From NCBI RefSeq assembly GCF_000384135.1, contig NZ_KB913028.1:1-64000 (forward strand): a stretch of 64,000 bases of DNA, in the 5' to 3' direction. The DNA is from Succinispira mobilis DSM 6222. GTDB lineage: Bacteria; Bacillota; Negativicutes; Acidaminococcales; Succinispiraceae. Positions within the stretch are counted from its first letter, which is position 1; each line of letters starts with the position of its first letter. The translations under genes were made by a program, and so were the position numbers. Under the pieces are notes generated by a model, which was not told the DNA's origin, did no database searches, and saw only the letters and a program-made list of their open reading frames with translations. Below are positions 1 to 64,000 of the stretch, piece after piece.

Positions 1-298
1 CAATATATTTATTGAAAAAGCTAATCTGCTCATTCTACCTATTTGTTTGTGATTTTTAAAACTTTTCTTGTTTTGTTTTGACTTTAAGCAGGATGCGCTT
101 ACGCAGTAAACTGCATTTCGCTTATGCAATTTAAAGAACAACTTGTTGCACTTTGAATTGTATTCCATACTCGTTTGTCCCGCACATTCATTATATAATC
201 GTATGATTATCTTACCATTATCCAGTTTTCAAGGAACATCTTGTCAGCCACTTTCTTGACTGCTGAACTAGTTTACTACTTCAACCGTCTTTTGTCAA
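1..298 (-). other. rRNA operon leader, running off the left edge
   Basis: Read on the minus strand, this stretch follows two good promoters and contains, near 215-240, a TGTTCCTTGAAAACTGGATA motif. That motif closely resembles the boxA-like leader and spacer sequence of Firmicute rRNA operons, where it precedes mature 16S or 23S rRNA. No protein-coding frame fits. The mature rRNA itself would lie left of position 1, so which rRNA comes first is inferred; the tandem promoters favour 16S. Confidence 0.65.
270..298 (-). promoter_or_regulatory. promoter P2 of the leftward rRNA operon
   Basis: On the minus strand TTGACA (298-293) is followed by a 17-base spacer and TAAACT (275-270). It lies just upstream of the boxA-like motif, as the proximal rrn promoter does in other Firmicutes. 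Confidence 0.7.
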
Positions 299-343
299 GC
301 TTTTATTTCGTTTAGTCTAAACCTGCTCGGTGACGACTTTTAT

Positions 344-372
344 ATAGTAACATTCTCTAGAGAAGTTTGCAA
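344..372 (-). promoter_or_regulatory. promoter P1 of the leftward rRNA operon
   Basis: On the minus strand TTGCAA (372-367) and TACTAT (349-344) are 17 bases apart, about 74 bases upstream of P2. Tandem promoters at this distance are typical of rRNA operons. It is weaker in consensus than P2. Confidence 0.5.
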
Positions 373-442
373 ATAGCTAATTCCTGCTTTTCATTGCTTT
401 ATTCGCTTTTATTTTCTTTTTTCTTTTTTTTTCGACTTTTTC

Positions 443-496
443 CGCCTTTTTGTTAACTTCTTAACAAAAAGGCGAAGTGGATTATCCACTTCGCCT
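443..496 (-). terminator. double-hairpin terminator behind the membrane-protein operon
   Basis: Two perfect inverted repeats share a segment: 470-481 pairs with 485-496 (12 bp, 3-base loop), and 443-456 pairs with 461-474 (14 bp, 4-base loop). On the minus strand the first stem is followed directly by TTTTTG, as in an intrinsic terminator. The two hairpins cannot both form, because 470-474 belongs to both. It insulates the genes at 576-3142 from the rRNA promoters. Confidence 0.8.
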
Positions 497-575
497 CAAA
501 GCCTAATTATCAGGAGTTGCGCAGCTTTTTAGTATACAACTGCCCTTTCATAATATTAACTTAAGTTAGATAATA

Positions 576-1022
576 TTATATTTGTCCCAAAAACTTTAAT
601 AATCCTTGTGCAATTAGCGCTGAAGCAATATAGGTCCCTGTGAAAACTACACAAGATACTACCACTACCCGCCAACCTAATTTTTTTAACGCATCTAAAT
701 CTCTACCAATTGCAATCCCAGCATAGGCCAAAATAGGTGTAGTTAAAGCTAGAAAGTTAACTTTTTTAATAAGTGCATTCATAGTTTCTGCACCTGGGAA
801 GCCCGGATAAGTTACTATACAACCTAAAGTTACTACATAAGCAACACCAGGTATTCCACCCGGCATATATTTTCCTAATAAGATCCCCCCCATAGAAATT
901 GCTATTAATATCAGCATTCCTGGCAAGGCTTCAAGTATGCCATTTTTAAACCCAACGAAATTCCCCACCAAGGACATTAACCCAACTAACAATAATACAT
1001 ATAGTGTTTCTTTCAAGTTCAT
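576..1022 (-). CDS. small polytopic membrane protein, putative transporter subunit
   Basis: A protein of 148 residues with about four or five hydrophobic helices, starting MNLKETLYVL. The start is set by an ATG whose first bases overlap the TAA stop of the upstream gene (TAATG at 1024-1020), a sign of translational coupling; the longer open frame would run back into that gene. It has glycine-rich segments (GGILLGKYMPGG) but no motif I can name. Its fixed partnership with the 265-residue membrane protein upstream and the M20 amidohydrolase beyond suggests a two-component carrier for the amidohydrolase substrate. That role is inference from context; a specific family is not assigned. Confidence 0.75.
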   Translation of the reverse strand: MNLKETLYVLLLVGLMSLVGNFVGFKNGILEALPGMLILIAISMGGILLGKYMPGGIPGVAYVVTLGCIVTYPGFPGAETMNALIKKVNFLALTTPILAYAGIAIGRDLDALKKLGWRVVVVSCVVFTGTYIASALIAQGLLKFLGQI

Positions 1023-1819
1023 TATTTCGCATCCTCCCCTTGTGGTAAAACACCATATTTTAATCTGTAAATTCGTTTGTACAACCATTCACTAAGCGGC
1101 AAACCCATCCATAGTGACATATATATTCCATCTAACCCACTTAACATGTTACTTGCTGCTCCAAAGGCAGCAATTTGTTCAGCCATTTGCGGATACATAA
1201 CTTGTAAAGAACCTACTGCTGCCGTCATCATGCCAGCACTACCTACCCCTGAAGCCATAGCCAAAGCATAAGGATGCAAAGGCGTATAAGCCGCGGCAAA
1301 ACTAGCCATAAGCCCAAAAAATATCGTTCCAAATACGGTACCGCAAATATAAACACCCATTACGCCGCGCCCCTCTGCGCCGCCCATACCATAAACATCG
1401 CCAATCAAGGCAACATTAGGCTCGCGCGCAATAGAATGTGCCGCACCAATACTCTCGCGTTTAAGTCCTAAATACATAGCTACAGGAATTCCGACAATAA
1501 CCGTCCCTAGGTTTCCAAACTCCTGTAAAATTAAAGCCGGGCTTGCGCTTAAAATTTTAGGCAAAGATGGTCCTACCAAAGTTCCATATCTAGCCATCAA
1601 TAACATCATTGTTAAACCCACCAACGAATTAGCATCTAACATGTCCTTATCGTTGACGATATTGGTAAACTTAGGTGTTAAAAGTATCCCCATAAGTAAA
1701 GCATATAATAGTGGTAATAATACAATTTTACCTACACCTAAAGTAATTGGGATAATACCAATCATTTCCGCAATTACAATCAAAGCAATTACCAAGGCAT
1801 GTAATTTCAAGTTTTTCAA
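1022..1819 (-). CDS. DUF3100-like polytopic membrane protein, putative transporter
   Basis: The 265-residue protein has about seven hydrophobic segments and resembles DUF3100 membrane proteins, presumed transporters; I recognise the N-terminal pattern (MKNLKLHALVIALIVIAE) but cannot verify it by search. The start is a TTG behind a GGAGGGTGG ribosome site. Glycine-rich segments around residues 150-200 (GDVYGMGGAEGRGVMG, ASGVGSAGMMTAA) could line a substrate path. It sits 21 bases downstream of the M20 amidohydrolase and overlaps the next membrane gene by a TAATG, so the three form one operon, probably for uptake and hydrolysis of an amide or dipeptide. Confidence 0.7.
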   Translation of the reverse strand: MKNLKLHALVIALIVIAEMIGIIPITLGVGKIVLLPLLYALLMGILLTPKFTNIVNDKDMLDANSLVGLTMMLLMARYGTLVGPSLPKILSASPALILQEFGNLGTVIVGIPVAMYLGLKRESIGAAHSIAREPNVALIGDVYGMGGAEGRGVMGVYICGTVFGTIFFGLMASFAAAYTPLHPYALAMASGVGSAGMMTAAVGSLQVMYPQMAEQIAAFGAASNMLSGLDGIYMSLWMGLPLSEWLYKRIYRLKYGVLPQGEDAK

Positions 1820-1840
1820 ATTAATCCACCCTCCATTTTT

Positions 1841-3142
1841 TTATTCTTTGCAAGAAAAATAACTGTCTAATTTTTTAATATATTCTTCTTTAGTAAATAC
1901 TGGTTTGAAATCTTTTAGAACTTCTTTTGCGGTAATTGCCTTATTAGCTAACAAATCGATTACTGTCATCGCCAAAGTTTTAGCTGGAACTATACAGGCT
2001 TTATAATAATCAACTACGCAAAAATCCTTCGAATGTAATTCTCCAGTTACTCCACCTGTAAAGGGGTGTATTACTGGCATCAAGTGCGAAACATCTCCCA
2101 TATCTAAAGATGCCGCAAAATGATCCCGCTCAAACACTTGCATATCTGACGCAGCAACTTTAGCATTCTCGACAAAAAGTTTATTCATTTTTAAATTACT
2201 AATCAAAGGCAAATAGCCTGGCGTGGTTTTTATTACTACTTTCGCACCTACAGCCATAGCTCCTGCTTGCAAAGCTCGATCCACTTTTTCATGTGTTGCA
2301 TCGATTGCCTGCATAGTTTTAGCACGCACGTAAGTCTCTAAACGCACATCAGCTGGTACTGAGTTTACCAAATCACCGCCCTTGGTAATAATAGGATGAA
2401 CGCGAATCGCATCAGCATCGCGAAAAGTTTCACGCATGGCATGAATTCCCATCAACCCCAACATTGCCGCATTTAAGGCATTAACTCCTAAGTCTGGCGA
2501 TTCTGCCGCATGAGAAGTTTCTCCAATATATTGGATAGTTTTGCCAATAAAACCATTACTTGACTTGCCAATAGAAACACTATTTGCTGGTTGATTTTTT
2601 TCCGAGTGAATCATCATCGCCATATCCACATCATCAAACTCGCCCAATCTGATTAATTCTTGTTTGCCACCTAAATATTTAATTTTTCCTTGTTCACGCA
2701 AAGCATTGCGATAAGCAATCTCAACATATTCCTCCGCAGGAACAGCCATGAAGGTAATTTTACCTGCCAGTTCTTGCATAATTCCTTCATTAAATGCAGT
2801 CGCTACTGCCAACAACGCTCCTAATTGTACCGCATGTCCGCAAGCATGTGCTGCACCAGTATTAGGGTCTGCTTTAGGGCTGTCTGCACACAAAACAGCG
2901 TCCAACTCTCCCAAAATCGCTACATTCACATCACCTGCGCCAATCGAAGCCTTAACCCCTGTCAAGGCTAGACCAGTTTGATAAGGCAGACCTTGCTTAG
3001 CAAAAAAACTTGCTATTTTGGCCGCTGTTTTTTGTTCTTTATACCCAAGTTCGGCCTCAGACTCAATACTCTTAACTAGGGTAATAACTTCTTGTGCCTG
3101 TTCATCAATACGCGCACATACAAGTTGCTTTAATTTTTCCAT
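1841..3142 (-). CDS. M20 family amidohydrolase (AbgB-like)
   Basis: A zinc-dependent amidohydrolase of 433 residues. The metal-binding pattern is clear: LDAV near residue 80, HACGH around 100-104, PAEEY near 135, and late histidines in MIHSEK and GELHSK. The family contains aminobenzoyl-glutamate hydrolase subunit B and related aminoacylases; the 'HACGHAVQLGALLA' stretch is typical of the AbgB branch. The ATG start has a good GGAAAGGAG site. It is the first gene of the leftward three-gene operon with two membrane proteins at 576-1819, which may import its substrate. The true substrate cannot be told from sequence; folate breakdown products or acyl amino acids are the obvious candidates. Cytoplasmic, since no signal peptide is visible. 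Confidence 0.85.
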   Translation of the reverse strand: MEKLKQLVCARIDEQAQEVITLVKSIESEAELGYKEQKTAAKIASFFAKQGLPYQTGLALTGVKASIGAGDVNVAILGELDAVLCADSPKADPNTGAAHACGHAVQLGALLAVATAFNEGIMQELAGKITFMAVPAEEYVEIAYRNALREQGKIKYLGGKQELIRLGEFDDVDMAMMIHSEKNQPANSVSIGKSSNGFIGKTIQYIGETSHAAESPDLGVNALNAAMLGLMGIHAMRETFRDADAIRVHPIITKGGDLVNSVPADVRLETYVRAKTMQAIDATHEKVDRALQAGAMAVGAKVVIKTTPGYLPLISNLKMNKLFVENAKVAASDMQVFERDHFAASLDMGDVSHLMPVIHPFTGGVTGELHSKDFCVVDYYKACIVPAKTLAMTVIDLLANKAITAKEVLKDFKPVFTKEEYIKKLDSYFSCKE

Positions 3143-3381
3143 ATCTTACTCCTTTCCCCTCAAAATAATATTTGTATTTTACCACAAAACACTGTTCTTG
3201 CCAACAATTAGTTGCTTTGCATTTTCTTTATTTTTAATTAGTTTTAACAGATTTTTGTTAAATACATTATCTCTTTTTTAAACCCTCGATACTATTACCA
3301 ATGTAATCACTGTCTATTCTTCAAGAACATATTAGGGCTTTGTTTTTTCTACACAAACACAGCCCCAGTGGATAAATTAAG
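3143..3381. other. divergent intergenic region with an imperfect hairpin
   Basis: No gene is visible between the leftward amidohydrolase and cysE. An 11-bp stem with one mismatch (3335-3345 with 3355-3365) is present, but no T-run follows it on either strand, so it is not a normal terminator. I see no T-box specifier or other known cysteine-responsive leader. Confidence 0.4.
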
Positions 3382-3411
3382 TTTACAAAAATATATAATT
3401 TATGTTAGAAT
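3382..3411 (+). promoter_or_regulatory. probable cysE promoter
   Basis: TTTACA (3382-3387), 18-base spacer, TAGAAT (3406-3411), about 50 bases before the cysE start. Confidence 0.5.
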
Positions 3412-3463
3412 ATCTTTCGAGTTAATTATTCTAGAAACTGACTTTAGGAGAAAATAAAAAATT

Positions 3464-4174
3464 ATGTTGAAACAATTTAAGAAAGATATCGATGTTATCA
3501 TGGAACGCGATCCCGCAGTTCGGTCTAGACTAGAAGCGGCTTTATGCTATCCTGGTTTACATGCAATTTGGTTACATCGCCTTGCACATCGTCTATACAA
3601 AAATAATTATATTTTGCTCGCTAGAATAATCAACACTTTATCTCGTTTCTTAACTAATATTGATATTCACCCTGGCGCAAAATTAGGTGAAGGACTTTTT
3701 ATAGATCACGGTTTAGGCGTGGTTATTGGTGAAACAGCAGAAATCGGCAAAAATGTTACCTTATATCAAGGAGTTACACTTGGTGGTACTGGTAAAGAAA
3801 GTGGCAAACGCCACCCAACAATCGGCAATAATGTTGTCGTAGCGAGCGGCGCCAAAGTTCTTGGTTCTTTTAGTGTCGGTGATAATTCTAAAATCGGAGC
3901 TGGTTCTGTAGTTTTAAAAGAAGTTCCTGCAAATTCCGTAGTAGTAGGTATTCCCGGGCGGATTGTTGTCCAAAACGGACAAAAAGTTTCCGAAGATAAC
4001 GATGCCAATATCGACTTAAATCATGATCGTTTGCCCGATCCTGTAGCTGATTTCGAAAAAATGCTCCAAGACCACCTAGACTTAATCGAACAACGCTTAC
4101 AAGAAATAGAACATAAATGTTTAAAACGCAAAATTCCTGAAACAAAAGAACAAAGAGGTGCTAATATTGAGTAA
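3464..4174 (+). CDS. cysE: serine O-acetyltransferase
   Basis: Transfers acetyl from acetyl-CoA to L-serine, giving O-acetylserine, the direct precursor of cysteine. The 236-residue protein has the short helical N-terminus of bacterial CysE ([20 protein letters not shown]) and then left-handed beta-helix hexapeptide repeats from about residue 65 to 165, including the signature [17 protein letters not shown] and [20 protein letters not shown]. It ends in a charged tail of about 50 residues beyond the hexapeptide domain. The ATG start follows TTAGGAG. Its stop overlaps the start of the GltD-like gene by a few bases, so the two are probably co-translated. No cysK is adjacent. Confidence 0.93.
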
Positions 4175-5480
4175 AAAACTTTCAACTCAAGAGGCTATAA
4201 CCGAAGCCAAAAGATGTCTAAACTGTTTAAAACCAGCCTGTAGCAAAGGTTGCCCGATTGAAAATAATATCCCCCACTTTATCCGGTTCCTCGCTGAAGG
4301 CAATATTGGTTCAGCCTACGAAGTAATTGCCGAAAAAAGCAACTTACCAGCTGTTTGTGGACGCGTATGTCCTCACGAAAAACAATGCGAGGCCCATTGC
4401 ATTCTCGCCAAAAAAAATAAGGCCATAAATATTGGCAGTCTAGAAATGTTCATCGCAGATTTTGCGGAAAACAATAATCTTTCGCCACTACCAGCTTCAA
4501 ATGGTAGCCGCGGGAAAATTGCCGTTGTCGGTTCCGGCCCTGCTGGTTTAACCATTGCTGCAGATATGGCCAAGATGGATTTCGCTGTAACAATTTACGA
4601 AGCTCAAGCTGAGCCTGGCGGAGTATTGTTATTCGGAATTCCGCAGTTTCGTTTAGATAAAAACGTAGTAAGGCGAGAAATTCAAAAAACACAAAAGCTA
4701 GGTGTAGATATCAAAACTAACTGCGTAATTGGTACAGACGTAACCATCGATGAGCTTTTCACCAAAGGTTATGATGCTGTATTTATTGGTTCTGGTACTG
4801 CATTACCTAAAACTTTAAATCTACCTGGTAAAGATTTGCATGGAATTATCACCGCAACCTATTTCTTAAAAACTGTAACCCTCGCCAACAATGGTTACCT
4901 AGATAAATCAGAAATCGTCATGAAAGAAAATGATCAAATTATCGTTATCGGTGCCGGCAATGTAGCCATGGATGCGGCAAGAACTGCCATCCGCCAAGGT
5001 GCACGTAGTGTAAAAGTTGTTTATCACAAAACTCAAGCAGAAATGACCGCGCTTAATGTTGAATATCAAGGCGCTGTGGAAGATGGTATTGAATTCTGTT
5101 TTCTCAATAGTCCTCTAGCCTTTGAAGGTAGTGATAAAGTTACCGGTCTCCTAGTTGAAAAAATAAGCAAAAACGAAGCAGGCGAATTTATTAATACTGG
5201 TGAGAAAGAAATCCTTCCTGCCGATGTGGTGATTTTGGCTGTAGGCCAAAAACCTGCTAATCGAATAGTTTCTACCTGCCCACAAATCGAAATCGACAAA
5301 TGGGGCTTTGTTATAACCCGTGAGCGACCTTATGGTATGACAACTTATCCTGGTGTATTTGCCGGCGGCGATGTAGTTCACGGTCCAGCTACCGTAGTTC
5401 TAGCCATGAAGGAAGCAAAAAAAATAGCTTTAGGTATGTCTCAATATGTCGATGCCAAAAAGCTTTTAGCCGAATGTTAA
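4167..5480 (+). CDS. GltD-like NAD(P)H oxidoreductase with N-terminal Fe-S domain
   Basis: Resembles the small (beta) subunit of NADPH glutamate synthase and its relatives (NfnB, SudA-type proteins). The first 100 residues hold two cysteine clusters for [4Fe-4S] centres ([14 protein letters not shown] and [15 protein letters not shown]). An FAD fold follows ([12 protein letters not shown]), then an NADPH fold ([14 protein letters not shown]), and a C-terminal FAD motif ([19 protein letters not shown]). I chose the TTG at 4167 because an AGAGGTG site lies seven bases upstream; a GTG at 4158 would sit inside that site. No glutamate synthase large subunit and no NfnA partner is nearby, so it is an orphan whose electron acceptor is unknown. 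It overlaps the end of cysE. Confidence 0.85.
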
Positions 5481-5493
5481 AAACCAATAAAAA

Positions 5494-5542
5494 CAAGGGG
5501 CTGTCTCAAAATAGGTTTTAACCTGTTTTAGACAGCCCCTTG
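5494..5542 (+). terminator. terminator built from a dispersed palindrome
   Basis: Arms 5494-5506 (CAAGGGGCTGTCT) and 5530-5542 pair perfectly, with further pairing of AGGTT/AACCT in the loop; TTCATGTT follows. A close relative of the same palindrome lies at 20198-20244, so it may be a small repeat that serves as terminator. Confidence 0.75.
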
Positions 5543-5610
5543 TTCATGTTATAAGTCTTTTTATCTAAGCAAAAAACACACAATAAAAAGGCACAGAGTA
5601 TTGCCTATAA

Positions 5611-5656
5611 AGAAGGGCTGTATCAATAAATTATTTATACAGCCCTTCTTTTTTAT
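5611..5656 (+). terminator. bidirectional terminator between gltD-like gene and cstA
   Basis: A perfect 13-bp stem (5611-5623 with 5637-5649, core AGAAGGGCTGTAT) is followed by a T-run on the plus strand. On the minus strand CTTTAT follows, so it may also end cstA transcripts. Confidence 0.8.
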
Positions 5657-5718
5657 TACAAAATTTATTTCACCTTATTTAATTTCTAGCTAAAACCCAT
5701 AAGCCAATATAAAAAATT

Positions 5719-7320
5719 CTAGTTAAGCTCGCTCTTTTCGCATTTCAATGCCGTCCAAGCCTCTTTGCAAAGCATTATCGCCAACACTAACAACAGTGCC
5801 GACAAACCAGCTACAATTGGCTTATTTAAATTGTTAACCACTAGTTGTATTAGAGCCACAATTGTTGTCAGCAACATAAATGCCATTGGATACATAACAA
5901 AACGCGCATCTTTTTTCAAATCACGAATTATCCACACACCCAAAGCTAACAGGGCTAAAGCCGCCACCAGCTGATTAGATGCCCCGAATACTGGCCAAAT
6001 AAGCTGCCATACCGCAACATTTCCCGTTTTTACAAAAATCAAAGCCAGTGCAACACCTACCCCAATTGCCGTAGCAATATACTTATCTAATTTCATATCA
6101 AAAAATTCTTGTAATTGATAACGTGCCAATCTAGTAGCTGTGTCTAGCGAGGTTAAAATAAATGAATTCAACGCCAACAGCCCAATTGACATTCCTAGTT
6201 TAGGAGCTATACCGATTAAAGCGGCAAATTGACCCAAACCTTGACCATAAACCACAGTAGGACCACCTTTAGCCATAACACCACTCATCATTATCGTACC
6301 TAAAGCTATAACACCTACCAAACCTTCAATTAACATCGCACCATAACCAACAGGTAAAGCATCGGTTTCACGTTTCAGTTGTTTAGATGTCGTCCCACTG
6401 CCAACCAAGGAATGAAAACCAGAAATAGCTCCACAAGCCACAGTTACAAACAACAATGGCCAAATATAATCACCATTAGCAGTACTAATTCCTTTAAAGG
6501 CCGCTAGTTTAACCTCAAATTTGTTGCCAAATAGCATCCCTACACCACCAATAAACAAAGAAAAATAGAGCAAGTATGATGCCAAATAATCACGCGGTTG
6601 CAACAAGAGCCATACTGGCATTACTGATGCTGCAAAAATATAAATAACTAAAAATATCCGCCAAGTATTAATATCTAAAGTAAAAGCACTTTGCACCCAA
6701 GGGCTATAACTGCCATAAATTACAGCGCCAAATATAATCGGTACCATAATCAAAGTGCTGACACTTAAAGAAACGCCAAAACGATAAATCAAAATTCCAA
6801 AAAACATTGCGACAAAAATATATAAGCTTGCCGAAAATGCTACTGCTGGATCAGCAGTAAAAGTTTGAGCGGCTAATTCCAAGAACACAGCAATAACTAA
6901 AGTCAAAGCTAGCCAAGTAAAAATTAAAAACAAGCGTTTGGCTTTAGCCCCAATCCATTTGTTAATTACTTCCCCAATTGAAAGTCCTTTATGGCGTACT
7001 GAGGCTACAATAGAACCCATATCATGTACCCCACCAAAGAAAATACTACCTAATAAGATCCAAATATAAGTGGGTAACCAACCAAACAAAGAAGCCGCTA
7101 CTATTGGTCCGACTATTGGTCCAGCCCCAGCAATAGAAGCAAAATGATGCCCTAACAACACCGCGGGATGTGCTGGACAATAATCCATCCCATCATTTAA
7201 CTTTGTTGCGGGTGTTTCTGCGTTGGGATCTAAATCATAAAGTTTTTTCTGAAACCGACCATAATACACATACCCTAATCCTAAGACAACTATCGCCACG
7301 ATAAAAAGTGTCAATAACAT
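5719..7320 (-). CDS. cstA: carbon starvation protein A family transporter
   Basis: A polytopic membrane protein of 533 residues with about 14 to 16 hydrophobic segments. CstA/BtsT carriers import peptides or pyruvate in proteobacteria; family members in Firmicutes are often in the shorter size class seen here. Recognisable family blocks are HHFASIAGAGPIVGPIVAA near residues 52-70, FGGVHDMGSIVASVRHKG near 95-112, and FHSLVGSGTTSKQL near 300. The ATG start has a GGAGGG site. It lies 52 bases downstream of a small gene of unknown function and is probably co-transcribed with it. No two-component system controlling it is visible here. Confidence 0.92.
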   Translation of the reverse strand: MLLTLFIVAIVVLGLGYVYYGRFQKKLYDLDPNAETPATKLNDGMDYCPAHPAVLLGHHFASIAGAGPIVGPIVAASLFGWLPTYIWILLGSIFFGGVHDMGSIVASVRHKGLSIGEVINKWIGAKAKRLFLIFTWLALTLVIAVFLELAAQTFTADPAVAFSASLYIFVAMFFGILIYRFGVSLSVSTLIMVPIIFGAVIYGSYSPWVQSAFTLDINTWRIFLVIYIFAASVMPVWLLLQPRDYLASYLLYFSLFIGGVGMLFGNKFEVKLAAFKGISTANGDYIWPLLFVTVACGAISGFHSLVGSGTTSKQLKRETDALPVGYGAMLIEGLVGVIALGTIMMSGVMAKGGPTVVYGQGLGQFAALIGIAPKLGMSIGLLALNSFILTSLDTATRLARYQLQEFFDMKLDKYIATAIGVGVALALIFVKTGNVAVWQLIWPVFGASNQLVAALALLALGVWIIRDLKKDARFVMYPMAFMLLTTIVALIQLVVNNLNKPIVAGLSALLLVLAIMLCKEAWTALKCEKSELN

Positions 7321-7372
7321 AAAAACCCTCCAATTAATTTTTTATCTATCTCCACAGCCTAAGGCTGTAATT

Positions 7373-7759
7373 TTAACCCAGTTCTAATAGTTCTAATAAA
7401 TCCCGAAATTTTTTCTGTGGCTTACAATTTTCTTGATAACCCCAAACTTCTAACCAGCCTTTAAAACCTAACGCAAATGACTTAACCTTTACTTTTTCTT
7501 GTGGATGCTGCCATAATAAGAATCTTTGTTTTACTACATCTGCCTTGGCTTTGTAGTTCGCCAAAATATATTCTACACTGTCCACCCCACTATGTTGCTC
7601 GACAATATAATCTTCCGCATAATATTCTGCCACAACCCCTATCATAGAGTCTTTTTTAAAAGTATTTCTCCGATAATAGCCCTGTAATCCATTATCTGTC
7701 CAAGGTGTAAACCCAACCTGTATCAGGCATTCTCTAATCTTCGAATTAACAATTAGCAA
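7373..7759 (-). CDS. hypothetical protein upstream of cstA
   Basis: I do not recognise this 128-residue protein. I place the start at a TTG (7759) because a GAGGAGG site lies seven bases upstream; the open frame extends seven more codons through that site. The sequence is mixed alpha/beta in character, without signal peptide or membrane helix, and has a tryptophan- and aromatic-rich middle (FLLWQHPQEK, GFKGWLEVWGY). It precedes cstA on the same strand. No function is proposed. Confidence 0.75.
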   Translation of the reverse strand: MLIVNSKIRECLIQVGFTPWTDNGLQGYYRRNTFKKDSMIGVVAEYYAEDYIVEQHSGVDSVEYILANYKAKADVVKQRFLLWQHPQEKVKVKSFALGFKGWLEVWGYQENCKPQKKFRDLLELLELG

Positions 7760-7789
7760 CTTTATTCCTCCTCTCTCCAATATAAATTG

Positions 7790-7818
7790 TTGGAAAATAT
7801 TAACGCTTGCGGTATAAT
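7790..7818 (+). promoter_or_regulatory. promoter of the VTT-domain gene
   Basis: TTGGAA (7790-7795), 17-base spacer, TATAAT (7813-7818), about 50 bases before the TTG start at 7869. Confidence 0.8.
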
Positions 7819-7868
7819 GAACGAGTACGCCTCTTAAAGGTGAATTTTAACTAAAAGGTGATAAAGTT

Positions 7869-8447
7869 TTGATTAATTTAGATAATATAATTGCCATTGC
7901 TGAACAAAATATCGACCTAGGGGTTTTTCTGTTATCATTTACTGATGCTTTTATTTCCCCAATCGTTCCCGATATTGTTATAATCCCCGCCAGTATCGCC
8001 AACCCACAAAATGCCCTTTGGCTAGCTACCCTCGCAACTATTGCCTCAGTTTTAGGCGCTTTCATTGGTTATTTTATCGGCCACAAATTTTCCAATTTCG
8101 CTCAACAAAAAATAATCCCCAAAAAACATATGGAACACATTCGTTCCTTAGTAGAAAGATACGGTGGTTGGGCTGTTTTTTGGGCAGCGATGGCTCCTAT
8201 ACCTTACAAATTTGTGGCTATTAGTGCGGGCGTTCTAAAAATCAACTTGAAACTCTTTACGCTAGCTACAGTTTTAGGTCGCGGCAAACGCTTCTTAATA
8301 ATCGGCATTGCCGTACATTACCTTGGACCACAGGTAATCCCCATTATCCATAAATATTCGCAACAAAGCGCAATTGCTTTAGCCTTAGTAATCTTAATTC
8401 TTGTTGGTTATGCCTATTTCCGCTATCGTAAAAAAAAAATTAGCTAA
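7869..8447 (+). CDS. DedA/YqaA-type VTT-domain membrane protein
   Basis: A 192-residue inner-membrane protein with the VTT (SNARE-associated) fold of the DedA superfamily, whose members scramble or flip lipid carriers in the membrane. Visible features are an early acidic hydrophobic segment (FTDAFISPIVPDIVIIPASI), a glycine-containing helix (LGAFIGYFIGHK), the conserved block YGGWAVFWAAMAPIPYKF, and a C-terminal helix followed by a basic tail (RYRKKKIS). TTG start behind AAAAGGTGAT. It resembles the YqaA branch rather than classical DedA, because the early segments are shorter. The gene stands alone with its own promoter and terminator. Confidence 0.83.
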   Translation: MINLDNIIAIAEQNIDLGVFLLSFTDAFISPIVPDIVIIPASIANPQNALWLATLATIASVLGAFIGYFIGHKFSNFAQQKIIPKKHMEHIRSLVERYGGWAVFWAAMAPIPYKFVAISAGVLKINLKLFTLATVLGRGKRFLIIGIAVHYLGPQVIPIIHKYSQQSAIALALVILILVGYAYFRYRKKKIS

Positions 8448-8463
8448 ATAACATCTGCGAGTC

Positions 8464-8509
8464 AGCACAAACGTTTCCTTTTAGAGAGGACGTTTGTGCT
8501 ATTATTTTT
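8464..8509 (+). terminator. terminator of the VTT-domain gene
   Basis: AGCACAAACGT (8464-8474) pairs perfectly with 8490-8500, followed by ATTATTTTTC. Confidence 0.85.
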
Positions 8510-8600
8510 CTTGTCTATCACCAATATTCAATATTATAACCGATTTTATTTTTTTTGTAAGCATTTTTTGTTTATTTTTTTATTTTTAGCCTTTTTTTAG

Positions 8601-8629
8601 TGGACACAGGTTTTGTGAAAGTGTATAAT
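8601..8629 (+). promoter_or_regulatory. promoter of the SSS symporter gene
   Basis: TGGACA (8601-8606), 17-base spacer, TATAAT (8624-8629), about 35 bases upstream of the TTG start. Confidence 0.75.
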
Positions 8630-8664
8630 TTACAACATCATCACTTTGAAAGGAGTTTTTTCAT

Positions 8665-10062
8665 TTGAATATCCCGTTAATAATAATCCTCGTTTACATT
8701 TTCATTTTATTTAGCATTAGTCTTATTTCGCGCAAATACTCTCAAACAAATTCAGGCTTCGTTTTAGCTGGTCGTCAATTAAAGACACCCTTAATTATGC
8801 TTAATGTTGTTGGTATAGCCATTGGCGGAGCTTCTACAATCGGGGTCTCCGAAACAGCTTATAAAATTGGTCTTTCCGCTGGTTGGTACAATGGTGCCTG
8901 GAGCGTTGCAGCAATTTTAGTTGGATATTTTTTAGCAGGCAAGTATCGTGCTGCTAATTTTACAACAATAGCCGAATTTCTTGAGCGTTATTATGGTCAA
9001 AATTGCAGTATTCTTACTGTACTTGCTCAAATAATTATTCAAGTAGTAGTTACCGCTTTGCAATACATTGCCGGCGGCAGTATCTTGCATGCACTTTTGC
9101 CAGAAGTATTTACCTTCGAACTCGGACTTTTAACTAGTGCCATTGTTTTTGTGACAACAACTTTTATCGGCGGTCTTTGGTCTGCCAGCATTAGCAATAT
9201 TTTAAATACGACTTTAATTTACTTCGGTATTATAATGGCAACAATTGCCTGCGTTTCTGCCCAAGGTGGCTTAAGCAATATTACTGCTAAATTACCAGCA
9301 AACAGTCCCCAAATGCTAGATTTTTTTGCCGGTGCAGGCACAGCAACTATCATAACCTGGTTCAGCGTAATGATTCCCATGGTCGCCTCTTTGCAAGGAG
9401 TAATTCAAGTTGCCTCTAGTGCTATCGATACAGCCTCTGCCAAGCGAGGTTACATGTTAGCTGGCGTTTTAATTTTTCCTATGGGCTTTCTTTCTGCCTT
9501 ACTAGGCATTATCGCGCGCGCTACCTTTCCAAATGCCACGGCAACAACGGCAATGCCACTTACCATAATGTCACTCGATCCACTTTTAGCCGGAATAACC
9601 TTGGCTGCACTTTGGGCTGCCGATATTTCCACGGCTTGCAGCATGCTCCTGGGCGCCAGTACCATGCTTTCCCAAGATATTGGTAAAAAGATCATCAATC
9701 CTAATCTAAGTGCTAAAGCTTCTTTAACGATTACTCGTGTTTCTGTATTGGTGTTAGGTAGTATCGCCTATTTTCTAGCAGGAAAAGTTAGTGGTATCCT
9801 TAGTACTATTATGATAGGTCTAAGTCTTACAGCCGCTTTCACCTTATTAATGGTTGCAACTCTTTATTTCCCGAGCATCTGTCGTAAATCCAGTGGTTTT
9901 TACACTTTGTTAGCAGGATTACTTACTTTGTTTATTTGGCAACTTTTCCCTGCGGTGCGTATTTTACCACATCTGATTTACGCTGAATGGTTAGTATGTA
10001 TTTCTGTCTTTACTTTGGTAGCAATTTTTGATAAAAATAAAATTGTCCTACCCGCAGAATAG
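8665..10062 (+). CDS. sodium:solute symporter family protein
   Basis: A 465-residue carrier of the SSS family (PutP/PanF-like LeuT fold) with about 13 predicted helices. The early FVLAGRQLKTPLIMLNVVG followed by GGASTIGVSETAYKIGLSAGWY is the typical TM1-TM3 region containing Na+-site residues; another family block is NFTTIAEFLERYYGQN. The substrate cannot be predicted. Start is a TTG behind AAAGGAG. The gene is monocistronic, with its own promoter, and repeat A begins 94 bases after its stop. Confidence 0.88.
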   Translation: MNIPLIIILVYIFILFSISLISRKYSQTNSGFVLAGRQLKTPLIMLNVVGIAIGGASTIGVSETAYKIGLSAGWYNGAWSVAAILVGYFLAGKYRAANFTTIAEFLERYYGQNCSILTVLAQIIIQVVVTALQYIAGGSILHALLPEVFTFELGLLTSAIVFVTTTFIGGLWSASISNILNTTLIYFGIIMATIACVSAQGGLSNITAKLPANSPQMLDFFAGAGTATIITWFSVMIPMVASLQGVIQVASSAIDTASAKRGYMLAGVLIFPMGFLSALLGIIARATFPNATATTAMPLTIMSLDPLLAGITLAALWAADISTACSMLLGASTMLSQDIGKKIINPNLSAKASLTITRVSVLVLGSIAYFLAGKVSGILSTIMIGLSLTAAFTLLMVATLYFPSICRKSSGFYTLLAGLLTLFIWQLFPAVRILPHLIYAEWLVCISVFTLVAIFDKNKIVLPAE

Positions 10063-10155
10063 CATTTCCACATTTAAAAAGCTATTGCCGCTTAAAATTA
10101 AAAAAATCGCCCTTAATTTTCTTCCAGTTCGACAGTTTGAGTGTATAGCTATTTA

Positions 10156-10301
10156 TATTGAGCATGATTTGAAAATCCACCTTTGATTTGTTTAAAAACT
10201 TTATCATAAAGGATTTTTCAATATCATGCTCATTTTTTTGTAAAAAAACATGCTGTGATATACAGAATTTTTCCACACACCACAACATATATTATAGAGC
10301 C
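10156..10301 (+). repeat. repeat A, copy 1: hairpin plus IS-like end
   Basis: About 146 bases are almost the same as 59454-59598. The first half forms a long imperfect hairpin (GAGCATGAT ... ATCATGCTC) followed by a T-run, and can terminate the symporter transcript. The last 37 bases, read on the minus strand, begin GGCTCTATAATATATGTTG and resemble terminal repeats of ISL3-family insertion sequences. No transposase is present. Confidence 0.85.
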
Positions 10302-10396
10302 TTTTTTTGTAAAAAATATGTATTCTAGCATATCATTTGGTTGATACTGAGTAAAGACCGTGCTAAAGTACTAAAGGGTATTAGAAGCTTCACCAG

Positions 10397-10522
10397 TTTC
10401 CACAATAGATTATTATTCATTGCTTCTTCAAAAAGTTAAAACTGGATTAAGAACTTTTTCATTCTTAATCCAGTCTAAATATGTTTCTTTATTATTTACA
10501 CCGCAACATTTTACACAGAGGC
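10397..10522 (+). repeat. repeat B, copy 1: hairpin plus IS-like end
   Basis: About 125 bases match 63801-63927 closely, with a run of about 75 identical bases. It contains a strong hairpin (ACTGGATTAAGAA pairing with its complement, around 10440-10475). Read on the minus strand, the far end GCCTCTGTGTAAAATGTTG resembles the ends of repeat A and the inverted end at 61434. The rest of the 10063-10671 intergenic stretch holds no gene I can support. Confidence 0.85.
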
Positions 10523-10671
10523 ATCGCATATGTAGTTCGTTTCCTCAGACCAGAGCTTTTCCGCTGACTGCTATTTATTGACCCCTTGTCTCAGATAATT
10601 ATTTCAAGCTAATGTTTAACCTTCGTATTGAACTTTTCCCAAAAGTAAGGCCGATACTGGGCGCACACGAC

Positions 10672-10702
10672 AAAAAGGACTTGCAAATTTATTGCAAGTC
10701 CT
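10672..10702 (-). terminator. terminator of the tRNA operon
   Basis: On the minus strand AGGACTTGCAA (10702-10692) pairs perfectly with 10686-10676 and is followed by TTTTTG, eleven bases beyond tRNA-Val. Confidence 0.9.
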
Positions 10703-10713
10703 AAAATTACATT

Positions 10714-10790
<77 letters not shown>

Positions 10791-10794
10791 AATG

Positions 10795-10869
10795 TGGTGA
10801 CCCGTAAGGGAATCGAACCCTTGATACCGCCGTGAAAGGGCGGTGTCTTAACCGCTTGACCAACGGGCC
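10795..10869 (-). tRNA. tRNA-Glu (UUC)
   Basis: Acceptor GGCCCGT pairs with ACGGGTC with one G-U pair; anticodon stem CCGCC/GGCGG with loop CTTTCAC gives UUC; T-loop GGTTCGATTCC; CCA is encoded. It supplies glutamyl-tRNA, also the substrate of hemA at 43247-44548. Confidence 0.95.
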
Positions 10870-10878
10870 TTAATATTT

Positions 10879-10955
10879 TGGTGATCCATGAAGGGCTCGA
10901 ACCTTCGACACCCTGATTAAGAGTCAGGTGCTCTACCAGCTGAGCTAATGGACCA
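10879..10955 (-). tRNA. tRNA-Lys (CUU)
   Basis: Acceptor TGGTCCA with TGGATCA (one G-U), anticodon stem CCTGA/TCAGG with loop CTCTTAA giving CUU, encoded CCA. First gene after the consensus promoter at 11019-11047. Confidence 0.95.
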
Positions 10956-11018
10956 TTAAAGTCATCCAAGTCAACACAACGGCAGGGGTAGAAGTTCTTC
11001 TACTCATGTCACTTTTTA

Positions 11019-11047
11019 ATTATAACATGTAGATATATACGTGTCAA
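11019..11047 (-). promoter_or_regulatory. consensus promoter of the Lys-Glu-Val tRNA operon
   Basis: On the minus strand a perfect TTGACA (11047-11042), 17-base spacer and TATAAT (11024-11019), about 65 bases before tRNA-Lys(CUU). Confidence 0.93.
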
Positions 11048-11066
11048 TAATTAATAATTGTAAATT

Positions 11067-11142
11067 TGGTGATCCACCCGCGACTCGAACGCGGGACACC
11101 CTGATTAAAAGTCAGGTGCTCTACCGACTGAGCTAGTGGATC
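11067..11142 (-). tRNA. tRNA-Lys (UUU)
   Basis: Acceptor GATCCAC pairs with GTGGATC; anticodon stem CCTGA/TCAGG with loop CTTTTAA gives UUU; T-arm CCCGCGTTCGAGTCGCGGG; CCA encoded. Its body differs from tRNA-Lys(CUU) mainly in the acceptor and T arms. Confidence 0.95.
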
Positions 11143-11159
11143 GCAACACAACAAAAGTA

Positions 11160-11188
11160 ATTATATATTATAAGTTTTCTTTTGTCAA
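11160..11188 (-). promoter_or_regulatory. consensus promoter of tRNA-Lys (UUU)
   Basis: Perfect TTGACA (11188-11183), 17-base spacer, TATAAT (11165-11160) on the minus strand; predicted transcription start is about ten bases before the tRNA. Confidence 0.92.
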
Positions 11189-11191
11189 GAA

Positions 11192-12307
11192 TTATTTTAC
11201 AACATTTTTAATTATCGAAACTACTACACGAGCTGTATCATATAAATGCTCTTCTTTTATGTACTCTTCTTTCGTGTGAACTTTAGTCATCCCTGTCGCT
11301 AAAACTGCGCAAGGCACGCCATAAGAGTTTATAAAGTTCGCATCACTACCGCCTCCAGTAGCTTTAGTTTTTGCTTGCAAACCAATAGCTTCTATTGCTT
11401 TTTTAGCCGTTTGGATTACTGGATCTGTTTCTTGTAACACATAAGGATTATAGGCTTTAGCAGTTGTTATTTCAACTTCCCCACCATTTTCCTTAACTAC
11501 TGATTCAAAAGTTTCAACCATCAATTTTAATTGTTTTTCCAATTTTTCAGGATTTCTACTTCTAGCTTCACTAATTATTTTCACATTATCGGGAACTACA
11601 TTAGTGGCTGTTCCACCATTAATAATGCCTACATTAGCAGTTGTTTCTTCATCAATTCTTCCTTGAGATACGGCTGCAATTGCTTTTGCCGCTAAAGTGA
11701 TTGCATTCAACCCAGTTTCTGGCGCTAAACCAGCATGTGCAGTCCGCCCTTTAACAACCGTCGTAATTTTGTATTGTCCTGGCGCCATAACAATAATTTC
11801 ACCTGGAGTACCACTAGAATCTAAAGCATAGCCAAAATCAGCTTTCAACAATGATTTATCCATGTTTTTAGAACCATTTACGCCACCTTCTTCTGATACC
11901 GTAAATAAAACTTGAATATCACTGTGCTGCAATTTTTGTTCTTTAACTACTCTCAAAGCTTCTAAAATTGCTACTACGCCAGATTTATCATCGGAACCAA
12001 GAATAGTTGTCCCATCAGAAGTAATAATCCCATCTTTTAATTGTGGTTTGATTCCTGTGCAGGGTTCTACGCAATCCATATGGGCACTAAGCAACAAGCA
12101 AGGTCCAGCTACATTGCCTTTGAGAAAACCAAAAACATTGCCTGCGTTGCCACCAATTTTTTCTCCAGTATTATCTTCTTGAACTTCCAAGCCTAATGCT
12201 GCGAGTTTGCCTTTCAAAATATCAGCTATTTGTCTTTCATTTTTAGTTGAACAAGGCACTTGCACCAACTCGAAAAATTCTTTTAAAACTCTTTCTGTGT
12301 TTACCAT
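11192..12307 (-). CDS. PepT-like M20 family peptidase
   Basis: A 371-residue zinc peptidase of the PepT-like (YqjE) group, expected to cleave di- or tripeptides in the cytoplasm. Metal and catalytic residues are visible: SAHMDCVEP near residues 73-81, GSDDKSGV near 112-119, and FTVSEEGGVNGSK near 142-154 with the catalytic and metal-binding glutamates; later GGGSDANF and the C-terminal VHTKEEYI supply the remaining ligand region. ATG start behind GGGGGA. It lies upstream of the tRNA-Lys promoter, whose -35 falls only four bases after the stop codon. Confidence 0.88.
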   Translation of the reverse strand: MVNTERVLKEFFELVQVPCSTKNERQIADILKGKLAALGLEVQEDNTGEKIGGNAGNVFGFLKGNVAGPCLLLSAHMDCVEPCTGIKPQLKDGIITSDGTTILGSDDKSGVVAILEALRVVKEQKLQHSDIQVLFTVSEEGGVNGSKNMDKSLLKADFGYALDSSGTPGEIIVMAPGQYKITTVVKGRTAHAGLAPETGLNAITLAAKAIAAVSQGRIDEETTANVGIINGGTATNVVPDNVKIISEARSRNPEKLEKQLKLMVETFESVVKENGGEVEITTAKAYNPYVLQETDPVIQTAKKAIEAIGLQAKTKATGGGSDANFINSYGVPCAVLATGMTKVHTKEEYIKEEHLYDTARVVVSIIKNVVK

Positions 12308-12340
12308 TATTAAAAATCCCCCTATGTGTTTTTTTATTTA

Positions 12341-12700
12341 TTAGAGGCTTTTAGTACGTGTTAGCTGCGAAAACACTTTTCTTGCTTGTTGTCTAACCTG
12401 TTCATCTATATAGGGTTCTATTAAGGCCAGCGTGTAAGTCAGCGCCGCCAAATCGTCTGTATAACCCAATACAGGCATGAAGTCAGGAATGAAATCCAAG
12501 GGCAATATTAAATAGCCTAACGCACCATAAACCTTTAATTTTACTGTTAAAGGCATCTTTGGATTTTCTGTTGCATAATATAACTCTAACGCTTTTAAGA
12601 GCAGCTCTTGCGTTAAATTTTTAATATTATGTTTTAATTTATTAAAAAACAGTTGTGGCGCAAAATATTTGCGGTATTTCAAATAACTCTTTTCTTCCAT
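12341..12700 (-). CDS. YkvA-family (DUF1232) protein
   Basis: A 119-residue protein with the DUF1232 core: AYGALGYLILPLDFIPD-type signature (here GYLILPLDFIPDFMPVLGYTDD, residues about 70-91). In other proteins this small helical hairpin is membrane-associated; its biochemical role is unknown. Residues before it are basic and helical. It is five bases downstream of the VOC gene, whose 3' end carries its ribosome site, so the two are co-transcribed. Confidence 0.85.
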   Translation of the reverse strand: MEEKSYLKYRKYFAPQLFFNKLKHNIKNLTQELLLKALELYYATENPKMPLTVKLKVYGALGYLILPLDFIPDFMPVLGYTDDLAALTYTLALIEPYIDEQVRQQARKVFSQLTRTKSL

Positions 12701-12705
12701 AAACT

Positions 12706-13077
12706 TTACTTTCTAGTTGGAACTACTTCTAACCAATAGCCATCAGGATCGGCAATAAAATAAATCCCCATTTTAGGATTTTCATAACAAATGCAACCCA
12801 TTTCTTGGTGTTTTTGATGTGCCGCAGCAAAATCATCTACCCGAAAAGCTAAGTGAAATTCGTTATCGCCCAAATTATAAGCTTCTGTCCGATCTCTTAG
12901 CCACGTAAGTTCTAGTTCATGGCTGGTTTGTCCATCGCTCAAATACACAATGATAAAACTATTATCTTGCGGAACATGCCGGCGAATCTCTTTTAGTCCC
13001 AAAGCCTGTTCATAAAACTGTAGACTCTTTTCTAAATCCAAAACATTAATATTATTATGCGCAATCGTAAATTTCAT
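12706..13077 (-). CDS. VOC-family protein, glyoxalase I-like
   Basis: At 123 residues it is a single vicinal-oxygen-chelate module with two beta-alpha-beta-beta-beta repeats. The expected metal ligands are at the usual places: a histidine in TIAHNNINV near residue 7, a glutamate in HELELTWL, a histidine in EFHLAFRVDD, and a glutamate in YWLEVVP. The YFIADPDGYWLE ending is typical of small lactoylglutathione lyase-like proteins. Activity on methylglyoxal conjugates is likely but not proven by sequence. ATG start with a GAAAGGGAG site; first gene of a pair with the YkvA-type gene. Confidence 0.82.
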   Translation of the reverse strand: MKFTIAHNNINVLDLEKSLQFYEQALGLKEIRRHVPQDNSFIIVYLSDGQTSHELELTWLRDRTEAYNLGDNEFHLAFRVDDFAAAHQKHQEMGCICYENPKMGIYFIADPDGYWLEVVPTRK

Positions 13078-13112
13078 GTAAACACTCCCTTTCTCTAAAC
13101 TCTCTTCTTATT

Positions 13113-13610
13113 CTACCATGCAAGATTAACAATGAACATAATCAACATAATACAACCCACAATTATTTTCCCAAAAGCTGCTAGCAACTGCATACTGGCT
13201 GCAACGCAAGCTATATACCAGGAGCGATAACGTGTTTCTCCGCGCAAGCGTTCAATAATAAACGCAAAGCAAAAAGCACCAATACTTGCCCCTAATAAAC
13301 TACCTACCAACGGCATAACTAAAGTCCCGACAAGACTGCCTATTATGGTTCCACAAGCAATAAAAAAAACTGTAAAAGTTGAAACCTGCTCTTTTTTTAT
13401 TCCTAAAAAACTTACGCCAAATTCCCAAATTTCGCCTAAAATAAACATAATAAATAACCACAATAAAGTGTTACCTGTAAGTGTCGAAAAATCCGTACTA
13501 ATGGCATATACAATTGCTAAAACTAAGATTAAGCCATTTCCAGCCAACCCAACTATCGTGAACATCAAAAACCCCAACGCCAAAACAGATAGCAAAATAC
13601 TTACTAGCAT
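13113..13610 (-). CDS. DUF456 family membrane protein
   Basis: 165 residues, five hydrophobic segments, rich in glycine and alanine, matching DUF456 in pattern (GLAGNGLILVLAIVYAI; EIWEFGVSFLGIKK; GTIIGSLVGTLV). I take the ATG at 13610, six bases after GGGAGG; an in-frame ATG six bases further upstream is too close to that site. Function unknown. It is followed 36 bases later by the VOC gene on the same strand. Confidence 0.8.
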   Translation of the reverse strand: MLVSILLSVLALGFLMFTIVGLAGNGLILVLAIVYAISTDFSTLTGNTLLWLFIMFILGEIWEFGVSFLGIKKEQVSTFTVFFIACGTIIGSLVGTLVMPLVGSLLGASIGAFCFAFIIERLRGETRYRSWYIACVAASMQLLAAFGKIIVGCIMLIMFIVNLAW

Positions 13611-13653
13611 CACCATTCCTCCCCTCAGTTTTCTGTAAGTTATAGCTTATTTC

Positions 13654-13682
13654 TTGTAAACAATTTCTATCAGTGTTAAAAT
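13654..13682 (+). promoter_or_regulatory. promoter of the MscS-type channel gene
   Basis: TTGTAA (13654-13659), 17-base spacer, TAAAAT (13677-13682), about 35 bases before the ATG. Confidence 0.65.
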
Positions 13683-13717
13683 AATCAAAATAAACTCTAG
13701 AAAAAAAGGAGCAACTT

Positions 13718-14797
13718 ATGAACTTAGAAATTTTGAAACCTTGGTTACCAGCGCTACTTATTTTACTGTTATTTCTTTCTTTAAGATTAATTTGCTTTAA
13801 ATACTTGATTAATTTTATAAAAAAGCTCGCAAACAAAACTACCTCCGAGTTTGACAATCAGCTAATCGAAGCTTTTGAACGGCCCTTCGCAGCTTTAATT
13901 TTAGTTTTTGGTATTTATTCTGCTTTAAACCTGGCTCCCCTAGATATCAGTAACTATAAAGTTCTTTTAAGCCGTTTAGTGCGCACTTTTAGCATCTTCT
14001 GTTTTTTCTGGGGCATTTATAATTTAACCAATGAAACTAGCGGTTTAATCAATCGTATTTTAACTTCCATGGGCTGGAAATGCGATACTGTTTTGGTCCA
14101 CCTTATTGCCTCTAGTTCTCGCTTCATAATTATAACTTTGGCTTTTACCATGCTTGCAACTGAATGGAATTACGATATTAATGGTTTTATCACAGGACTA
14201 GGTCTAGGCGGTTTAGCTTTTGCCCTCGCCGCCAAAGATTCCTTAGAAAATATTTTCGGGGGAATTTTAATTATTGTCGATAAACCTTTTTCTATCGGGG
14301 ATTGGGTGCAAACCGCTAGCGGCGAAGGTATCGTCGAAGAGATTTCTTTCCGCAATACTAAAATTCGCACTTTCACCCAAGGAATGATCTATATCCCCAA
14401 CTCTAAACTTTCTAAAGAGGCTATTACTAATTGGTCTAAAATGACCAAAAGGCGTGTGCGTTTTAACATCGGTCTCACTTATGATACCCCTATCGATAAA
14501 TTACAATTATGCATTCGAGATATCGAGACTATGATTAGTACTCATTCGGAAATCGATCCTAGTGATATTGTCGTTAAGTTTGATAACTATGGTGCTAGCA
14601 GCTTAGACATTTTAATTTCTTATTTCTGTATTCACAAAGATTATAGCAACTATATTCGCGTCAAAGAGGATGTTAATTTGAAAATTATGCAAATTGTAAG
14701 CAAGCACCAACTTAGTTTTGCTTTGCCTAGTGCGAGCCTTTACTTTGAGACAGCTTTGCCGCTAGAAAACCTCGATAGTCCTAATCATAAATTATAG
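13718..14797 (+). CDS. MscS-family mechanosensitive channel
   Basis: A 359-residue channel that releases small solutes on osmotic downshift. Four N-terminal hydrophobic segments precede the pore helix, recognised by GLGLGGLAFALAAKDSLENIFGG near residues 160-182, and the cytoplasmic beta domain with PFSIGDWVQTASGEGIVEEI and the 'IYIPNSKLS' block. It is larger than minimal MscS (about 280) and closer to the YnaI/YbdG-sized class because of extra N-terminal helices. RBS AAAAAAGGAG. Its stop overlaps the end of the convergent HD-GYP gene by 13 bases, with no terminator between them. Confidence 0.9.
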   Translation: MNLEILKPWLPALLILLLFLSLRLICFKYLINFIKKLANKTTSEFDNQLIEAFERPFAALILVFGIYSALNLAPLDISNYKVLLSRLVRTFSIFCFFWGIYNLTNETSGLINRILTSMGWKCDTVLVHLIASSSRFIIITLAFTMLATEWNYDINGFITGLGLGGLAFALAAKDSLENIFGGILIIVDKPFSIGDWVQTASGEGIVEEISFRNTKIRTFTQGMIYIPNSKLSKEAITNWSKMTKRRVRFNIGLTYDTPIDKLQLCIRDIETMISTHSEIDPSDIVVKFDNYGASSLDILISYFCIHKDYSNYIRVKEDVNLKIMQIVSKHQLSFALPSASLYFETALPLENLDSPNHKL

Positions 14798-16032
14798 CCA
14801 CTTATTGTTAAACTCGACTTATTTAAATCAATAATATCGCCCTTCGCCGTCAAAATAACAGGTTGCTTAAAAGCCCTGTGGCGATAAATAATTTCCGCTT
14901 GTTGTCCATCGCTTAAGACAACCTGATTTACCAACAGGAATCCTTCTAAATACTCTTGAAAAACTTTACAGATCTCTGGATCGTATTTATCCGCTAAAAA
15001 AGGTATTTGAGTTACAAAATCAGAAATTTTCAATTTGTTGCCAGACTTATCTTTGCTATGCATCAAGATATCTACTTGATTTGCAAAACCAATAATTCTC
15101 GCATATTGACTTATATCCTTGCCTTTAGTTCCAGATGGGTAACCACTACCATCCATTCTTTCATGGTGTTGTAATACTCCTAAGAGAATATCTTTCTTTA
15201 TTATTTTTTTATCCTTTAATAACACCATTGCCTTGAAGACATGGTTATTCATTTCTTTTTCTTGTACAGTTTTAGGGATATCTTGGTTAATATTACCGCC
15301 TGGAACCAAATTGCTCAAGCCAATATCATGCAATACGGCTGTGAACACCACTCCTACCACTTCTTTTTGATCCATTTTTAATAATTGTGCTACTTTTCCA
15401 GCCACAATTGCTACCCCTAAAGTATGAGCCACAAGGGCTGGCATATTAGGATAAGTGTGAAAAGCGTAACCAAGTACTCCCGTGGTATTATTTATATAGT
15501 TGGTCAGATCACTAGAAAATTGAATTATCTCCGTCATAAAAGTATCATTGTTGTGATTAGATTGTTCGAACAACCGCCTTAGATCAGTCGCAAATTGATA
15601 ATAATCATCTACTCGTTCTTTTTTTAACAAAGAATGACGTTTAACGTTTAGATTGTTCGCGGCCTTAACAATTTTTTTGGATTTAGCATAACTTTTGCTG
15701 TATAATTTTTCATCACCTTGTCCAGCTAAAATACTTAAAATATTTTCAACATAAATCCCCAAAGCTTCTTGAGCTGTTTTTCGCCGTTCATCTGGAGTCA
15801 TAGTTTCTGTTTCTAAAATCATCCGGTCTAGAAAAAGCTGTTCCGCCAAAGATTCGTCCGTATCAAACTCTTCTCTTATGCGCACAAACGGTACTTGGGC
15901 CTGTTGTAAAGTCAAAATCTGCTCGCGCGTTAAAATAGTGTGTTCTGACAAAATCACCTGTTCTGCTTGATTTACGGCATTTTCAGCAAGCACCATACCT
16001 GCTTGCAACTCATTTATCGCTAATCTTATCAT
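14785..16032 (-). CDS. HD-GYP domain c-di-GMP phosphodiesterase
   Basis: A 415-residue protein with an N-terminal region of about 170 residues without a named domain, then an HD-GYP domain. The metal motif HDIGLSNLVPGG near residue 240 and HHERMDGSGYPSG near 295-307 are intact, so hydrolysis of c-di-GMP to pGpG or GMP is expected. The N-terminus (LAINELQAGMVLAENAV) resembles the segment that precedes many HD-GYP domains. No membrane helix. The lipoprotein gene upstream ends 11 bases before its start, so they form an operon. It is one of four c-di-GMP-type genes in the window. Confidence 0.87.
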   Translation of the reverse strand: MIRLAINELQAGMVLAENAVNQAEQVILSEHTILTREQILTLQQAQVPFVRIREEFDTDESLAEQLFLDRMILETETMTPDERRKTAQEALGIYVENILSILAGQGDEKLYSKSYAKSKKIVKAANNLNVKRHSLLKKERVDDYYQFATDLRRLFEQSNHNNDTFMTEIIQFSSDLTNYINNTTGVLGYAFHTYPNMPALVAHTLGVAIVAGKVAQLLKMDQKEVVGVVFTAVLHDIGLSNLVPGGNINQDIPKTVQEKEMNNHVFKAMVLLKDKKIIKKDILLGVLQHHERMDGSGYPSGTKGKDISQYARIIGFANQVDILMHSKDKSGNKLKISDFVTQIPFLADKYDPEICKVFQEYLEGFLLVNQVVLSDGQQAEIIYRHRAFKQPVILTAKGDIIDLNKSSLTISGYNL

Positions 16033-16043
16033 CTATATCGCTC

Positions 16044-16805
16044 CTAGCTCTTTCTTTTTTGATAGTTATAAAAACAAACTCCGCCAATAGAAACCACCGC
16101 TATAAATAACAACCCCGCATTTTTTAAATTTAAAATTGTTGCCTCTGCCACAATTTGATTTTCTTCCCCGAGGACTAGATTCCACATTAAAGTCCTGCCA
16201 TCTTCACTAACCTTGTTAGCATTACTTACATCAATTTCCGTAGGTAACTTCAAAATAAATTTCAAGTCAATTTGAGCTAATAAATTTTTTATAAGCCAAT
16301 TTTCTTCCTTGGGTTGTAATTTTTCCCCTGTTCGCAAGTCAACATTTAAATCAATTTTATATTTATCAAATAAAAAACCTTTCTCTACGACTACTTGTGG
16401 CTTTTTTACTAAATTTTCTAAATTATCTTTAGCAGGCGTACTATTTATACTATTTTCTTTTGGTGTTACTTCTCCAGGCTTCGCGATTTTTTTATTTTGG
16501 GGTAATTCTATTTTTTGAAAGACCTTTAACTCGCGCATTTGAGACACATTATCAAAATTACGCACAGCTTGAAAACCTTCTAAGTTATTTTCCTTAATAT
16601 CCATTACCTTAAAATTATCTTGAATAAATTTATCTTTCAAAAGTTTAAGATTTTCTTTTACAAAGGCTGGTACCAATATTTTGGTATTTAAACTGGCACT
16701 GCCTGTTCGGCCTAGTTCCAATAAGATTTCACCTTTAACACAACCTGTAGTTGAGAGCAAAATAAAAACTAATAAAATCCCTAATAGTAATTTTCGATAT
16801 CGCAA
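16044..16805 (-). CDS. membrane-anchored lipoprotein of unknown function
   Basis: A 253-residue protein with an N-terminal lipobox (LLSTTGC, Cys about 22), an exported domain of about 200 residues, a C-terminal membrane helix (GLLFIAVVSIGGVCFYNY) and a basic tail. The shape resembles DUF3153-type lipoproteins, which I cannot confirm. The start is TTG behind GCGAGGA. It is co-transcribed with the HD-GYP gene 11 bases downstream, so it may act as its extracytoplasmic partner; that is inference from position only. Confidence 0.7.
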   Translation of the reverse strand: MRYRKLLLGILLVFILLSTTGCVKGEILLELGRTGSASLNTKILVPAFVKENLKLLKDKFIQDNFKVMDIKENNLEGFQAVRNFDNVSQMRELKVFQKIELPQNKKIAKPGEVTPKENSINSTPAKDNLENLVKKPQVVVEKGFLFDKYKIDLNVDLRTGEKLQPKEENWLIKNLLAQIDLKFILKLPTEIDVSNANKVSEDGRTLMWNLVLGEENQIVAEATILNLKNAGLLFIAVVSIGGVCFYNYQKRKS

Positions 16806-16894
16806 AACTTAATCCTCGCTTTCGCTACTTATTCCTAGCATGATTATACCACTTTCGCAAATTTTAGCCAATTACCTAAATCCACTTTCCAATT

Positions 16895-16924
16895 CTTACA
16901 AATCATACGCAATTATGTTATAAT
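16895..16924 (+). promoter_or_regulatory. promoter of metQ-like gene
   Basis: CTTACA (16895-16900), 18-base spacer, TATAAT (16919-16924). No SAM riboswitch fits the 150-base upstream region. Confidence 0.6.
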
Positions 16925-16958
16925 ACTATAAAAAATAGCAAAGGAGGCGTTTCTATTT

Positions 16959-17762
16959 ATGAAAAAGTCACTAACTCTGCTGCTCATTATTATTTTCACT
17001 GTATTGCTTGTGGGTTGTGCTACTAACCAAAAGCAAGATTTCGGCAAAACAATTAAAGTTGGCGCTAATGCAATTCCGCATGCCGAAATTTTAAATTATG
17101 TAAAACCAATGCTTGCCAAAGAAAATATTAATTTAAATGTCGTAGAAATTAATGACTACATTCGTCCTAATCTTGCAGTTGCAGACAAAGAATTAGATGC
17201 CAATTTTTTCCAACACATACCGTTTTTGATGAAATTTAATAGTGAACGCAACCTTTCTTTAGTTAAAATCTGCAATATTCATATTGAACCGATGGCTATT
17301 TATTCAAATAAAATTAAAACTCTGGAACAATTGCCCGAAAGAGCTATTGTTTCTATCCCTAACGATCCTACTAATTCCGGCAGAGCCTTATTGCTGTTAG
17401 AAAAAGCCGGTCTAATTAAATTAAGAGAAAATAGTGGCCTTAGTGCCACCAAAGAAGATATTGTCACAAACCCCAAGAAGCTTGAAATAAAAGAACTAGA
17501 AGCACCTCAATTACCCCGTTCCTTAGTAGATGTGACTCTAGCTGTTATTAATACAAACTACGCTTTAGATGCCAAACTGCATCCACTAAAAGACGCGCTA
17601 TACATTGAAGACAAAAATTCTCCCTATGTCAACATCTTAGTTTGCCGCCAAGGCGAAGAAACTCGTCCTGAACTTAAGGCTTTAGCTAAAGCTTTAAATA
17701 GTCCTGAGGTGAAGAAATTCATTAAGGAAAAATATAAAGGTGCTATAATTCCAGCATTTTAA
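16959..17762 (+). CDS. MetQ/NlpA-family substrate-binding lipoprotein
   Basis: A 267-residue lipoprotein with signal peptide and lipobox (LLVGCATN, Cys about 20). The mature part has NlpA-family blocks: IKVGANAIPHAEILNYVKP, DYIRPNLAVADKELDANFFQH, ISIPNDPTNSGRALLLLEKAGLI. These proteins bind D- or L-methionine or related substrates for the MetNI ABC transporter. No metN or metI is adjacent, so either it works with a transporter encoded elsewhere or has another role. RBS AAAGGAGG. The thioesterase gene follows after 19 bases and probably shares its transcript. Confidence 0.9.
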   Translation: MKKSLTLLLIIIFTVLLVGCATNQKQDFGKTIKVGANAIPHAEILNYVKPMLAKENINLNVVEINDYIRPNLAVADKELDANFFQHIPFLMKFNSERNLSLVKICNIHIEPMAIYSNKIKTLEQLPERAIVSIPNDPTNSGRALLLLEKAGLIKLRENSGLSATKEDIVTNPKKLEIKELEAPQLPRSLVDVTLAVINTNYALDAKLHPLKDALYIEDKNSPYVNILVCRQGEETRPELKALAKALNSPEVKKFIKEKYKGAIIPAF

Positions 17763-17781
17763 ACTTTATGAGGTGATAATT

Positions 17782-18153
17782 ATGAAAATTGGTTTAACTG
17801 CTACTGCTAGCGAACTAGTAACTACAAACAATACGGCCGCCACTTTAGGTAGTGGCTTTTTAGATGTATACGCAACACCTGCCATGATTGCTTTGATGGA
17901 AAAAGCTGCTAGTTTAGCGGTTGCAGACTTTTTACCAGCAACTGAAAGTACGGTAGGCATCAGTTTAAATGTACAACATTCTGCCGCTACACCACTTGGA
18001 CAGCAGGTTACCGCTACAGCAACTTTAGTTTCTATTGAAGGAAAAAAGTTAGTTTTTGAAGTTACTGCGAAAGATGAACAGAAAACAATCGGACAAGGAA
18101 ACCACGAGCGCTTCATTATTAACATAGAAAAATTTTTAAATAAATTAAAATAA
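17782..18153 (+). CDS. hot-dog thioesterase, FlK-like
   Basis: A 123-residue protein resembling the fluoroacetyl-CoA thioesterase (FlK) family of single hot-dog-fold acyl-CoA hydrolases. The residues corresponding to the FlK triad appear to be present: Thr and Glu in VYATPAMIALMEKAA and His in NVQHSAATPLG. Many homologues occur in bacteria that never meet fluoroacetate, so a housekeeping acyl-CoA role is likelier. I chose the ATG at 17782, four bases after an AGGTGAT site; an in-frame GTG three codons upstream lies within that site. A strong terminator follows. Confidence 0.83.
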   Translation: MKIGLTATASELVTTNNTAATLGSGFLDVYATPAMIALMEKAASLAVADFLPATESTVGISLNVQHSAATPLGQQVTATATLVSIEGKKLVFEVTAKDEQKTIGQGNHERFIINIEKFLNKLK

Positions 18154-18181
18154 CCCCTTACTTTGGTCGGTTAAAATATTT

Positions 18182-18222
18182 AAAGGTCAGGCTCCCGCTA
18201 AAAAGAGCCTGACCTTTTGCGC
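18182..18222 (+). terminator. terminator of the metQ-thioesterase transcript
   Basis: AAAGGTCAGGCTC (18182-18194) pairs perfectly with 18205-18217, ending in TTTTG. Confidence 0.9.
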
Positions 18223-18279
18223 CTTATTTTTTTTGTGCTATAATTTATTAAAATACTGTTAAACAGAGGTCGTAATATT

Positions 18280-20133
18280 ATGTTAAAAGTGCCTTTCGCG
18301 AAACTAGCCTCAACTATCAAAACTAACACCCTCAGCTATGCGCTTTGCTTACTTATACCAATTTTAGTTTTTATCGGCTACACTTATATAACTCATATTA
18401 AAACTCTACTTTTAACCGATGCGCGTAATTCTTTAATAGCAATTTCTACCCATACCAGTAAATCTATCGACCAAAGTCTTGATAATAACCTCTTACAACT
18501 AAAGCATTTTAATCTCAATCCTCAACTACACGAAGATTTATCTCTTGAAGAAAAAATCAAGTTAATCATCGCCGATCCTCACTATCAAACCTTCTCTAAA
18601 ATAGCAATTGCTGATTTAGCAGGTAATGCGATAAGCAGTGATGGCGTAGCTTTTTCGATCGCCGATCGCGATTATTTTCAACAAGCTAAGCAGGGCAGCA
18701 CAGTCGTTTCTGAGCCCCTAGATAGCCGTATTGATGATGGTCAAAAAATTATTGTACAGGCTCTGCCGCTAAGAAATAATGGCCAAGTAACTGGCGTACT
18801 CTTAGCTAGTGAACACCCTGAAAATATTACCAATGCTATTGCCAATATGTATTACCTAGGCCAATTGCGCTTTCTCATAACTAGAGATAACGGCCAAATT
18901 ATTTCTCAATCAGCCACCGTGCCTATGATAACCGCCACTAACATTTTAGAACTATTTCACGCCCCAGAATACAGTGAAATTCTCCAACAATTAAAACATG
19001 GTCTAGCTAGCCGCACCCCCCTTACTTTAAATTATCGCCAAGATGACCGTGGCTATATCCTAAGCTATACTCCCATTCCTAACTTTGTTTATGACTGGCA
19101 TCTTTTTGTAATCCTCCCCAACTCTGTTGCCCTGGCTCTAACTAATGAGGTTTTGCAATTAACCGCCGTATTAGTGTTTATAGTTATTGCCCTATTAAGT
19201 ATTATTTTTATCTATATTTTAAAAAATAAAAAGGAATACATTGAAGCCCTAAAAATAAGTGACTATCGCTATAAAATTATCAGCGAGCAGACCGAGAATA
19301 TTATTTTTGACTGGGATTTAACTAAAAACACTACTTATTTTTCAACAGCTTGGAATAATAAATTTACTTGTTCTCCACCTTTAAATATTTTAACCGATGA
19401 TTTTTCTTCCTTGTATTCAGCCGATATTCCGCTTTTAAAAACAGCTATTGCCAAACTAGTTACGGGTGAACAAATAGCTGATTTTGATGTACGGGTAAAA
19501 ACAGCCCACCAAAAATTCGTCTGCGTAAACATTCACCCCACGCTAATTTTCAACGAAGAAAAAAAGCCAATTCGCATAATTGGGGTTATAACTGATGTTA
19601 CCGCGCGGCGTTTAAAGGAAATTGAAATTAAACAAAAAACCGAGTATGATCCATTGTCAAAACTCCTAAATCGTATTACCTTTGAAGAACGCGCACGCCA
19701 AACTTTAGAAACTGCTGCCAGTAACCAACAGCCCTTGGCCTTTCTTTTTGTAGGCATCGATGATTTCCGCTTATTCAATAACAACTACGGTCATGCTTTT
19801 GGCGACCGAGTTATAACCTTTATCGGTTCCTGCCTCAATAATTTCGCGCACAATATTGGTTTTGCTGGCCGTAATAGTGGTGACGAATTTATTGTCTGCG
19901 TAACCGACCCTAATAGCATTAATAACATTGAGTACATTACCAACAGACTTCAAGCTTTTCTTAAAGATGGCTTACATGCCCGCGAAAGTGATCCTAAAAT
20001 AAGTGTTGGAAGTAGCATTGGTATTGTTAAATTTCCAGAATCAGGAAAAACATATGATGAATTGATAAAGAAAGCTGATGAAGGTATGTATAAAGCCAAA
20101 GCAGCTGGCAAAGGTCGCTATTATCTATTATAA
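18280..20133 (+). CDS. membrane sensor diguanylate cyclase (Cache-PAS-GGDEF)
   Basis: A 617-residue protein. Two membrane helices (about residues 20-40 and 285-310) bracket an extracytoplasmic dCache-like sensor domain. A PAS domain follows (about 325-440, YKIISEQTENIIFDWDLT), then a GGDEF domain (about 450-617). The active-site motif reads NSGDEF, with Ser replacing the first Gly; SGDEF-type proteins can be active, but activity is not guaranteed. No RxxD inhibitory site is seen just before it. Conserved D-P-L-S-K-L-L-N-R start and YKAKAAGKGRY end are present. Start context is poor apart from AGAGGTCG. Convergent with the helicase gene. Confidence 0.87.
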   Translation: MLKVPFAKLASTIKTNTLSYALCLLIPILVFIGYTYITHIKTLLLTDARNSLIAISTHTSKSIDQSLDNNLLQLKHFNLNPQLHEDLSLEEKIKLIIADPHYQTFSKIAIADLAGNAISSDGVAFSIADRDYFQQAKQGSTVVSEPLDSRIDDGQKIIVQALPLRNNGQVTGVLLASEHPENITNAIANMYYLGQLRFLITRDNGQIISQSATVPMITATNILELFHAPEYSEILQQLKHGLASRTPLTLNYRQDDRGYILSYTPIPNFVYDWHLFVILPNSVALALTNEVLQLTAVLVFIVIALLSIIFIYILKNKKEYIEALKISDYRYKIISEQTENIIFDWDLTKNTTYFSTAWNNKFTCSPPLNILTDDFSSLYSADIPLLKTAIAKLVTGEQIADFDVRVKTAHQKFVCVNIHPTLIFNEEKKPIRIIGVITDVTARRLKEIEIKQKTEYDPLSKLLNRITFEERARQTLETAASNQQPLAFLFVGIDDFRLFNNNYGHAFGDRVITFIGSCLNNFAHNIGFAGRNSGDEFIVCVTDPNSINNIEYITNRLQAFLKDGLHARESDPKISVGSSIGIVKFPESGKTYDELIKKADEGMYKAKAAGKGRYYLL

Positions 20134-20197
20134 GCAACACTCAACGTCGTTTTATTGGGTATTTTTTGTAACTTCGCATCTTATGTTTAACAGGAAC

Positions 20198-20249
20198 AAT
20201 GGGCTGTCTAAAACAGGTTCAAACCTATTTTTAGACAGCCCATTTTATT
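20198..20249. terminator. bidirectional terminator, dispersed palindrome copy
   Basis: AATGGGCTGTCT (20198-20209) pairs perfectly with 20233-20244; the inner AAAACAGGTT and AACCTATTTT also pair. It separates the convergent cyclase and helicase genes. The core matches the palindrome at 5494-5542. Confidence 0.85.
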
Positions 20250-23200
20250 TTAACCAAAACTATTTAAAATTTCTTCTAAAACTGTCTTGCGTTTGAAAAA
20301 CAGCTCACTTGGTAATAAATGGTAATATTGCCAGCCTACTCGTTGTAAACTCAATTTGCGATTAATACCTTCACTATAATCACGCATAAAGCCACTACAA
20401 TCTATGGCCATCGTTTTTCCTTGTTTATTCATCACTAACAAGTCACAACAGACATCATCAGCAATCGGATAATCTTCAATTACCTGATAATCCAGGTTTA
20501 AGAGATATTGTTTTATTTCTTGCTTGCTTTTTTCAATTGCTTTAAATTCGCTTACTTTTACTTCGCAAAGTCCTGTAGTGTCCAATTTTCGGTAATGATT
20601 GCAATAATTAATCAACTTATAACGCAGGCAATCGCGCTCTAGGTTGTTGCTTACTACCGAATGATATAAAAACAGCTGTTCTTTAGCTCTAGTCATAGCA
20701 ACATTAACCATTTGTTCGTCTTTAATCTTATTTAAAACTCTAAAATCAGTATCAGGCATCACTACCATTGACAAGAAAATAATATCGCGTTCATCACCTT
20801 GAAAAGAATAAGCGTCACCACAAACAATTCGACGATTTAAAATTTCATACTCCCCAATCGTATTTCTTAATAAACTCGCAATAAATTCTGCTTGCTCATT
20901 TCCCGCCAAGGATATTACGCCCATGCTTTTACCTTGATATTGTTCCAATTGACAAAATTCGGCAATTTTTTCAACTATCAATTGTGCTTCCCGCATGTTT
21001 ATTGTTGGAATTTCGCTATAACTAATACTATCTTCTACTAAACAACTGTTAATAGCATTGATAGCCTTATTTAATTTTAGTGGTTTAATACTTCCCGAAT
21101 AGAACTCCCGATTACTAAAATTAATAATTTCTGGGAAACAGCGAAAATGTTCTTTTAACATCAATTGGCTTTCAATATAGGTTTGCTTGGCGATATCATA
21201 CAAACTATTTTCAACATTAAATCTGGTCTGCAACAAGGGGGTTTGCAGATACTTATTCATTAAGCTATTTACTCGCGCGTTATCGGCAATAATCATCTCG
21301 GGGCTAATTTGTTTATCATCACCAACAATAACTACTTGTTTAGCTCGCAATAATACACTTAAAGCAAAAATATCACACTGACTACTTTCGTCAATTATCA
21401 CCACATCGAATAGTTGCGTACTCGCTGGAATATAGTCTAAAACCTCAGCAATCGGCATAATCCACACCGGCATAAGTTGCGTGCACTGCGGTAATTCTTG
21501 GCGAGCATTTTCTAAATACCTATTACTTAACTCATCTTTATTCCGCAAACACTGCAAAACATTTTTCACCCAAACTTTTAGGCTCAATTTATTATTTTTA
21601 TTTGCAGCCTGCAACATTTGTAACCAAGCTTTATTAGTAACTATTTCCGCGGCTACTACTAGCTCTTGGTCTTTATAATGCAAATAATCGGCATAAAGTT
21701 TTCTAATATCTTGTTGCAAATGATTTTGCATAAAGTCTTTTGCTTGTCGCCAAAAATAAGCCTTCTGCCAATCAGGGCGACGCTGAATAAAATCTAAGCG
21801 CAATTTTTCAGAATGAAGTTTTTCCAATAAAGCTGGCATCCAAGTTTGCACAATTTGATAAATACTGGAAAGTTCTTTAAAATTCCTTCTTAGACTATCT
21901 ATTTTCACTAACTCTTCGAACAACAATTTAAAGGTCTGTTCATCCTGTACTAGAAACGCTTTCAAAAACATCCCCCATAATTGATGCGCATTGCTAGAGT
22001 TTATTCCAGCCTTTAAAAAGGCTAATGTTTGTTGATAAGTGTCTTGCATTTGTTCTAGCTGTTCACAGGCATGGTGATATTCTAACGCCTCTTGCAACAA
22101 TGTCAAATCTTGTTTATTGACAATATTAATATGCTGGTCCGGATTTAGAAAATTAATAACTTCTTTTATCTTATCCCAATACTCTAATTTATAAGCAAAA
22201 GCTAACTGCATTTTTTGAATTACCGCTTCTACAAAATCTAAGTTGTTTTGCGAAGCACTGGTAATAGCAATTTGCTCACCTAATTTACCTTGATTCCAAT
22301 ACTCCAAAAATTCTTGTTTGGTTTTAGCCAATACCACATAATCTAAAACTACATCTACATCTTGCAAGTTAGAAATTCTAATCCCATTAATTTCGATGGT
22401 TTCAAAAATATATTTAGTATCTTTATTGGACAAATATCGGAATAATAACAAGCCTATTTTGTCATTGTCAATTAGTTTTGCTTTAATCCGCTCTAAATCT
22501 TGCGCTAGTTTGTCTAAATCTAATTCTTCAACTCCTGTTAAAGTATAGCCCTCCAAGCGACTTTGTAATTCTGCAATTTGATTTAACTTATCTTTCACGG
22601 TAATTATAAATTCCCGCCAAAAAGAAACACTCCAAATATTTTGCGAAATATCTTCAATAAATACTTTCAAATATGTCTCTTGGAATTCTTCAAGTTTTTC
22701 AATACTTAGCGACAATAACCGCCGGTAAGAAAGATAATGTTCACTTAAATTATTAGCAAAAACCCAGTTAGCAAATTTGTTTACTTGCAAAACTTTTCGC
22801 AAGTCGTTAATTTTACTATTCAAATCAATATTTTTAAGAATTTCTCCAGTTTTACTAACCTCTGGTAAGTCTTGTTGCAAAATCCTCAATTTTTCTGGAG
22901 TAAAAGGAATACACATTTTAAAATATTCACTGAATTGTTGATTAGTATAGGGGAATTCTTTAGTTGCCGCAGCTTCATCAATAAACCAGTTGTATTCTTG
23001 TTCTTTACTTAAAATAAAATCGATTAATTCCGCTTGATTTAAATTTTTATCTACAAAACAACCTTTTTCAAATTCTTCTTGTGAAAGTTTATGAATTTTT
23101 TCGATAGTTATTTCGGCCTGTTTTGAGAGCTTTTTAAATCTAGCTTGAGCTAACTCAATATTAGCAGCTAAATGCTCTGCATCTAACTTATCTAATTTAA

Positions 23201-24680
23201 ATAAGTTGTTATCTAAAATATATTCTAATTTATTTAGATCTTGTTTATCATCGCCAAAGATCGTCACACAAAAATTAGCCAATTCCGAGAATTGTCTAGC
23301 TATCATATTGTCTATTACTTTCAAGGCTTTCGTTGTTTGACTAGTTACTAAAACCTTTTTGCCACTAGCAACTAAATGCGCCACTAAATTTACAATGTTA
23401 TGACTTTTACCTGTTCCCGGTGGACCTTGTACAACTACCGCTGGATTTTGTTTAATTTTTTCCACTATTTGTCTTTGCTCTAAATTGGAATACAAAGGGA
23501 AATAAATGTCCTCACCTAAGTCATTAGGGGTAAAATTAACCTGGTCTTCATTATTAAGTAAACGTAAGGTTGCTGGAATTTCTAATCCTTTAGCTGTTTT
23601 AGCCGCCGCTAAAATATTCAAATATTCTTCTTGCCATTTACGCGAAATTTTATTGCGCACAAACAACACATCTAAATCATGAAAAACAAGGTTGGGGGTA
23701 TATTCGATGTTATCAATATGCCCAATATTATGAGCTGCATTGAACCGAATTGTTGTTTTAAATAGTTTTTTAACTTGAAAAAACAGCTTTTTGCGTTCTT
23801 CTGGCGAAAAAAGATTTACTGGTTTATCCAATAATTGCTGTTGCAATTGCCACAAATTATTTTTATCAATTTGTGGATGATCTGTCAACGCAATGTAATC
23901 TAAACAAGTTATTGCCGTAAGCGGAAAAACTTTAAACGCATTCGCCTGTAAATCAAATACCAACTTCAATTTTGTAATAAAGAGCGGATGGGCAATATCA
24001 GTATCACCATCACGATAAGTAATTAAACCCTGCCCACAAACAAACTCCAAGGTATTGCCACTACTTTCTAACTTTTGATATAGATCAAAAATATCATCGT
24101 AAATTTGTCTACTCTTGGCATTTTCTATTTCTAAATTAGCCCATTTTTGCCAATCTTGATATACTTCTTGAGCGGCACTTAAAATTTCCGGATTTTCTGC
24201 CAATTTTTCTAGTTTACAATCAATTATTTCTTGCAACATTAATTTCTTTATTGCAATTTGCTCTTGAATTTGCTTTAGACCATTTTCCTCAAATAATTCC
24301 GGAAAGTTGTTTACTTTGTTTTCTAAGCTTTGTATTTCTGCTTCTATTTTTTGAAAAAGTTCTCGATCGGCTGCGGCTAAATTTACTTTTTCTTTTTTCA
24401 AGCGAAATTGTGCCGTTTGATTTTCCAAGTCAAAATCCAGCCATTCCCGCACTAAATCCAGTTTTTCACTATCAAAATTATGCTGCGCCGGTTTTTTAAA
24501 TTTCCAAAGACATTTATTATCAGATAGTACTGGCATTGGATTGTTTTGCCAAGAAATTTTTGGTAATTCCCGACATAACCAAAATTTCCCATTTTCATTT
24601 TGAAAAACATTACTGCTAGCACTAAGTATTTTCTTTAAAGATAACAAATATTCAAATATCCACAGTGGTTCTGCTTGCAT
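20250..24680 (-). CDS. SF1 helicase with C-terminal restriction-endonuclease-like domain
   Basis: A 1476-residue protein. Helicase core: Walker A GPPGTGKS (residues about 419-426), Walker B VVIIDESSQ (about 1091-1099), GDDKQISP (about 1114), GDAYSFQGDERDIIFLS (about 1283-1299) and NVAMTRAKEQLFL (about 1322), the Upf1/COG1112-type pattern. A long coiled, lysine- and glutamine-rich insert lies between the Walker motifs. The last 80 residues look like a Vsr/DUF559-type nuclease fold: CDLLVMNKQGK, then AIDCSGF in place of the usual IECDG, then a QRVGWQYYHLLPSELFF ending. The start has GAGGTG five bases upstream of TAGGTATG. It stands alone, flanked by c-di-GMP genes. It may be a single-gene defence protein akin to the DUF4011-helicase-Vsr type; a repair role is the alternative. 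Confidence 0.85.
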   Translation of the reverse strand: MQAEPLWIFEYLLSLKKILSASSNVFQNENGKFWLCRELPKISWQNNPMPVLSDNKCLWKFKKPAQHNFDSEKLDLVREWLDFDLENQTAQFRLKKEKVNLAAADRELFQKIEAEIQSLENKVNNFPELFEENGLKQIQEQIAIKKLMLQEIIDCKLEKLAENPEILSAAQEVYQDWQKWANLEIENAKSRQIYDDIFDLYQKLESSGNTLEFVCGQGLITYRDGDTDIAHPLFITKLKLVFDLQANAFKVFPLTAITCLDYIALTDHPQIDKNNLWQLQQQLLDKPVNLFSPEERKKLFFQVKKLFKTTIRFNAAHNIGHIDNIEYTPNLVFHDLDVLFVRNKISRKWQEEYLNILAAAKTAKGLEIPATLRLLNNEDQVNFTPNDLGEDIYFPLYSNLEQRQIVEKIKQNPAVVVQGPPGTGKSHNIVNLVAHLVASGKKVLVTSQTTKALKVIDNMIARQFSELANFCVTIFGDDKQDLNKLEYILDNNLFKLDKLDAEHLAANIELAQARFKKLSKQAEITIEKIHKLSQEEFEKGCFVDKNLNQAELIDFILSKEQEYNWFIDEAAATKEFPYTNQQFSEYFKMCIPFTPEKLRILQQDLPEVSKTGEILKNIDLNSKINDLRKVLQVNKFANWVFANNLSEHYLSYRRLLSLSIEKLEEFQETYLKVFIEDISQNIWSVSFWREFIITVKDKLNQIAELQSRLEGYTLTGVEELDLDKLAQDLERIKAKLIDNDKIGLLLFRYLSNKDTKYIFETIEINGIRISNLQDVDVVLDYVVLAKTKQEFLEYWNQGKLGEQIAITSASQNNLDFVEAVIQKMQLAFAYKLEYWDKIKEVINFLNPDQHINIVNKQDLTLLQEALEYHHACEQLEQMQDTYQQTLAFLKAGINSSNAHQLWGMFLKAFLVQDEQTFKLLFEELVKIDSLRRNFKELSSIYQIVQTWMPALLEKLHSEKLRLDFIQRRPDWQKAYFWRQAKDFMQNHLQQDIRKLYADYLHYKDQELVVAAEIVTNKAWLQMLQAANKNNKLSLKVWVKNVLQCLRNKDELSNRYLENARQELPQCTQLMPVWIMPIAEVLDYIPASTQLFDVVIIDESSQCDIFALSVLLRAKQVVIVGDDKQISPEMIIADNARVNSLMNKYLQTPLLQTRFNVENSLYDIAKQTYIESQLMLKEHFRCFPEIINFSNREFYSGSIKPLKLNKAINAINSCLVEDSISYSEIPTINMREAQLIVEKIAEFCQLEQYQGKSMGVISLAGNEQAEFIASLLRNTIGEYEILNRRIVCGDAYSFQGDERDIIFLSMVVMPDTDFRVLNKIKDEQMVNVAMTRAKEQLFLYHSVVSNNLERDCLRYKLINYCNHYRKLDTTGLCEVKVSEFKAIEKSKQEIKQYLLNLDYQVIEDYPIADDVCCDLLVMNKQGKTMAIDCSGFMRDYSEGINRKLSLQRVGWQYYHLLPSELFFKRKTVLEEILNSFG

Positions 24681-24932
24681 ACCTACACCTCATTTAAAAT
24701 TTCACTCTTCTTCATTACAGAGAGTCTTAACTTTTATCTGTTCACTCGAGCAAACTCTCCATACAACTAACAATAATTATAACATTATAATAGGCTTATG
24801 TGTCTAGTTTTCTCGAGAATTTCTCTATTAAATCTTCGCTATTCTGTGAATTTTCCCCTTGAAAACATAAAACACGAGACAAATTTAAGTGCCTCGTGGT
24901 TTTTATGATGCCGCTGTATTTAATTTTTAAAT
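24681..24932. other. intergenic region with hairpin 24873-24898
   Basis: CACGAG (24873-24878) pairs with CTCGTG (24893-24898), with GTTTTT on the plus side and TTTTAT on the minus side; it can terminate the GGDEF-EAL transcript and its pseudogene tail. On the minus strand TATAAT motifs near 24780-24795 could serve the helicase gene, but no good -35 was found. Confidence 0.5.
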
Positions 24933-25058
24933 TTAAAAACTATATCTACAGCCAATATTTATTTGCCAATTACTACTAACATCACCGCCAAAAAGCTTTT
25001 CAACATTAAGATAACCCTCACTATTGTCATTTATTTTGCCGGTAACGCCTAGCAAGTA
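24933..25058 (-). pseudogene. fragment of an outer-membrane autotransporter barrel C-terminus
   Basis: On the minus strand this short frame reads GVTGKINDNSEGYLNVEK, then LFGGDVSSNWQINIGCRYSF and a TAA stop. The alternating pattern, the GYLNVEKLFGGDV block and the terminal aromatic residue (RYSF) match the last strands of autotransporter beta-barrels, the insertion signal recognised by BamA. It has no start and is joined directly to the stop codon of the GGDEF-EAL gene, so only the 3' end of a once-larger gene remains. It supports a diderm host. Confidence 0.7.
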
Positions 25059-27038
25059 CTAACCCATATTCTTACCTTGTACTAATAATGCAAGTGCTTT
25101 TTCTGCTCCGATCGGTTGGCTAAAAATATAGCCTTGAATTAGATCACAATTGTTATGCTGTAGATATTCGAGTTGCTGTTGGGTTTCAACGCCTTCGGCC
25201 ACAACTTTCATATTAACTGTGTGTGCCATGTTAATAATTGAATCAATAATTTTGGCCCCTTGCATATCTGTAGTTATAATATCAATGAAAGACTTATCAA
25301 TTTTCAAAGTTTCTACCGGGAGCATCCGCAAATAGGTCAATGAGGAAAATCCTGTGCCAAAATCATCCAAAGAAATTTTAACGCCCAGTTTTTTTAATTT
25401 ATTCAATTTCTTAATAACTTCTTCCATTGATGTTAACAATACGCTTTCAGTTATCTCCAATTCTAATTGCGCTGCCTTTATTCCTGTTTCCTTGATAGTA
25501 TTGCGCACAATTGTTATAAAATCATCAGCAATAATTTGTTTAGCTGAGATATTTACAGCTATCTGAATCTCAGGATAACCCGCTTCGGTCAAGCGTCGAA
25601 TAAATTTTCCCGCTTCTAAAAGTACCCACTTACCCAAGCCGTGAATAAGTCCTGATTGTTCTGCTAAGGGGATAAATTGCAAGGGAGATATTATCCCATA
25701 CTCATGATTACGCCACCGTAATAGAGCTTCAAAACCCACTATTTTTTGTTCCGAAGTTAAAATTTGTGGTTGATATACTAAAGAAAATTCGCCCCGCTGT
25801 AAAGCATAGCGTAAACTTCCAATCAACTGCATTTTTTTCTGTGCTTCAATTTGCATTTCTTCTTCATAAAACCGCCAACAATTTTTGCTGAATTTTTTGG
25901 CCGCATACATTGCATTATCGGCATTTTTAATTATTTCTTCTGTTGTATCACCATTTTCAGGATAAAGTGCAATCCCAATACTGGCGGCTAAATGAAAGTT
26001 TTTACCAAAAAATCTTTGCGATTTTCCCAAGGCCTTGCCAATTTTATGGGCAATATCTTCAATCGCCTCGCGCTGATATCTACCGCTTAGTACCACCACA
26101 AACTCATCCCCACCAACTCTTGCCACAAAACCCTTATTGCCAATCACATCAACAATTCGCTTACCAGCGGCAATAATAATTTTGTCGCCAAAAGAATGTC
26201 CACAAGTGTCATTGAGCATCTTTAAATCGTCTAAATCAATAAACATTACTACGCCGCTAAGCTGTTGTTGACGCGCGGTATCTAATTCCTTAGTTAACCA
26301 TTCATTTAAATGCTGGCGATTAGGTAACCCTGTTAAAGAGTCAAAATATGCCATATTTTTAATTGTTGCCGCTTGTTGTTGGCGCTCTTGTTCGGCATTA
26401 ACCCATTCCGTGACATCTTGATTAGTGCCATAGATTCTAACGACATTTTCATTAGCATCGCGCGCGATTTTCCGTCTTACAACTATATAACGCACTATTC
26501 CATCACGTCGCACTATTCGATGCCCAAAATCCTTGAAAATCGACTCTCCAATACCAGATACGAGAAATTCTTTTTCTTCCTCAAACAGCCAATAATCTTC
26601 TGGATACACAAATTCTTTTATATACTGTTCAAAAGACATAAAACGGCCTTCACGCTCTGCATTCGTTGCATATAAAGCATAAAATTCATCCCCAAACTCA
26701 AATAGTTTTGTCGTTGGATCATATTCCCAAATGCCCAATTTAGCCAAACCAGCCGCTAGAACCATTTTATTTTTAGTAGCCAAGAGCATCTCTTGTTGTT
26801 GTTGACTCGCTATCTGCATAAACGCCATCTGCCATTCTAGTTGTTGACGACGTTCCCGTTCTTGTTCTAATAAATTTTCTAATTCTTTTTTATTAAAGCT
26901 AATAGTGGTGAGCATAGCTGGTTCAGCCACTTGGCCTTGAGCAACGCTAACTTTACCCGTGCAAATACTCTCGTTTTCCTGCTTAGCTGCTGCCCTTTTC
27001 TTAGAGTTGTCAGTCTGTTCAGTTTCCAACATGACCAT
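25059..27038 (-). CDS. PAS-GGDEF-EAL c-di-GMP signalling protein
   Basis: A 659-residue soluble protein. A glutamine-rich coiled segment (about 45-95) is followed by a PAS domain (about 95-215), a GGDEF domain with an intact GGDEF motif (about 225-385, ARVGGDEFVVVL) and an EAL domain (about 400-650) with EALLRW, NISAKQ, ELEITES, DDFGTGFSS, KIDKSFI and AEGVET. Both catalytic sites look intact, so it may make or degrade c-di-GMP depending on the PAS signal. I chose the ATG at 27038, eight bases after AAGGAG; an in-frame GTG nine bases earlier overlaps that site. Upstream of the helicase and on the same strand, but 378 bases away. Confidence 0.9.
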   Translation of the reverse strand: MVMLETEQTDNSKKRAAAKQENESICTGKVSVAQGQVAEPAMLTTISFNKKELENLLEQERERRQQLEWQMAFMQIASQQQQEMLLATKNKMVLAAGLAKLGIWEYDPTTKLFEFGDEFYALYATNAEREGRFMSFEQYIKEFVYPEDYWLFEEEKEFLVSGIGESIFKDFGHRIVRRDGIVRYIVVRRKIARDANENVVRIYGTNQDVTEWVNAEQERQQQAATIKNMAYFDSLTGLPNRQHLNEWLTKELDTARQQQLSGVVMFIDLDDLKMLNDTCGHSFGDKIIIAAGKRIVDVIGNKGFVARVGGDEFVVVLSGRYQREAIEDIAHKIGKALGKSQRFFGKNFHLAASIGIALYPENGDTTEEIIKNADNAMYAAKKFSKNCWRFYEEEMQIEAQKKMQLIGSLRYALQRGEFSLVYQPQILTSEQKIVGFEALLRWRNHEYGIISPLQFIPLAEQSGLIHGLGKWVLLEAGKFIRRLTEAGYPEIQIAVNISAKQIIADDFITIVRNTIKETGIKAAQLELEITESVLLTSMEEVIKKLNKLKKLGVKISLDDFGTGFSSLTYLRMLPVETLKIDKSFIDIITTDMQGAKIIDSIINMAHTVNMKVVAEGVETQQQLEYLQHNNCDLIQGYIFSQPIGAEKALALLVQGKNMG

Positions 27039-27232
27039 GCATACCACTCCTTAACAACTATTTTACGACTATTTTTAATGTTTTATTATTACAATCATCA
27101 TCTTTACTAATAATATTTTTTCACTATAATTAAATATTACCCTTAGCACTGTTGCTTGTCAACGAGTAATAGACTCATTTTATCTGTATACATTACCATC
27201 AGTCTTAACAGTAGATAAAAATGCTACAAATA

Positions 27233-27272
27233 AAAAAAACACCCTGGTAATAAACACTTTTATTACCAGGGT
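27233..27272 (-). terminator. terminator of the AraC-type regulator
   Basis: ACCCTGGTAATAAA (27241-27254) pairs perfectly with 27259-27272. On the minus strand the stem is followed by GTTTTTTTT. A second stem (27307-27315 with 27331-27339) lies between it and the gene end. The remaining stretch 27039-27396 shows no gene. Confidence 0.9.
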
Positions 27273-27396
27273 AGCATATTAAGTGTGCTCTTTTTATCGG
27301 TCCTACACGATAAGACTTGTTTTAGCCTACTCTTATCGTCGCTTCTAAGAAACTCGAATTCAATGATTTTACACGGCAAAACAAATGGCGGTTTTA

Positions 27397-28362
27397 TTAC
27401 TTCCGCACTGGCCTAATATACTTAAAAAACATTTTCGGATTAAAATAAAAGTATATTATTCTCCCCGGAGAGTTATCAAAGCAGTAACCTGTATCAGCAA
27501 AATTAAAAGTTGCCATTGCCTTTTCAATTTTTTCCTCTACACTACGATTTTCTTGCTCATAATCAAATGGCCCATGTTCAAACACAATATACTCGGCTTC
27601 AGGAATATCCATCATAAGCATTTGTGGTGGCACTTCCCCTTTATAATCAAAAGGAAGTCTTACACCATAGCACTCTATACGTGGGATGCCCCAGTCACAA
27701 AGTCTCCCGTCCGGATCATTAATATATCCCATAATCTGTCCGCTACCACTATTAGATTCGTTCTCGCCATCGTCATCCAATTTGTCCTTTATACTATCAA
27801 GTAAGCCGCAAATTGTTTCGCAATCCTGTCCTGGAAGTATACTTTGCTTTTGCCAAAAATCCCAGTAGCCATTACTCTCATAGTTTCTAATGTGCAAAAA
27901 TTTATGTGCGGGAATCGTTACAAAGTAACTTTCAACAGCATCTGTAGATTTCATCAGTCCAATCTCCTCCAGTCCTAAAAAATATCGATCAAAAGGATTT
28001 ATTTTTGTGCGAAGAACGATCGGTTTCGGTTTTTTTCGGTATTCACTTGGAGTTATTCCATATGCGCCTTTAAAAGCTCTAGTAAAAGCTTCATGTGATG
28101 AAAAGCCATAATCAAACGCAATGTCCAACATACTTTTTTCACTATCCCGAACTTCTTTTAGCGCAAAGGCTAATTTTCTCTGACGCAAATAATCTCTAAA
28201 CTGAATACCCGATATTTCTTTGAATTTTCTTGTTGTATAAAATTCAGAATAACCCAGTCTCCGAGAAAACAAGCGCAATGTTAAAGCCTCATCATTATAA
28301 TTTTTAATGCATTTGTCAATTTCATCAACAATTATTTGAATTTGTTTCTGCCACTCGTACAT
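27397..28362 (-). CDS. AraC-family regulator with GyrI-like effector domain
   Basis: A 321-residue transcription factor. The N-terminal 110 residues form an AraC-type double helix-turn-helix: LRLFSRRLGYSEFYTTRKF for the first and LDIAFDYGFSSHEAFTRAFK, ending GITPSEYRK, for the second. The C-terminal half (about 150-321) resembles the GyrI-like small-molecule-binding domain found in Rob/SoxS-type regulators. Start: an ATG at 28362 is slightly far from AAAGGAG, while an upstream TTG is too close; the start is uncertain by four codons. No obvious target operon lies next to it. Confidence 0.88.
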   Translation of the reverse strand: MYEWQKQIQIIVDEIDKCIKNYNDEALTLRLFSRRLGYSEFYTTRKFKEISGIQFRDYLRQRKLAFALKEVRDSEKSMLDIAFDYGFSSHEAFTRAFKGAYGITPSEYRKKPKPIVLRTKINPFDRYFLGLEEIGLMKSTDAVESYFVTIPAHKFLHIRNYESNGYWDFWQKQSILPGQDCETICGLLDSIKDKLDDDGENESNSGSGQIMGYINDPDGRLCDWGIPRIECYGVRLPFDYKGEVPPQMLMMDIPEAEYIVFEHGPFDYEQENRSVEEKIEKAMATFNFADTGYCFDNSPGRIIYFYFNPKMFFKYIRPVRK

Positions 28363-28552
28363 TCTGCTACTCAACTCCTTTCAATTGTCCTGTGTTTATT
28401 ATAAAGAACTATGATAATTATCGCTTGATTTTACTTGCTATTTATTATTGCAACAAACACTTATATTATAAGGATTAAATAAGTTTTTTGTAATTTTTTT
28501 CTGACAAAGATAGCGGCAATATTTTTTTATTTAAATTAAACCTAACAAGCAT

Positions 28553-28604
28553 AAAAATAAAACTCCTGCCTAATTTTGCAAAATTTGACAGGAGTTTTAT
28601 TTTT
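28553..28604 (-). terminator. terminator of the walJ-htrA-rlmH block
   Basis: AAAAATAAAACTCCTG (28553-28568) pairs perfectly with 28589-28604, six bases beyond the rlmH stop. On the minus strand the second arm ends in TTTTATTTTT. Confidence 0.9.
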
Positions 28605-28609
28605 CTCTA

Positions 28610-29086
28610 TTACCAGTGATATTTCTCACCTTTACTAATTTTAAAGGCGCGGTATACTTGTTCAATTAATAACAAGCGAATCATTTGATGGGTAAAGGTT
28701 AATTGTGAAAACGACCAGCGATAATCAGCACGTTTCCGCAGACTTTCCCCTACTCCAAAAGCCCCGCCAATTACAAAGACAAACTGGCTATAATTATTGG
28801 TTAAACCATCAATTTGTGCCGCTAAAGCTTCAGAACTAAGTTGTTGTCCGTGCAAATCTAATAAAAACATATAAGCGCGTTCCGGCACTAATTTTAATAT
28901 TTTTTGCGCTTCAATTTCCAAATGCTCTTGTAATTGCGCCGTCGAAAATTTCTCGGGCAAAGCATTTTCGCTGACTTCCAAAATTTCTAAACTACAATAG
29001 GGCTTCAAGCGTTTTATAAATTCTTGCATCCCCTGCACTAGATATTTTTCTTTGAGCTTGCCTACCGCTAAAATAGTTATTTTCAT
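28610..29086 (-). CDS. rlmH: 23S rRNA (pseudouridine1915-N3)-methyltransferase RlmH
   Basis: A SPOUT methyltransferase of 158 residues that methylates pseudouridine 1915 in helix 69 of 23S rRNA in the assembled ribosome. The N-terminus MKITILAVGKLKEKY, the FVIGGAFGVGESLRKRADY loop and the C-terminal SQLTFTHQMIRLLLIEQVYRA and KGEKYHW tail are diagnostic. Length matches the family. It starts one base after the htrA stop, with AGGAG inside the htrA end. The order walJ, htrA, rlmH is conserved in many Firmicutes. Confidence 0.97.
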   Translation of the reverse strand: MKITILAVGKLKEKYLVQGMQEFIKRLKPYCSLEILEVSENALPEKFSTAQLQEHLEIEAQKILKLVPERAYMFLLDLHGQQLSSEALAAQIDGLTNNYSQFVFVIGGAFGVGESLRKRADYRWSFSQLTFTHQMIRLLLIEQVYRAFKISKGEKYHW

Positions 29087-29087
29087 C

Positions 29088-30191
29088 TTATTCTCCTAAG
29101 GGCATTTCTGTTAAAGTTACATCTAAAGTCTGAACTACACCTTGGCGCACAATATCCATACCTACTGTACTACCGACTTTTAATTTATCTAAAATACTGC
29201 GTAATTCTTTAACACTATTGACACTATTGCCTGCCAAAGAAATAATTACATCATCTTTGCGCAACCCCGCTTGATATGCTGGGCCTTCGCTATCAACACG
29301 GGCCACTAAAATTCCTTGTTTAAGTGGAAATTCATAACCATATTTCGCCGCTAGATCACGGTCAATCAAGCCCACACCTAAATAAGCTCGCAGCACGCGT
29401 CCTTTTTCTACTAATGCCGCTAAAATTGGTTTAGCCGCATTAATCGGAATCGCAAAGCCAATGCCTTCTACACCCGACAAATTAATTTTCGCACTGTTAA
29501 TTCCAATAACTTTGCCGTCAGCATTAGCTAATGCGCCCCCGGAATTCCCAGGATTAATCGCGGCATCAGTTTGTAATAGTCTAAATGTCCGCTCGCCAAT
29601 ATCCAAAGAACGATTTAAAGCACTAATGACTCCAACCGTCACACTACCTTTGAACTCTAAACCTAATGGATTACCAATTGCAATTGCTGGCTCACCCACT
29701 AACACACTATCTGAATCCCCAAATTCAGCTACAGGTAAATTTTCGGCACTAATTTTAACTACTGCCAAATCAGTTGCTGGATCTACCCCTAATACTTTAC
29801 CTGCTACACTCCGTCCATCAGTTAAGCTAACCGCTATTTCTCTCGCGTTAGCTACCACATGATAATTAGTTACAATTAAACCAGAGGCATCAAAAATAAC
29901 ACCTGAACCAGTGCCTTGTTCTACCATTACTTGCCGATTAAAAATATCGCGCACTAAACCTTTGTTAGTAATTCCCACTACTGCTGGTCCTACTTTATGA
30001 GCCACTTGCACAATCGGTGTTTGCCTTGCGGCCGAAATATTTTCATTAGCCTTAGCCTTGCTAGCATCTAAATTAGCCACACCGGTACTTTTTGGCGCTA
30101 CCGCAGGTTTATTCTCAGCAGCTGGTGCTTTAGTGCAACCAGCTACAATTAACATTATAATTACTAGCAACAATAAAATTTTCTTTTGCAA
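29088..30191 (-). CDS. htrA: HtrA/DegP-like serine protease lipoprotein
   Basis: Envelope quality-control protease of 367 residues with one PDZ domain. Signal peptide with a lipobox-like LIVAGC (Cys19), so it is probably a lipoprotein. The catalytic triad is visible: His111 in TNYHVV, Asp141 in DPATDLAV, Ser217 in NPGNSGGA. The PDZ domain spans about residues 270-360 (GILVARVDSEGPAYQAGLRKDDVI). TTG start after GAGGAG. Family members usually carry one or two PDZ domains; this is the short form. It lies between walJ and rlmH, 171 bases after walJ. Confidence 0.92.
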   Translation of the reverse strand: MQKKILLLLVIIMLIVAGCTKAPAAENKPAVAPKSTGVANLDASKAKANENISAARQTPIVQVAHKVGPAVVGITNKGLVRDIFNRQVMVEQGTGSGVIFDASGLIVTNYHVVANAREIAVSLTDGRSVAGKVLGVDPATDLAVVKISAENLPVAEFGDSDSVLVGEPAIAIGNPLGLEFKGSVTVGVISALNRSLDIGERTFRLLQTDAAINPGNSGGALANADGKVIGINSAKINLSGVEGIGFAIPINAAKPILAALVEKGRVLRAYLGVGLIDRDLAAKYGYEFPLKQGILVARVDSEGPAYQAGLRKDDVIISLAGNSVNSVKELRSILDKLKVGSTVGMDIVRQGVVQTLDVTLTEMPLGE

Positions 30192-30361
30192 TTTAATCCG
30201 CTCCTCGTCTTAATAATTCTGGTCTTAATATACTTGTAAATCAGGCATTTATAATTTATAAAATTTTAGTTGAACAACGCCGCTATTTGTTTTTATTGAT
30301 AAATCTCTGTTTTTACTAATAGCTGTACTTAGCTACTTATACTGCAAGACGTTTGCGAACT

Positions 30362-31144
30362 TTACAATATCACAATTTTTTCTTGCGAGGCTACCTTTAA
30401 ATCAATTTTGTGACGGTTATCTTGTTTTTTCAAAATTTCGGCAACAGTATTTAGCGCTAAACTCGGCAAGTTATTTTCTTGACTAAGATGTGCCAACAAC
30501 ACCCGCATTGGTTTATCTGCTACTAATTCATTTAACAGCCAACCTGCGTCAACATTAGACAGATGACCCCGATTACTTTTTATGCGTTGTTTAAGTACTT
30601 CTGGATAAAAACCGGTATTAAGCATTTCTAAATCATGATTAGACTCCAAAACTAGATAATCTGTATTACGTAATTTTTCTTTAATAAGATTACTCGGAAA
30701 CCCAATATCCGTAACTACACTGCATTTTTTATTGCCCCAGTTAAAATTAAACCCCACCGGTTCAGCAGCATCATGGGGGATAGCAAAACTATCGACGACT
30801 ACCTGCCCTAACAACATTGTTTCTGGTAAAACTTGACAAAAGTTGCGTCGCAATTCACCCCAACATTTCATGCCCCGCCAAGTATTGTTTTTAGCGAAAA
30901 CATTAATATCATAATTTTTCATGAATACTCTCAAACCCGCAACATGATCTTGGTGTTCGTGGGTAATCACCACCCCAGTCAAATCCCCTATTGCACAACC
31001 GATCTCTGCTAATTTACTTTGCAATTTACGACAACTAATCCCCATATCTACTAAAATTTTTGTTTCGCCCGCTGTAACTAACAAACAATTACCTTTACTA
31101 CCACTAGCTAGCGAATATATTTTAAAATTATCGATAATACCCAT
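30362..31144 (-). CDS. walJ: WalJ/YycJ-type metallo-beta-lactamase-fold hydrolase
   Basis: A 260-residue MBL-fold protein with the zinc motif HEHQDHVAGL near residue 61 and later AIPHDAAEP, TDIGFPS and the conserved NHDLEML. In other Firmicutes YycJ/WalJ is encoded with the WalRK two-component system and affects DNA replication-related or cell-wall control; its reaction is not settled. Here walR and walK are absent from the window, but htrA and rlmH follow as in the classical block. The start is unclear: an ATG at 31144 has an overlapping GGAAGG, and another ATG lies four codons upstream. Confidence 0.88.
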   Translation of the reverse strand: MGIIDNFKIYSLASGSKGNCLLVTAGETKILVDMGISCRKLQSKLAEIGCAIGDLTGVVITHEHQDHVAGLRVFMKNYDINVFAKNNTWRGMKCWGELRRNFCQVLPETMLLGQVVVDSFAIPHDAAEPVGFNFNWGNKKCSVVTDIGFPSNLIKEKLRNTDYLVLESNHDLEMLNTGFYPEVLKQRIKSNRGHLSNVDAGWLLNELVADKPMRVLLAHLSQENNLPSLALNTVAEILKKQDNRHKIDLKVASQEKIVIL

Positions 31145-31252
31145 CACCTTCCACATTAAATAGCCAATATCCGCCTAAAATTATAGCAGATTTCGCAGCT
31201 TTGTGCACAAAATAAATAAAGACAGCTCTTAAAAAGTTGTCTTTTTAAAGAT

Positions 31253-31292
31253 AGATAGCTAATGCATATATCAGCATATACATTAGCTATCT
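31253..31292 (-). terminator. terminator of the Fur-family gene
   Basis: AGATAGCTAATG (31253-31264) pairs perfectly with 31281-31292. A second smaller stem (AAGACAGCT with AGTTGTCTT near 31220-31245) follows on the minus strand with TTTTTAAG. Confidence 0.75.
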
Positions 31293-31304
31293 TTTAATCC
31301 CTGT

Positions 31305-31718
31305 TTATTTATTACATTTTGCACATTTACCAAAAAAATACACACGTTGTTCAGTAATAGTATATCCAGTCTGTTTTTCAATTTTTTTCAAAGCTTTTTG
31401 ATCTACAGCTTCATAAACGTCATCTACTCGACCACAAACAGTACACTGCACATGATGATGTGAAGTAATATCTGCATCATATCTAAAACTGTCCTCGCCT
31501 GTATTTAAAACTCTAATCTTGCCTATTTTCTTTAAGATGTCAATCGTCTTATATACAGTAGCTAAACTCATCGTCGGATAAGTAGGCTGTAGTTTAACAA
31601 AGAGGGTTTCTGCTTTAGGGTGCTCTTTCGTAGCACATAAGGCTTCATATATTGCTAAACGTTGCGGAGTTACCTTGTAACCATTATTTCTTAATAGTTC
31701 TGTAATATTTTCTGTCAT
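31305..31718 (-). CDS. Fur/PerR-family metal-dependent repressor
   Basis: A 137-residue regulator. N-terminal winged helix: YKVTPQRLAIYEAL and MSLATVYKTIDILKKIG. Metal domain: SHHHVQCTVCGRV with the HHH cluster, and a second pair FFGKCAKC for structural zinc. It is closer to PerR/Fur than to Zur, but which metal it senses cannot be decided here. The ATG at 31718 follows AAAGGTG; the open frame extends 11 codons further without a site. A palindrome overlapping its own promoter suggests autorepression. The tex gene is divergent and may share the operator region. Confidence 0.93.
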   Translation of the reverse strand: MTENITELLRNNGYKVTPQRLAIYEALCATKEHPKAETLFVKLQPTYPTMSLATVYKTIDILKKIGKIRVLNTGEDSFRYDADITSHHHVQCTVCGRVDDVYEAVDQKALKKIEKQTGYTITEQRVYFFGKCAKCNK

Positions 31719-31756
31719 AGTTTTCACCTTTCCTTTATAGCAAAAATCCATAAAGA

Positions 31757-31798
31757 ATTATTATCTATAATAATAATCTGCACAATAATTCTTGTCAA
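31757..31798 (-). promoter_or_regulatory. fur/perR promoter with overlapping operator palindrome
   Basis: On the minus strand TTGACA (31798-31793), 17-base spacer and TATTAT (31775-31770). A perfect 8-2-8 palindrome, ATTATTATCTATAATAAT, spans 31757-31774 and covers the -10 region. It resembles Per/Fur boxes, which are AT-rich dyads. AGAATTATT and AATAATTCT form an outer dyad. Confidence 0.75.
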
Positions 31799-31850
31799 GT
31801 AATTTTCTCTATATGTTATAATTTATATATAAATATTTGAGGTGATAACA

Positions 31851-34034
31851 TTGAAAGAAAAAAACACATTAATCCTAGCTAAAGAGCTAAGCTTAAGTGC
31901 TGAACAAGTAGCAGCTACCATAAAACTTTTAGATGAAGGTAATACCGTCCCTTTTATTGCGCGCTATCGCAAAGAAATGACGCATGAATTAGACGAAGAA
32001 AAAATTCGCACAATTCAAGAACGTATTAACTATTTACGCAATCTTGACAAGCGCCGCGAAGAAATTATCGCTAGTATTAGCCAACAAGAAAAGCTAACTC
32101 CAGAATTAGAATTAGCGATTACCAATACTTCAAAGCTACAAGAATTAGAAGATTTATACCTACCTTATAAACCTAAAAAACGGACCCGCGCCCAAATTGC
32201 CCGCGAAAAGGGGCTACAACCTTTGGCCGATTTGCTTTTGCAACAAAGCTTAAGTTATGATGAATTAGTTGCACAAACAGAAACATTTCTAGATGTTGAA
32301 GCCGGTTTAGAAACTATTGAAATAGCTTGGCAAACTGCCTGCGATATTATTGCCGAACAAATTAGCGAAACAGCTAGCTTGCGGGACTTTATTCGGCGCC
32401 AATTTTGGCGTGATTCTAAGTTAACTGCGGAATTAAACCCAGAGAGTGAATTCGCTAATGATTTTTTAAATTACCAAGACTTTAGTAAAGAAGTGCGGTT
32501 CTTGCCCTCGCACCAAATCCTAGCTCTAAATCGCGGGGAAAACAAGCAAGCCCTAAAATTAAAATTTATCCATGTTAATGACTTAATTTTAAATATTGTA
32601 AATAACAAAATTATTACCAATGCCGATTTCGCCCTAAAAGAACTTTTGTTGAACACTGTTTTAGATAGTTACAAACGCCTAATTGTCCCCGCACTAGAAC
32701 GCGAATTGCGTAATGAACTCACAGACCGAGCTGAAAAACAAGCTATTTCTGTTTTTTCGCGCAATCTGCGCCAATTGCTCTTGCAAACTCCCTTACAAAC
32801 TAAGGCGATGCTCGGTCTAGACCCTGGTTATCGCACTGGTTGTAAGGTTGCCGTAATTGACAATTCTGGTAAGGTTTTGGCTACTAGTACAGTTTATCTC
32901 ACACATAGTTCCGAACAAAAGCAACGCGGTCAAGACTTACTTTTAAAATACATTCAAGAGTTTGATGTTTCCTTAATTGCTATTGGCAACGGTACGGCTT
33001 CATTTGAAACGCAAGAAGCAGTTGCTGAAATCATCGAACAACATAATTTAACGGTAAGCTATATTATCGCCAATGAAGCTGGAGCTTCCGTTTACTCTGC
33101 CTCTAAATTAGCCAAAGACGAATTACCAGATTTAGATGTATCCTTGCGCGGCGCCGTATCTATCGCGCGTCGCATTCAGGATCCCTTAGCTGAGTTGGTA
33201 AAAATCGAACCCAAAGCCATTGGCGTCGGTCAATATCAGCATGACGTTAATCAAAAAGAACTAGCGGAATCTTTAACTACGGTAGTTGAATCTTGTGTAA
33301 ATCATGTCGGTGTAGAATTAAATACCGCTTCAGCCGAGCTACTCACCTACATTGCTGGTATTCAAAATAGTGTTGCCAAAAACATTGTTGCTTGGCGTAA
33401 TGAAAATGGACGTTTTAAAAATCGTCGTCAATTACTTAAAGTACCGCGTTTAGGCAATAGTGCCTTTACACAGGCCGCGGGCTTTTTGCGAATTAAAGAA
33501 AGTGAACATCCCCTAGATAATACACCTATCCATCCAGAAAGTTATCCCTTAGCCGAAGCAATTATTCAGCAACTCGGGTTTAGTTTGAAAAAAAATCAAG
33601 TTCTACCAAGCGAGCTATCACAATTGGCTGCTACGGCAAATGCCGAGCAAATTGCGCAAAGTCTAGAGGCTGGTTTACCTACAGTCCGTGATATTTTAGC
33701 CGCTTTAGCTAAACCTGGTCGCGATCCCCGCGCTGATATGCCTGCTCCACTGACACGCAAAAACATCACTAAATTATCCGAGTTGCAAATCGGCAGTATT
33801 GTCACAGGCACAGTCCATAACGTTACTGATTTCGGAGTGTTCGTGGATATTGGCATCAAAATAAATGGCTTAATTCACAAATCAGAGCTAAGCTACAAAC
33901 CTTTTAAACATCCTTTAGATATTGTTTCCGTGGGCGATATTATTGAATGCCTAATTCTAGGCATTGATGAGCCCCGCAAACGAATTAGCCTTAGTTTAAA
34001 GCAAGTAAAAGCACAAACATTACAATCAGTTTAG
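31851..34034 (+). CDS. tex: Tex-family RNA-binding protein
   Basis: A 727-residue Tex/YqgF-like transcription accessory protein. N-terminal helical region (TVPFIARYRKEMTHELDEEKI), YqgF-like RNase H fold domain (LGLDPGYRTGCKVAVID, about residue 322), helix-hairpin-helix segment (ENGRFKNRRQLLKVPRLG) and a C-terminal S1 domain (about 645-715, GSIVTGTVHNVTDFGVFVDIG). It binds nucleic acid and affects transcription or ribosome-linked fitness in other bacteria; the precise role is not settled. The TTG at 31851 follows GAGGTGATAACA. Its stop overlaps the convergent lysO-type gene by nine bases. Confidence 0.95.
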   Translation: MKEKNTLILAKELSLSAEQVAATIKLLDEGNTVPFIARYRKEMTHELDEEKIRTIQERINYLRNLDKRREEIIASISQQEKLTPELELAITNTSKLQELEDLYLPYKPKKRTRAQIAREKGLQPLADLLLQQSLSYDELVAQTETFLDVEAGLETIEIAWQTACDIIAEQISETASLRDFIRRQFWRDSKLTAELNPESEFANDFLNYQDFSKEVRFLPSHQILALNRGENKQALKLKFIHVNDLILNIVNNKIITNADFALKELLLNTVLDSYKRLIVPALERELRNELTDRAEKQAISVFSRNLRQLLLQTPLQTKAMLGLDPGYRTGCKVAVIDNSGKVLATSTVYLTHSSEQKQRGQDLLLKYIQEFDVSLIAIGNGTASFETQEAVAEIIEQHNLTVSYIIANEAGASVYSASKLAKDELPDLDVSLRGAVSIARRIQDPLAELVKIEPKAIGVGQYQHDVNQKELAESLTTVVESCVNHVGVELNTASAELLTYIAGIQNSVAKNIVAWRNENGRFKNRRQLLKVPRLGNSAFTQAAGFLRIKESEHPLDNTPIHPESYPLAEAIIQQLGFSLKKNQVLPSELSQLAATANAEQIAQSLEAGLPTVRDILAALAKPGRDPRADMPAPLTRKNITKLSELQIGSIVTGTVHNVTDFGVFVDIGIKINGLIHKSELSYKPFKHPLDIVSVGDIIECLILGIDEPRKRISLSLKQVKAQTLQSV

Positions 34035-34622
34035 TAAGATTTGTAAAAAAATCGGTACTAAAACACTTAAAATAACCCCATTTACAAAAGCAACTACGCC
34101 TACTGCTGGATTGGTTAATTGAATAATTATCGGCAACAGTGAATCCATTGTCGCCGCACCGCTAGTAGGAATACACAATAATTTATTTCTAAAACAACGC
34201 ACAATTAAGGGAATTACAAAAAAAGAAGCAAATTCCCGCATAAAATTACTTAAAAAAGCAATTGTCCCTAGTTCTACGCTATGTAGCTTAGTGACTACTA
34301 TGGTCGCTAAGCTATACCAGCCTAAAGAACAAGTCACAATTAGCATATCGCGCACGGGCATGTGCAATAGCCTTGCTGCAACAATTGCCGCAACAACACT
34401 CCCAAAAACGCAGGCGGTGGGTACAATTAGCAAAACCACAAAATTTTTCTTTAACTTTAATAGCAAATCTTCTGTCTCACCAATAGCTACGCCTGCACAA
34501 AAAACCATAATTGTTAAACTAATCGTGGTAATAACTTCTATAACAGCGCGATGACTTTGATCTAAAGCCATCATCCCTAGTCCTAGTCCAAGTAGCAAAG
34601 AAAAAAATATTCCATATAGCAT
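34026..34622 (-). CDS. LysO-type lysine exporter, C-terminal part (DUF340)
   Basis: A 198-residue membrane protein with six or so helices, matching the C-terminal part of the LysO/YbjE (DUF340) lysine exporter: FCAGVAIGETEDLLLKLK, TCSLGWYSLATIVV, ELGTIAFLSNFMREFASF and a late glycine/alanine motif near TSGAATMDS. In E. coli LysO is one polypeptide; here the family is split into two genes. The ATG overlaps the stop of the N-terminal partner (TAATG), which would keep the two subunits in equal amounts. It converges on tex with overlapping ends. Confidence 0.82.
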   Translation of the reverse strand: MLYGIFFSLLLGLGLGMMALDQSHRAVIEVITTISLTIMVFCAGVAIGETEDLLLKLKKNFVVLLIVPTACVFGSVVAAIVAARLLHMPVRDMLIVTCSLGWYSLATIVVTKLHSVELGTIAFLSNFMREFASFFVIPLIVRCFRNKLLCIPTSGAATMDSLLPIIIQLTNPAVGVVAFVNGVILSVLVPIFLQILLN

Positions 34623-34900
34623 TATAAATTATCTCCTTGCTTAAAAATTTTTAAAGTTATTGCTAAAATTAGCACTCCAAAAAACATTGACAAGGCCGCA
34701 ATAAGTAATGATTTTGCGCCTAAAATATCTAGCTTGCTAACTAATGAACTATCTGAACCAATAATCGCACCTAGAGAGATTAACATCGCAAATAAGGAAT
34801 ATTGCGCTAATTGCGATAAGAGGGCTACATTTTTTTCAGAGAGCCGTTTACTTAAGCCCAGTAAAATTCCCAAAAACATACTAATAAATACTATTTCCAT
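34622..34900 (-). CDS. LysO-type lysine exporter, N-terminal part (DUF340)
   Basis: A 92-residue membrane protein with three helices, matching the N-terminal portion of LysO (GILLGLSKRLSEKNVALLSQ, LISLGAIIGSDSSLV). I chose the ATG at 34900; an AAAGG lies about 13 bases upstream, slightly far, and an in-frame TTG four codons earlier is too close to it. It overlaps its partner by a TAATG. Substrate lysine is inferred from the family. Confidence 0.78.
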   Translation of the reverse strand: MEIVFISMFLGILLGLSKRLSEKNVALLSQLAQYSLFAMLISLGAIIGSDSSLVSKLDILGAKSLLIAALSMFFGVLILAITLKIFKQGDNL

Positions 34901-35015
34901 AATTATTTTCAACCTTTTTCCTTACTTTACAGTAAATATTTTTCACCACTTACGGCATTATATGCTAAAATACTTGTTAATAATATTACGAATTTATTCT
35001 ATAAAGGACGTGATC

Positions 35016-37151
35016 ATGATGCCCGCAAACCTATTGTTTGCCTTAGATATTGGGACGCGCAACGTAGTCGGAATTGTCGCCGAAGTTGTTGGTAACAAAA
35101 TCAATATCTTGGCAAGTGAACGCTTAGAACATCAAACGCGTGCGATGTTGGACGGTCAAATCCACGATATTCCTCAAGTAGTATTAGTTATTAAAGAAAT
35201 AAAAGAAAAGTTAGAAGCAAAGCTAAATGCCTCCTTGACCAAAGCAACAGTGGCCGCGGCAGGGCGTGCCCTCTTAACTATTGAGTCTACCGCAGAGCTA
35301 GAAACCTATTCCACCAAACCTTTAACTTTAGAAATGGAACAATCTTTAGAAATTCTCGCTGTGCAAAATGCCCAACAACAACTTGCTAAAAACAATCTCA
35401 ATAACTTGCAACAAAACTACTATTGTGTTGGTTACAATGTTAGTAATTATCTCCTTGATGATAACCAGTTAGCAACCCTAGTTGGGCAACGGGGCGCTTT
35501 AGCTAAAATAAATATCATTGCTACTTTTTTACCTAAGCAAGTAGTCGATTCTCTAGAAACGGCACTCTCTCAATCGGGTTTGCAATTAGGAGGTATAACA
35601 CTAGAGCCGATAGCCGCAATTAATTTTTTAATTCCTCCGACCATGCGGCATCTTAATATTGCCCTGATTGATATTGGCGCCGGAACATCTGATATTGCTA
35701 TCACTGCCCAAAATAGTGTTATTGGCTTTGGCATGGTTCCTTGTGCTGGTGACGAAATAACCGAAGCTTTGTCACAACATTATCTGTTAGATTTCAATGA
35801 CGCTGAACTTATTAAGCGCGATATCAGCTCGGGTTGTGAAACTGTTGAAATTACCGATATCTTAGGTTACAGCACTGCCGTTACCTGTGAAGAAGTTGTG
35901 GGCAACATTACACCTACCATCAATGAATTAGCCGATAAACTCACCCAAGAAATTTTGCGTTTAAATAATAAAGTTCCCCAAGCAGTTATTTTAATTGGCG
36001 GTGGTGCTTTAACACCACATTTGCCAGATTATATTTCCGAAAAATTAGCCTTACCGAAAAATAAAATTGGTATCAGACAACCTTTAGCTGGCAATGTATT
36101 TACTGAAATTCCCACTGATTTAATGACGCCTGAAGCTATTACACCTTTAGGTATTTTAAAATTAGCCAATAGCAATTATTTAAATTTCATTAGTATTACG
36201 ATAAATAACCAGTTATACCGTATTTTTAATCTAGGAACCTTAACAGTCGGCGACGCTTTATTAGCAATAGGCTTGGATGTTAAAACTATGAAGGGACGAC
36301 CTGGGTTAGGTATCGCCTTAACCGTAAATGCACAACGCCAATTTATCCCCGGAAGTCATGGTACTGATGGTGTCTTAACAGTTAATGGACAAAATGCCGA
36401 TCTTAAAACCACCTTGCAAGAAGGAGATAATTTAGAGATCCACAAAGGTAGTAATGGACAATCGCCAATTGTTACACTCACCACCCTCTTGCAACCAGAA
36501 CATTATCTTGATATTCAAGTTAACGGACAAAAGTATCAAATTGAACCCTTACTATTTGTCAATGCTACTCCAGCTAGCAGCGACCAAGTACTATTGGACG
36601 GCGACTGTGTAGAAATTAAGCCGCTTACAACCATTACTGATTTATTAAGTAGCCCATTTATCAATAATTATTTAAGCCAACATCCTTTTACCATAAATAA
36701 CGAAGAAGTTATCCATACTAGCTATCCCGAAATTTTGGTTAACGAACAGCCCAGCAAGCTTACTACACCGCTAACAGCGTCAGATAAGCTAACAATTGTT
36801 AAAGCAAAACAACCAAACTTAACAGAAATTCTCGCCTTAAATAGTGATGCTGATCAAATAAAAGTATATTTCGGGGAACATGAACTAGCGATAAACAAGT
36901 TTTTTTCGAAGTTCACGGTCAACAACCAAGAGGCCACCCCTGAGCAGCTTATTTCTGATCATAGCCTTATTAGTTATGAGCGTGTACCGCGCAATTTAAT
37001 TGTTAGTGATATTTTAGAAGCCGCCGATTTTAAACCTCAGGAACTGCCCGTGGGCAAAAATGTAACTGTCTATTTAAACAACAAAGCAGCTACACTCATC
37101 CAACCTATAAAAAATGGTGATGAGGTAACTGTTGTTGTTAGTGATTTATAG
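35016..37151 (+). CDS. FtsA-like actin-fold ATPase with long C-terminal extension
   Basis: A 711-residue protein. Residues 1 to about 390 form an FtsA/PilM-type actin fold: LFALDIGTRNVVGIVAE (phosphate 1), LIDIGAGTSDIAI (phosphate 2) and VILIGGGALTPHLPD (adenosine). It then continues for about 320 residues that look like several small beta-grasp-type modules, each ending in 'GDxLxI/V' turns (LQEGDNLEI, LLDGDCVEI, IKNGDEVTVV) and carrying VNGQ/VNEQ turns. FtsA itself is about 420 residues, so the extension is notable. The ATG at 35016 follows AAAGGACG; the longer frame upstream lacks a site. No ftsZ or pil genes are near. Its end overlaps the next convergent gene by six bases. Confidence 0.8.
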   Translation: MMPANLLFALDIGTRNVVGIVAEVVGNKINILASERLEHQTRAMLDGQIHDIPQVVLVIKEIKEKLEAKLNASLTKATVAAAGRALLTIESTAELETYSTKPLTLEMEQSLEILAVQNAQQQLAKNNLNNLQQNYYCVGYNVSNYLLDDNQLATLVGQRGALAKINIIATFLPKQVVDSLETALSQSGLQLGGITLEPIAAINFLIPPTMRHLNIALIDIGAGTSDIAITAQNSVIGFGMVPCAGDEITEALSQHYLLDFNDAELIKRDISSGCETVEITDILGYSTAVTCEEVVGNITPTINELADKLTQEILRLNNKVPQAVILIGGGALTPHLPDYISEKLALPKNKIGIRQPLAGNVFTEIPTDLMTPEAITPLGILKLANSNYLNFISITINNQLYRIFNLGTLTVGDALLAIGLDVKTMKGRPGLGIALTVNAQRQFIPGSHGTDGVLTVNGQNADLKTTLQEGDNLEIHKGSNGQSPIVTLTTLLQPEHYLDIQVNGQKYQIEPLLFVNATPASSDQVLLDGDCVEIKPLTTITDLLSSPFINNYLSQHPFTINNEEVIHTSYPEILVNEQPSKLTTPLTASDKLTIVKAKQPNLTEILALNSDADQIKVYFGEHELAINKFFSKFTVNNQEATPEQLISDHSLISYERVPRNLIVSDILEAADFKPQELPVGKNVTVYLNNKAATLIQPIKNGDEVTVVVSDL

Positions 37152-38405
37152 CACTTTTTCAAACTCTGGATTATATACTATACAGTCCGCACCTTCGCCT
37201 TCTTGCTCTAAGTACAATAAAGCCCGATTAGCAAAATGGAAAAGTTGCGGGTAGCTTTTGCCAGCGCGCGGATAAATTGCCGCACCAGCTTTCGGTAACA
37301 AAGCTAATTCTTTTTCACCCATTATTACGGACTCTTTACAGAGCTCCGTAATATTTTTTAATTTCAGCTCTAAATCTTGCTCATCTTCAAAGTCTTTCAA
37401 TAAAATTATAACTTGGTTTTCACTATTGCGAAAAATAAAACTTTGCTCTTGATAATTCGTCAAAAGCTTATCAGCTATCTTTTGCATGAAATGTTCAAAG
37501 GTTACTTCACCAAAATCCGTTGCAATCTGCGTGAAACCCATAAGGTTTATAACAATTAGAGCGTGTTCGCCAAAAATTCCTTCTTCCGCTAAAAAGCTCT
37601 CAATAACTCGTTTACCTGACATGCGCGAATAAAAACCCGTAGAAATATCCAGCTGTTCTTGTTCTAATAGTTCTTTTTCTAATTTTTTCTGCTGGTCAAT
37701 TTCCCGAATACAAATATGTACCAACAGCTTAAGATTTTTCAAATCAAACTTTAATGAACCCATAAATCTTACCCAAATAAATTTATTCTGTTCATTTTTC
37801 ATTTTACAGTCAAAAATAATTCTATCGCGTCCACTTTTATCTAACTTAATAAGATTTTCAGTGTTAAACACCCGCAAAAAGTCTTTAACATAATAGGGGT
37901 CTAAAAGTTTGTTGGCAATAAAACCGATTTGTTCGGTATAGTTATCCGTATCTAATTGGCGTTGTTCCCACTTGTCTAAACCATAAACAAATTTATCATC
38001 GGTAACATTCGCCGAGAAAAACTTATCCGTACCAAAACTCCAAAAGAGTTTCTCTAATTCTGCCGCCTCATTTAGAGCTTCTTCTTTTTCTGCTACCTGT
38101 TGTTTACAATCAGCAATTACTGAATAAACTTCCGAAAAAACCTCATTTTGCAATTCTTTGTTAGCTACCGGTTCCCCAGTCAACATCCGCTTGATGCCTT
38201 TTAGAAATTCTTTCAAAGTTTTATCCTGTAATTCGACTAAAACTACATAAAAAGGTAAATAAATTAGAGCAATAATAAATAAATAAGCTACTAAATCCGC
38301 TGCTTTTATCCCACTAAAATCAACAATAAAAAATAATTTACCCACTAATAGTGGGATTGCGCCAAAGACTATTAATACTATTAGAAGCATGCCATTTGTT
38401 TTCAT
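37146..38405 (-). CDS. membrane protein with PAS and degenerate GGDEF domain
   Basis: A 419-residue protein with two N-terminal membrane helices (about 5-25 and 35-58), a coiled linker, a PAS-like domain (about 120-245) and a GGDEF-fold domain (about 255-415). The catalytic motif is lost: the place of GGDEF reads NSENQV, so no cyclase activity is expected. It may act as a c-di-GMP or GTP receptor, or as a protein-interaction module. The ATG has a GAGGAC site. Its stop overlaps that of the FtsA-like gene, with no terminator between. Confidence 0.8.
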   Translation of the reverse strand: MKTNGMLLIVLIVFGAIPLLVGKLFFIVDFSGIKAADLVAYLFIIALIYLPFYVVLVELQDKTLKEFLKGIKRMLTGEPVANKELQNEVFSEVYSVIADCKQQVAEKEEALNEAAELEKLFWSFGTDKFFSANVTDDKFVYGLDKWEQRQLDTDNYTEQIGFIANKLLDPYYVKDFLRVFNTENLIKLDKSGRDRIIFDCKMKNEQNKFIWVRFMGSLKFDLKNLKLLVHICIREIDQQKKLEKELLEQEQLDISTGFYSRMSGKRVIESFLAEEGIFGEHALIVINLMGFTQIATDFGEVTFEHFMQKIADKLLTNYQEQSFIFRNSENQVIILLKDFEDEQDLELKLKNITELCKESVIMGEKELALLPKAGAAIYPRAGKSYPQLFHFANRALLYLEQEGEGADCIVYNPEFEKVL

Positions 38406-38476
38406 AAGTCCTCACTTTCTTATTCCCTTGTTCTCCGCCAACTGTCATACTCGTATTATATTACATTTGCGCAAAT

Positions 38477-38508
38477 AAAAAAAGCATGCTACAAGTCATG
38501 CTTTTTTT
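38477..38508 (-). terminator. terminator of the hem operon
   Basis: AAAAAAAGCATG (38477-38488) pairs perfectly with 38497-38508, ten bases beyond the hemL stop. On the minus strand it ends in TTTTTTT. Confidence 0.93.
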
Positions 38509-38517
38509 ATTTTTTTA

Positions 38518-39813
38518 TTAGGCTAAACTGGCTTTTACCTTAGTTAAGGCTATACGCATACAGCTTAGAGTTTGTGCTATATCCTCTGGAGTATGAGCAC
38601 TAGACATAAAGCAAGTTTCAAATTGAGATGGTGGCAAGTAAATACCTTGCTCTAGCATCGCATGAAAATAAATTTTAAAGCTTGCCAAATCACTAGTACA
38701 AGCGCTAGCAAAATCAGTTACTTGATTTTTTGTGAAAAACAAAGTAAACATCGAGCCTAAAATGTTAACTGTGCAAGGTAATTCCAGTTCGGCAATAATT
38801 TGACGCAAGCCTTGAACTAAATTTTCCGTATTAGTTGCCGCTTGCGCACAAATTTTATGTGCTTTAAGATATTCTAAGGTAGCAATGCCTGCGGCCATTG
38901 CCAAAGGATTCCCACTTAAAGTTCCCGCTTGATACATCCCGCCTAGAGGCGCTACACACTGCATAATTTCTTTTTTGCCGCCATAACAAGCCACTGGCAA
39001 GCCCCCACCAATAACTTTGCCTAAGCAAGTTAAATCTGGCTCAATAGCATACAAACCCTGAGAACTTTGCTCACTAGAGCGGAAGCCGGACATAACTTCA
39101 TCGAAAATCAAGACTACGCCATAGGCAGCTGTAAGTTCGCGCACAGCTTGCAGATAGCCTGGATTTGGTAAAACTAAACCCATATTTCCTGGCGTGGGTT
39201 CAATAATCAAGCCCGCAATTTCCGAGCCTTTTAACTGCAATAAGTTCTCTAAAGCTGCTACATCATTATAAGGAATTGTCAAAGTATTCCCAGCAATACT
39301 TGCTGGCACACCTGGACTATCAGGCACTCCTAAAGTTAGTGCACCAGAGCCTGCTTTTACCAGTAAACTATCATGATGTCCATGATAACAGCCTTCAAAC
39401 TTAACAATATATTCCCGCTTCGTATAAGCTCGCGCTAAACGCAAAGCACTCATGGTTGCTTCTGTACCAGAGTTTACCATGCGTACCATCTCAATGCTAG
39501 GCACAAATTCACAAATCAGTTCCGCCAATTTCGTTTCCGCCAAAGTCGGTGCTCCATACGAAGTACCTTTAAGACTAGCGGCCCGAATTGCCTCTACTAC
39601 CGTAGGATGAACATGTCCTAAAATTTGTGGCCCATATGATAATACATAGTCAATATATTCATTATCGTCAATATCATAAATTTTACTGCCTTGAGCCTGC
39701 TTTATAAAAGGTGGTGTGCCGCCGACACTACGAAACGAGCGTACTGGGCTATTTACCCCCCCAGGAATTACTTGTTTGGCTTTTTCAAAAGCTGCGAGTG
39801 ATTTTGTCAACAT
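38518..39813 (-). CDS. hemL: glutamate-1-semialdehyde 2,1-aminomutase
   Basis: PLP enzyme of 431 residues that converts glutamate-1-semialdehyde to 5-aminolevulinate. Diagnostic blocks are PGGVNSPVRSFRSVGG, MVNSGTEATMSALRLAR, CYHGHHDSLLVKAGSG, LIFDEVMSGFR and the PLP lysine in CLGKVIGGGLP. It lies last in the tetrapyrrole operon, 20 bases after hemB, and is followed by a strong terminator. Length is normal. With hemA it forms the C5 route to ALA. Confidence 0.97.
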   Translation of the reverse strand: MLTKSLAAFEKAKQVIPGGVNSPVRSFRSVGGTPPFIKQAQGSKIYDIDDNEYIDYVLSYGPQILGHVHPTVVEAIRAASLKGTSYGAPTLAETKLAELICEFVPSIEMVRMVNSGTEATMSALRLARAYTKREYIVKFEGCYHGHHDSLLVKAGSGALTLGVPDSPGVPASIAGNTLTIPYNDVAALENLLQLKGSEIAGLIIEPTPGNMGLVLPNPGYLQAVRELTAAYGVVLIFDEVMSGFRSSEQSSQGLYAIEPDLTCLGKVIGGGLPVACYGGKKEIMQCVAPLGGMYQAGTLSGNPLAMAAGIATLEYLKAHKICAQAATNTENLVQGLRQIIAELELPCTVNILGSMFTLFFTKNQVTDFASACTSDLASFKIYFHAMLEQGIYLPPSQFETCFMSSAHTPEDIAQTLSCMRIALTKVKASLA

Positions 39814-39833
39814 CTATCTAACTCTCCCTCTGC

Positions 39834-40817
39834 TTATTTATTTTGTAACCAACGGGCAACATCTAAAGCATGATAAGTTATGATAATTTTTGCCCCAGCC
39901 CGTTTCATGCTTAGCAATGTTTCTAAGGTTATTTTTTCTTCATCCACTAAGCCCATTTTAGCTGCGGCTTTAATCATCGCATATTCGCCACTAACATTAT
40001 AAACAGCCACTGGACGATTAAATTGTGCTTTCATTTGTGCCACAATATCTAAGTACGCTAGCGCGGGCTTAACCATAATAATATCGGCCCCTTCTTGGAT
40101 ATCTAACTCTGTTTCACGTAATGCTTCTAACGAGTTAGCTGGATCCATTTGATAGCTTTTGCGATCGCCTTGTTTAGGTGCTGAACTTACTGCTGCCCGA
40201 AAAGGTCCATAATAAGCCGAAGCATATTTAGCCGAATAAGCCATAATGGCTACGTTTTCAAAGTAATGTTGATCTAGTGCATGTCTAATTGCTAATACCC
40301 GTCCATCCATCATATCCGAAGGAGCAACAATATCTGCTCCTGCTTGGGCATGACTTACAGCCACTTTTTCTAGTAAGCTTAGGGTCGCATCATTTAATAC
40401 TTCACCATCTTCAGTTAATTGACCACAATGTCCATGTTCCGTATATTGGCACAAGCACACATCAGTGGCCACTACTAATTCAGGGAATTTATCTTTAATT
40501 AAGCGTACTGCGGTTTGCACGGGCTCGTTTTCATCCCAAGCACTGGAACCAAAATCATCTTTATAACTAGGCAGGCCAAAGAGGATAATGCCCTTAATGC
40601 CTAAATCCCAAGCCTCTTGAACCACTTCTAACACTCGATCTACTGAAAAATGATAAGTTCCTGGTAGCGAGCTAATTTCTTCTTTGATATTTTCCCCCGC
40701 AACCACAAAAATCGGGTACATTAAATCCGTAACTTGCAATTCATTTTCGCGCACTAAACTACGCATCGCCTCGTTAGTCCGCATTCTGCGGGGACGATAG
40801 TAAGGAAAATGAGCCAT
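39834..40817 (-). CDS. hemB: porphobilinogen synthase
   Basis: A 327-residue enzyme that condenses two ALA to porphobilinogen. Schiff-base lysines are in YSAKYASAYYGPF and MVKPALAYLD. The metal site region DVCLCQYTEHGHCG has three cysteines, so this is the zinc-dependent type and not the magnesium type with aspartates. RBS GAGGTG before ATG. It starts one base after the cobA-hemD stop. Confidence 0.97.
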   Translation of the reverse strand: MAHFPYYRPRRMRTNEAMRSLVRENELQVTDLMYPIFVVAGENIKEEISSLPGTYHFSVDRVLEVVQEAWDLGIKGIILFGLPSYKDDFGSSAWDENEPVQTAVRLIKDKFPELVVATDVCLCQYTEHGHCGQLTEDGEVLNDATLSLLEKVAVSHAQAGADIVAPSDMMDGRVLAIRHALDQHYFENVAIMAYSAKYASAYYGPFRAAVSSAPKQGDRKSYQMDPANSLEALRETELDIQEGADIIMVKPALAYLDIVAQMKAQFNRPVAVYNVSGEYAMIKAAAKMGLVDEEKITLETLLSMKRAGAKIIITYHALDVARWLQNK

Positions 40818-40818
40818 T

Positions 40819-42342
40819 TTATTTCACCTCTTGATAATATTTTTCAATTGCTGCTACTAAGCCAGGTACATTAAATTCATCTGCGGTAATATCCACCTGT
40901 AAATTATTCGCTAAACAAGTTTCTGTAGTTATTGGCCCGATACTCGCAATTTTTACATTTTGTAATAATTCAGTACGGCCAGCTAACATTTCTAAGAAAT
41001 TAGTTACGGTCGACGAACTAGTAAAGGTAATCATTTCAATTCCGCCTTGCTCTAAGGCCTGTAACAGCTCTTTTTGACTGCTTTTATCAGCGACTGTCCG
41101 ATAAGCTGGCACAACTTCTACTTGCATACCTAACTTAGTTAACTCTTCTGGTAAAATTTCTCGAGCAACTTCTGCCCGGGGAATCAAAATTTGATCGCCA
41201 GCTTGTAGTTGCGTTTTCAAGCTTGCTAAAATCCCTTCGGCCCGAAATTCTAGCGGAATTAAATCTGCACTAAGGCCACGGTTTTGTAATTCCAAGGCAG
41301 TTTGGGAGCCAATCGCCGCCACCAAATTTTTGTTTAAAGCTCTAGTGTCTTTGTTTGCTAAATGCAAACGTTCAAAAAAGGCCTGCACACCATTAACGCT
41401 GGTGAAAATTAGCCATTTATATTTATCTAATTCTTGAATACTGCGGTCTAATTGTTGATAATCTGGCATTGCTTGAATTTTAATGCTCGGCGTTTCCAAA
41501 ATCTCCGCCCCTAATTCTTGCAAGCGTGAACTTAAGGCACTAGCTTGGGCCCGTGCTCTAGTTACGAGAATTTTTTTGCCAAACAATGGCCGTTTATCAA
41601 ACCAAGCTAAATCCTTACGCAATTTAACAACATTACCAACAATAAAAATTGCTGGTGGTTTTAAGCCAGCTTTAAGTACATCCGCACTAGCATTGGCGAC
41701 TGTAGTTTCTAACACGCGTTGTTCGGGCTTAGTACCCCAACGAATTACCGCAGCTGGAGTTTGTGGATCGCGACCATTTTCGATTAATTTTTTAGTAATA
41801 TGAGGTAAATTTTCTACCCCCATTAAAAATACTAAAGTATCTACTGCTGTTGCTAATTTTTCCCAATTAATATCCGAACGATTTTTATTAGGATCTTCAT
41901 GTCCCGTTATTACTGCAAAAGAAACCGCTACATTGCGATGCGTAACAGGGATACCTGCATACGCTGGCACCGCAATCGCCGAAGTAATCCCTGGGACAAT
42001 TTCAAACGGTAAATTATTTTCTTGAAGCAATAAAGCTTCCTCGCCACCGCGACCAAAAACAAAAGGATCGCCACCTTTAAGGCGCGCCACCACTTTACCA
42101 GCTTTCGCTAAATCCACCAACAACTGATTAATATCTTCTTGACGCATAGTATGCTGATTAGAAGCTTTGCCAACATAAATTCGTTCAGTATTAGCTTTTA
42201 CATATTGCAAAATTTCTGGATTAGCTAATTTATCATAAACCACAACATCTGCTTTTTGCAAACATTGCATAGCTTTTATACTTAGTAAGCCCGCATCGCC
42301 AGGCCCCGCTCCAATTAAATATACTATTCCTGTTTTTTTCAC
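40819..42342 (-). CDS. fused uroporphyrinogen-III methyltransferase / synthase
   Basis: A 507-residue bifunctional protein. N-terminal half (1 to about 245): SAM-dependent uroporphyrinogen-III C-methyltransferase (CobA/SUMT), with VYLIGAGPGDAGLLSIKA, DALV-like core 'VVYDKLANPEIL', GGDPFVFGRGGEE and VPGITSAIAVPAYAGIPVTH. C-terminal half (about 255-507): uroporphyrinogen-III synthase (HemD), with KKILVTRARAQASALSSRL and ITFTSSSTVTNFLEML. Fusion channels hydroxymethylbilane to precorrin-2, favouring siroheme or cobalamin over heme. I chose the GTG at 42342 with GGGGGAT upstream; an in-frame TTG two codons earlier is too close. Overlap with neighbours is slight. Confidence 0.95.
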   Translation of the reverse strand: MKKTGIVYLIGAGPGDAGLLSIKAMQCLQKADVVVYDKLANPEILQYVKANTERIYVGKASNQHTMRQEDINQLLVDLAKAGKVVARLKGGDPFVFGRGGEEALLLQENNLPFEIVPGITSAIAVPAYAGIPVTHRNVAVSFAVITGHEDPNKNRSDINWEKLATAVDTLVFLMGVENLPHITKKLIENGRDPQTPAAVIRWGTKPEQRVLETTVANASADVLKAGLKPPAIFIVGNVVKLRKDLAWFDKRPLFGKKILVTRARAQASALSSRLQELGAEILETPSIKIQAMPDYQQLDRSIQELDKYKWLIFTSVNGVQAFFERLHLANKDTRALNKNLVAAIGSQTALELQNRGLSADLIPLEFRAEGILASLKTQLQAGDQILIPRAEVAREILPEELTKLGMQVEVVPAYRTVADKSSQKELLQALEQGGIEMITFTSSSTVTNFLEMLAGRTELLQNVKIASIGPITTETCLANNLQVDITADEFNVPGLVAAIEKYYQEVK

Positions 42343-42354
42343 CCTCAAATCCCC

Positions 42355-43275
42355 CTACATTATCTCTGCTAAAATTTCGCGACCACCCGCCGCCAACATT
42401 TGCTCACCCAATTTAATTCCCAGTTGTTCAGCCTCATCAATTGCGCCTTGAATACAGTCTTTTAACACCCGTTGCCCATCTAAAGAAGCAATTACCGCGC
42501 GTAATAAAATTTGCTGTTCGCAAACTTCAGCATACACCCCAATTGGCACCTGACAACCGCCTTCTAGTAAGCGTAAATAAGCTCTTTCCGCCTTAGTTAC
42601 AGCTTGCGTGTCTGGGTCATTTAAAAATTCTAACATTTGTAATACTTCGGAATCATTAGCCCGCGCTTCAATTGCTAAGGCGCCTTGACCTACCGCGGGC
42701 AAGCAAATCGCATGCGGTAGAATTTCTTGGATTCGGTCGCCCAAACCCAGACGCCTTAGACCAGCCACAGCCAAAATAATAGCTTGCATTTTTCCTTCGT
42801 CTAACCGCGCTAATCGCGTTTGCACATTACCGCGCAAATCAACAATTTGCAAGTCGGGACGAGCTGCGAGTAATTGGGCCTTTCTTCTTAAACTAGACGT
42901 GCCGACCGTCGCGCCTAAGGGCAATTCTGCCAAACTCTTGTAGTTATTACTCACAAAGGCATCCCCTTCGTGTTCGCGTTTAGTTATACAAGCTAAGATC
43001 AAGCCTTCTGGCAATTCGGTAGGCATATCTTTTAAACTATGCACCGCTAAATCTACCTCACCCGCCAGCAAATCCTGTTCGATTTCCTTAGTAAATAGCC
43101 CTTTACCACCAATTTTAGATAAAGACACATCTAAAATTTTATCGCCCTTCGTCAACACTCGCTTTAAGGCAATTTCACATTCAGGATATTTTTCTTGGAG
43201 CAGGGCCGCAATATGTTCAGCTTGCCAAAGCGCTAAGGCACTTTGTCTAGTCCCAATCGTAAGTTTCTTTTTCAT
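42355..43275 (-). CDS. hemC: hydroxymethylbilane synthase
   Basis: A 306-residue porphobilinogen deaminase, joining four porphobilinogen units. The start MKKKLTIGTRQSALALWQAE, the block LFTKEIEQDLLAGEVDLAVHSLKDMPTE in pieces (DLAVHSLKDMPT), and the cofactor cysteine in LEGGCQVPIG are clear. The start at 43275 is preceded by GAAGAGG; two in-frame ATGs lie upstream within the end of hemA, which it overlaps by about 29 bases. Coupled translation with hemA is likely. Confidence 0.96.
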   Translation of the reverse strand: MKKKLTIGTRQSALALWQAEHIAALLQEKYPECEIALKRVLTKGDKILDVSLSKIGGKGLFTKEIEQDLLAGEVDLAVHSLKDMPTELPEGLILACITKREHEGDAFVSNNYKSLAELPLGATVGTSSLRRKAQLLAARPDLQIVDLRGNVQTRLARLDEGKMQAIILAVAGLRRLGLGDRIQEILPHAICLPAVGQGALAIEARANDSEVLQMLEFLNDPDTQAVTKAERAYLRLLEGGCQVPIGVYAEVCEQQILLRAVIASLDGQRVLKDCIQGAIDEAEQLGIKLGEQMLAAGGREILAEIM

Positions 43276-44548
43276 CTTCATCCTCTTCATCTTGATTTAA
43301 TAAATATACCTTAGTAATAAAATCCTTATATTCAGTTTCTTGAGCCGTGCCCGCTACAGAATTCATAGCCCGCATTGGTTCACGCAACATTTTACGCACC
43401 AAAGTTTTAGTCAACTGCTCAACAACTCTTTTTTCCGTATCAGTTAAATTACCTAATTTGCTCATACTCCGTTTAAGTAATTTATCGCGTAAAAACTCCA
43501 TTTTATCTTGGAGTTTACTCATCACCGGACGCATTGATAAATAAGCAAAACGCTCTAGTAAGACCACTACTTCATCTTCAATAATTGCCCGTGCAACGTG
43601 CGCTTCATTTTCCCGCAATTCACGATTAGCGTCTACTACCGCTTCTAAATCGTCAATGTTATATAAAGTTACTCCATTTAAAGCACCAACTTCTGGTTCA
43701 ACATCGCGGGGCATGGCAATATCAATAATAACTAGCGGCCGTCCGGCACGCTCTTTGAGTACATGAGCCATATCATGTAAGGTAATAATATAATGTGGTG
43801 CCCCTGTCGAGGTAATAATAATATCAGCATTTACTGAGAGTGTCATAAACTCCTCAAACGGAATGGCCACCCCATGAAACCGCTCGGCCAAACTTTTAGC
43901 TCGTTCATGATTACGATTCGACACAAATATTGTGGAAACACCAGTTTCAATTAAATGTTTCGCGGTTAACTCACTCATCGCGCCCGCACCAACTACCAAA
44001 ACATTCGCTAAAGATAAATCACCCATAATTTCCCCAGCTAAATCTACCGCTGCCGAAGCTACTGATACGGAGTTATAGGCAATCTTAGTTTCTGTCCGCA
44101 CTCGCTTGCCTACGGCAATAGCTTTATTAAACACTGTATTTAATAAAGTTCCTGTTAGTCCGAGATTTCTGGCGATATTATAAGCATTTTTAACTTGACT
44201 TAAAATTTGACCTTCACCTAAAACTAAAGAATCCAAACTGGAAGCCACATTAAATAAGTGGCGAATGCAGTCTTCCCCTTCATAGATATAAAAATGCTCT
44301 TCGCTATAATCTTTGCCCGACAAATAGGCGAGCACTCTTTTTATAAAGCGCAATTCCACTTCAGGGTTCTCTAACACTGCATATAACTCGGTACGATTAC
44401 AAGTAGACAAAATTACCGCTTCTAACCAGCGATCATAACCTTTTATTCTTTTTAGCGACCACTTTACTCGCTCTTCGGGAAAAGAAAAACACTCTCGAAT
44501 ATTAACAGGTGCAGTTCTATGATTAAGACCTAAGACTACTAATTGCAT
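43247..44548 (-). CDS. hemA: glutamyl-tRNA reductase
   Basis: A 433-residue NADPH enzyme reducing glutamyl-tRNA to glutamate-1-semialdehyde. The N-terminus MQLVVLGLNHRTAPVNIRE, the catalytic cysteine in STCNRTELYA, the GEGQILSQVKNAY helix and the NADPH fold VLVVGAGAMSELTAKHL are diagnostic. The C-terminal tail is very acidic (DEEDEDEKETYDWD), and part of it arises where hemC begins in another frame. RBS GGAGG lies within sirC. Substrate tRNA-Glu is encoded at 10795-10869. Confidence 0.97.
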   Translation of the reverse strand: MQLVVLGLNHRTAPVNIRECFSFPEERVKWSLKRIKGYDRWLEAVILSTCNRTELYAVLENPEVELRFIKRVLAYLSGKDYSEEHFYIYEGEDCIRHLFNVASSLDSLVLGEGQILSQVKNAYNIARNLGLTGTLLNTVFNKAIAVGKRVRTETKIAYNSVSVASAAVDLAGEIMGDLSLANVLVVGAGAMSELTAKHLIETGVSTIFVSNRNHERAKSLAERFHGVAIPFEEFMTLSVNADIIITSTGAPHYIITLHDMAHVLKERAGRPLVIIDIAMPRDVEPEVGALNGVTLYNIDDLEAVVDANRELRENEAHVARAIIEDEVVVLLERFAYLSMRPVMSKLQDKMEFLRDKLLKRSMSKLGNLTDTEKRVVEQLTKTLVRKMLREPMRAMNSVAGTAQETEYKDFITKVYLLNQDEEDEDEKETYDWD

Positions 44549-45161
44549 CGCAAATTTCTTCCTCCACCTTTTTTATATTTCCTGCATGTAATTGCCGCAC
44601 TGTTTCTTGCGTCAAATACTTACGCCAAAAAAGCTCGCGTGCTGGTGCCGAATTTAATTTTTCTTTTACTACTTGACGTTTTTCACGCATAAATTCAATA
44701 AATCGGCCAAAATCCTCGCCATAATAAGCTTGTAAATCTTCCCGCAACAACCTAGTTAAACGCGGGCTAACACCCGCGGTATGTACTGTAAAATTCAGTT
44801 TGCCAACTGCAACCACACTGGGGCGAGTAAAGTTACCCATTTGCGGATTTTCCGTGGCATTAAATAAAACTCCGAGACTTTTAGCTTCTTGTGCCACCAA
44901 CTGGTTAGTTGCCGTATCATTGGTGGCGCAAATAACTAAGAAAAACCCCTGTAAATCGCCAGCTTGATAAGCTCGTGCCCAATGGTTTAGCAAACCTTGT
45001 TGTTCTAGTTCCATAAGTCGTGCCGCTAATTGTGGGCTAATCACGGTAACTCGGGCCCCAGCTAGTAATAAATCTTCAACTTTGCGTGTCGCTACAGCCC
45101 CACCACCAACTATTAGACATTTTTGATTTTGTAAATTTAAAACTATCTCATAGCCTTTCAC
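44523..45161 (-). CDS. precorrin-2 dehydrogenase / sirohydrochlorin ferrochelatase (CysG N-terminal type)
   Basis: A 212-residue protein like the N-terminal part of CysG, Met8p and SirC/YlnF. The NAD-binding motif LIVGGGAVATRKVEDLL and the block CATNDTATNQLVAQEAK are clear, followed by the dimerisation segment GVLFNATENPQMGNFTRPSVV. It oxidises precorrin-2 to sirohydrochlorin, and may chelate iron. GTG start behind AGGAAACT. It overlaps hemA by 26 bases. Its presence suggests siroheme output from the operon. Confidence 0.93.
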   Translation of the reverse strand: MKGYEIVLNLQNQKCLIVGGGAVATRKVEDLLLAGARVTVISPQLAARLMELEQQGLLNHWARAYQAGDLQGFFLVICATNDTATNQLVAQEAKSLGVLFNATENPQMGNFTRPSVVAVGKLNFTVHTAGVSPRLTRLLREDLQAYYGEDFGRFIEFMREKRQVVKEKLNSAPARELFWRKYLTQETVRQLHAGNIKKVEEEICDAISSLRS

Positions 45162-45183
45162 AGTTTCCTAACCTACTTTCGAT

Positions 45184-46551
45184 TTAGTAGTTGCTGCCCA
45201 CAAAAATAATCGCATCCGCCGAAACATTCTCATTGTTTGCTACTCTTAAACTGTAATTAAACGGCAAGTTACTTAGACGATCTACCACAATTCTATTAGT
45301 TGTAGCACTAACCACACGAGTGCTGTCTCTGAGTTCGCCTTCTTTTACCAATAAGACATTAACATTATTTTCGGCTAAGATTTTTTTCATATTATCTATG
45401 GCCCCAGGCTTTTCGGTACATTTAATTAAGATAACATTTAAGGGGCGATTTACTTCTGCTGGTACTGCCTTGCTGGTAGTTGCACCATCTTTACTTGGCG
45501 CTACGTTAGTTTTAGAATCTTTAGCATCCTTGGCATCCTTTTTGTCTGTGGTTGCTTTTTCAGACTTCTTGTCAATTGGTACCGCGGTACCCTTGTTTTC
45601 CTCTTTATCAACATCTACATTATCCGTTTGTAAGGATTTTTTATATTCGGCTTTTAGTTCTTGAGTGTTTGTTTTATATTTCTCGGTTATTTTACCACCT
45701 TGAATTTGTGCTATTTCCGCCCGCACCTTTTCGATATCAGGAATCCAATAGCTAATCCCATCTATATATTCTGGTTCACCAGGAATGCTTTGGGTATTTA
45801 AGCCTTGAGCTAAAGCTTTTTTCATTGTCCCAGCAATACTAGCTATATTACTAGTGTACATATCTGTTTTTACCATGCCACTTACTACTTTTAACAATTG
45901 GGGCATATTTTTTATATTACTAGGTGAAGTTACTTTATCATACAGGGCTTTAATAAACTTTTGTTGTCTTTTAACACGCCCAATATCGCCTTCTTCATCA
46001 CGATAACGCACATAGTGAATTGCTTGTTCCCCAGTTAAATGTTGCATACCTGGTTGCAAATCAATTACGAGATTATCATAGGGATCTTCATAATACATGC
46101 GTTTTTCCACATCAATATCAATCCCATCTACGGCATCGACAATACTTTTAAAACCTTTAAAATCAATAACCACATAATGATGAATACGCACACCCAAGAA
46201 ATCTTCTACTGTTTCTTGAGTCAACTTGTGCCCCCCAAATGCAAAAGCATGATTAATCTTATCCCAACCTTTACCAGGAATTCGTACTCTAGTATCGCGA
46301 GGAATAGAGAGTACTGTGACTTGTTCTGTTTTCGGGTCGAGCATAACTACCATCAAAGTATCGGAACGACCTTGATCCGAGTCGCGCTCATCTACCCCCA
46401 TTACCACTATATTAGTTCGCCCCGTCAACAAGTCATCTAAGCCTAGGCGTTTCCCCTCTTTGCCATTTTTGAAAAACCAAGAGAAAAATACTGCTGCTGC
46501 CGTAACCACAGCCACAACAATAGCTGTTATCATACAAACTTTTTTAAACAA
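45184..46551 (-). CDS. LytR-CpsA-Psr family protein with C-terminal LytR_C domain
   Basis: A 455-residue membrane-anchored protein with one N-terminal helix (about 5-25). The LCP domain (about 40-250) has VVMGVDERDSDQGRSDTLMV, SIPRDTRVRIPGKGWDKINHAFAFGG in parts (SIPRDTRVRIPG), and VRYRDEEGDIGRVKRQQ, the residues that bind polyprenyl-pyrophosphate. LCP enzymes transfer glycopolymers to peptidoglycan. A lysine- and aspartate-rich low-complexity linker (about 300-350) leads to a C-terminal LytR_C-like domain (about 365-455). TTG start with AGGAGG. It is upstream of sirC on the same strand; this may be chance operon membership. Confidence 0.9.
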   Translation of the reverse strand: MFKKVCMITAIVVAVVTAAAVFFSWFFKNGKEGKRLGLDDLLTGRTNIVVMGVDERDSDQGRSDTLMVVMLDPKTEQVTVLSIPRDTRVRIPGKGWDKINHAFAFGGHKLTQETVEDFLGVRIHHYVVIDFKGFKSIVDAVDGIDIDVEKRMYYEDPYDNLVIDLQPGMQHLTGEQAIHYVRYRDEEGDIGRVKRQQKFIKALYDKVTSPSNIKNMPQLLKVVSGMVKTDMYTSNIASIAGTMKKALAQGLNTQSIPGEPEYIDGISYWIPDIEKVRAEIAQIQGGKITEKYKTNTQELKAEYKKSLQTDNVDVDKEENKGTAVPIDKKSEKATTDKKDAKDAKDSKTNVAPSKDGATTSKAVPAEVNRPLNVILIKCTEKPGAIDNMKKILAENNVNVLLVKEGELRDSTRVVSATTNRIVVDRLSNLPFNYSLRVANNENVSADAIIFVGSNY

Positions 46552-46572
46552 AATATACCTCCTAAAGACCGC

Positions 46573-47235
46573 TTATTGTTCCTTAAGCACATCTTTATAT
46601 TTTTCTAAAAAATTAAATAAAATATGTGCCGTAATACCCCAAATTATATAACCATGATAATCATAGAAACGCAATTCGTAGTTATTTCTTATATTCCAGC
46701 CTGTGGGATGCCCCGGTAGTAAATCATAAGGGAATTCCGTTTTAGGACTAGGCCGGGTTGCTACTTCCAACTTCGCAATCCTTGGTTCATTTTGGTAGAG
46801 AAAACTTAACGGTACTACAAATACCTCAGCCACCTCGTCCTCACTTGGCACAATTTTATCTAATTCGGCAATCATACCCAAATAAGGATAAACCTCTAGA
46901 CCCAAAGGAGAAGTAATTGGATCAAGAGCCCCTAGAACTTCAATGTCTTGATCTACTAAAGCTAGTTCTTCACAACATTCTCGAATAGCTGTACAACAAT
47001 AATTTAAATCTTCCGCTTCAACTCTGCCTCCAGGAAAACAAATTTCCCCAGGTTGCCAAGCTAAATGTTTGGCTCTTACTTCAAACAACACCCCTAGTCC
47101 TTCACCATTTTCTACTAAAGGTACTAAAACGGCATTTTTCTTATAAGGTAACATATTATCTACTTGAATAATATCTGCTTGCATTTTATTTAATAAATCT
47201 TGTTTTGCTTGTAAAAGCGTCTTTTTGTTCTTCAT
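46573..47235 (-). CDS. NUDIX hydrolase, CoA pyrophosphatase-like
   Basis: A 220-residue NUDIX protein of the NudL/YeaB type, which hydrolyses coenzyme A and derivatives to 4'-phosphopantetheine and ADP. The Nudix box is intact, running from GGRVEAED to AIRECCEELAL with the metal-binding REccEE segment. The LAWQPGEICFPGGR lead-in matches the CoA pyrophosphatase signature. The ATG at 47235 has GAGG upstream; longer frames add six residues without a site. First gene of the leftward LCP-hem transcript by spacing. Confidence 0.87.
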   Translation of the reverse strand: MKNKKTLLQAKQDLLNKMQADIIQVDNMLPYKKNAVLVPLVENGEGLGVLFEVRAKHLAWQPGEICFPGGRVEAEDLNYCCTAIRECCEELALVDQDIEVLGALDPITSPLGLEVYPYLGMIAELDKIVPSEDEVAEVFVVPLSFLYQNEPRIAKLEVATRPSPKTEFPYDLLPGHPTGWNIRNNYELRFYDYHGYIIWGITAHILFNFLEKYKDVLKEQ

Positions 47236-47317
47236 ACTCAGCCTCATTTTCAATAGATATCCTAACTATTATACAAAAAAAATACTTATTTTCCTAGTTT
47301 AAGTAAGTGGATTTTTG

Positions 47318-47366
47318 AAAAAAACAACATAACAACCTCAAAATTTTCAACTTTGCTGCTGTTATG
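47318..47366 (-). terminator. terminator of ppx
   Basis: CATAAC (47328-47333) pairs with GTTATG (47361-47366), with GC-rich inner pairing, and on the minus strand is followed by TTGTTTTTTTC. Confidence 0.6.
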
Positions 47367-47379
47367 CTTTAAATCATTA

Positions 47380-48921
47380 TTAATTTACCCCAACCATTAA
47401 CTCGACTCCAAATTCTTTTTTAAACCAACTATTTAGCTTTCTAACTTGAATTAGTTCCATTGTAGGCTTTATTTTATGCTCTTTAAGGCTAACTAAAATT
47501 AAAGCATTTTTATCTAAACTAAATTGAGCAAAAATATCATCAATAATCCCAATCTGACTATAATCTAGATTTTCCGCAATAGCCAAAATAGCCGCTAATT
47601 TCTTAGCAATAACCCAATCTTCTTCTTGCAGGAAATTGCGATAAATATGGTTTTTAAAGTAACCCGCCACTACACCACCATGCCAACAAGCTACCACGGC
47701 ACTCATGATTTGTTCATAATGTGACAAGCCAAAGAGTTGGATACTTTCAATTAAGTAGGCACTATGCTGCTCGTGGTTATAATAATTGATACTGATACCT
47801 ACATCATGCAAAAGGCTAGCCACTTTTAGTATTTTTGCATAATTTTTCGGTAAACGATGCAAAGCAAACCAAGCGGCAAACATTTTATCAGCAAACAAAG
47901 TTACCCGCGCCGCATGTTCCACATCGACATGATATAAATTTTGCATAATCTTAACACTATGTTGCAACACATCTGTTAAAATATGATTAGGTTCTTGAAA
48001 GACAGAAAAATAATATTCATAAAATAAACCGTCACGAACCCCATAACCAGAAGTTATCATTTTTTTACCAGCAGTTACTTTAAAGAGAACATCAATAATA
48101 CTAACACCCGCTAAAATAATATCTACGCGATCATTGCTTAAACCAGGAATTTTATATCTTTGCAAACGAGTACTACGCTTTAGAGCCTCAAAAAACTCTT
48201 GAAAATAACTCTGCTCAAAAGAGTAATTATGCAATTTATGATAATTATACTTACTTCTTCTTTGTAAAATTTTAGTTAGAGTTCGAGTTGTCCCGCCTAT
48301 CCCCACCAATGGTAACTCAATATCTTGTAACCACAAAATTTTCCCAATTTCCGCCAATAAAAAATCATACATTCTTTGAAATTCTTTACTAGCTTCTTGA
48401 TTGTTTTTACTATTAACGGCAAATTTTTCCGTAACATTGACTGCGCCGAGCGGAATACTTTCTGCAAAAACTATTTTACGTGACTTAACCAAGATTAACT
48501 CCAGGCTACCGCCGCCTAAATCAAAAAATAGTGCATCTTCTATATCTAACGAATTCACAGCCCCCAAAAAAGAGTAATACGCCTCTTGTTCGCCAGTTAA
48601 AACCTGCACTTGCATGTCGGTGTGTTCTTTTATTTGTTCTAGAACATTCTCACTATTGGCGGCATTTCTTATCGCCGCCGTACAAACCGCTAAAATTTTA
48701 TCAGTTTTAAACAATTTGCACATATGGGCAAAATTGTTCAGAGTCCCAATGGTTGACTTAACTCCCTCAGCAGTTAGCTCGCCTTGGGCATCAATTTTTT
48801 GGCTCAAACGCAACGTTTCTTTTTGATTATAAACCATATTGTATGAATGGTTTTCATAAATATGATTTATCACCAATCTTGCGGAATTTGAACCAATATC
48901 TATCATTGCTATACGTTGCAT
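47380..48921 (-). CDS. ppx: Ppx/GppA exopolyphosphatase with HD domain
   Basis: A 513-residue Ppx/GppA phosphatase. The actin-like fold has AMIDIGSNSARLVI at the start, AVCTAAIRNAANSE, DLGGGSLELIL and VGIGGTTRTL. The C-terminal part (about 320-513) is an HD-like domain with HDVGISINYYNHEQHS. It degrades polyphosphate or pppGpp. It is divergent from ppk1 over a shared 108-base intergenic region, so synthesis and breakdown of polyphosphate lie side by side. ATG start with CAGGTGATATT. Confidence 0.94.
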   Translation of the reverse strand: MQRIAMIDIGSNSARLVINHIYENHSYNMVYNQKETLRLSQKIDAQGELTAEGVKSTIGTLNNFAHMCKLFKTDKILAVCTAAIRNAANSENVLEQIKEHTDMQVQVLTGEQEAYYSFLGAVNSLDIEDALFFDLGGGSLELILVKSRKIVFAESIPLGAVNVTEKFAVNSKNNQEASKEFQRMYDFLLAEIGKILWLQDIELPLVGIGGTTRTLTKILQRRSKYNYHKLHNYSFEQSYFQEFFEALKRSTRLQRYKIPGLSNDRVDIILAGVSIIDVLFKVTAGKKMITSGYGVRDGLFYEYYFSVFQEPNHILTDVLQHSVKIMQNLYHVDVEHAARVTLFADKMFAAWFALHRLPKNYAKILKVASLLHDVGISINYYNHEQHSAYLIESIQLFGLSHYEQIMSAVVACWHGGVVAGYFKNHIYRNFLQEEDWVIAKKLAAILAIAENLDYSQIGIIDDIFAQFSLDKNALILVSLKEHKIKPTMELIQVRKLNSWFKKEFGVELMVGVN

Positions 48922-49029
48922 AATATCACCTGTTTATAATAGAATATAGGTAGTAATTTATCTATAGTATAGAGAAATTGCTTATATTAAGCAAGAAAAA
49001 ATATTTACACATATTTAAGGAGTGTTAGT

Positions 49030-51153
49030 ATGTTGCAAAACAGCGAGTATAATCAGCCCGATAATTTTATCAGTCGCGAAATTAGCTGGTTAAAATTTAA
49101 CCTCCGGGTTCTAAGAGAAGCTGGTATTAAAGACTTGCCAATTCTAGAACGCCTTAAATTTCTCAGTATTTGTTCTTCTAATTTAGATGAGTTTTTTATG
49201 ATTCGGGTTGCTGCGCTTTGGCAACAAATAGAAAATAATATCAATCATCCCGACGTTGCAGGTTTAACACCTAAACAACAAATAGAGCGGATTTCCAAAT
49301 CTGCCCATACCCAAACCAAATTGCAATATCGCTATCTTTCAGCTATTTTAAAAGAATTAAATAGCTTACATCAAATTCACTTTGTCCGCGTTTTTGAATT
49401 ATCAGAGCTTAGTCGTAATTGGTTAGATAATTTTTATCATGAAATAATATATCCCGTGCTAACCCCCATGGCTATTGATGCCAGCCATCCCTTTCCTTTT
49501 TTAGCTAATAAAACTTTGAACTTAATTATTGAATTAATTAACTATGAGCAAGAATTAGTTATGGCTGTAGTGCAGGTGCCTTCGGTTTTACCTAGAATTG
49601 TCGAAGTTCAAATCGGTTGCGCAGAAAAAACTTATGTGTTTTTGGAAGATATTATCATGCATTATTGCCAACATCTTTTTCAAGGTTGTCAAATCATCGA
49701 TATCCAACCTTTTAGAATTACTCGCAACTCCGACCTTTGGGTAGATGAAGAAGATACTGATAATTTATTAAAAGAAATTGAAGCCTCTTTACGGCGCCGT
49801 AAAAATGGTGACATAATTCGTTTAGAAATATCCAAAAGTGATAACAAAAACATGAAGAATTTTTTAATTAGCACTTTAGAATTAGAAGAAACTGATGTCT
49901 ATCAAATTCTTGGACCGCTAGATCTAACCTGCTTTATGAACTTTGCTTGTTCAGAGGAATTTTCCCATCTAGAGCACCCACCTTTTATTCCCCAACAACC
50001 CTTAGATATCAATCCTGAACTAGATATCTTCGATCAAGTTCGCCAACACGATGTTTTCCTCCATCACCCCTATGAATCCTTTGACCCTGTAATTAACTTA
50101 ATCAACCAAGCAGCTGACGATCCTAAAGTCTTAGCTATCAAACAAACTCTATATCGTGTCGGGGGCAACTCCCCCATTGTCGCGGCACTAGCTCGCGCTG
50201 GTGAAAATGGTAAGCAAGTAACAGTCTTAGTAGAACTGAAAGCGCGCTTTGATGAAGAAAATAATGTCCACTGGGCAAAAAAACTCGAGGCTGCTGGTTG
50301 CCATGTAATCTACGGCCTTTATGGTCTAAAAACCCATGCCAAAATAACCTTAATTGTGCGCCGCGAATATAGTGGCTTAAAACGTTATGTCCACCTAGGT
50401 ACTGGTAACTATAATAATAGTACCGCGAAATTGTATACCGATATGGGTTTAATTACTGCTAACGAGCAATTTGGCGTAGATGCTTCCGCTTTTTTCAATA
50501 TGCTTTCTGGCTATTGCGAACCTCCTGAACTAAAAAAACTCAGCATCGCTCCCATCAATCTGCGCCAAAAATTTTATGATCTGGTTGACACTGAAATTCG
50601 CAATGCCCAAGCAGGCAACCCAGCACATATTATTTTAAAAATGAACTCTTTAATGGATAAAAACGTTATTTTAAAACTCTATGAAGCCTCTGGTGCTGGT
50701 GTGAAGATTGAGCTTATAATTCGGGGTATCTGTGGCCTAAAACCAGGTGTAAAAGCTGTAAGTGAAAATATTTCTGTACGCAGCATTATTGGTCGTCAGC
50801 TAGAACATAGCCGCATTTTATATTTTCATAATGCCGGAGAAGAAAAAGTATTTCTTTCCAGTGCCGACCTAATGAGCCGTAATTTAAATGACCGCGTAGA
50901 AATCCTCTTTCCAATTGAAGATATTAATATCTTGCAACGCATTAAAAACATCTTAAAATTATATCTAAAAGACAATGTTAAAGCACATATGCTTCAATCC
51001 AACGGAACTTATCGGCGCATTACCAATGCTAAACAAGTAAAAACCAATGCCCAACAAAGTTTATATGCCTTAGCTAAAAAAAATGTTATTAAACAACCGC
51101 TCTCGCTAAATACTAAATTAAAGCCACTCTATCACCGCGATAACAAATATTAA
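49030..51153 (+). CDS. ppk1: polyphosphate kinase 1
   Basis: A 707-residue PPK1 that polymerises ATP gamma-phosphate into polyphosphate. The four-domain layout is intact: N-domain with FISREISWLKFNLRVL, head domain, and two phospholipase D-like catalytic domains. The phosphorylated histidine lies in YGLKTHAKITLIVRR (about 437), followed by VHLGTGNYNNSTAKLYTDMG; the later RGICGLKPG and SSADLMSRNLNDRVE also match. RBS AAGGAG. Divergent from ppx. Confidence 0.97.
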   Translation: MLQNSEYNQPDNFISREISWLKFNLRVLREAGIKDLPILERLKFLSICSSNLDEFFMIRVAALWQQIENNINHPDVAGLTPKQQIERISKSAHTQTKLQYRYLSAILKELNSLHQIHFVRVFELSELSRNWLDNFYHEIIYPVLTPMAIDASHPFPFLANKTLNLIIELINYEQELVMAVVQVPSVLPRIVEVQIGCAEKTYVFLEDIIMHYCQHLFQGCQIIDIQPFRITRNSDLWVDEEDTDNLLKEIEASLRRRKNGDIIRLEISKSDNKNMKNFLISTLELEETDVYQILGPLDLTCFMNFACSEEFSHLEHPPFIPQQPLDINPELDIFDQVRQHDVFLHHPYESFDPVINLINQAADDPKVLAIKQTLYRVGGNSPIVAALARAGENGKQVTVLVELKARFDEENNVHWAKKLEAAGCHVIYGLYGLKTHAKITLIVRREYSGLKRYVHLGTGNYNNSTAKLYTDMGLITANEQFGVDASAFFNMLSGYCEPPELKKLSIAPINLRQKFYDLVDTEIRNAQAGNPAHIILKMNSLMDKNVILKLYEASGAGVKIELIIRGICGLKPGVKAVSENISVRSIIGRQLEHSRILYFHNAGEEKVFLSSADLMSRNLNDRVEILFPIEDINILQRIKNILKLYLKDNVKAHMLQSNGTYRRITNAKQVKTNAQQSLYALAKKNVIKQPLSLNTKLKPLYHRDNKY

Positions 51154-51249
51154 TTGCTTAGCAGCGGAAAAATAATGCTTCAGCACTTGACTTTAACTAC
51201 CTAAACCCCCTAAACTTAATATATTATTTCAAAACAAGGAAGGTATACT

Positions 51250-51543
51250 ATGCAAACAGATTACAAAGTTTCTATTAATGTTGGTCCTCATTATGGCTAC
51301 ATCCAATACAATGAAACCAACAAAACTATTCAAGTTGTTTTCCCAAATGAAAAAATAAAGCAATTAATCTTAGATTATTTAGCTAAACCACATAAAATAA
51401 ATGTCCCTAGAGAACACAGTGTTTGCGAATTTGAAACTCAAGAAAAACTAGCTCATTTAAGTCGGGAAGATTTTGAACTTGTGTTAGGACGCTTGTGGAA
51501 TAATTTAAAAGTTCATGTAAACTGGAGTATCCCAGTTAAATAG
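51250..51543 (+). CDS. small hypothetical protein
   Basis: A 97-residue protein, no signal peptide or membrane helix. It begins with a strand-rich region (YKVSINVGPHYGYIQYNE) and ends with a helical segment (LSREDFELVLGRLWNNLK). I do not recognise its family. The start has a clean AAGGAAGG site, and a strong terminator follows, so it is very likely a real gene. It lies 96 bases downstream of ppk1, between it and a DnaA-box-bearing intergenic region. Confidence 0.8.
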   Translation: MQTDYKVSINVGPHYGYIQYNETNKTIQVVFPNEKIKQLILDYLAKPHKINVPREHSVCEFETQEKLAHLSREDFELVLGRLWNNLKVHVNWSIPVK

Positions 51544-51545
51544 TT

Positions 51546-51554
51546 TGTGGATAA
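51546..51554 (-). promoter_or_regulatory. DnaA box
   Basis: TGTGGATAA here is a perfect TTATCCACA on the minus strand, three bases after the stop codon of the small gene. A second perfect box is 128 bases away. Confidence 0.55.
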
Positions 51555-51599
51555 GATTTACGATTTTTATCTTTTTCCAAGATTTTCCCTAAAGTTATT

Positions 51600-51651
51600 A
51601 ACAGAGTTATCAACAAAACAAGTGTTTCTGTTGATAACTCTGTTCTTTTTC
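51600..51651 (+). terminator. terminator of the small hypothetical gene
   Basis: AACAGAGTTATCAACA (51600-51615) pairs perfectly with 51629-51644, followed by CTTTTTC. The stem arms contain TTATCAACA, one base from a DnaA box. Confidence 0.9.
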
Positions 51652-51682
51652 TTATATTTTATGGCTTTTCGCCCTTCAAAGT

Positions 51683-51691
51683 TGTGGATAA
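51683..51691 (-). promoter_or_regulatory. DnaA box
   Basis: Perfect TTATCCACA on the minus strand, immediately beside the stop of yigZ at 51693. Confidence 0.55.
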
Positions 51692-51692
51692 C

Positions 51693-52322
51693 TTATATTT
51701 CTCTTTCCATATAACTTTTTGCTTCCAAGGACATTTCTACCCTGGCCTGCAAAATTTCCGTAAGAATTGCTTCGACGTGCGAGAAAACCTCCGGGAAAAA
51801 AGCAATGATAAATTTTGCCAATTCATTATACTCCACCGTTTTTACTTGAAAACTGTCTTGCTGGTACAGACAATTTAAAATCCGACCACACTCTGCTAAA
51901 GGTACGCTAAAGGAATATTCCACTACTGCTACTTTTTCAACTATTCCGACTTGTTGAATTGCACCACTTACACTTTTCGCATAAGCTCGCACTAAACCAC
52001 CTGCTCCCAACTTAATCCCACCAAAATAGCGCGTAACCACTACCCCTACATCGTGTAACTGCTGTTTTTTTAAGACTTCTAACATAGGAATCCCTGCTGT
52101 ACCACTAGGTTCACCATCATCGCTAGAACCTTGAATATCCGCATTTTCACCAATTATAAAGGCCGCACAATTGTGTGTCGCATCCCAATATTCTTTCTTG
52201 ATTTTTTTGATAAATTCGTAGGCCTGTTCGCGAGATTCAAGCCGCTCAATATGACAGATAAAACGAGATTTTTCAATTACTAATTCATAAATACCCGCTT
52301 GCTTAATTGTATATAATCCCAT
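51693..52322 (-). CDS. yigZ: YigZ/IMPACT family protein
   Basis: A 209-residue protein of the IMPACT/YigZ family. Residues 15-125 contain the UPF0029 signature: KSRFICHIERLESREQA, DATHNCAAFIIGE, SSDDGEPSGTAGIPML and VVTRYFGGIKLGAGGLVRAY. A smaller C-terminal domain follows. YigZ is thought to act in translation-linked or proteolytic regulation, but the biochemistry is unclear. ATG start with AAGGGG. Convergent with the small hypothetical gene. Confidence 0.93.
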   Translation of the reverse strand: MGLYTIKQAGIYELVIEKSRFICHIERLESREQAYEFIKKIKKEYWDATHNCAAFIIGENADIQGSSDDGEPSGTAGIPMLEVLKKQQLHDVGVVVTRYFGGIKLGAGGLVRAYAKSVSGAIQQVGIVEKVAVVEYSFSVPLAECGRILNCLYQQDSFQVKTVEYNELAKFIIAFFPEVFSHVEAILTEILQARVEMSLEAKSYMEREI

Positions 52323-52560
52323 ACAAACCCCTTGTATAATGAAAACCGTAAGCTTTCATTATCCTTTCTGAAAAATATCTACAGTTCTTATAAAAATTAG
52401 CCTAATAATGTTTTGAACTATCATAGAGTTTTTGCTTCAAGCAAGAGCTCGCTCAATAGTTCGCTATTTTTGCTAATTGCCAATCTAGTTTATATTTATT
52501 ATACACCATATCATAGTTGTCAAACCAGCCACTATCTTAACCCTAGCTTCGCGCTAACTC

Positions 52561-52589
52561 TTGACAACTCATGTCGCCTGTGATGTAAT
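52561..52589 (+). promoter_or_regulatory. promoter of the P-type ATPase leader
   Basis: TTGACA (52561-52566), 17-base spacer, TGTAAT (52584-52589). Predicted start near 52596 gives an untranslated leader of about 130 bases. The 52323-52560 stretch upstream shows no gene. Confidence 0.75.
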
Positions 52590-52596
52590 ATTAACT

Positions 52597-52698
52597 AATT
52601 GAAATTAGTGGACAGACACTACGCTTTAAGTAGTTGTTGGGCAAATTTTGCAGCAGGTAAAAGCCTGTGGGACCTTTTCGTCTCACAGGCTTTTTTTT
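52597..52698 (+). promoter_or_regulatory. structured leader with terminator, candidate metal riboswitch
   Basis: Helices visible in the RNA are CACTAC with GTAGTTG (52617-52636), GCAAA with TTTGC (around 52641-52651), and CAGG with CCTG (around 52654-52668). A terminator follows: AAAGCCTGTGGGAC (52660-52673) pairs with 52680-52693, then TTTTTTTT. The 5' terminator arm overlaps the last helix, the usual logic of a transcriptional switch. The CTGTGGGAC at the junction is also seen in NiCo (czcD-type) riboswitches, and the downstream gene is a cation pump. The fit to the whole NiCo consensus is incomplete, so the class is not assigned. Confidence 0.5.
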
Positions 52699-52727
52699 AT
52701 CAGTTTTAGGTATAGGAGGTTGTTAAT

Positions 52728-55172
52728 ATGTCCTTAACAGGCTTAAGTTCACCCCAAGCAGAGATTCTCTTGAAAAAGTATGGTGAAAATATCTTAATTC
52801 CTAAACCCCAATTTAGCCAATTAACTAAATTACGCAAAATTATTTTTCAACCAATTTTTCTCCTGCTCTTTGCAGTGGCTAGTATTTATTTTTTGCTAGG
52901 CGAAGCAACTGATGGTTGTATAATGCTTTTTTTTGTTATGTTCATGCTCAGTATTAATCTTATTCAAGAATATAAAACTGAAAAAACTTTACAGAGCCTG
53001 CAAGATCTCACTACCCCAAACTGTAAAGTATACCGCGATCAACACTGGCAAACCTTACCTGCAACCTTACTTGTCCCTGGCGATCTTATTTCTTTAATCG
53101 AAGGCGATAAAGTTCCTGCCGATGGTAAATTAGTAGAAATTACAGATTTAGCTGTTAATGAATCTACGCTCACGGGCGAAGCAGATTTAGTTTGGAAGTC
53201 GCAAGAGGACACAAGTGAAAATTTTTGGCGATTAGATTATTGTTATGCCGGTACAGCAATTATTCAAGGCAGTGCTAAATTACTCCTTACAGCTACTGGT
53301 AGCAAAACTCATTTAGGTCAAATAAATCAAAGCCTTCAAAATGCACCCACGATACAAACGCCTCTAGAAATTCAAATTGGTCGGCTAGTAAAAACTTGTA
53401 CTTTGTTAAGCTTTTGCTTATTAAGCCTTGTTAGTCTTTTAACATATTTAAGTTCTCAAGATATTATCGCAGCAATTTTAGCAGGCTTAACCTTGGCTAT
53501 GGCAACCCTCCCTGAAGAATTCCCTGTAATTCTTACTGTGTTTTTAGCCATGGGTGCTTGGCGACTGGCCAAGCAGAATGCCCTTATTCGTAATATTGTG
53601 AGCACCCAAACTCTGGGCTGTGTAAGCGTACTTTGTTTTGACAAAACAGGTACTATTACGCACAATGAAATGACTTGCCAAGAATTATATCCTGCGACAA
53701 ATTTTAATTCACAACAACTTCTAGAAATAGCTGTATACGCCAGTGAAATTGGCGCCTATGATAAAATGGAGCAAGCAATTTTAACTTGTGCCCAAGGGCA
53801 ACAATTAAATATCCAGCAATTACAGCAATCTCCCTTAGTTACTGAATATCCCTTTACCAGCGAAACCAAAATGATGGGCCACGCCTTTGCCCTCCCCCAA
53901 ACAATTTTACTCGCTGCTAAAGGTGCCTGTGAAAGTATTTTGCCATTATGCAAGCTTACTCCACCTCAATTAGCTTGGTTTGAAGAACTGCAAAAAACTG
54001 CTGCAACTAAAGCCTATCGTTTAATTGCCGTCGCTCAACAAACTTATCCAACCGCAGCAACTTTACCTGCTAATTTAGCTAACAGTAGCTTGGAACTTGT
54101 AGGCATTTTAGCTTTTAATGATCCACCTCGAGCCGCGGCGCGTGCGGCTATTGAGCATTGTCAACAAGCCGGAATCAAAACCATTATGATAACCGGTGAT
54201 AACCATTTAACAGCCCAAAGTATTGCCCAACAGATTGGTATGACTGGTGATTATTTAACTGGCGAACAACTAAATAAGTTATCACAGACCGAGCTTCAAG
54301 CGGCACTTACCACCACCCGAATTTTCGCTCGCACTATCCCCCAGCAAAAACTTAGAATTATTCAAGCCTTACAAGCAAATGGTGAAGTTGTCGCTATGAC
54401 TGGTGATGGTGTCAATGATGCGCCGGCACTAAAATATGCCGATATTGGTATTGCGATGGGTAAAAACGGCACGGAAGTTGCCCGTCAAGCCGCTGATTTA
54501 GTTTTGCTCGACGACAATATTCTAACTATTATGGACAGCATTAAAGATGCCCGTCGAACTTATGATAATATTCGTAAAGCTATCAATTATGTCTTAATTA
54601 TTCACTTACCGATAATTTTATTTGCCCTATTAATTCCTAGTCTTAATTTACCCGTGCTCCTATTACCTATTCATATTGTCCTCCTAGAAATGTTGATTGA
54701 CCCTACCTGTTCCATAATTTTTGAACAGCAACCAGCTGAGCTTACGGTTATGAATCGTCCGCCGCATAAAATCAGCGATGATATTTTACTTCGTAAACAT
54801 GTCTTGACTAGTTGTCTGCAAGGAGTAGTTATCTTTTTAACACTATTTTCTAGCTACTGCTACCTCTTAAAAAACTCTATACCGCTAACATTGGCTCGAA
54901 CTTTTTGCTTAACTAGTTTATTAACCGCCAGCTTAATGCTGGTCTTTGTTAATCAAGCCTTTACACGTTCCTTTACCAAAAATTTTTCTTTTAACAAAGC
55001 TAATCTAATTATCAGCTTAATTGTCGGTCTCACAATTTTAGCCCTAAATTATAACAGCCTTTGCAATCTAATCTTTAAAACAGCCCCCCTAAGTTCTCTA
55101 CAACTTATAAGTGCTATTGCTTTAGGTATCGGCAGTACTATCTGGTATGATTTCACCAAAAAACCAGCTTAG
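52728..55172 (+). CDS. cation-translocating P-type ATPase
   Basis: An 814-residue P2-like ATPase with about ten membrane helices. Key motifs are intact: TGEA in the actuator domain (STLTGEADLV), PEEFPVILT in TM4 where calcium pumps usually have PEGL, the phosphorylated aspartate in CFDKTGTITHNEM, and TGDGVNDAPALKYADIGIAMG. The unusual PEEF suggests a different ion from Ca2+, perhaps Mn2+ or another divalent metal, which is inference. The short cytoplasmic N-terminus has no metal-binding CxxC. RBS AGGAGG. It lies behind the structured leader and terminator, and a universal stress gene follows after 114 bases. Confidence 0.9.
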   Translation: MSLTGLSSPQAEILLKKYGENILIPKPQFSQLTKLRKIIFQPIFLLLFAVASIYFLLGEATDGCIMLFFVMFMLSINLIQEYKTEKTLQSLQDLTTPNCKVYRDQHWQTLPATLLVPGDLISLIEGDKVPADGKLVEITDLAVNESTLTGEADLVWKSQEDTSENFWRLDYCYAGTAIIQGSAKLLLTATGSKTHLGQINQSLQNAPTIQTPLEIQIGRLVKTCTLLSFCLLSLVSLLTYLSSQDIIAAILAGLTLAMATLPEEFPVILTVFLAMGAWRLAKQNALIRNIVSTQTLGCVSVLCFDKTGTITHNEMTCQELYPATNFNSQQLLEIAVYASEIGAYDKMEQAILTCAQGQQLNIQQLQQSPLVTEYPFTSETKMMGHAFALPQTILLAAKGACESILPLCKLTPPQLAWFEELQKTAATKAYRLIAVAQQTYPTAATLPANLANSSLELVGILAFNDPPRAAARAAIEHCQQAGIKTIMITGDNHLTAQSIAQQIGMTGDYLTGEQLNKLSQTELQAALTTTRIFARTIPQQKLRIIQALQANGEVVAMTGDGVNDAPALKYADIGIAMGKNGTEVARQAADLVLLDDNILTIMDSIKDARRTYDNIRKAINYVLIIHLPIILFALLIPSLNLPVLLLPIHIVLLEMLIDPTCSIIFEQQPAELTVMNRPPHKISDDILLRKHVLTSCLQGVVIFLTLFSSYCYLLKNSIPLTLARTFCLTSLLTASLMLVFVNQAFTRSFTKNFSFNKANLIISLIVGLTILALNYNSLCNLIFKTAPLSSLQLISAIALGIGSTIWYDFTKKPA

Positions 55173-55286
55173 TCTTTTATTATAGTTAGCATTGTTTAGC
55201 CCTAATAATGTTTTTACCTACATTATTGTAATTTTCCCTAAAACCATATATAATAATATCAATTTGAAGTAAAGAGGTGGTCTTTG

Positions 55287-56150
55287 GTGCAACCCAAAAC
55301 TATGAGTAAAGTATTAGTCGCGATAGATTTTTCTGCTCAATCCATTCGTCTGCTAGAGTGCGTTTATGATTTATGCCAAAACGACGTAAAGACGATTATT
55401 CTAACCCATGTATTTGAAGATGCAAAAGATGCTAAGAGTTCTGGTGCCGAATGGCAAGAAGTTATTCATCAACTTACTAGTTTTAAAAAGAAATTAGTGG
55501 AAAAAGGGTTCGAGGTGAAAATAGTTACCCCCGCAGGCGAAGCCGCGATCGAAATCACTAATTTAGCTATTCAAGAGCAAGTTGACTTGATTATTATGGC
55601 CTCTTCTGGCAAAGGCTACATTCAAAGCGCCCTTATGGGTAGTACTTCTTTTGATGTTGTCCGCTTAGCAAAATGTCCTGTTTTTGTAGAACGCGGCAAA
55701 ATAGCTTTAAAAACCACCAATCAAGCTAAACCTGCGCGTCTAGCTAAAGTACTTTTACCCACCGACTTTTCTTTAGCTTCTTTAGAAGCACTAAGTATCG
55801 TTCGCTCTTTGCATGATAAAATTGGCGAAGTAGTTTTTGCCAATGTAATCGAAAAAAGTCGTTCTATTGACGATTTAAATGCTAAAGTAAAGCAAGCCGA
55901 GCGCAATCTAATCGAACTGGTAGAAGAAATGAATGCGTTTGGCATTAAAGCTTCTTATCGGGTAAAAGTAGAAGGGGCTGCCTCTAAAGTTTTATTGAAC
56001 TTAATGAAAGAAGAAGATATAACCTTAACAATTTTACCTAAAACTGGTGCTGGAATTGTTACTGGCTTACTAATTGGTAGTACGGCCCAAGCAATTTCGC
56101 TTAATATCGACCGCCCAGTACTCTTGGTACCCACTAGTCACGAAAATTAG
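55287..56150 (+). CDS. tandem universal stress protein
   Basis: A 287-residue protein with two UspA domains (about 5-140 and 150-285). The first begins KVLVAIDFSAQSIRLLE and ends with a GSTSFDVVRLAKCPVFV nucleotide-binding segment; the second begins KVLLPTDFSLASLEAL and ends with LIGSTAQAISLNIDRPVLLVP. Universal stress proteins bind ATP or other ligands and help under stress. The GTG at 55287 is seven bases after AGAGGTGG; an in-frame TTG one codon upstream is closer than usual. Confidence 0.88.
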   Translation: MQPKTMSKVLVAIDFSAQSIRLLECVYDLCQNDVKTIILTHVFEDAKDAKSSGAEWQEVIHQLTSFKKKLVEKGFEVKIVTPAGEAAIEITNLAIQEQVDLIIMASSGKGYIQSALMGSTSFDVVRLAKCPVFVERGKIALKTTNQAKPARLAKVLLPTDFSLASLEALSIVRSLHDKIGEVVFANVIEKSRSIDDLNAKVKQAERNLIELVEEMNAFGIKASYRVKVEGAASKVLLNLMKEEDITLTILPKTGAGIVTGLLIGSTAQAISLNIDRPVLLVPTSHEN

Positions 56151-56153
56151 TTC

Positions 56154-56182
56154 TTGACAAACCATTGCCCGAAAGATACAAT
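56154..56182 (+). promoter_or_regulatory. promoter of tRNA-Ser and possibly ffs
   Basis: TTGACA (56154-56159), 17-base spacer, TACAAT (56177-56182), 17 bases before tRNA-Ser. Confidence 0.85.
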
Positions 56183-56199
56183 AGAGTATGTGCTTAATT

Positions 56200-56290
56200 G
56201 GAGAGGTGTCCGAGTGGCTTAAGGAGCACGCCTGGAAAGCGTGTGTTACGGGGAACTGTACCGAGGGTTCAAATCCCTCTCTCTCCGCCA
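56200..56290 (+). tRNA. tRNA-Ser (GGA)
   Basis: A 91-base class II tRNA: acceptor GGAGAGG with a matching 3' arm, anticodon stem CACGC/GCGTG with loop CTGGAAA (GGA), a long variable arm, T-loop GGTTCAAATCC, and encoded CCA. Confidence 0.95.
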
Positions 56291-56306
56291 TACACTATTT
56301 GGTATA

Positions 56307-56428
56307 TTGAGCTGCAGTTTTGGAGTCTTGCGCAATGCAAGCCTGTGAACCCCGTCAGGTTCGGAAGAAAGCAGCGGTAAGCGGGTACTTGTATGTGCCG
56401 CGAGGGTGCTCTGGAACTGTGGTTCAAT
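56307..56428 (+). ncRNA. ffs: signal recognition particle RNA (4.5S type)
   Basis: Contains the conserved SRP domain IV: GTGAACCCCGTCAGGTTCGG and GAAAGCAGCGGTAAG, with the GGAA tetraloop and asymmetric internal loop that bind Ffh. The ends (TTGAGCTGCAGT and ACTGTGGTTCAA) pair to form the long helix. The length, about 120 bases, is the short eubacterial form without an Alu domain. It lies between tRNA-Ser and dnaX, a common Firmicute arrangement. Confidence 0.95.
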
Positions 56429-56452
56429 ATATTAAATATTGTTTTAGCACTT

Positions 56453-56476
56453 ACAGTCTTTTGACTGTTTTTTTTT
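56453..56476 (+). terminator. terminator of ffs
   Basis: ACAGTC (56453-56458) pairs with GACTGT (56463-56468), followed by eight T. Confidence 0.85.
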
Positions 56477-56506
56477 ACCCTATTTAGCTAGTTTGGAGGT
56501 GTTTAG

Positions 56507-58138
56507 ATGTCCTATTTAGCACTGTATCGTAAATATCGTCCCCAAAACTTTTCCGAAGTAGTGGGGCAAGAACCAATAAAATTGGCGTTAAGTAACGCTC
56601 TTAAACAAGATAAAATTGTTCATGCCTATTTATTTGCTGGACCACGGGGAACTGGCAAAACCAGCTTAGCCAAAATTTTCGCTAAAACTTTAAATTGCCT
56701 AAATAGCGCTGATAAAATTACCGCTTGTAATACTTGCCCCAATTGCCTAAGCATTACAGCTGGTAGCAATATGGATGTCTTTGAGATTGATGCGGCCTCC
56801 AATCGTGGCATTGATGAAATCCGTAACTTACGCGATAATGTGAAGTTTTCTCCAACTAGTTGCAAATATAAAGTTTACATTATTGATGAAGTTCATATGT
56901 TAACGATCGAAGCTTTCAATGCACTTTTAAAAACTTTGGAAGAACCTCCTGCCCATATAATTTTTATTTTAGCTACCACCGAAGTACATAAAATTCCTAT
57001 AACTATTCAGTCGCGCTGTCAACGCTTTGATTTTCGTAAATTAAACAAGGCTGATTTAGAGCAGCGACTTAATTTTGTTGCTCAAGATAGCCAAATTTCA
57101 GTCACCCCTGAAGCCTTGTCTCTAATCGCTTTACAAGCCGACGGTGCTTTGCGCGATGCTTTAAGTCTTTTGGAACAAGCTAGTATTGTAGAAACACCTG
57201 TAAGCGCCGATAGCTTACGCACAATGCTTGGTAGCGTTCATAAAGAACAATTGCGCGAGTTGTTGTTGCTTCTATCCGAAAAAAACACGGCCAGCCTCTT
57301 AATTTCCTTAAACAAAATTCTCAACTCTGGCAAAGACAGCCGCAATTTGCTCTATGAATTAATTGGCTACCTGCGAGCCATCCTCATTTTTAAAATACAA
57401 CCTGAAGATCCGACAATTCTCTTAGCCGATGCAACTACAGAAATCGCTAGTTTTCAAGACTTATTTTCCGAAACGCAACTTACGGAAATAATAAACGCCT
57501 TGCAAATACTATTGCAGGAGCTGAAAGTCTCTTCCAAGCCACTTTTAACTATCGAATTAGGTTTTATTAAGCTTTGTCAACATAATGCCTACTATTCTGA
57601 ATTAGAACAACGTGTAGCTGTCTTAGAAAAAAGAGTCGCTCAAGTTCTCGCAGGTCAAGCTCCAGCCATGATTTCAGTTAATTTGCCGACTAATAATTCC
57701 CCACAAATACCTACAACTCCCAATATTGCAACAACTACCCCCACTTCGCCGAATTTAAATCTCGATAAAAATAATCTCTATCAAAGTTTACTAACTAAAT
57801 TGCACAAAGACAATAAAAGAGCTGTTTTAGCCTGTCTAAATTTTGCTAAAGTGCATGACTTAGTTAACAATCGCTTAATAGTTAGCATTTCTAAAGATTT
57901 TGCTTGTGAACGCCTAATGCAAAATGATTTCTTGCAAATCATTCGCAATACTCTGCAAGAACTTACTAACCAAGCAATTGATTTTCAAGCTTTGAGTGAA
58001 AATCAATTACAAAGTTCAGCTACTAGCCAAGAAGAAACACTAACACCCATTGAACCTACGGAACTAGAAACCCTCGAACCCGCTGTTCAAAAAGCTATCG
58101 ACATGTTTGGTGGTCAACTTAACACCATTAATAAATAA
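56507..58138 (+). CDS. dnaX: DNA polymerase III subunit gamma/tau
   Basis: A 543-residue clamp-loader ATPase. Walker A GPRGTGKTS (about 45-53), a four-cysteine zinc motif spread over CLNSADKITACNTCPNC, Walker B IIDEVHML, and the SRC motif QSRCQRFDFRK are all present. Domain III (about 220-370) is followed by a proline/threonine-rich linker and a C-terminal helical region (about 420-510) that would form the tau part. No frameshift slippery site was recognised. RBS GGAGGTG. First gene of the dnaX-ybaB-recR-bofA block. Confidence 0.97.
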   Translation: MSYLALYRKYRPQNFSEVVGQEPIKLALSNALKQDKIVHAYLFAGPRGTGKTSLAKIFAKTLNCLNSADKITACNTCPNCLSITAGSNMDVFEIDAASNRGIDEIRNLRDNVKFSPTSCKYKVYIIDEVHMLTIEAFNALLKTLEEPPAHIIFILATTEVHKIPITIQSRCQRFDFRKLNKADLEQRLNFVAQDSQISVTPEALSLIALQADGALRDALSLLEQASIVETPVSADSLRTMLGSVHKEQLRELLLLLSEKNTASLLISLNKILNSGKDSRNLLYELIGYLRAILIFKIQPEDPTILLADATTEIASFQDLFSETQLTEIINALQILLQELKVSSKPLLTIELGFIKLCQHNAYYSELEQRVAVLEKRVAQVLAGQAPAMISVNLPTNNSPQIPTTPNIATTTPTSPNLNLDKNNLYQSLLTKLHKDNKRAVLACLNFAKVHDLVNNRLIVSISKDFACERLMQNDFLQIIRNTLQELTNQAIDFQALSENQLQSSATSQEETLTPIEPTELETLEPAVQKAIDMFGGQLNTINK

Positions 58139-58220
58139 GCTAAACCGCCAATCCTTGTCACAGGATTGAGAAACATAGTATAATAAGTAAGTAAAATTAA
58201 ATTTTTTGGAGGAACAACTA

Positions 58221-58547
58221 ATGTTTGGAAATATGAACAATATGCAAGGTATGATGAAAAAAATGCAAAAACTGCAAGCTGAACTTGCTAAAACTCAAGA
58301 AGAGTTAAAAAGTAAAACTGTAGAAGCTGTTGCTGGTGGTGGAGCAATTAAAGTTGTTGCATCTGGCAAAAAGGAGCTTGTTTCTATTACTATTGACCCT
58401 GCGGCTTTCGATCCAGAAGATATGGAAATGCTCCAAGATCTTATCTTGGTAGCTGTAAATGACAGCTTTAAGAAAATTGATGAGTTGACTGAGGCGGAAA
58501 TGGGCAAAGTTACTAAAGGCATGAAATTACCTCCGGGCATGTTTTAG
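58221..58547 (+). CDS. YbaB/EbfC nucleoid-associated protein
   Basis: A 108-residue DNA-binding protein with the family layout: a methionine-rich N-terminal helix (MNNMQGMMKKMQKLQAEL), a central strand region (VAGGGAIKVVASGKKELVSI) and a C-terminal helix ending KGMKLPPGMF. The ATG at 58221 follows GGAGGAACAACTA; a longer frame begins within that site. It is 15 bases before recR; the pair is conserved in bacteria. Confidence 0.93.
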   Translation: MFGNMNNMQGMMKKMQKLQAELAKTQEELKSKTVEAVAGGGAIKVVASGKKELVSITIDPAAFDPEDMEMLQDLILVAVNDSFKKIDELTEAEMGKVTKGMKLPPGMF

Positions 58548-58562
58548 TTTAGTACCCTTATA

Positions 58563-59159
58563 ATGAAAACACTAACTGCTTTAAACAAGTTATATGAACA
58601 GCTACGGCATTTACCAGGGATTGGCTCCAAAACAGCAATGAAGCTTGCCTATCACATAATCGACCTGCCCTTAGCTGAAGTTCAAACTTTAGCTGCTAGC
58701 TTAATAACAGCTAAGACCACTATTAAACTTTGTTCGCGTTGTTTCAATTTAACGGAACAAGAACTATGCGAGATTTGCAGTGATACGAAACGTGATGCTA
58801 AATTACTTTGTGTGCTCGAGCAACCGCAAGATATTCTCCCTTTAGAACGTAGCCACAGTTTTTTAGGTAATTATCATATTCTTCACGGAGTACTTTCGCC
58901 ACTTGATGGTGTGGGTCCAGAAGATTTAAAAATCAAAGAGTTAGTTCGTCGTCTCAGCGATAGTAAGATTGAGGAAGTAATAATCGCCACTAGTTCTAGT
59001 GTAGAAGGTGAAGCTACTGCAACTTATATTGCGCGGCTCCTAAAACCACTGGGAATTGTAGTTAGTCGTATTGCTCATGGGCTACCAATCGGCAGTAATC
59101 TAGAGTACGTCGATGAATTAACCCTACATAAAGCTTTAGAAAATCGTAGAATTCTGTAA
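58563..59159 (+). CDS. recR: recombination mediator RecR
   Basis: A 198-residue protein of the RecFOR pathway. N-terminal helix-hairpin-helix (LRHLPGIGSKTAMKLAYHI), zinc finger with cysteines in CSRCFN and CEIC, Toprim domain (LCVLEQPQDI; VIIATSSSVEGEATA), and C-terminal VDELTLHKALENR. The ATG has no recognisable Shine-Dalgarno in its short spacer from ybaB, so translation may depend on coupling. Confidence 0.96.
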   Translation: MKTLTALNKLYEQLRHLPGIGSKTAMKLAYHIIDLPLAEVQTLAASLITAKTTIKLCSRCFNLTEQELCEICSDTKRDAKLLCVLEQPQDILPLERSHSFLGNYHILHGVLSPLDGVGPEDLKIKELVRRLSDSKIEEVIIATSSSVEGEATATYIARLLKPLGIVVSRIAHGLPIGSNLEYVDELTLHKALENRRIL

Positions 59160-59180
59160 CAACCAAAGGAAGTGACTCTC

Positions 59181-59423
59181 TTGCCAGAAATATTTACCTA
59201 CCTGATCGCCGTTGTGATTTTAATATTAGTCGTTAAATTATTATCCCTACCTATTAAATTAATATATAATGCCATTTTAGGTGGCATTGGTCTATGGCTT
59301 TTTAATTTTGTAGCGGCCTTCGTTCATTTTCAAGTTAGTATAACAATCATTAATAGTTTAATCGTAGGCTTTTTCGGAGTTCCGGGACTAGTGGCTGTTA
59401 TTTTCTTGAAATTAGTCGCCTAA
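59181..59423 (+). CDS. BofA-family membrane protein
   Basis: An 80-residue protein with two or three membrane helices, matching pro-sigma-K processing inhibitor BofA in length and in the segment LLSLPIKLIYNAILGGIGLW and its GVPGLVAVIFL end. BofA inhibits SpoIVFB in spore formers; in lineages without sporulation the gene often persists after recR with unknown role. I chose the TTG at 59181; an in-frame GTG nine bases earlier is too close to AAAGGA. Last gene of the dnaX block. Confidence 0.87.
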   Translation: MPEIFTYLIAVVILILVVKLLSLPIKLIYNAILGGIGLWLFNFVAAFVHFQVSITIINSLIVGFFGVPGLVAVIFLKLVA

Positions 59424-59453
59424 TAATTTTATTCACATGTATATAATTGTTGG

Positions 59454-59598
59454 TATTGAGCATGATTTGAAAATCCTCTTTGATTAGGTTCGCAACTTTA
59501 TCATAAAGGATTTTTCAAGATCATGCTCATTTTTTTGTAAAAAAATATGCTGTGATATGCAGAATTTTTCCACACACCATAACTTATCTTATAGAGCC
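59454..59598 (+). repeat. repeat A, copy 2
   Basis: A 145-base near-copy of 10156-10301: same hairpin (GAGCATGAT ... ATCATGCTC), same T-run, same end. Again it sits right behind a plus-strand gene and can act as terminator. Read on the minus strand the end starts GGCTCTATAAGATAAGTTATGG. Confidence 0.85.
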
Positions 59599-60131
59599 GG
59601 AACGGAGTCCAGCTTTATTAAATCGCGTGTTTCCAACCAAGAATCCAGGCCATCTGCAAGTACTGATAGTTCAATCCTTACTTATTGTAATACTCTAGTA
59701 TTATCTATTGATGCTTTAAGTTCCTCACAATTTGTAGTACTTTACCACAAAATATTCTGTAACCTTCCTAAATAGTGTGAGCGGCAAAAATTATTGCTAA
59801 GCACACTATTTTTCGTCTTTGTAAAATATTAGACGTTAAACTAAAGTTTCTTTGGTTTTTGCGTTTCTTTACCAAATATTTAGGTATTAATAATAGCACA
59901 ATATATATAATTTGAATGTTTTATTGTAATCCAGCGAAAACTTTCGTGTTTATTTTATTTTGTACAAAGTAGTTCTGTATACAAAATCCTCTAATCATCC
60001 CATTGTTTGCGAATTATATTGTATACTTGTCCTTTTGGGGCAGTTAGCTATTTTTTTTTCTTATAATTTATTCTATAATTAAAAGGCGCAAAATGCGTTA
60101 TTATAAAAAAATTATGAGAGAGGTGTCTTGA
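59599..60131. other. gene-free stretch with a hairpin
   Basis: No gene is supportable. AATAGTGTG (59771-59779) pairs with CACACTATT (59802-59810), followed by TTTCGTCTTT, a terminator-like element in front of the gltP-like gene. TATAAT motifs at 60062 and 60074 precede the symporter, without a clear -35. Confidence 0.45.
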
Positions 60132-61355
60132 ATGAACTTATCAACCAAAATTCTTGTTGGTTTGGTTTTAGGTGTTATCACGGGTCTAGCTCTTGGACCA
60201 AGCGGATTACCTTTCGCCACTACCTGGATTGCTCCTTTTGGAAGTATTTTTTTAAGCTTGATCAAAATGATTATTGTGCCACTAGTATTAGCCTCGTTAA
60301 TTGTCGGTGCAGCTAGTGTTGGCGATATTAAAAAAGTTGGTCGAATTGGCGGTAAAACCCTAGCTTTATACTTAGGAACTACTGCTATCGCTATCGCTCT
60401 TGGTCTAGTTTTAGCAACAGTATTACAACCTGGTAGCGGCTTGGCTCTTAGTACCAAAGCTGCCGCTAAAGCAGTAGCTTCCCCTTCAATATCTTCAGTT
60501 ATCGTGGGGATTATTCCAGCTAATCCGATGGAAGCACTGTTAAAAGGTAACATGTTGCAAATAATTATTTTCGCGCTGTTTATCGGTATTAGCATCAATG
60601 CGGTTGGCACTAAAGCTAAAGTTGTGCATGACTTCTTTGAAGGCCTAGCCGAAATTATGTACCAAATTGTTGGCTTTATTATGAAATTAGCTCCAATTGG
60701 AGTGTTTGCTCTGATTGTACCCGTAGTTGCCAAAAACGGTCCTCAAGTTCTCCTACCTTTGATTAAAGTTGTCTTTGCTGTTTATCTTGGCTGTTTGTTA
60801 CATATTATTATCACTTACTTACCTTTGGTTAAAGCCACTGGTGTTAGTCCGATGAAATTTATCAAAGAAATTTTCCCAGCACAGTTAATTGCTTTTTCAA
60901 CTTGTAGTAGTGGGGGAACGCTCCCTGTAAGTTTAAAATGTGTCCAAGAGGGTCTTGGCGTATCTCGTCAAGTTTCTAGTTTTGTAATGCCGCTTGGCGC
61001 TACAATTAACATGGACGGAACTGCTTTATATCAAGGGGTTTGTGCTTTGTTTATCGCTCAAGTTTATGGGATTGATTTGACGATGAGTCAATATATGATG
61101 ATTATCTTGACGGGAACGCTTGCTTCTATCGGAACTGCAGGTGTGCCTGGCGCGGGCTTAATTATGCTAACACTGGTATTACAAACAGTAGGCTTACCCC
61201 TAGAAGGCTTAGCCTTAATCGCTGGAATTGACCGGGTTCTCGATATGCCTAGAACTATGGTTAATATCACTGGCGATGCGGCTGTTTGTGTAGCCGTTGG
61301 TAAAAGCGAAGAAAAATATGAAACTATTGCCGAATTAGCTACAGAAGAAGCCTAA
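60132..61355 (+). CDS. dicarboxylate/amino acid:cation symporter (GltP/GltT type)
   Basis: A 407-residue DAACS carrier for glutamate, aspartate or C4-dicarboxylates, driven by Na+ or H+. The two re-entrant loops and substrate site are clear: FSTCSSGGTLPVSLK (HP1, about 257-271), FVMPLGATINMDGTALYQG (TM7, NMDGT), IGTAGVPGAGLIMLT (HP2) and MVNITGDAAVCVAV (TM8). RBS GAGAGAGGTG. Length is typical. A strong terminator follows. Confidence 0.95.
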   Translation: MNLSTKILVGLVLGVITGLALGPSGLPFATTWIAPFGSIFLSLIKMIIVPLVLASLIVGAASVGDIKKVGRIGGKTLALYLGTTAIAIALGLVLATVLQPGSGLALSTKAAAKAVASPSISSVIVGIIPANPMEALLKGNMLQIIIFALFIGISINAVGTKAKVVHDFFEGLAEIMYQIVGFIMKLAPIGVFALIVPVVAKNGPQVLLPLIKVVFAVYLGCLLHIIITYLPLVKATGVSPMKFIKEIFPAQLIAFSTCSSGGTLPVSLKCVQEGLGVSRQVSSFVMPLGATINMDGTALYQGVCALFIAQVYGIDLTMSQYMMIILTGTLASIGTAGVPGAGLIMLTLVLQTVGLPLEGLALIAGIDRVLDMPRTMVNITGDAAVCVAVGKSEEKYETIAELATEEA

Positions 61356-61387
61356 GTAGCTTATTTAGCCATTTAAATAGTTTTTTA

Positions 61388-61423
61388 GGAATATCCAATT
61401 GCAAAGTTGGATATTCCTTTTTT
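61388..61423 (+). terminator. terminator of the symporter gene
   Basis: GGAATATCCAA (61388-61398) pairs perfectly with 61407-61417, followed by TTTTTTAT. Confidence 0.92.
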
Positions 61424-61433
61424 ATATTCTGTG

Positions 61434-61470
61434 GGTTCTCTGTCAAATTTTGTAGTTTGAATAATAAAAG
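61434..61470 (+). repeat. ISL3-like terminal repeat, left-facing copy
   Basis: GGTTCTCTGTCAAATTTTG begins a 35-base segment that matches the reverse complement of 63892-63926 at 31 of 35 positions. The two copies are thus an inverted pair 2.5 kb apart, enclosing the tnpB relic and ade. Confidence 0.75.
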
Positions 61471-61576
61471 TTCACAGTCTAATGTCGTGGTAAATTTCAC
61501 TCGCACAACTGATTTCTCCCATTGACTGGATACGTTTATGCGCCTCTATGCTTAAAGAAGCTGAAAGTCACTCACT

Positions 61577-61730
61577 TACAAATTTTATCTGTACCCAACA
61601 AAAAAGCAAAAACAATAATCGTCAGGTCGATTGGTTGTAATCGTTTCGTGTATAATTATTTCTTAACTAAAAGAAAAAACCTATACGCAAATCATATAGC
61701 TTCTACAGAACTTCTATTTTTGGCTTAATG
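61577..61730 (+). pseudogene. tnpB: decayed IS605-type tnpB fragment
   Basis: Frame 61577-61618 reads YKFYLYPTKKQKQ and a stop, matching the N-terminus of TnpB/OrfB. After a frameshift the frame through 61616-61725 gives RSIGCNRFVYNYFLTKRKN, the conserved helix-turn-helix that follows. Only about 50 codons of a normally 350-400 codon gene remain, and the nuclease part is deleted. It is a dead relic. Confidence 0.85.
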
Positions 61731-61794
61731 CCAATAAACTATAGGAATTACGGGGATAGCTTGGTTAAATACTGGCATTGGTTATCGTGTTTCT

Positions 61795-61832
61795 AAGAAT
61801 CCACTCCTTCTATAAGTGGTAGTAGTTCAAAT
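61795..61832 (+). mobile_element. IS200/IS605-type right-end hairpin
   Basis: CCACT (61801-61805) and AGTGG (61815-61819) form a hairpin followed by TAGTAGTTCA, as at the right end of IS605-family elements. It lies about 70 bases beyond the tnpB relic, consistent with an internal deletion that left both ends. Confidence 0.65.
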
Positions 61833-61981
61833 CGCAGCTTTGTTCACTAGTAAATCATCTGTGCCAAATATCTTAATACTCCTTAACTGACTAATAAATC
61901 CACTTACACAATTTTCCTAACTTGCTTACTCTTAGCCCCTTTTGTTATAATTAGCCCATAATGTGAGAAAGGACTGAGCTT

Positions 61982-63706
61982 ATGCCACAAACTACTGTTG
62001 ATTTAATAATTATCAATGCCCAAATTTATAATAGCTTTAGCAAAAAATTTATTAAAAACAATCTCGTCGTAAAACAAGGAAAAATTCTATATATCGGCCA
62101 AAATATTCAAGAGTTTACGAGCTCCCAGATTGTTGATGCCCAAAATAACTATTTAATTCCCGGCTTAATCGATATCCATATGCATATAGAGAGCACAATG
62201 GCCACGCCCCAAGCTTTTGCGCATGAATTAGCGCGTCACGGCGTTACAACCATCATTTCCGAGCCACACGAAATTGCGAATGTCTTTGGTCGCGTCGGCG
62301 TAGAAAGCATGCTTACCGCCTCGGAAAATGCGCCTATTGATATTTTCTTCGGCGTTCCTAGTTCTGTCCCTTCAACTAATAGTGATTTAGAAAGTACTGG
62401 CGGGAAAATCACGCTAGAAGATTTACAAATCTTACTTAAACAACCGCAAGTAGTTTGCCTCGGTGAAATTATGAATTATATCGATGTGATTTACCGTGAG
62501 CAATCTAAAACTTTAGATTTAATTAACTACACTAAATCAAACTATCCTTATCTGGCGATTGAAGGGCATTGTCCGCGAATTGGCGATGTTGAATTAGCAA
62601 AAATGCTGTTTGCGGGTGTTCATTCTGATCATACCCAACAAACTGTCGCGGGCTTAATTGACCGCTTTTTACAAGGCATGTTTGTTGAAATTCAAAGCAA
62701 ATCCTTAAAAGCTGATATTATTGCCTGTATTCAAGAATATCAAATGTATGAGCGCCTAGCCTTAGTTACTGATGATATTATGGCCGATGAATTTGTTAGC
62801 AAGGGGCAACTAGATAAAAATCTACGTAAATTAATCCAGTTAGGTATTAAGCCCGAGCTAGCAATTTATCTGGCTACCTATACCCCAGCGCTACACATCG
62901 GTTGGCGGGATCGCGGTTGTCTAGCGGCGGGTAAAATTGCTGACTTTTTTATCACGGATAACCTAACCGAACTACCGATTTTAGCTACATATAAAAGTGG
63001 TAAAAAAATCTATGACCATACGCAAGAACATATTTTCTCAGCCAAAAGTTTAAACTTTCCCGCACACTTTTATCAAAGTGTACATTGTCACCCCTTAACC
63101 GTACAACAACTGCAAATACCTGTTAAAACTACGGCCGCCAGTGTCCGCTGCAATGTCTTTGAACTAGTCGCCGATGCTACTTTTACGCAAGCTAAACAAG
63201 CTGATATTCCCGTTAAGGATGGTCTGTTAGATTGGCAAGCCAGTGATTTTGCTCTAGCTTTAGTCCTAGAACGCCATGGACGAGGTCAGTTACAACCAGC
63301 TTTAGCCTTAGTCGGCGGGGTATGTCTCCAAAGCGGCGCGATTGCCACCACCTATGCGCATGATCATCATAATTTACTGGCTATTGGTCGTAATATTCCC
63401 GATTTGTTGTTTGCCGTTAACCGTGTAATTGAGCAACAAGGAGCTTATCTAGCCGTTTTAAATGAAACTGTTTTAGCCGAAGTACCTTTACCAATTGCGG
63501 GAATTCTCTCGCCTCTATCAATGCCCGAACTAGCTCTAGAAGTTCAAGCCCTAAAGCAAGCGTTTGCGCAATTAGGTTACGCCCATAAAAATCCACTGAT
63601 GTCCCTAAGTACTATTAGTTTACCGGTTAGCCCGGAGCTAAAACTAACTGATAAAGGGCTAATTGAAGTAAAGTCGCAAACTATTTTACCGCTCATAGTT
63701 GAATAG
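61982..63706 (+). CDS. ade: adenine deaminase
   Basis: A 574-residue amidohydrolase converting adenine to hypoxanthine. Metal and active-site blocks: PGLIDIHMHIESTM (about 60-73), ARHGVTTIISEPHEIANVFG (about 87-106), GEIMNYIDVI, EGHCPRI and HSDHTQQT, and TDDIMADEF (about 260). The C-terminal half (about 350-574) is the usual Ade extension with RHGRGQLQPALALVGG. RBS GAAAGGAC. It stands alone, enclosed by an inverted pair of IS-like ends and next to an IS605 relic, so its arrival by transfer is possible. Confidence 0.95.
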   Translation: MPQTTVDLIIINAQIYNSFSKKFIKNNLVVKQGKILYIGQNIQEFTSSQIVDAQNNYLIPGLIDIHMHIESTMATPQAFAHELARHGVTTIISEPHEIANVFGRVGVESMLTASENAPIDIFFGVPSSVPSTNSDLESTGGKITLEDLQILLKQPQVVCLGEIMNYIDVIYREQSKTLDLINYTKSNYPYLAIEGHCPRIGDVELAKMLFAGVHSDHTQQTVAGLIDRFLQGMFVEIQSKSLKADIIACIQEYQMYERLALVTDDIMADEFVSKGQLDKNLRKLIQLGIKPELAIYLATYTPALHIGWRDRGCLAAGKIADFFITDNLTELPILATYKSGKKIYDHTQEHIFSAKSLNFPAHFYQSVHCHPLTVQQLQIPVKTTAASVRCNVFELVADATFTQAKQADIPVKDGLLDWQASDFALALVLERHGRGQLQPALALVGGVCLQSGAIATTYAHDHHNLLAIGRNIPDLLFAVNRVIEQQGAYLAVLNETVLAEVPLPIAGILSPLSMPELALEVQALKQAFAQLGYAHKNPLMSLSTISLPVSPELKLTDKGLIEVKSQTILPLIVE

Positions 63707-63800
63707 CTTTAAAACTGATTTTATTAATGCTTATACTGAAGGTTGTAACAAGCGTTAAAAAACTAAAACGTGTTTCTTTTGGTCTTAGAAATTTCAATCG

Positions 63801-63927
63801 TTTCCGTAATAGATTATTATTCATTGCTTCTTCAAAAAGTTAAAACTGGATTAAGAACTTTTTCATTCTTAATCCAGTCTAAATATACTTCTTTATTATT
63901 CACACCACAACATTTGACATAGAACCC
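63801..63927 (+). repeat. repeat B, copy 2, with ISL3-like end
   Basis: Near-copy of 10397-10522, including the hairpin ACTGGATTAAGAA ... TTCTTAATCCAGT (around 63844-63876). Its last 37 bases are, in reverse complement, GGTTCTATGTCAAATGTTG and onward, the inverted partner of 61434-61470. Behind ade it may also act as terminator. Confidence 0.85.
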
Positions 63928-63930
63928 AAA

Positions 63931-63958
63931 AAAGGGACTTCCAATTGGAAGTCCCTTT
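63931..63958 (-). terminator. perfect palindrome, probable terminator
   Basis: A 28-base palindrome without loop, core GGGACTTCCAATTGGAAGTCCC. On the minus strand CCCTTTTTTGGG follows, so it may end a leftward gene beyond the window; on the plus strand CTTTAATTAC follows. Confidence 0.65.
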
Positions 63959-64000
63959 AATTACTTGCTTAGTTTTTTCTAGAAGAAGAATTGTACGAAT

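Follow-up and report, generated by a model that had tools for sequence, protein, structure and literature searches.

The P-type cation ATPase gene in the stretch of DNA analyzed here (64,000 nucleotides from Succinispira mobilis DSM 6222, henceforth the window) stands behind a structured leader, and the question that this locus raises is which kind of regulatory RNA, if any, controls it. The original prediction, made by eye from the sequence, placed a promoter, a folded leader and an intrinsic terminator before a cation ATPase gene and called the leader a possible metal riboswitch of unclear class with some NiCo-like character. This layout was borne out, and the class could be assigned as well: we consider the leader very probably a divergent NiCo (czcD) riboswitch, that is, a metal-ON transcription switch before a metal exporter gene. 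The locus has the following features.

52561-52589, + strand: sigma-70-type promoter, TTGACA-17-TGTAAT
52598-52677, + strand: NiCo (czcD) aptamer, a four-way junction of P1-P4, from RF02683 and R1 matches
52607-52613, + strand: degenerate 5' arm of P1, AGUGGAC (C52613-G52671, G52610-C52673, one U-C mismatch, a G-U and an A-U pair)
52615-52638, + strand: P2, with GAC (52615-52617) facing GUU (52636-52638) and ACUAC (52618-52622) facing GUAGU (52630-52634)
52639-52641, + strand: junction GGG (J2/3 GG and the first base of P3), presumed metal-binding guanines
52641-52651, + strand: P3 hairpin GCAA-AUU-UUGC, from model alignment and folding
52653-52668, + strand: P4 hairpin GCAGG...CCUGU, from model alignment and folding, whose 3' arm doubles as a terminator 5' arm
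52669-52671, + strand: junction GGG of GGGAC (J4/1 GG and a P1 G), presumed metal-binding guanines
52659-52698, + strand: intrinsic terminator, a 15-bp stem with a 6-base loop (52659-52694) and a U tract
52714-52719, + strand: Shine-Dalgarno sequence AGGAGG, read from the sequence, before the ATG at 52728
52728-55172, + strand: P2-like P-type ATPase of 814 aa, predicted to export a transition metal

The promoter has no second match of its kind in the window, where 0.09 are expected by chance, and a stricter scan missed it solely because position 2 of its -10 hexamer is G; transcription would start at about 52596, at the 5' edge of the aptamer. The ATPase open reading frame is intact, and a domain search found the full set of P-type ATPase domains in its product. 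A gene for a two-domain universal stress protein (55284-56150) starts 111 bases after the ATPase gene, and because a promoter-like TTGTAA-17-TATAAT (55226-55254) lies between the two, it is uncertain whether they would be under joint riboswitch control.

The class was addressed with the Rfam models for NiCo (RF02683) and yybP-ykoY (RF00080). RF02683 matches positions 52598-52677 end to end (model positions 1-96 of 96), scoring 30.7 bits (E = 8.2e-5 for the 701 bases searched and 5.8e-5 for the 2.1-Mb genome), which is below the gathering cut-off of 37 bits, a curation threshold and not a structural feature; a leader before a gene of the same ATPase family (L050) is likewise under the cut-off at 33.4 bits. 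Because of this low score, we built a second covariance model, R1, using 28 NiCo leaders drawn from the same order and class, with the window sequence left out. With R1 the window element scores 38.6 bits (E = 4.6e-10), no other convincing match turns up in the window, and in the 2.1-Mb genome only two places are significant, the window element and a second NiCo copy. On the minus strand, a very weak R1 match at 13320-13403 (13.7 bits, E 0.064), in whose alignment P3 and P4 are missing, is likely due to chance. The yybP-ykoY model gave no match in the leader even at E up to 10. Although this manganese-responsive class is found before P-type ATPases elsewhere and controls them there (PMC11477304), the absent RF00080 match, together with the R1 match and the presence of the NiCo four-way junction and invariant nucleotides instead, refutes a yybP-ykoY reading of this leader, to which we give practically no credence. 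The original prediction was right in seeing a structured metal riboswitch before a cation ATPase, but not in its remark on the alignment: the conserved segments that it could not line up well, CAGAC...GUUGGGC...GCAGCAGG...CCUGUGGGAC, do line up, and the deviation is confined to the 5' nine bases and P1, to which we attribute the low RF02683 score.

We then compared the window leader (row L002) with 39 homologues in a 40-row alignment. No nucleotide that is invariant across the homologues has been lost from the window leader. Those kept are the C and the A that precede P2, the J2/3 GG and the next G, the J3/4 A, and the GGGA at the junction of P4 and P1; both junction GG pairs are among them. 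The GGG at 52639-52641 is invariant in 40 of 40 leaders and in all 23 of a second set described below, and the GGG at 52669-52671 in 40 of 40 and in 22-23 of 23. Because the crystal structure of a NiCo riboswitch shows metal coordination by four highly conserved guanines, G46, G47, G87, and G88 (PMC7689651), these runs presumably contain their counterparts. Four helices surround the junction, with P2, P3, and P4 intact and P1 weak, reduced to C-G, G-C, G-U, and A-U pairs and a U-C mismatch; as modeled and without metal, P1 costs energy (-7.5 versus -13.5 kcal/mol). The outer part of P2 is changed from GGC/GCC to GAC/GUU, where the middle G-C pair has become A-U with pairing preserved, a replacement shared by a relative (L064) and by 4 of the 23 ATPase leaders from elsewhere. 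The conserved 5' segment ACAGUACAA is absent from the window leader.

The missing ACAGUACAA, the mismatched P1 and the score below the cut-off, which is the lowest or nearly the lowest among relatives, leave room for drift or for an altered metal response. Drift would mean a NiCo-derived leader that still folds and terminates but whose P1 and 5' segment have decayed, so that metal control is weak or lost. We regard this as improbable, since the invariant junction bases are all kept, the P2 change is compensated and not decayed, promoter, terminator and the 814-aa reading frame are intact, and a weak P1 also occurs in leaders L028, L031, and L050, which precede intact exporters. We take the divergent NiCo riboswitch in the window to be real and probably working.

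Covariation in the homologous leaders, which the original prediction had named as a check, was found. Among 39 distinct leaders 91.6% of the pairs are formed by the structure, a figure that is inflated because the alignment was fitted to that same structure; when partners are slid by one column, pairing falls to about 34%. Both-sided changes occur in 17 of 23 pairs as compared with a mean of 9.8 after shuffling, and none of 500 shuffles reached as high a value. The second set, 23 leaders that stand before ATPase homologues in other genomes and are mostly distinct from the first, covaries likewise; it includes one locus (L077) duplicating a model sequence. The assignment to the NiCo class is therefore supported by the covariance model, the invariant nucleotides, the covariation and the orthologous leaders.

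Folding energy carries less of this argument. The region 52588-52700 folds to -36.9 kcal/mol, well beyond 200 shuffled sequences (z = -5.3); the terminator contributes most of this (-23.9 kcal/mol alone), and the 80-nt aptamer by itself is of ordinary stability when folded singly against shuffles (z = -0.25). Because the signal comes mainly from the terminator and the aptamer does no better than shuffles, we do not count folding energy as evidence. Dominance of the predicted fold by the terminator is also what a plain attenuator, or a constitutive terminator that binds no ligand, would give, but the covariation and the invariant junction across homologues demand a conserved aptamer fold, and we hold that explanation to be very improbable.

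The terminator (one found where 0.2 are expected) and the NiCo aptamer compete for the same nucleotides. As had been predicted for the last hairpin, the terminator 5' arm reuses the 3' arm of P4, along with the 3' side of P1, the shared pairing positions being 52664-52668, 52671, and 52673, and the two folds are mutually exclusive. A terminator overlapping the aptamer is a feature of the NiCo class, and behind nearly all homologous aptamers a terminator likewise overlaps GGGAC. At the 5' end, an upstream hairpin of 6 bp (ACUAAU-UGAA-AUUAGU, about 52593-52608) could compete with P1, whose 5' arm it overlaps, and relatives have a shorter CAGU-ACAA-ACUG in the same place. As a conserved strand-exchange element that sequesters the P1 5' arm this hairpin is unsupported: when 40 leaders were folded against shuffles, z was near 0 in most of them and -1.1 in the window leader. 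Eight leaders from one family of the order (L003, L004, L007, L009, L012, L014, L016, and L017) have CTCTTTGCACTGC in common, placed after the -10 box and ahead of the aptamer (60 bases upstream), and several of them have a complementary GCAAAGA after the terminator and just before the Shine-Dalgarno sequence; the two may form a long-range pairing in the read-through mRNA. The window leader does not contain CTCTTTGCACTGC.

For the window leader and its ATPase we infer metal binding, the direction of the switch and metal export as follows. At low metal, the terminator would form by pairing of the P4 3' arm and GGGAC with GUCUCACAGG, so that RNA polymerase would halt ahead of the ATPase gene. 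As a transition metal builds up, its ions would bind cooperatively at the guanine-rich junction and lock P1-P4 together; the metal-bound aptamer would make CCUGUGGGAC unavailable to the terminator, and the ATPase would be made and would export the metal. This metal-ON, terminator-controlled layout corresponds to the published mechanism of the NiCo class, Fe(II) data included (PMC7689651). The metal of the class is contested, with Ni/Co favored by the in-line probing of its discoverers and Fe(II) by buffered anaerobic work (PMC7689651, PMC11477304). Because the presumed ligand guanines are unchanged, we expect the window leader to share the metal preference of the class, leaning to Fe(II); we give Fe(II), the leading candidate, about an even chance of being the physiological metal, which may instead be Co, Ni, or Mn.

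The second NiCo copy in the genome (1472488-1472578), which is the only place scoring above the window element with RF02683 (38.0 bits), precedes a CDF efflux gene, and by eye most NiCo leaders in relatives precede CDF-like genes. Two differing copies before two types of exporter in one genome, with the copy before the ATPase the more divergent, could mean that the latter is a variant of the NiCo scaffold adjusted to a different metal or affinity, so that each of the two exporters would have its own threshold. We think this unlikely, although clearly less so than drift, and its probability overlaps that of the main explanation, of which it is a refinement. The presumed first-shell guanines are identical in both copies, which differ in helices and in the 5' segment; a change of metal is therefore not indicated.

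The NiCo class is found upstream of metal exporter genes, and the window gene encodes a P-type cation ATPase, predicted to be an exporter, whose homologues have strong NiCo leaders. The best profile match of the protein is the PMR1-type Ca2+ ATPase, yet far under the cut-off (474 versus 798 bits), and it scores lower against P1B profiles than against those of P2-type Ca2+ pumps. Its motifs are PEEFP in M4, IHLPI in M5, and LLEMLIDPTCS in M6, whereas the P2 paralogues of the same order that are more distant mostly have PEGL in M4 and NLxTDA in M6. With Cys and His in its presumed site, the protein would be suited to a transition metal. These motifs are common to relatives without a NiCo aptamer and so do not track the riboswitch alone, and a literature search for PEEFP found nothing relevant.

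The genomic linkage is conserved. A NiCo aptamer of 66-74 bits lies directly upstream of each of the five ATPase homologues that are closest within the class (45-48% identity), and a sixth (38% identity) has an upstream match of 33.4 bits. A scan of named genomes with the ATPase alignment found 80 relatives, 23 of which have a same-strand NiCo match upstream of the matched gene, and the Rfam cut-off was passed by 14 of the 20 top-scoring ATPase loci scanned for NiCo. We placed 59 ATPases in a quick tree. Of the 31 rows in one supported clade, 25 carry the aptamer, among them every row of a 21-row subclade, as compared with 4 of the remaining 28 rows. The window ATPase falls in this NiCo-rich clade on a long branch, which leaves its exact place unsure. 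The link recurs in Bacillota, Actinomycetota, and Synergistota. The NiCo-ATPase leader of an Acetobacterium genome has a fluoride riboswitch (L084:229-288, 52.5 bits) about 1 kb upstream. Repeated NiCo control suggests, despite the nearest profiles being those of Ca2+ pumps, that the P2-like PEEFP/IHxP/DPTCS clade may export a transition metal, probably Fe(II); this, combined with a weak-P1 aptamer tuned to a threshold other than that of the CDF-linked copy, we propose tentatively, as a view with somewhat less than even prospects.

The window leader, a divergent NiCo member missed by the Rfam cut-off, implies that NiCo riboswitches are somewhat under-annotated. The most useful lead is the recurring link to one ATPase clade, which gives a testable substrate prediction for pumps whose nearest profiles are those of calcium transporters, and the two copies in one genome form a natural pair for the question of which metal the class senses.

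Compared with typical members of RF02683, the window leader shares the full-length match, the four-way junction, the invariant GGG...GGGAC, the terminator overlapping P4 and P1 and a predicted cation exporter downstream; it differs in its score below the gathering cut-off, its missing ACAGUACAA, its degenerate P1 and its P2 with GAC/GUU for GGC/GCC, and it precedes a P2-like ATPase where the usual NiCo target is a CDF gene. The NiCo-ATPase leader of Sporomusa silvacetica (L077/L047) and those of Clostridia relatives have the same gene pair and order, the overlapping terminator and a homologous ATPase (45-48% identity), but their aptamers are canonical (mostly 55-82 bits with Rfam), whereas that of the window is divergent. 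The czcD riboswitch of Listeria monocytogenes precedes and controls a PfeT-like P-type ATPase implicated in Fe(II) efflux (PMC7689651). The window likewise combines a czcD aptamer with a P-type ATPase; the Listeria enzyme is a P1B ATPase, whereas the window protein resembles P2-type Ca2+ pumps.
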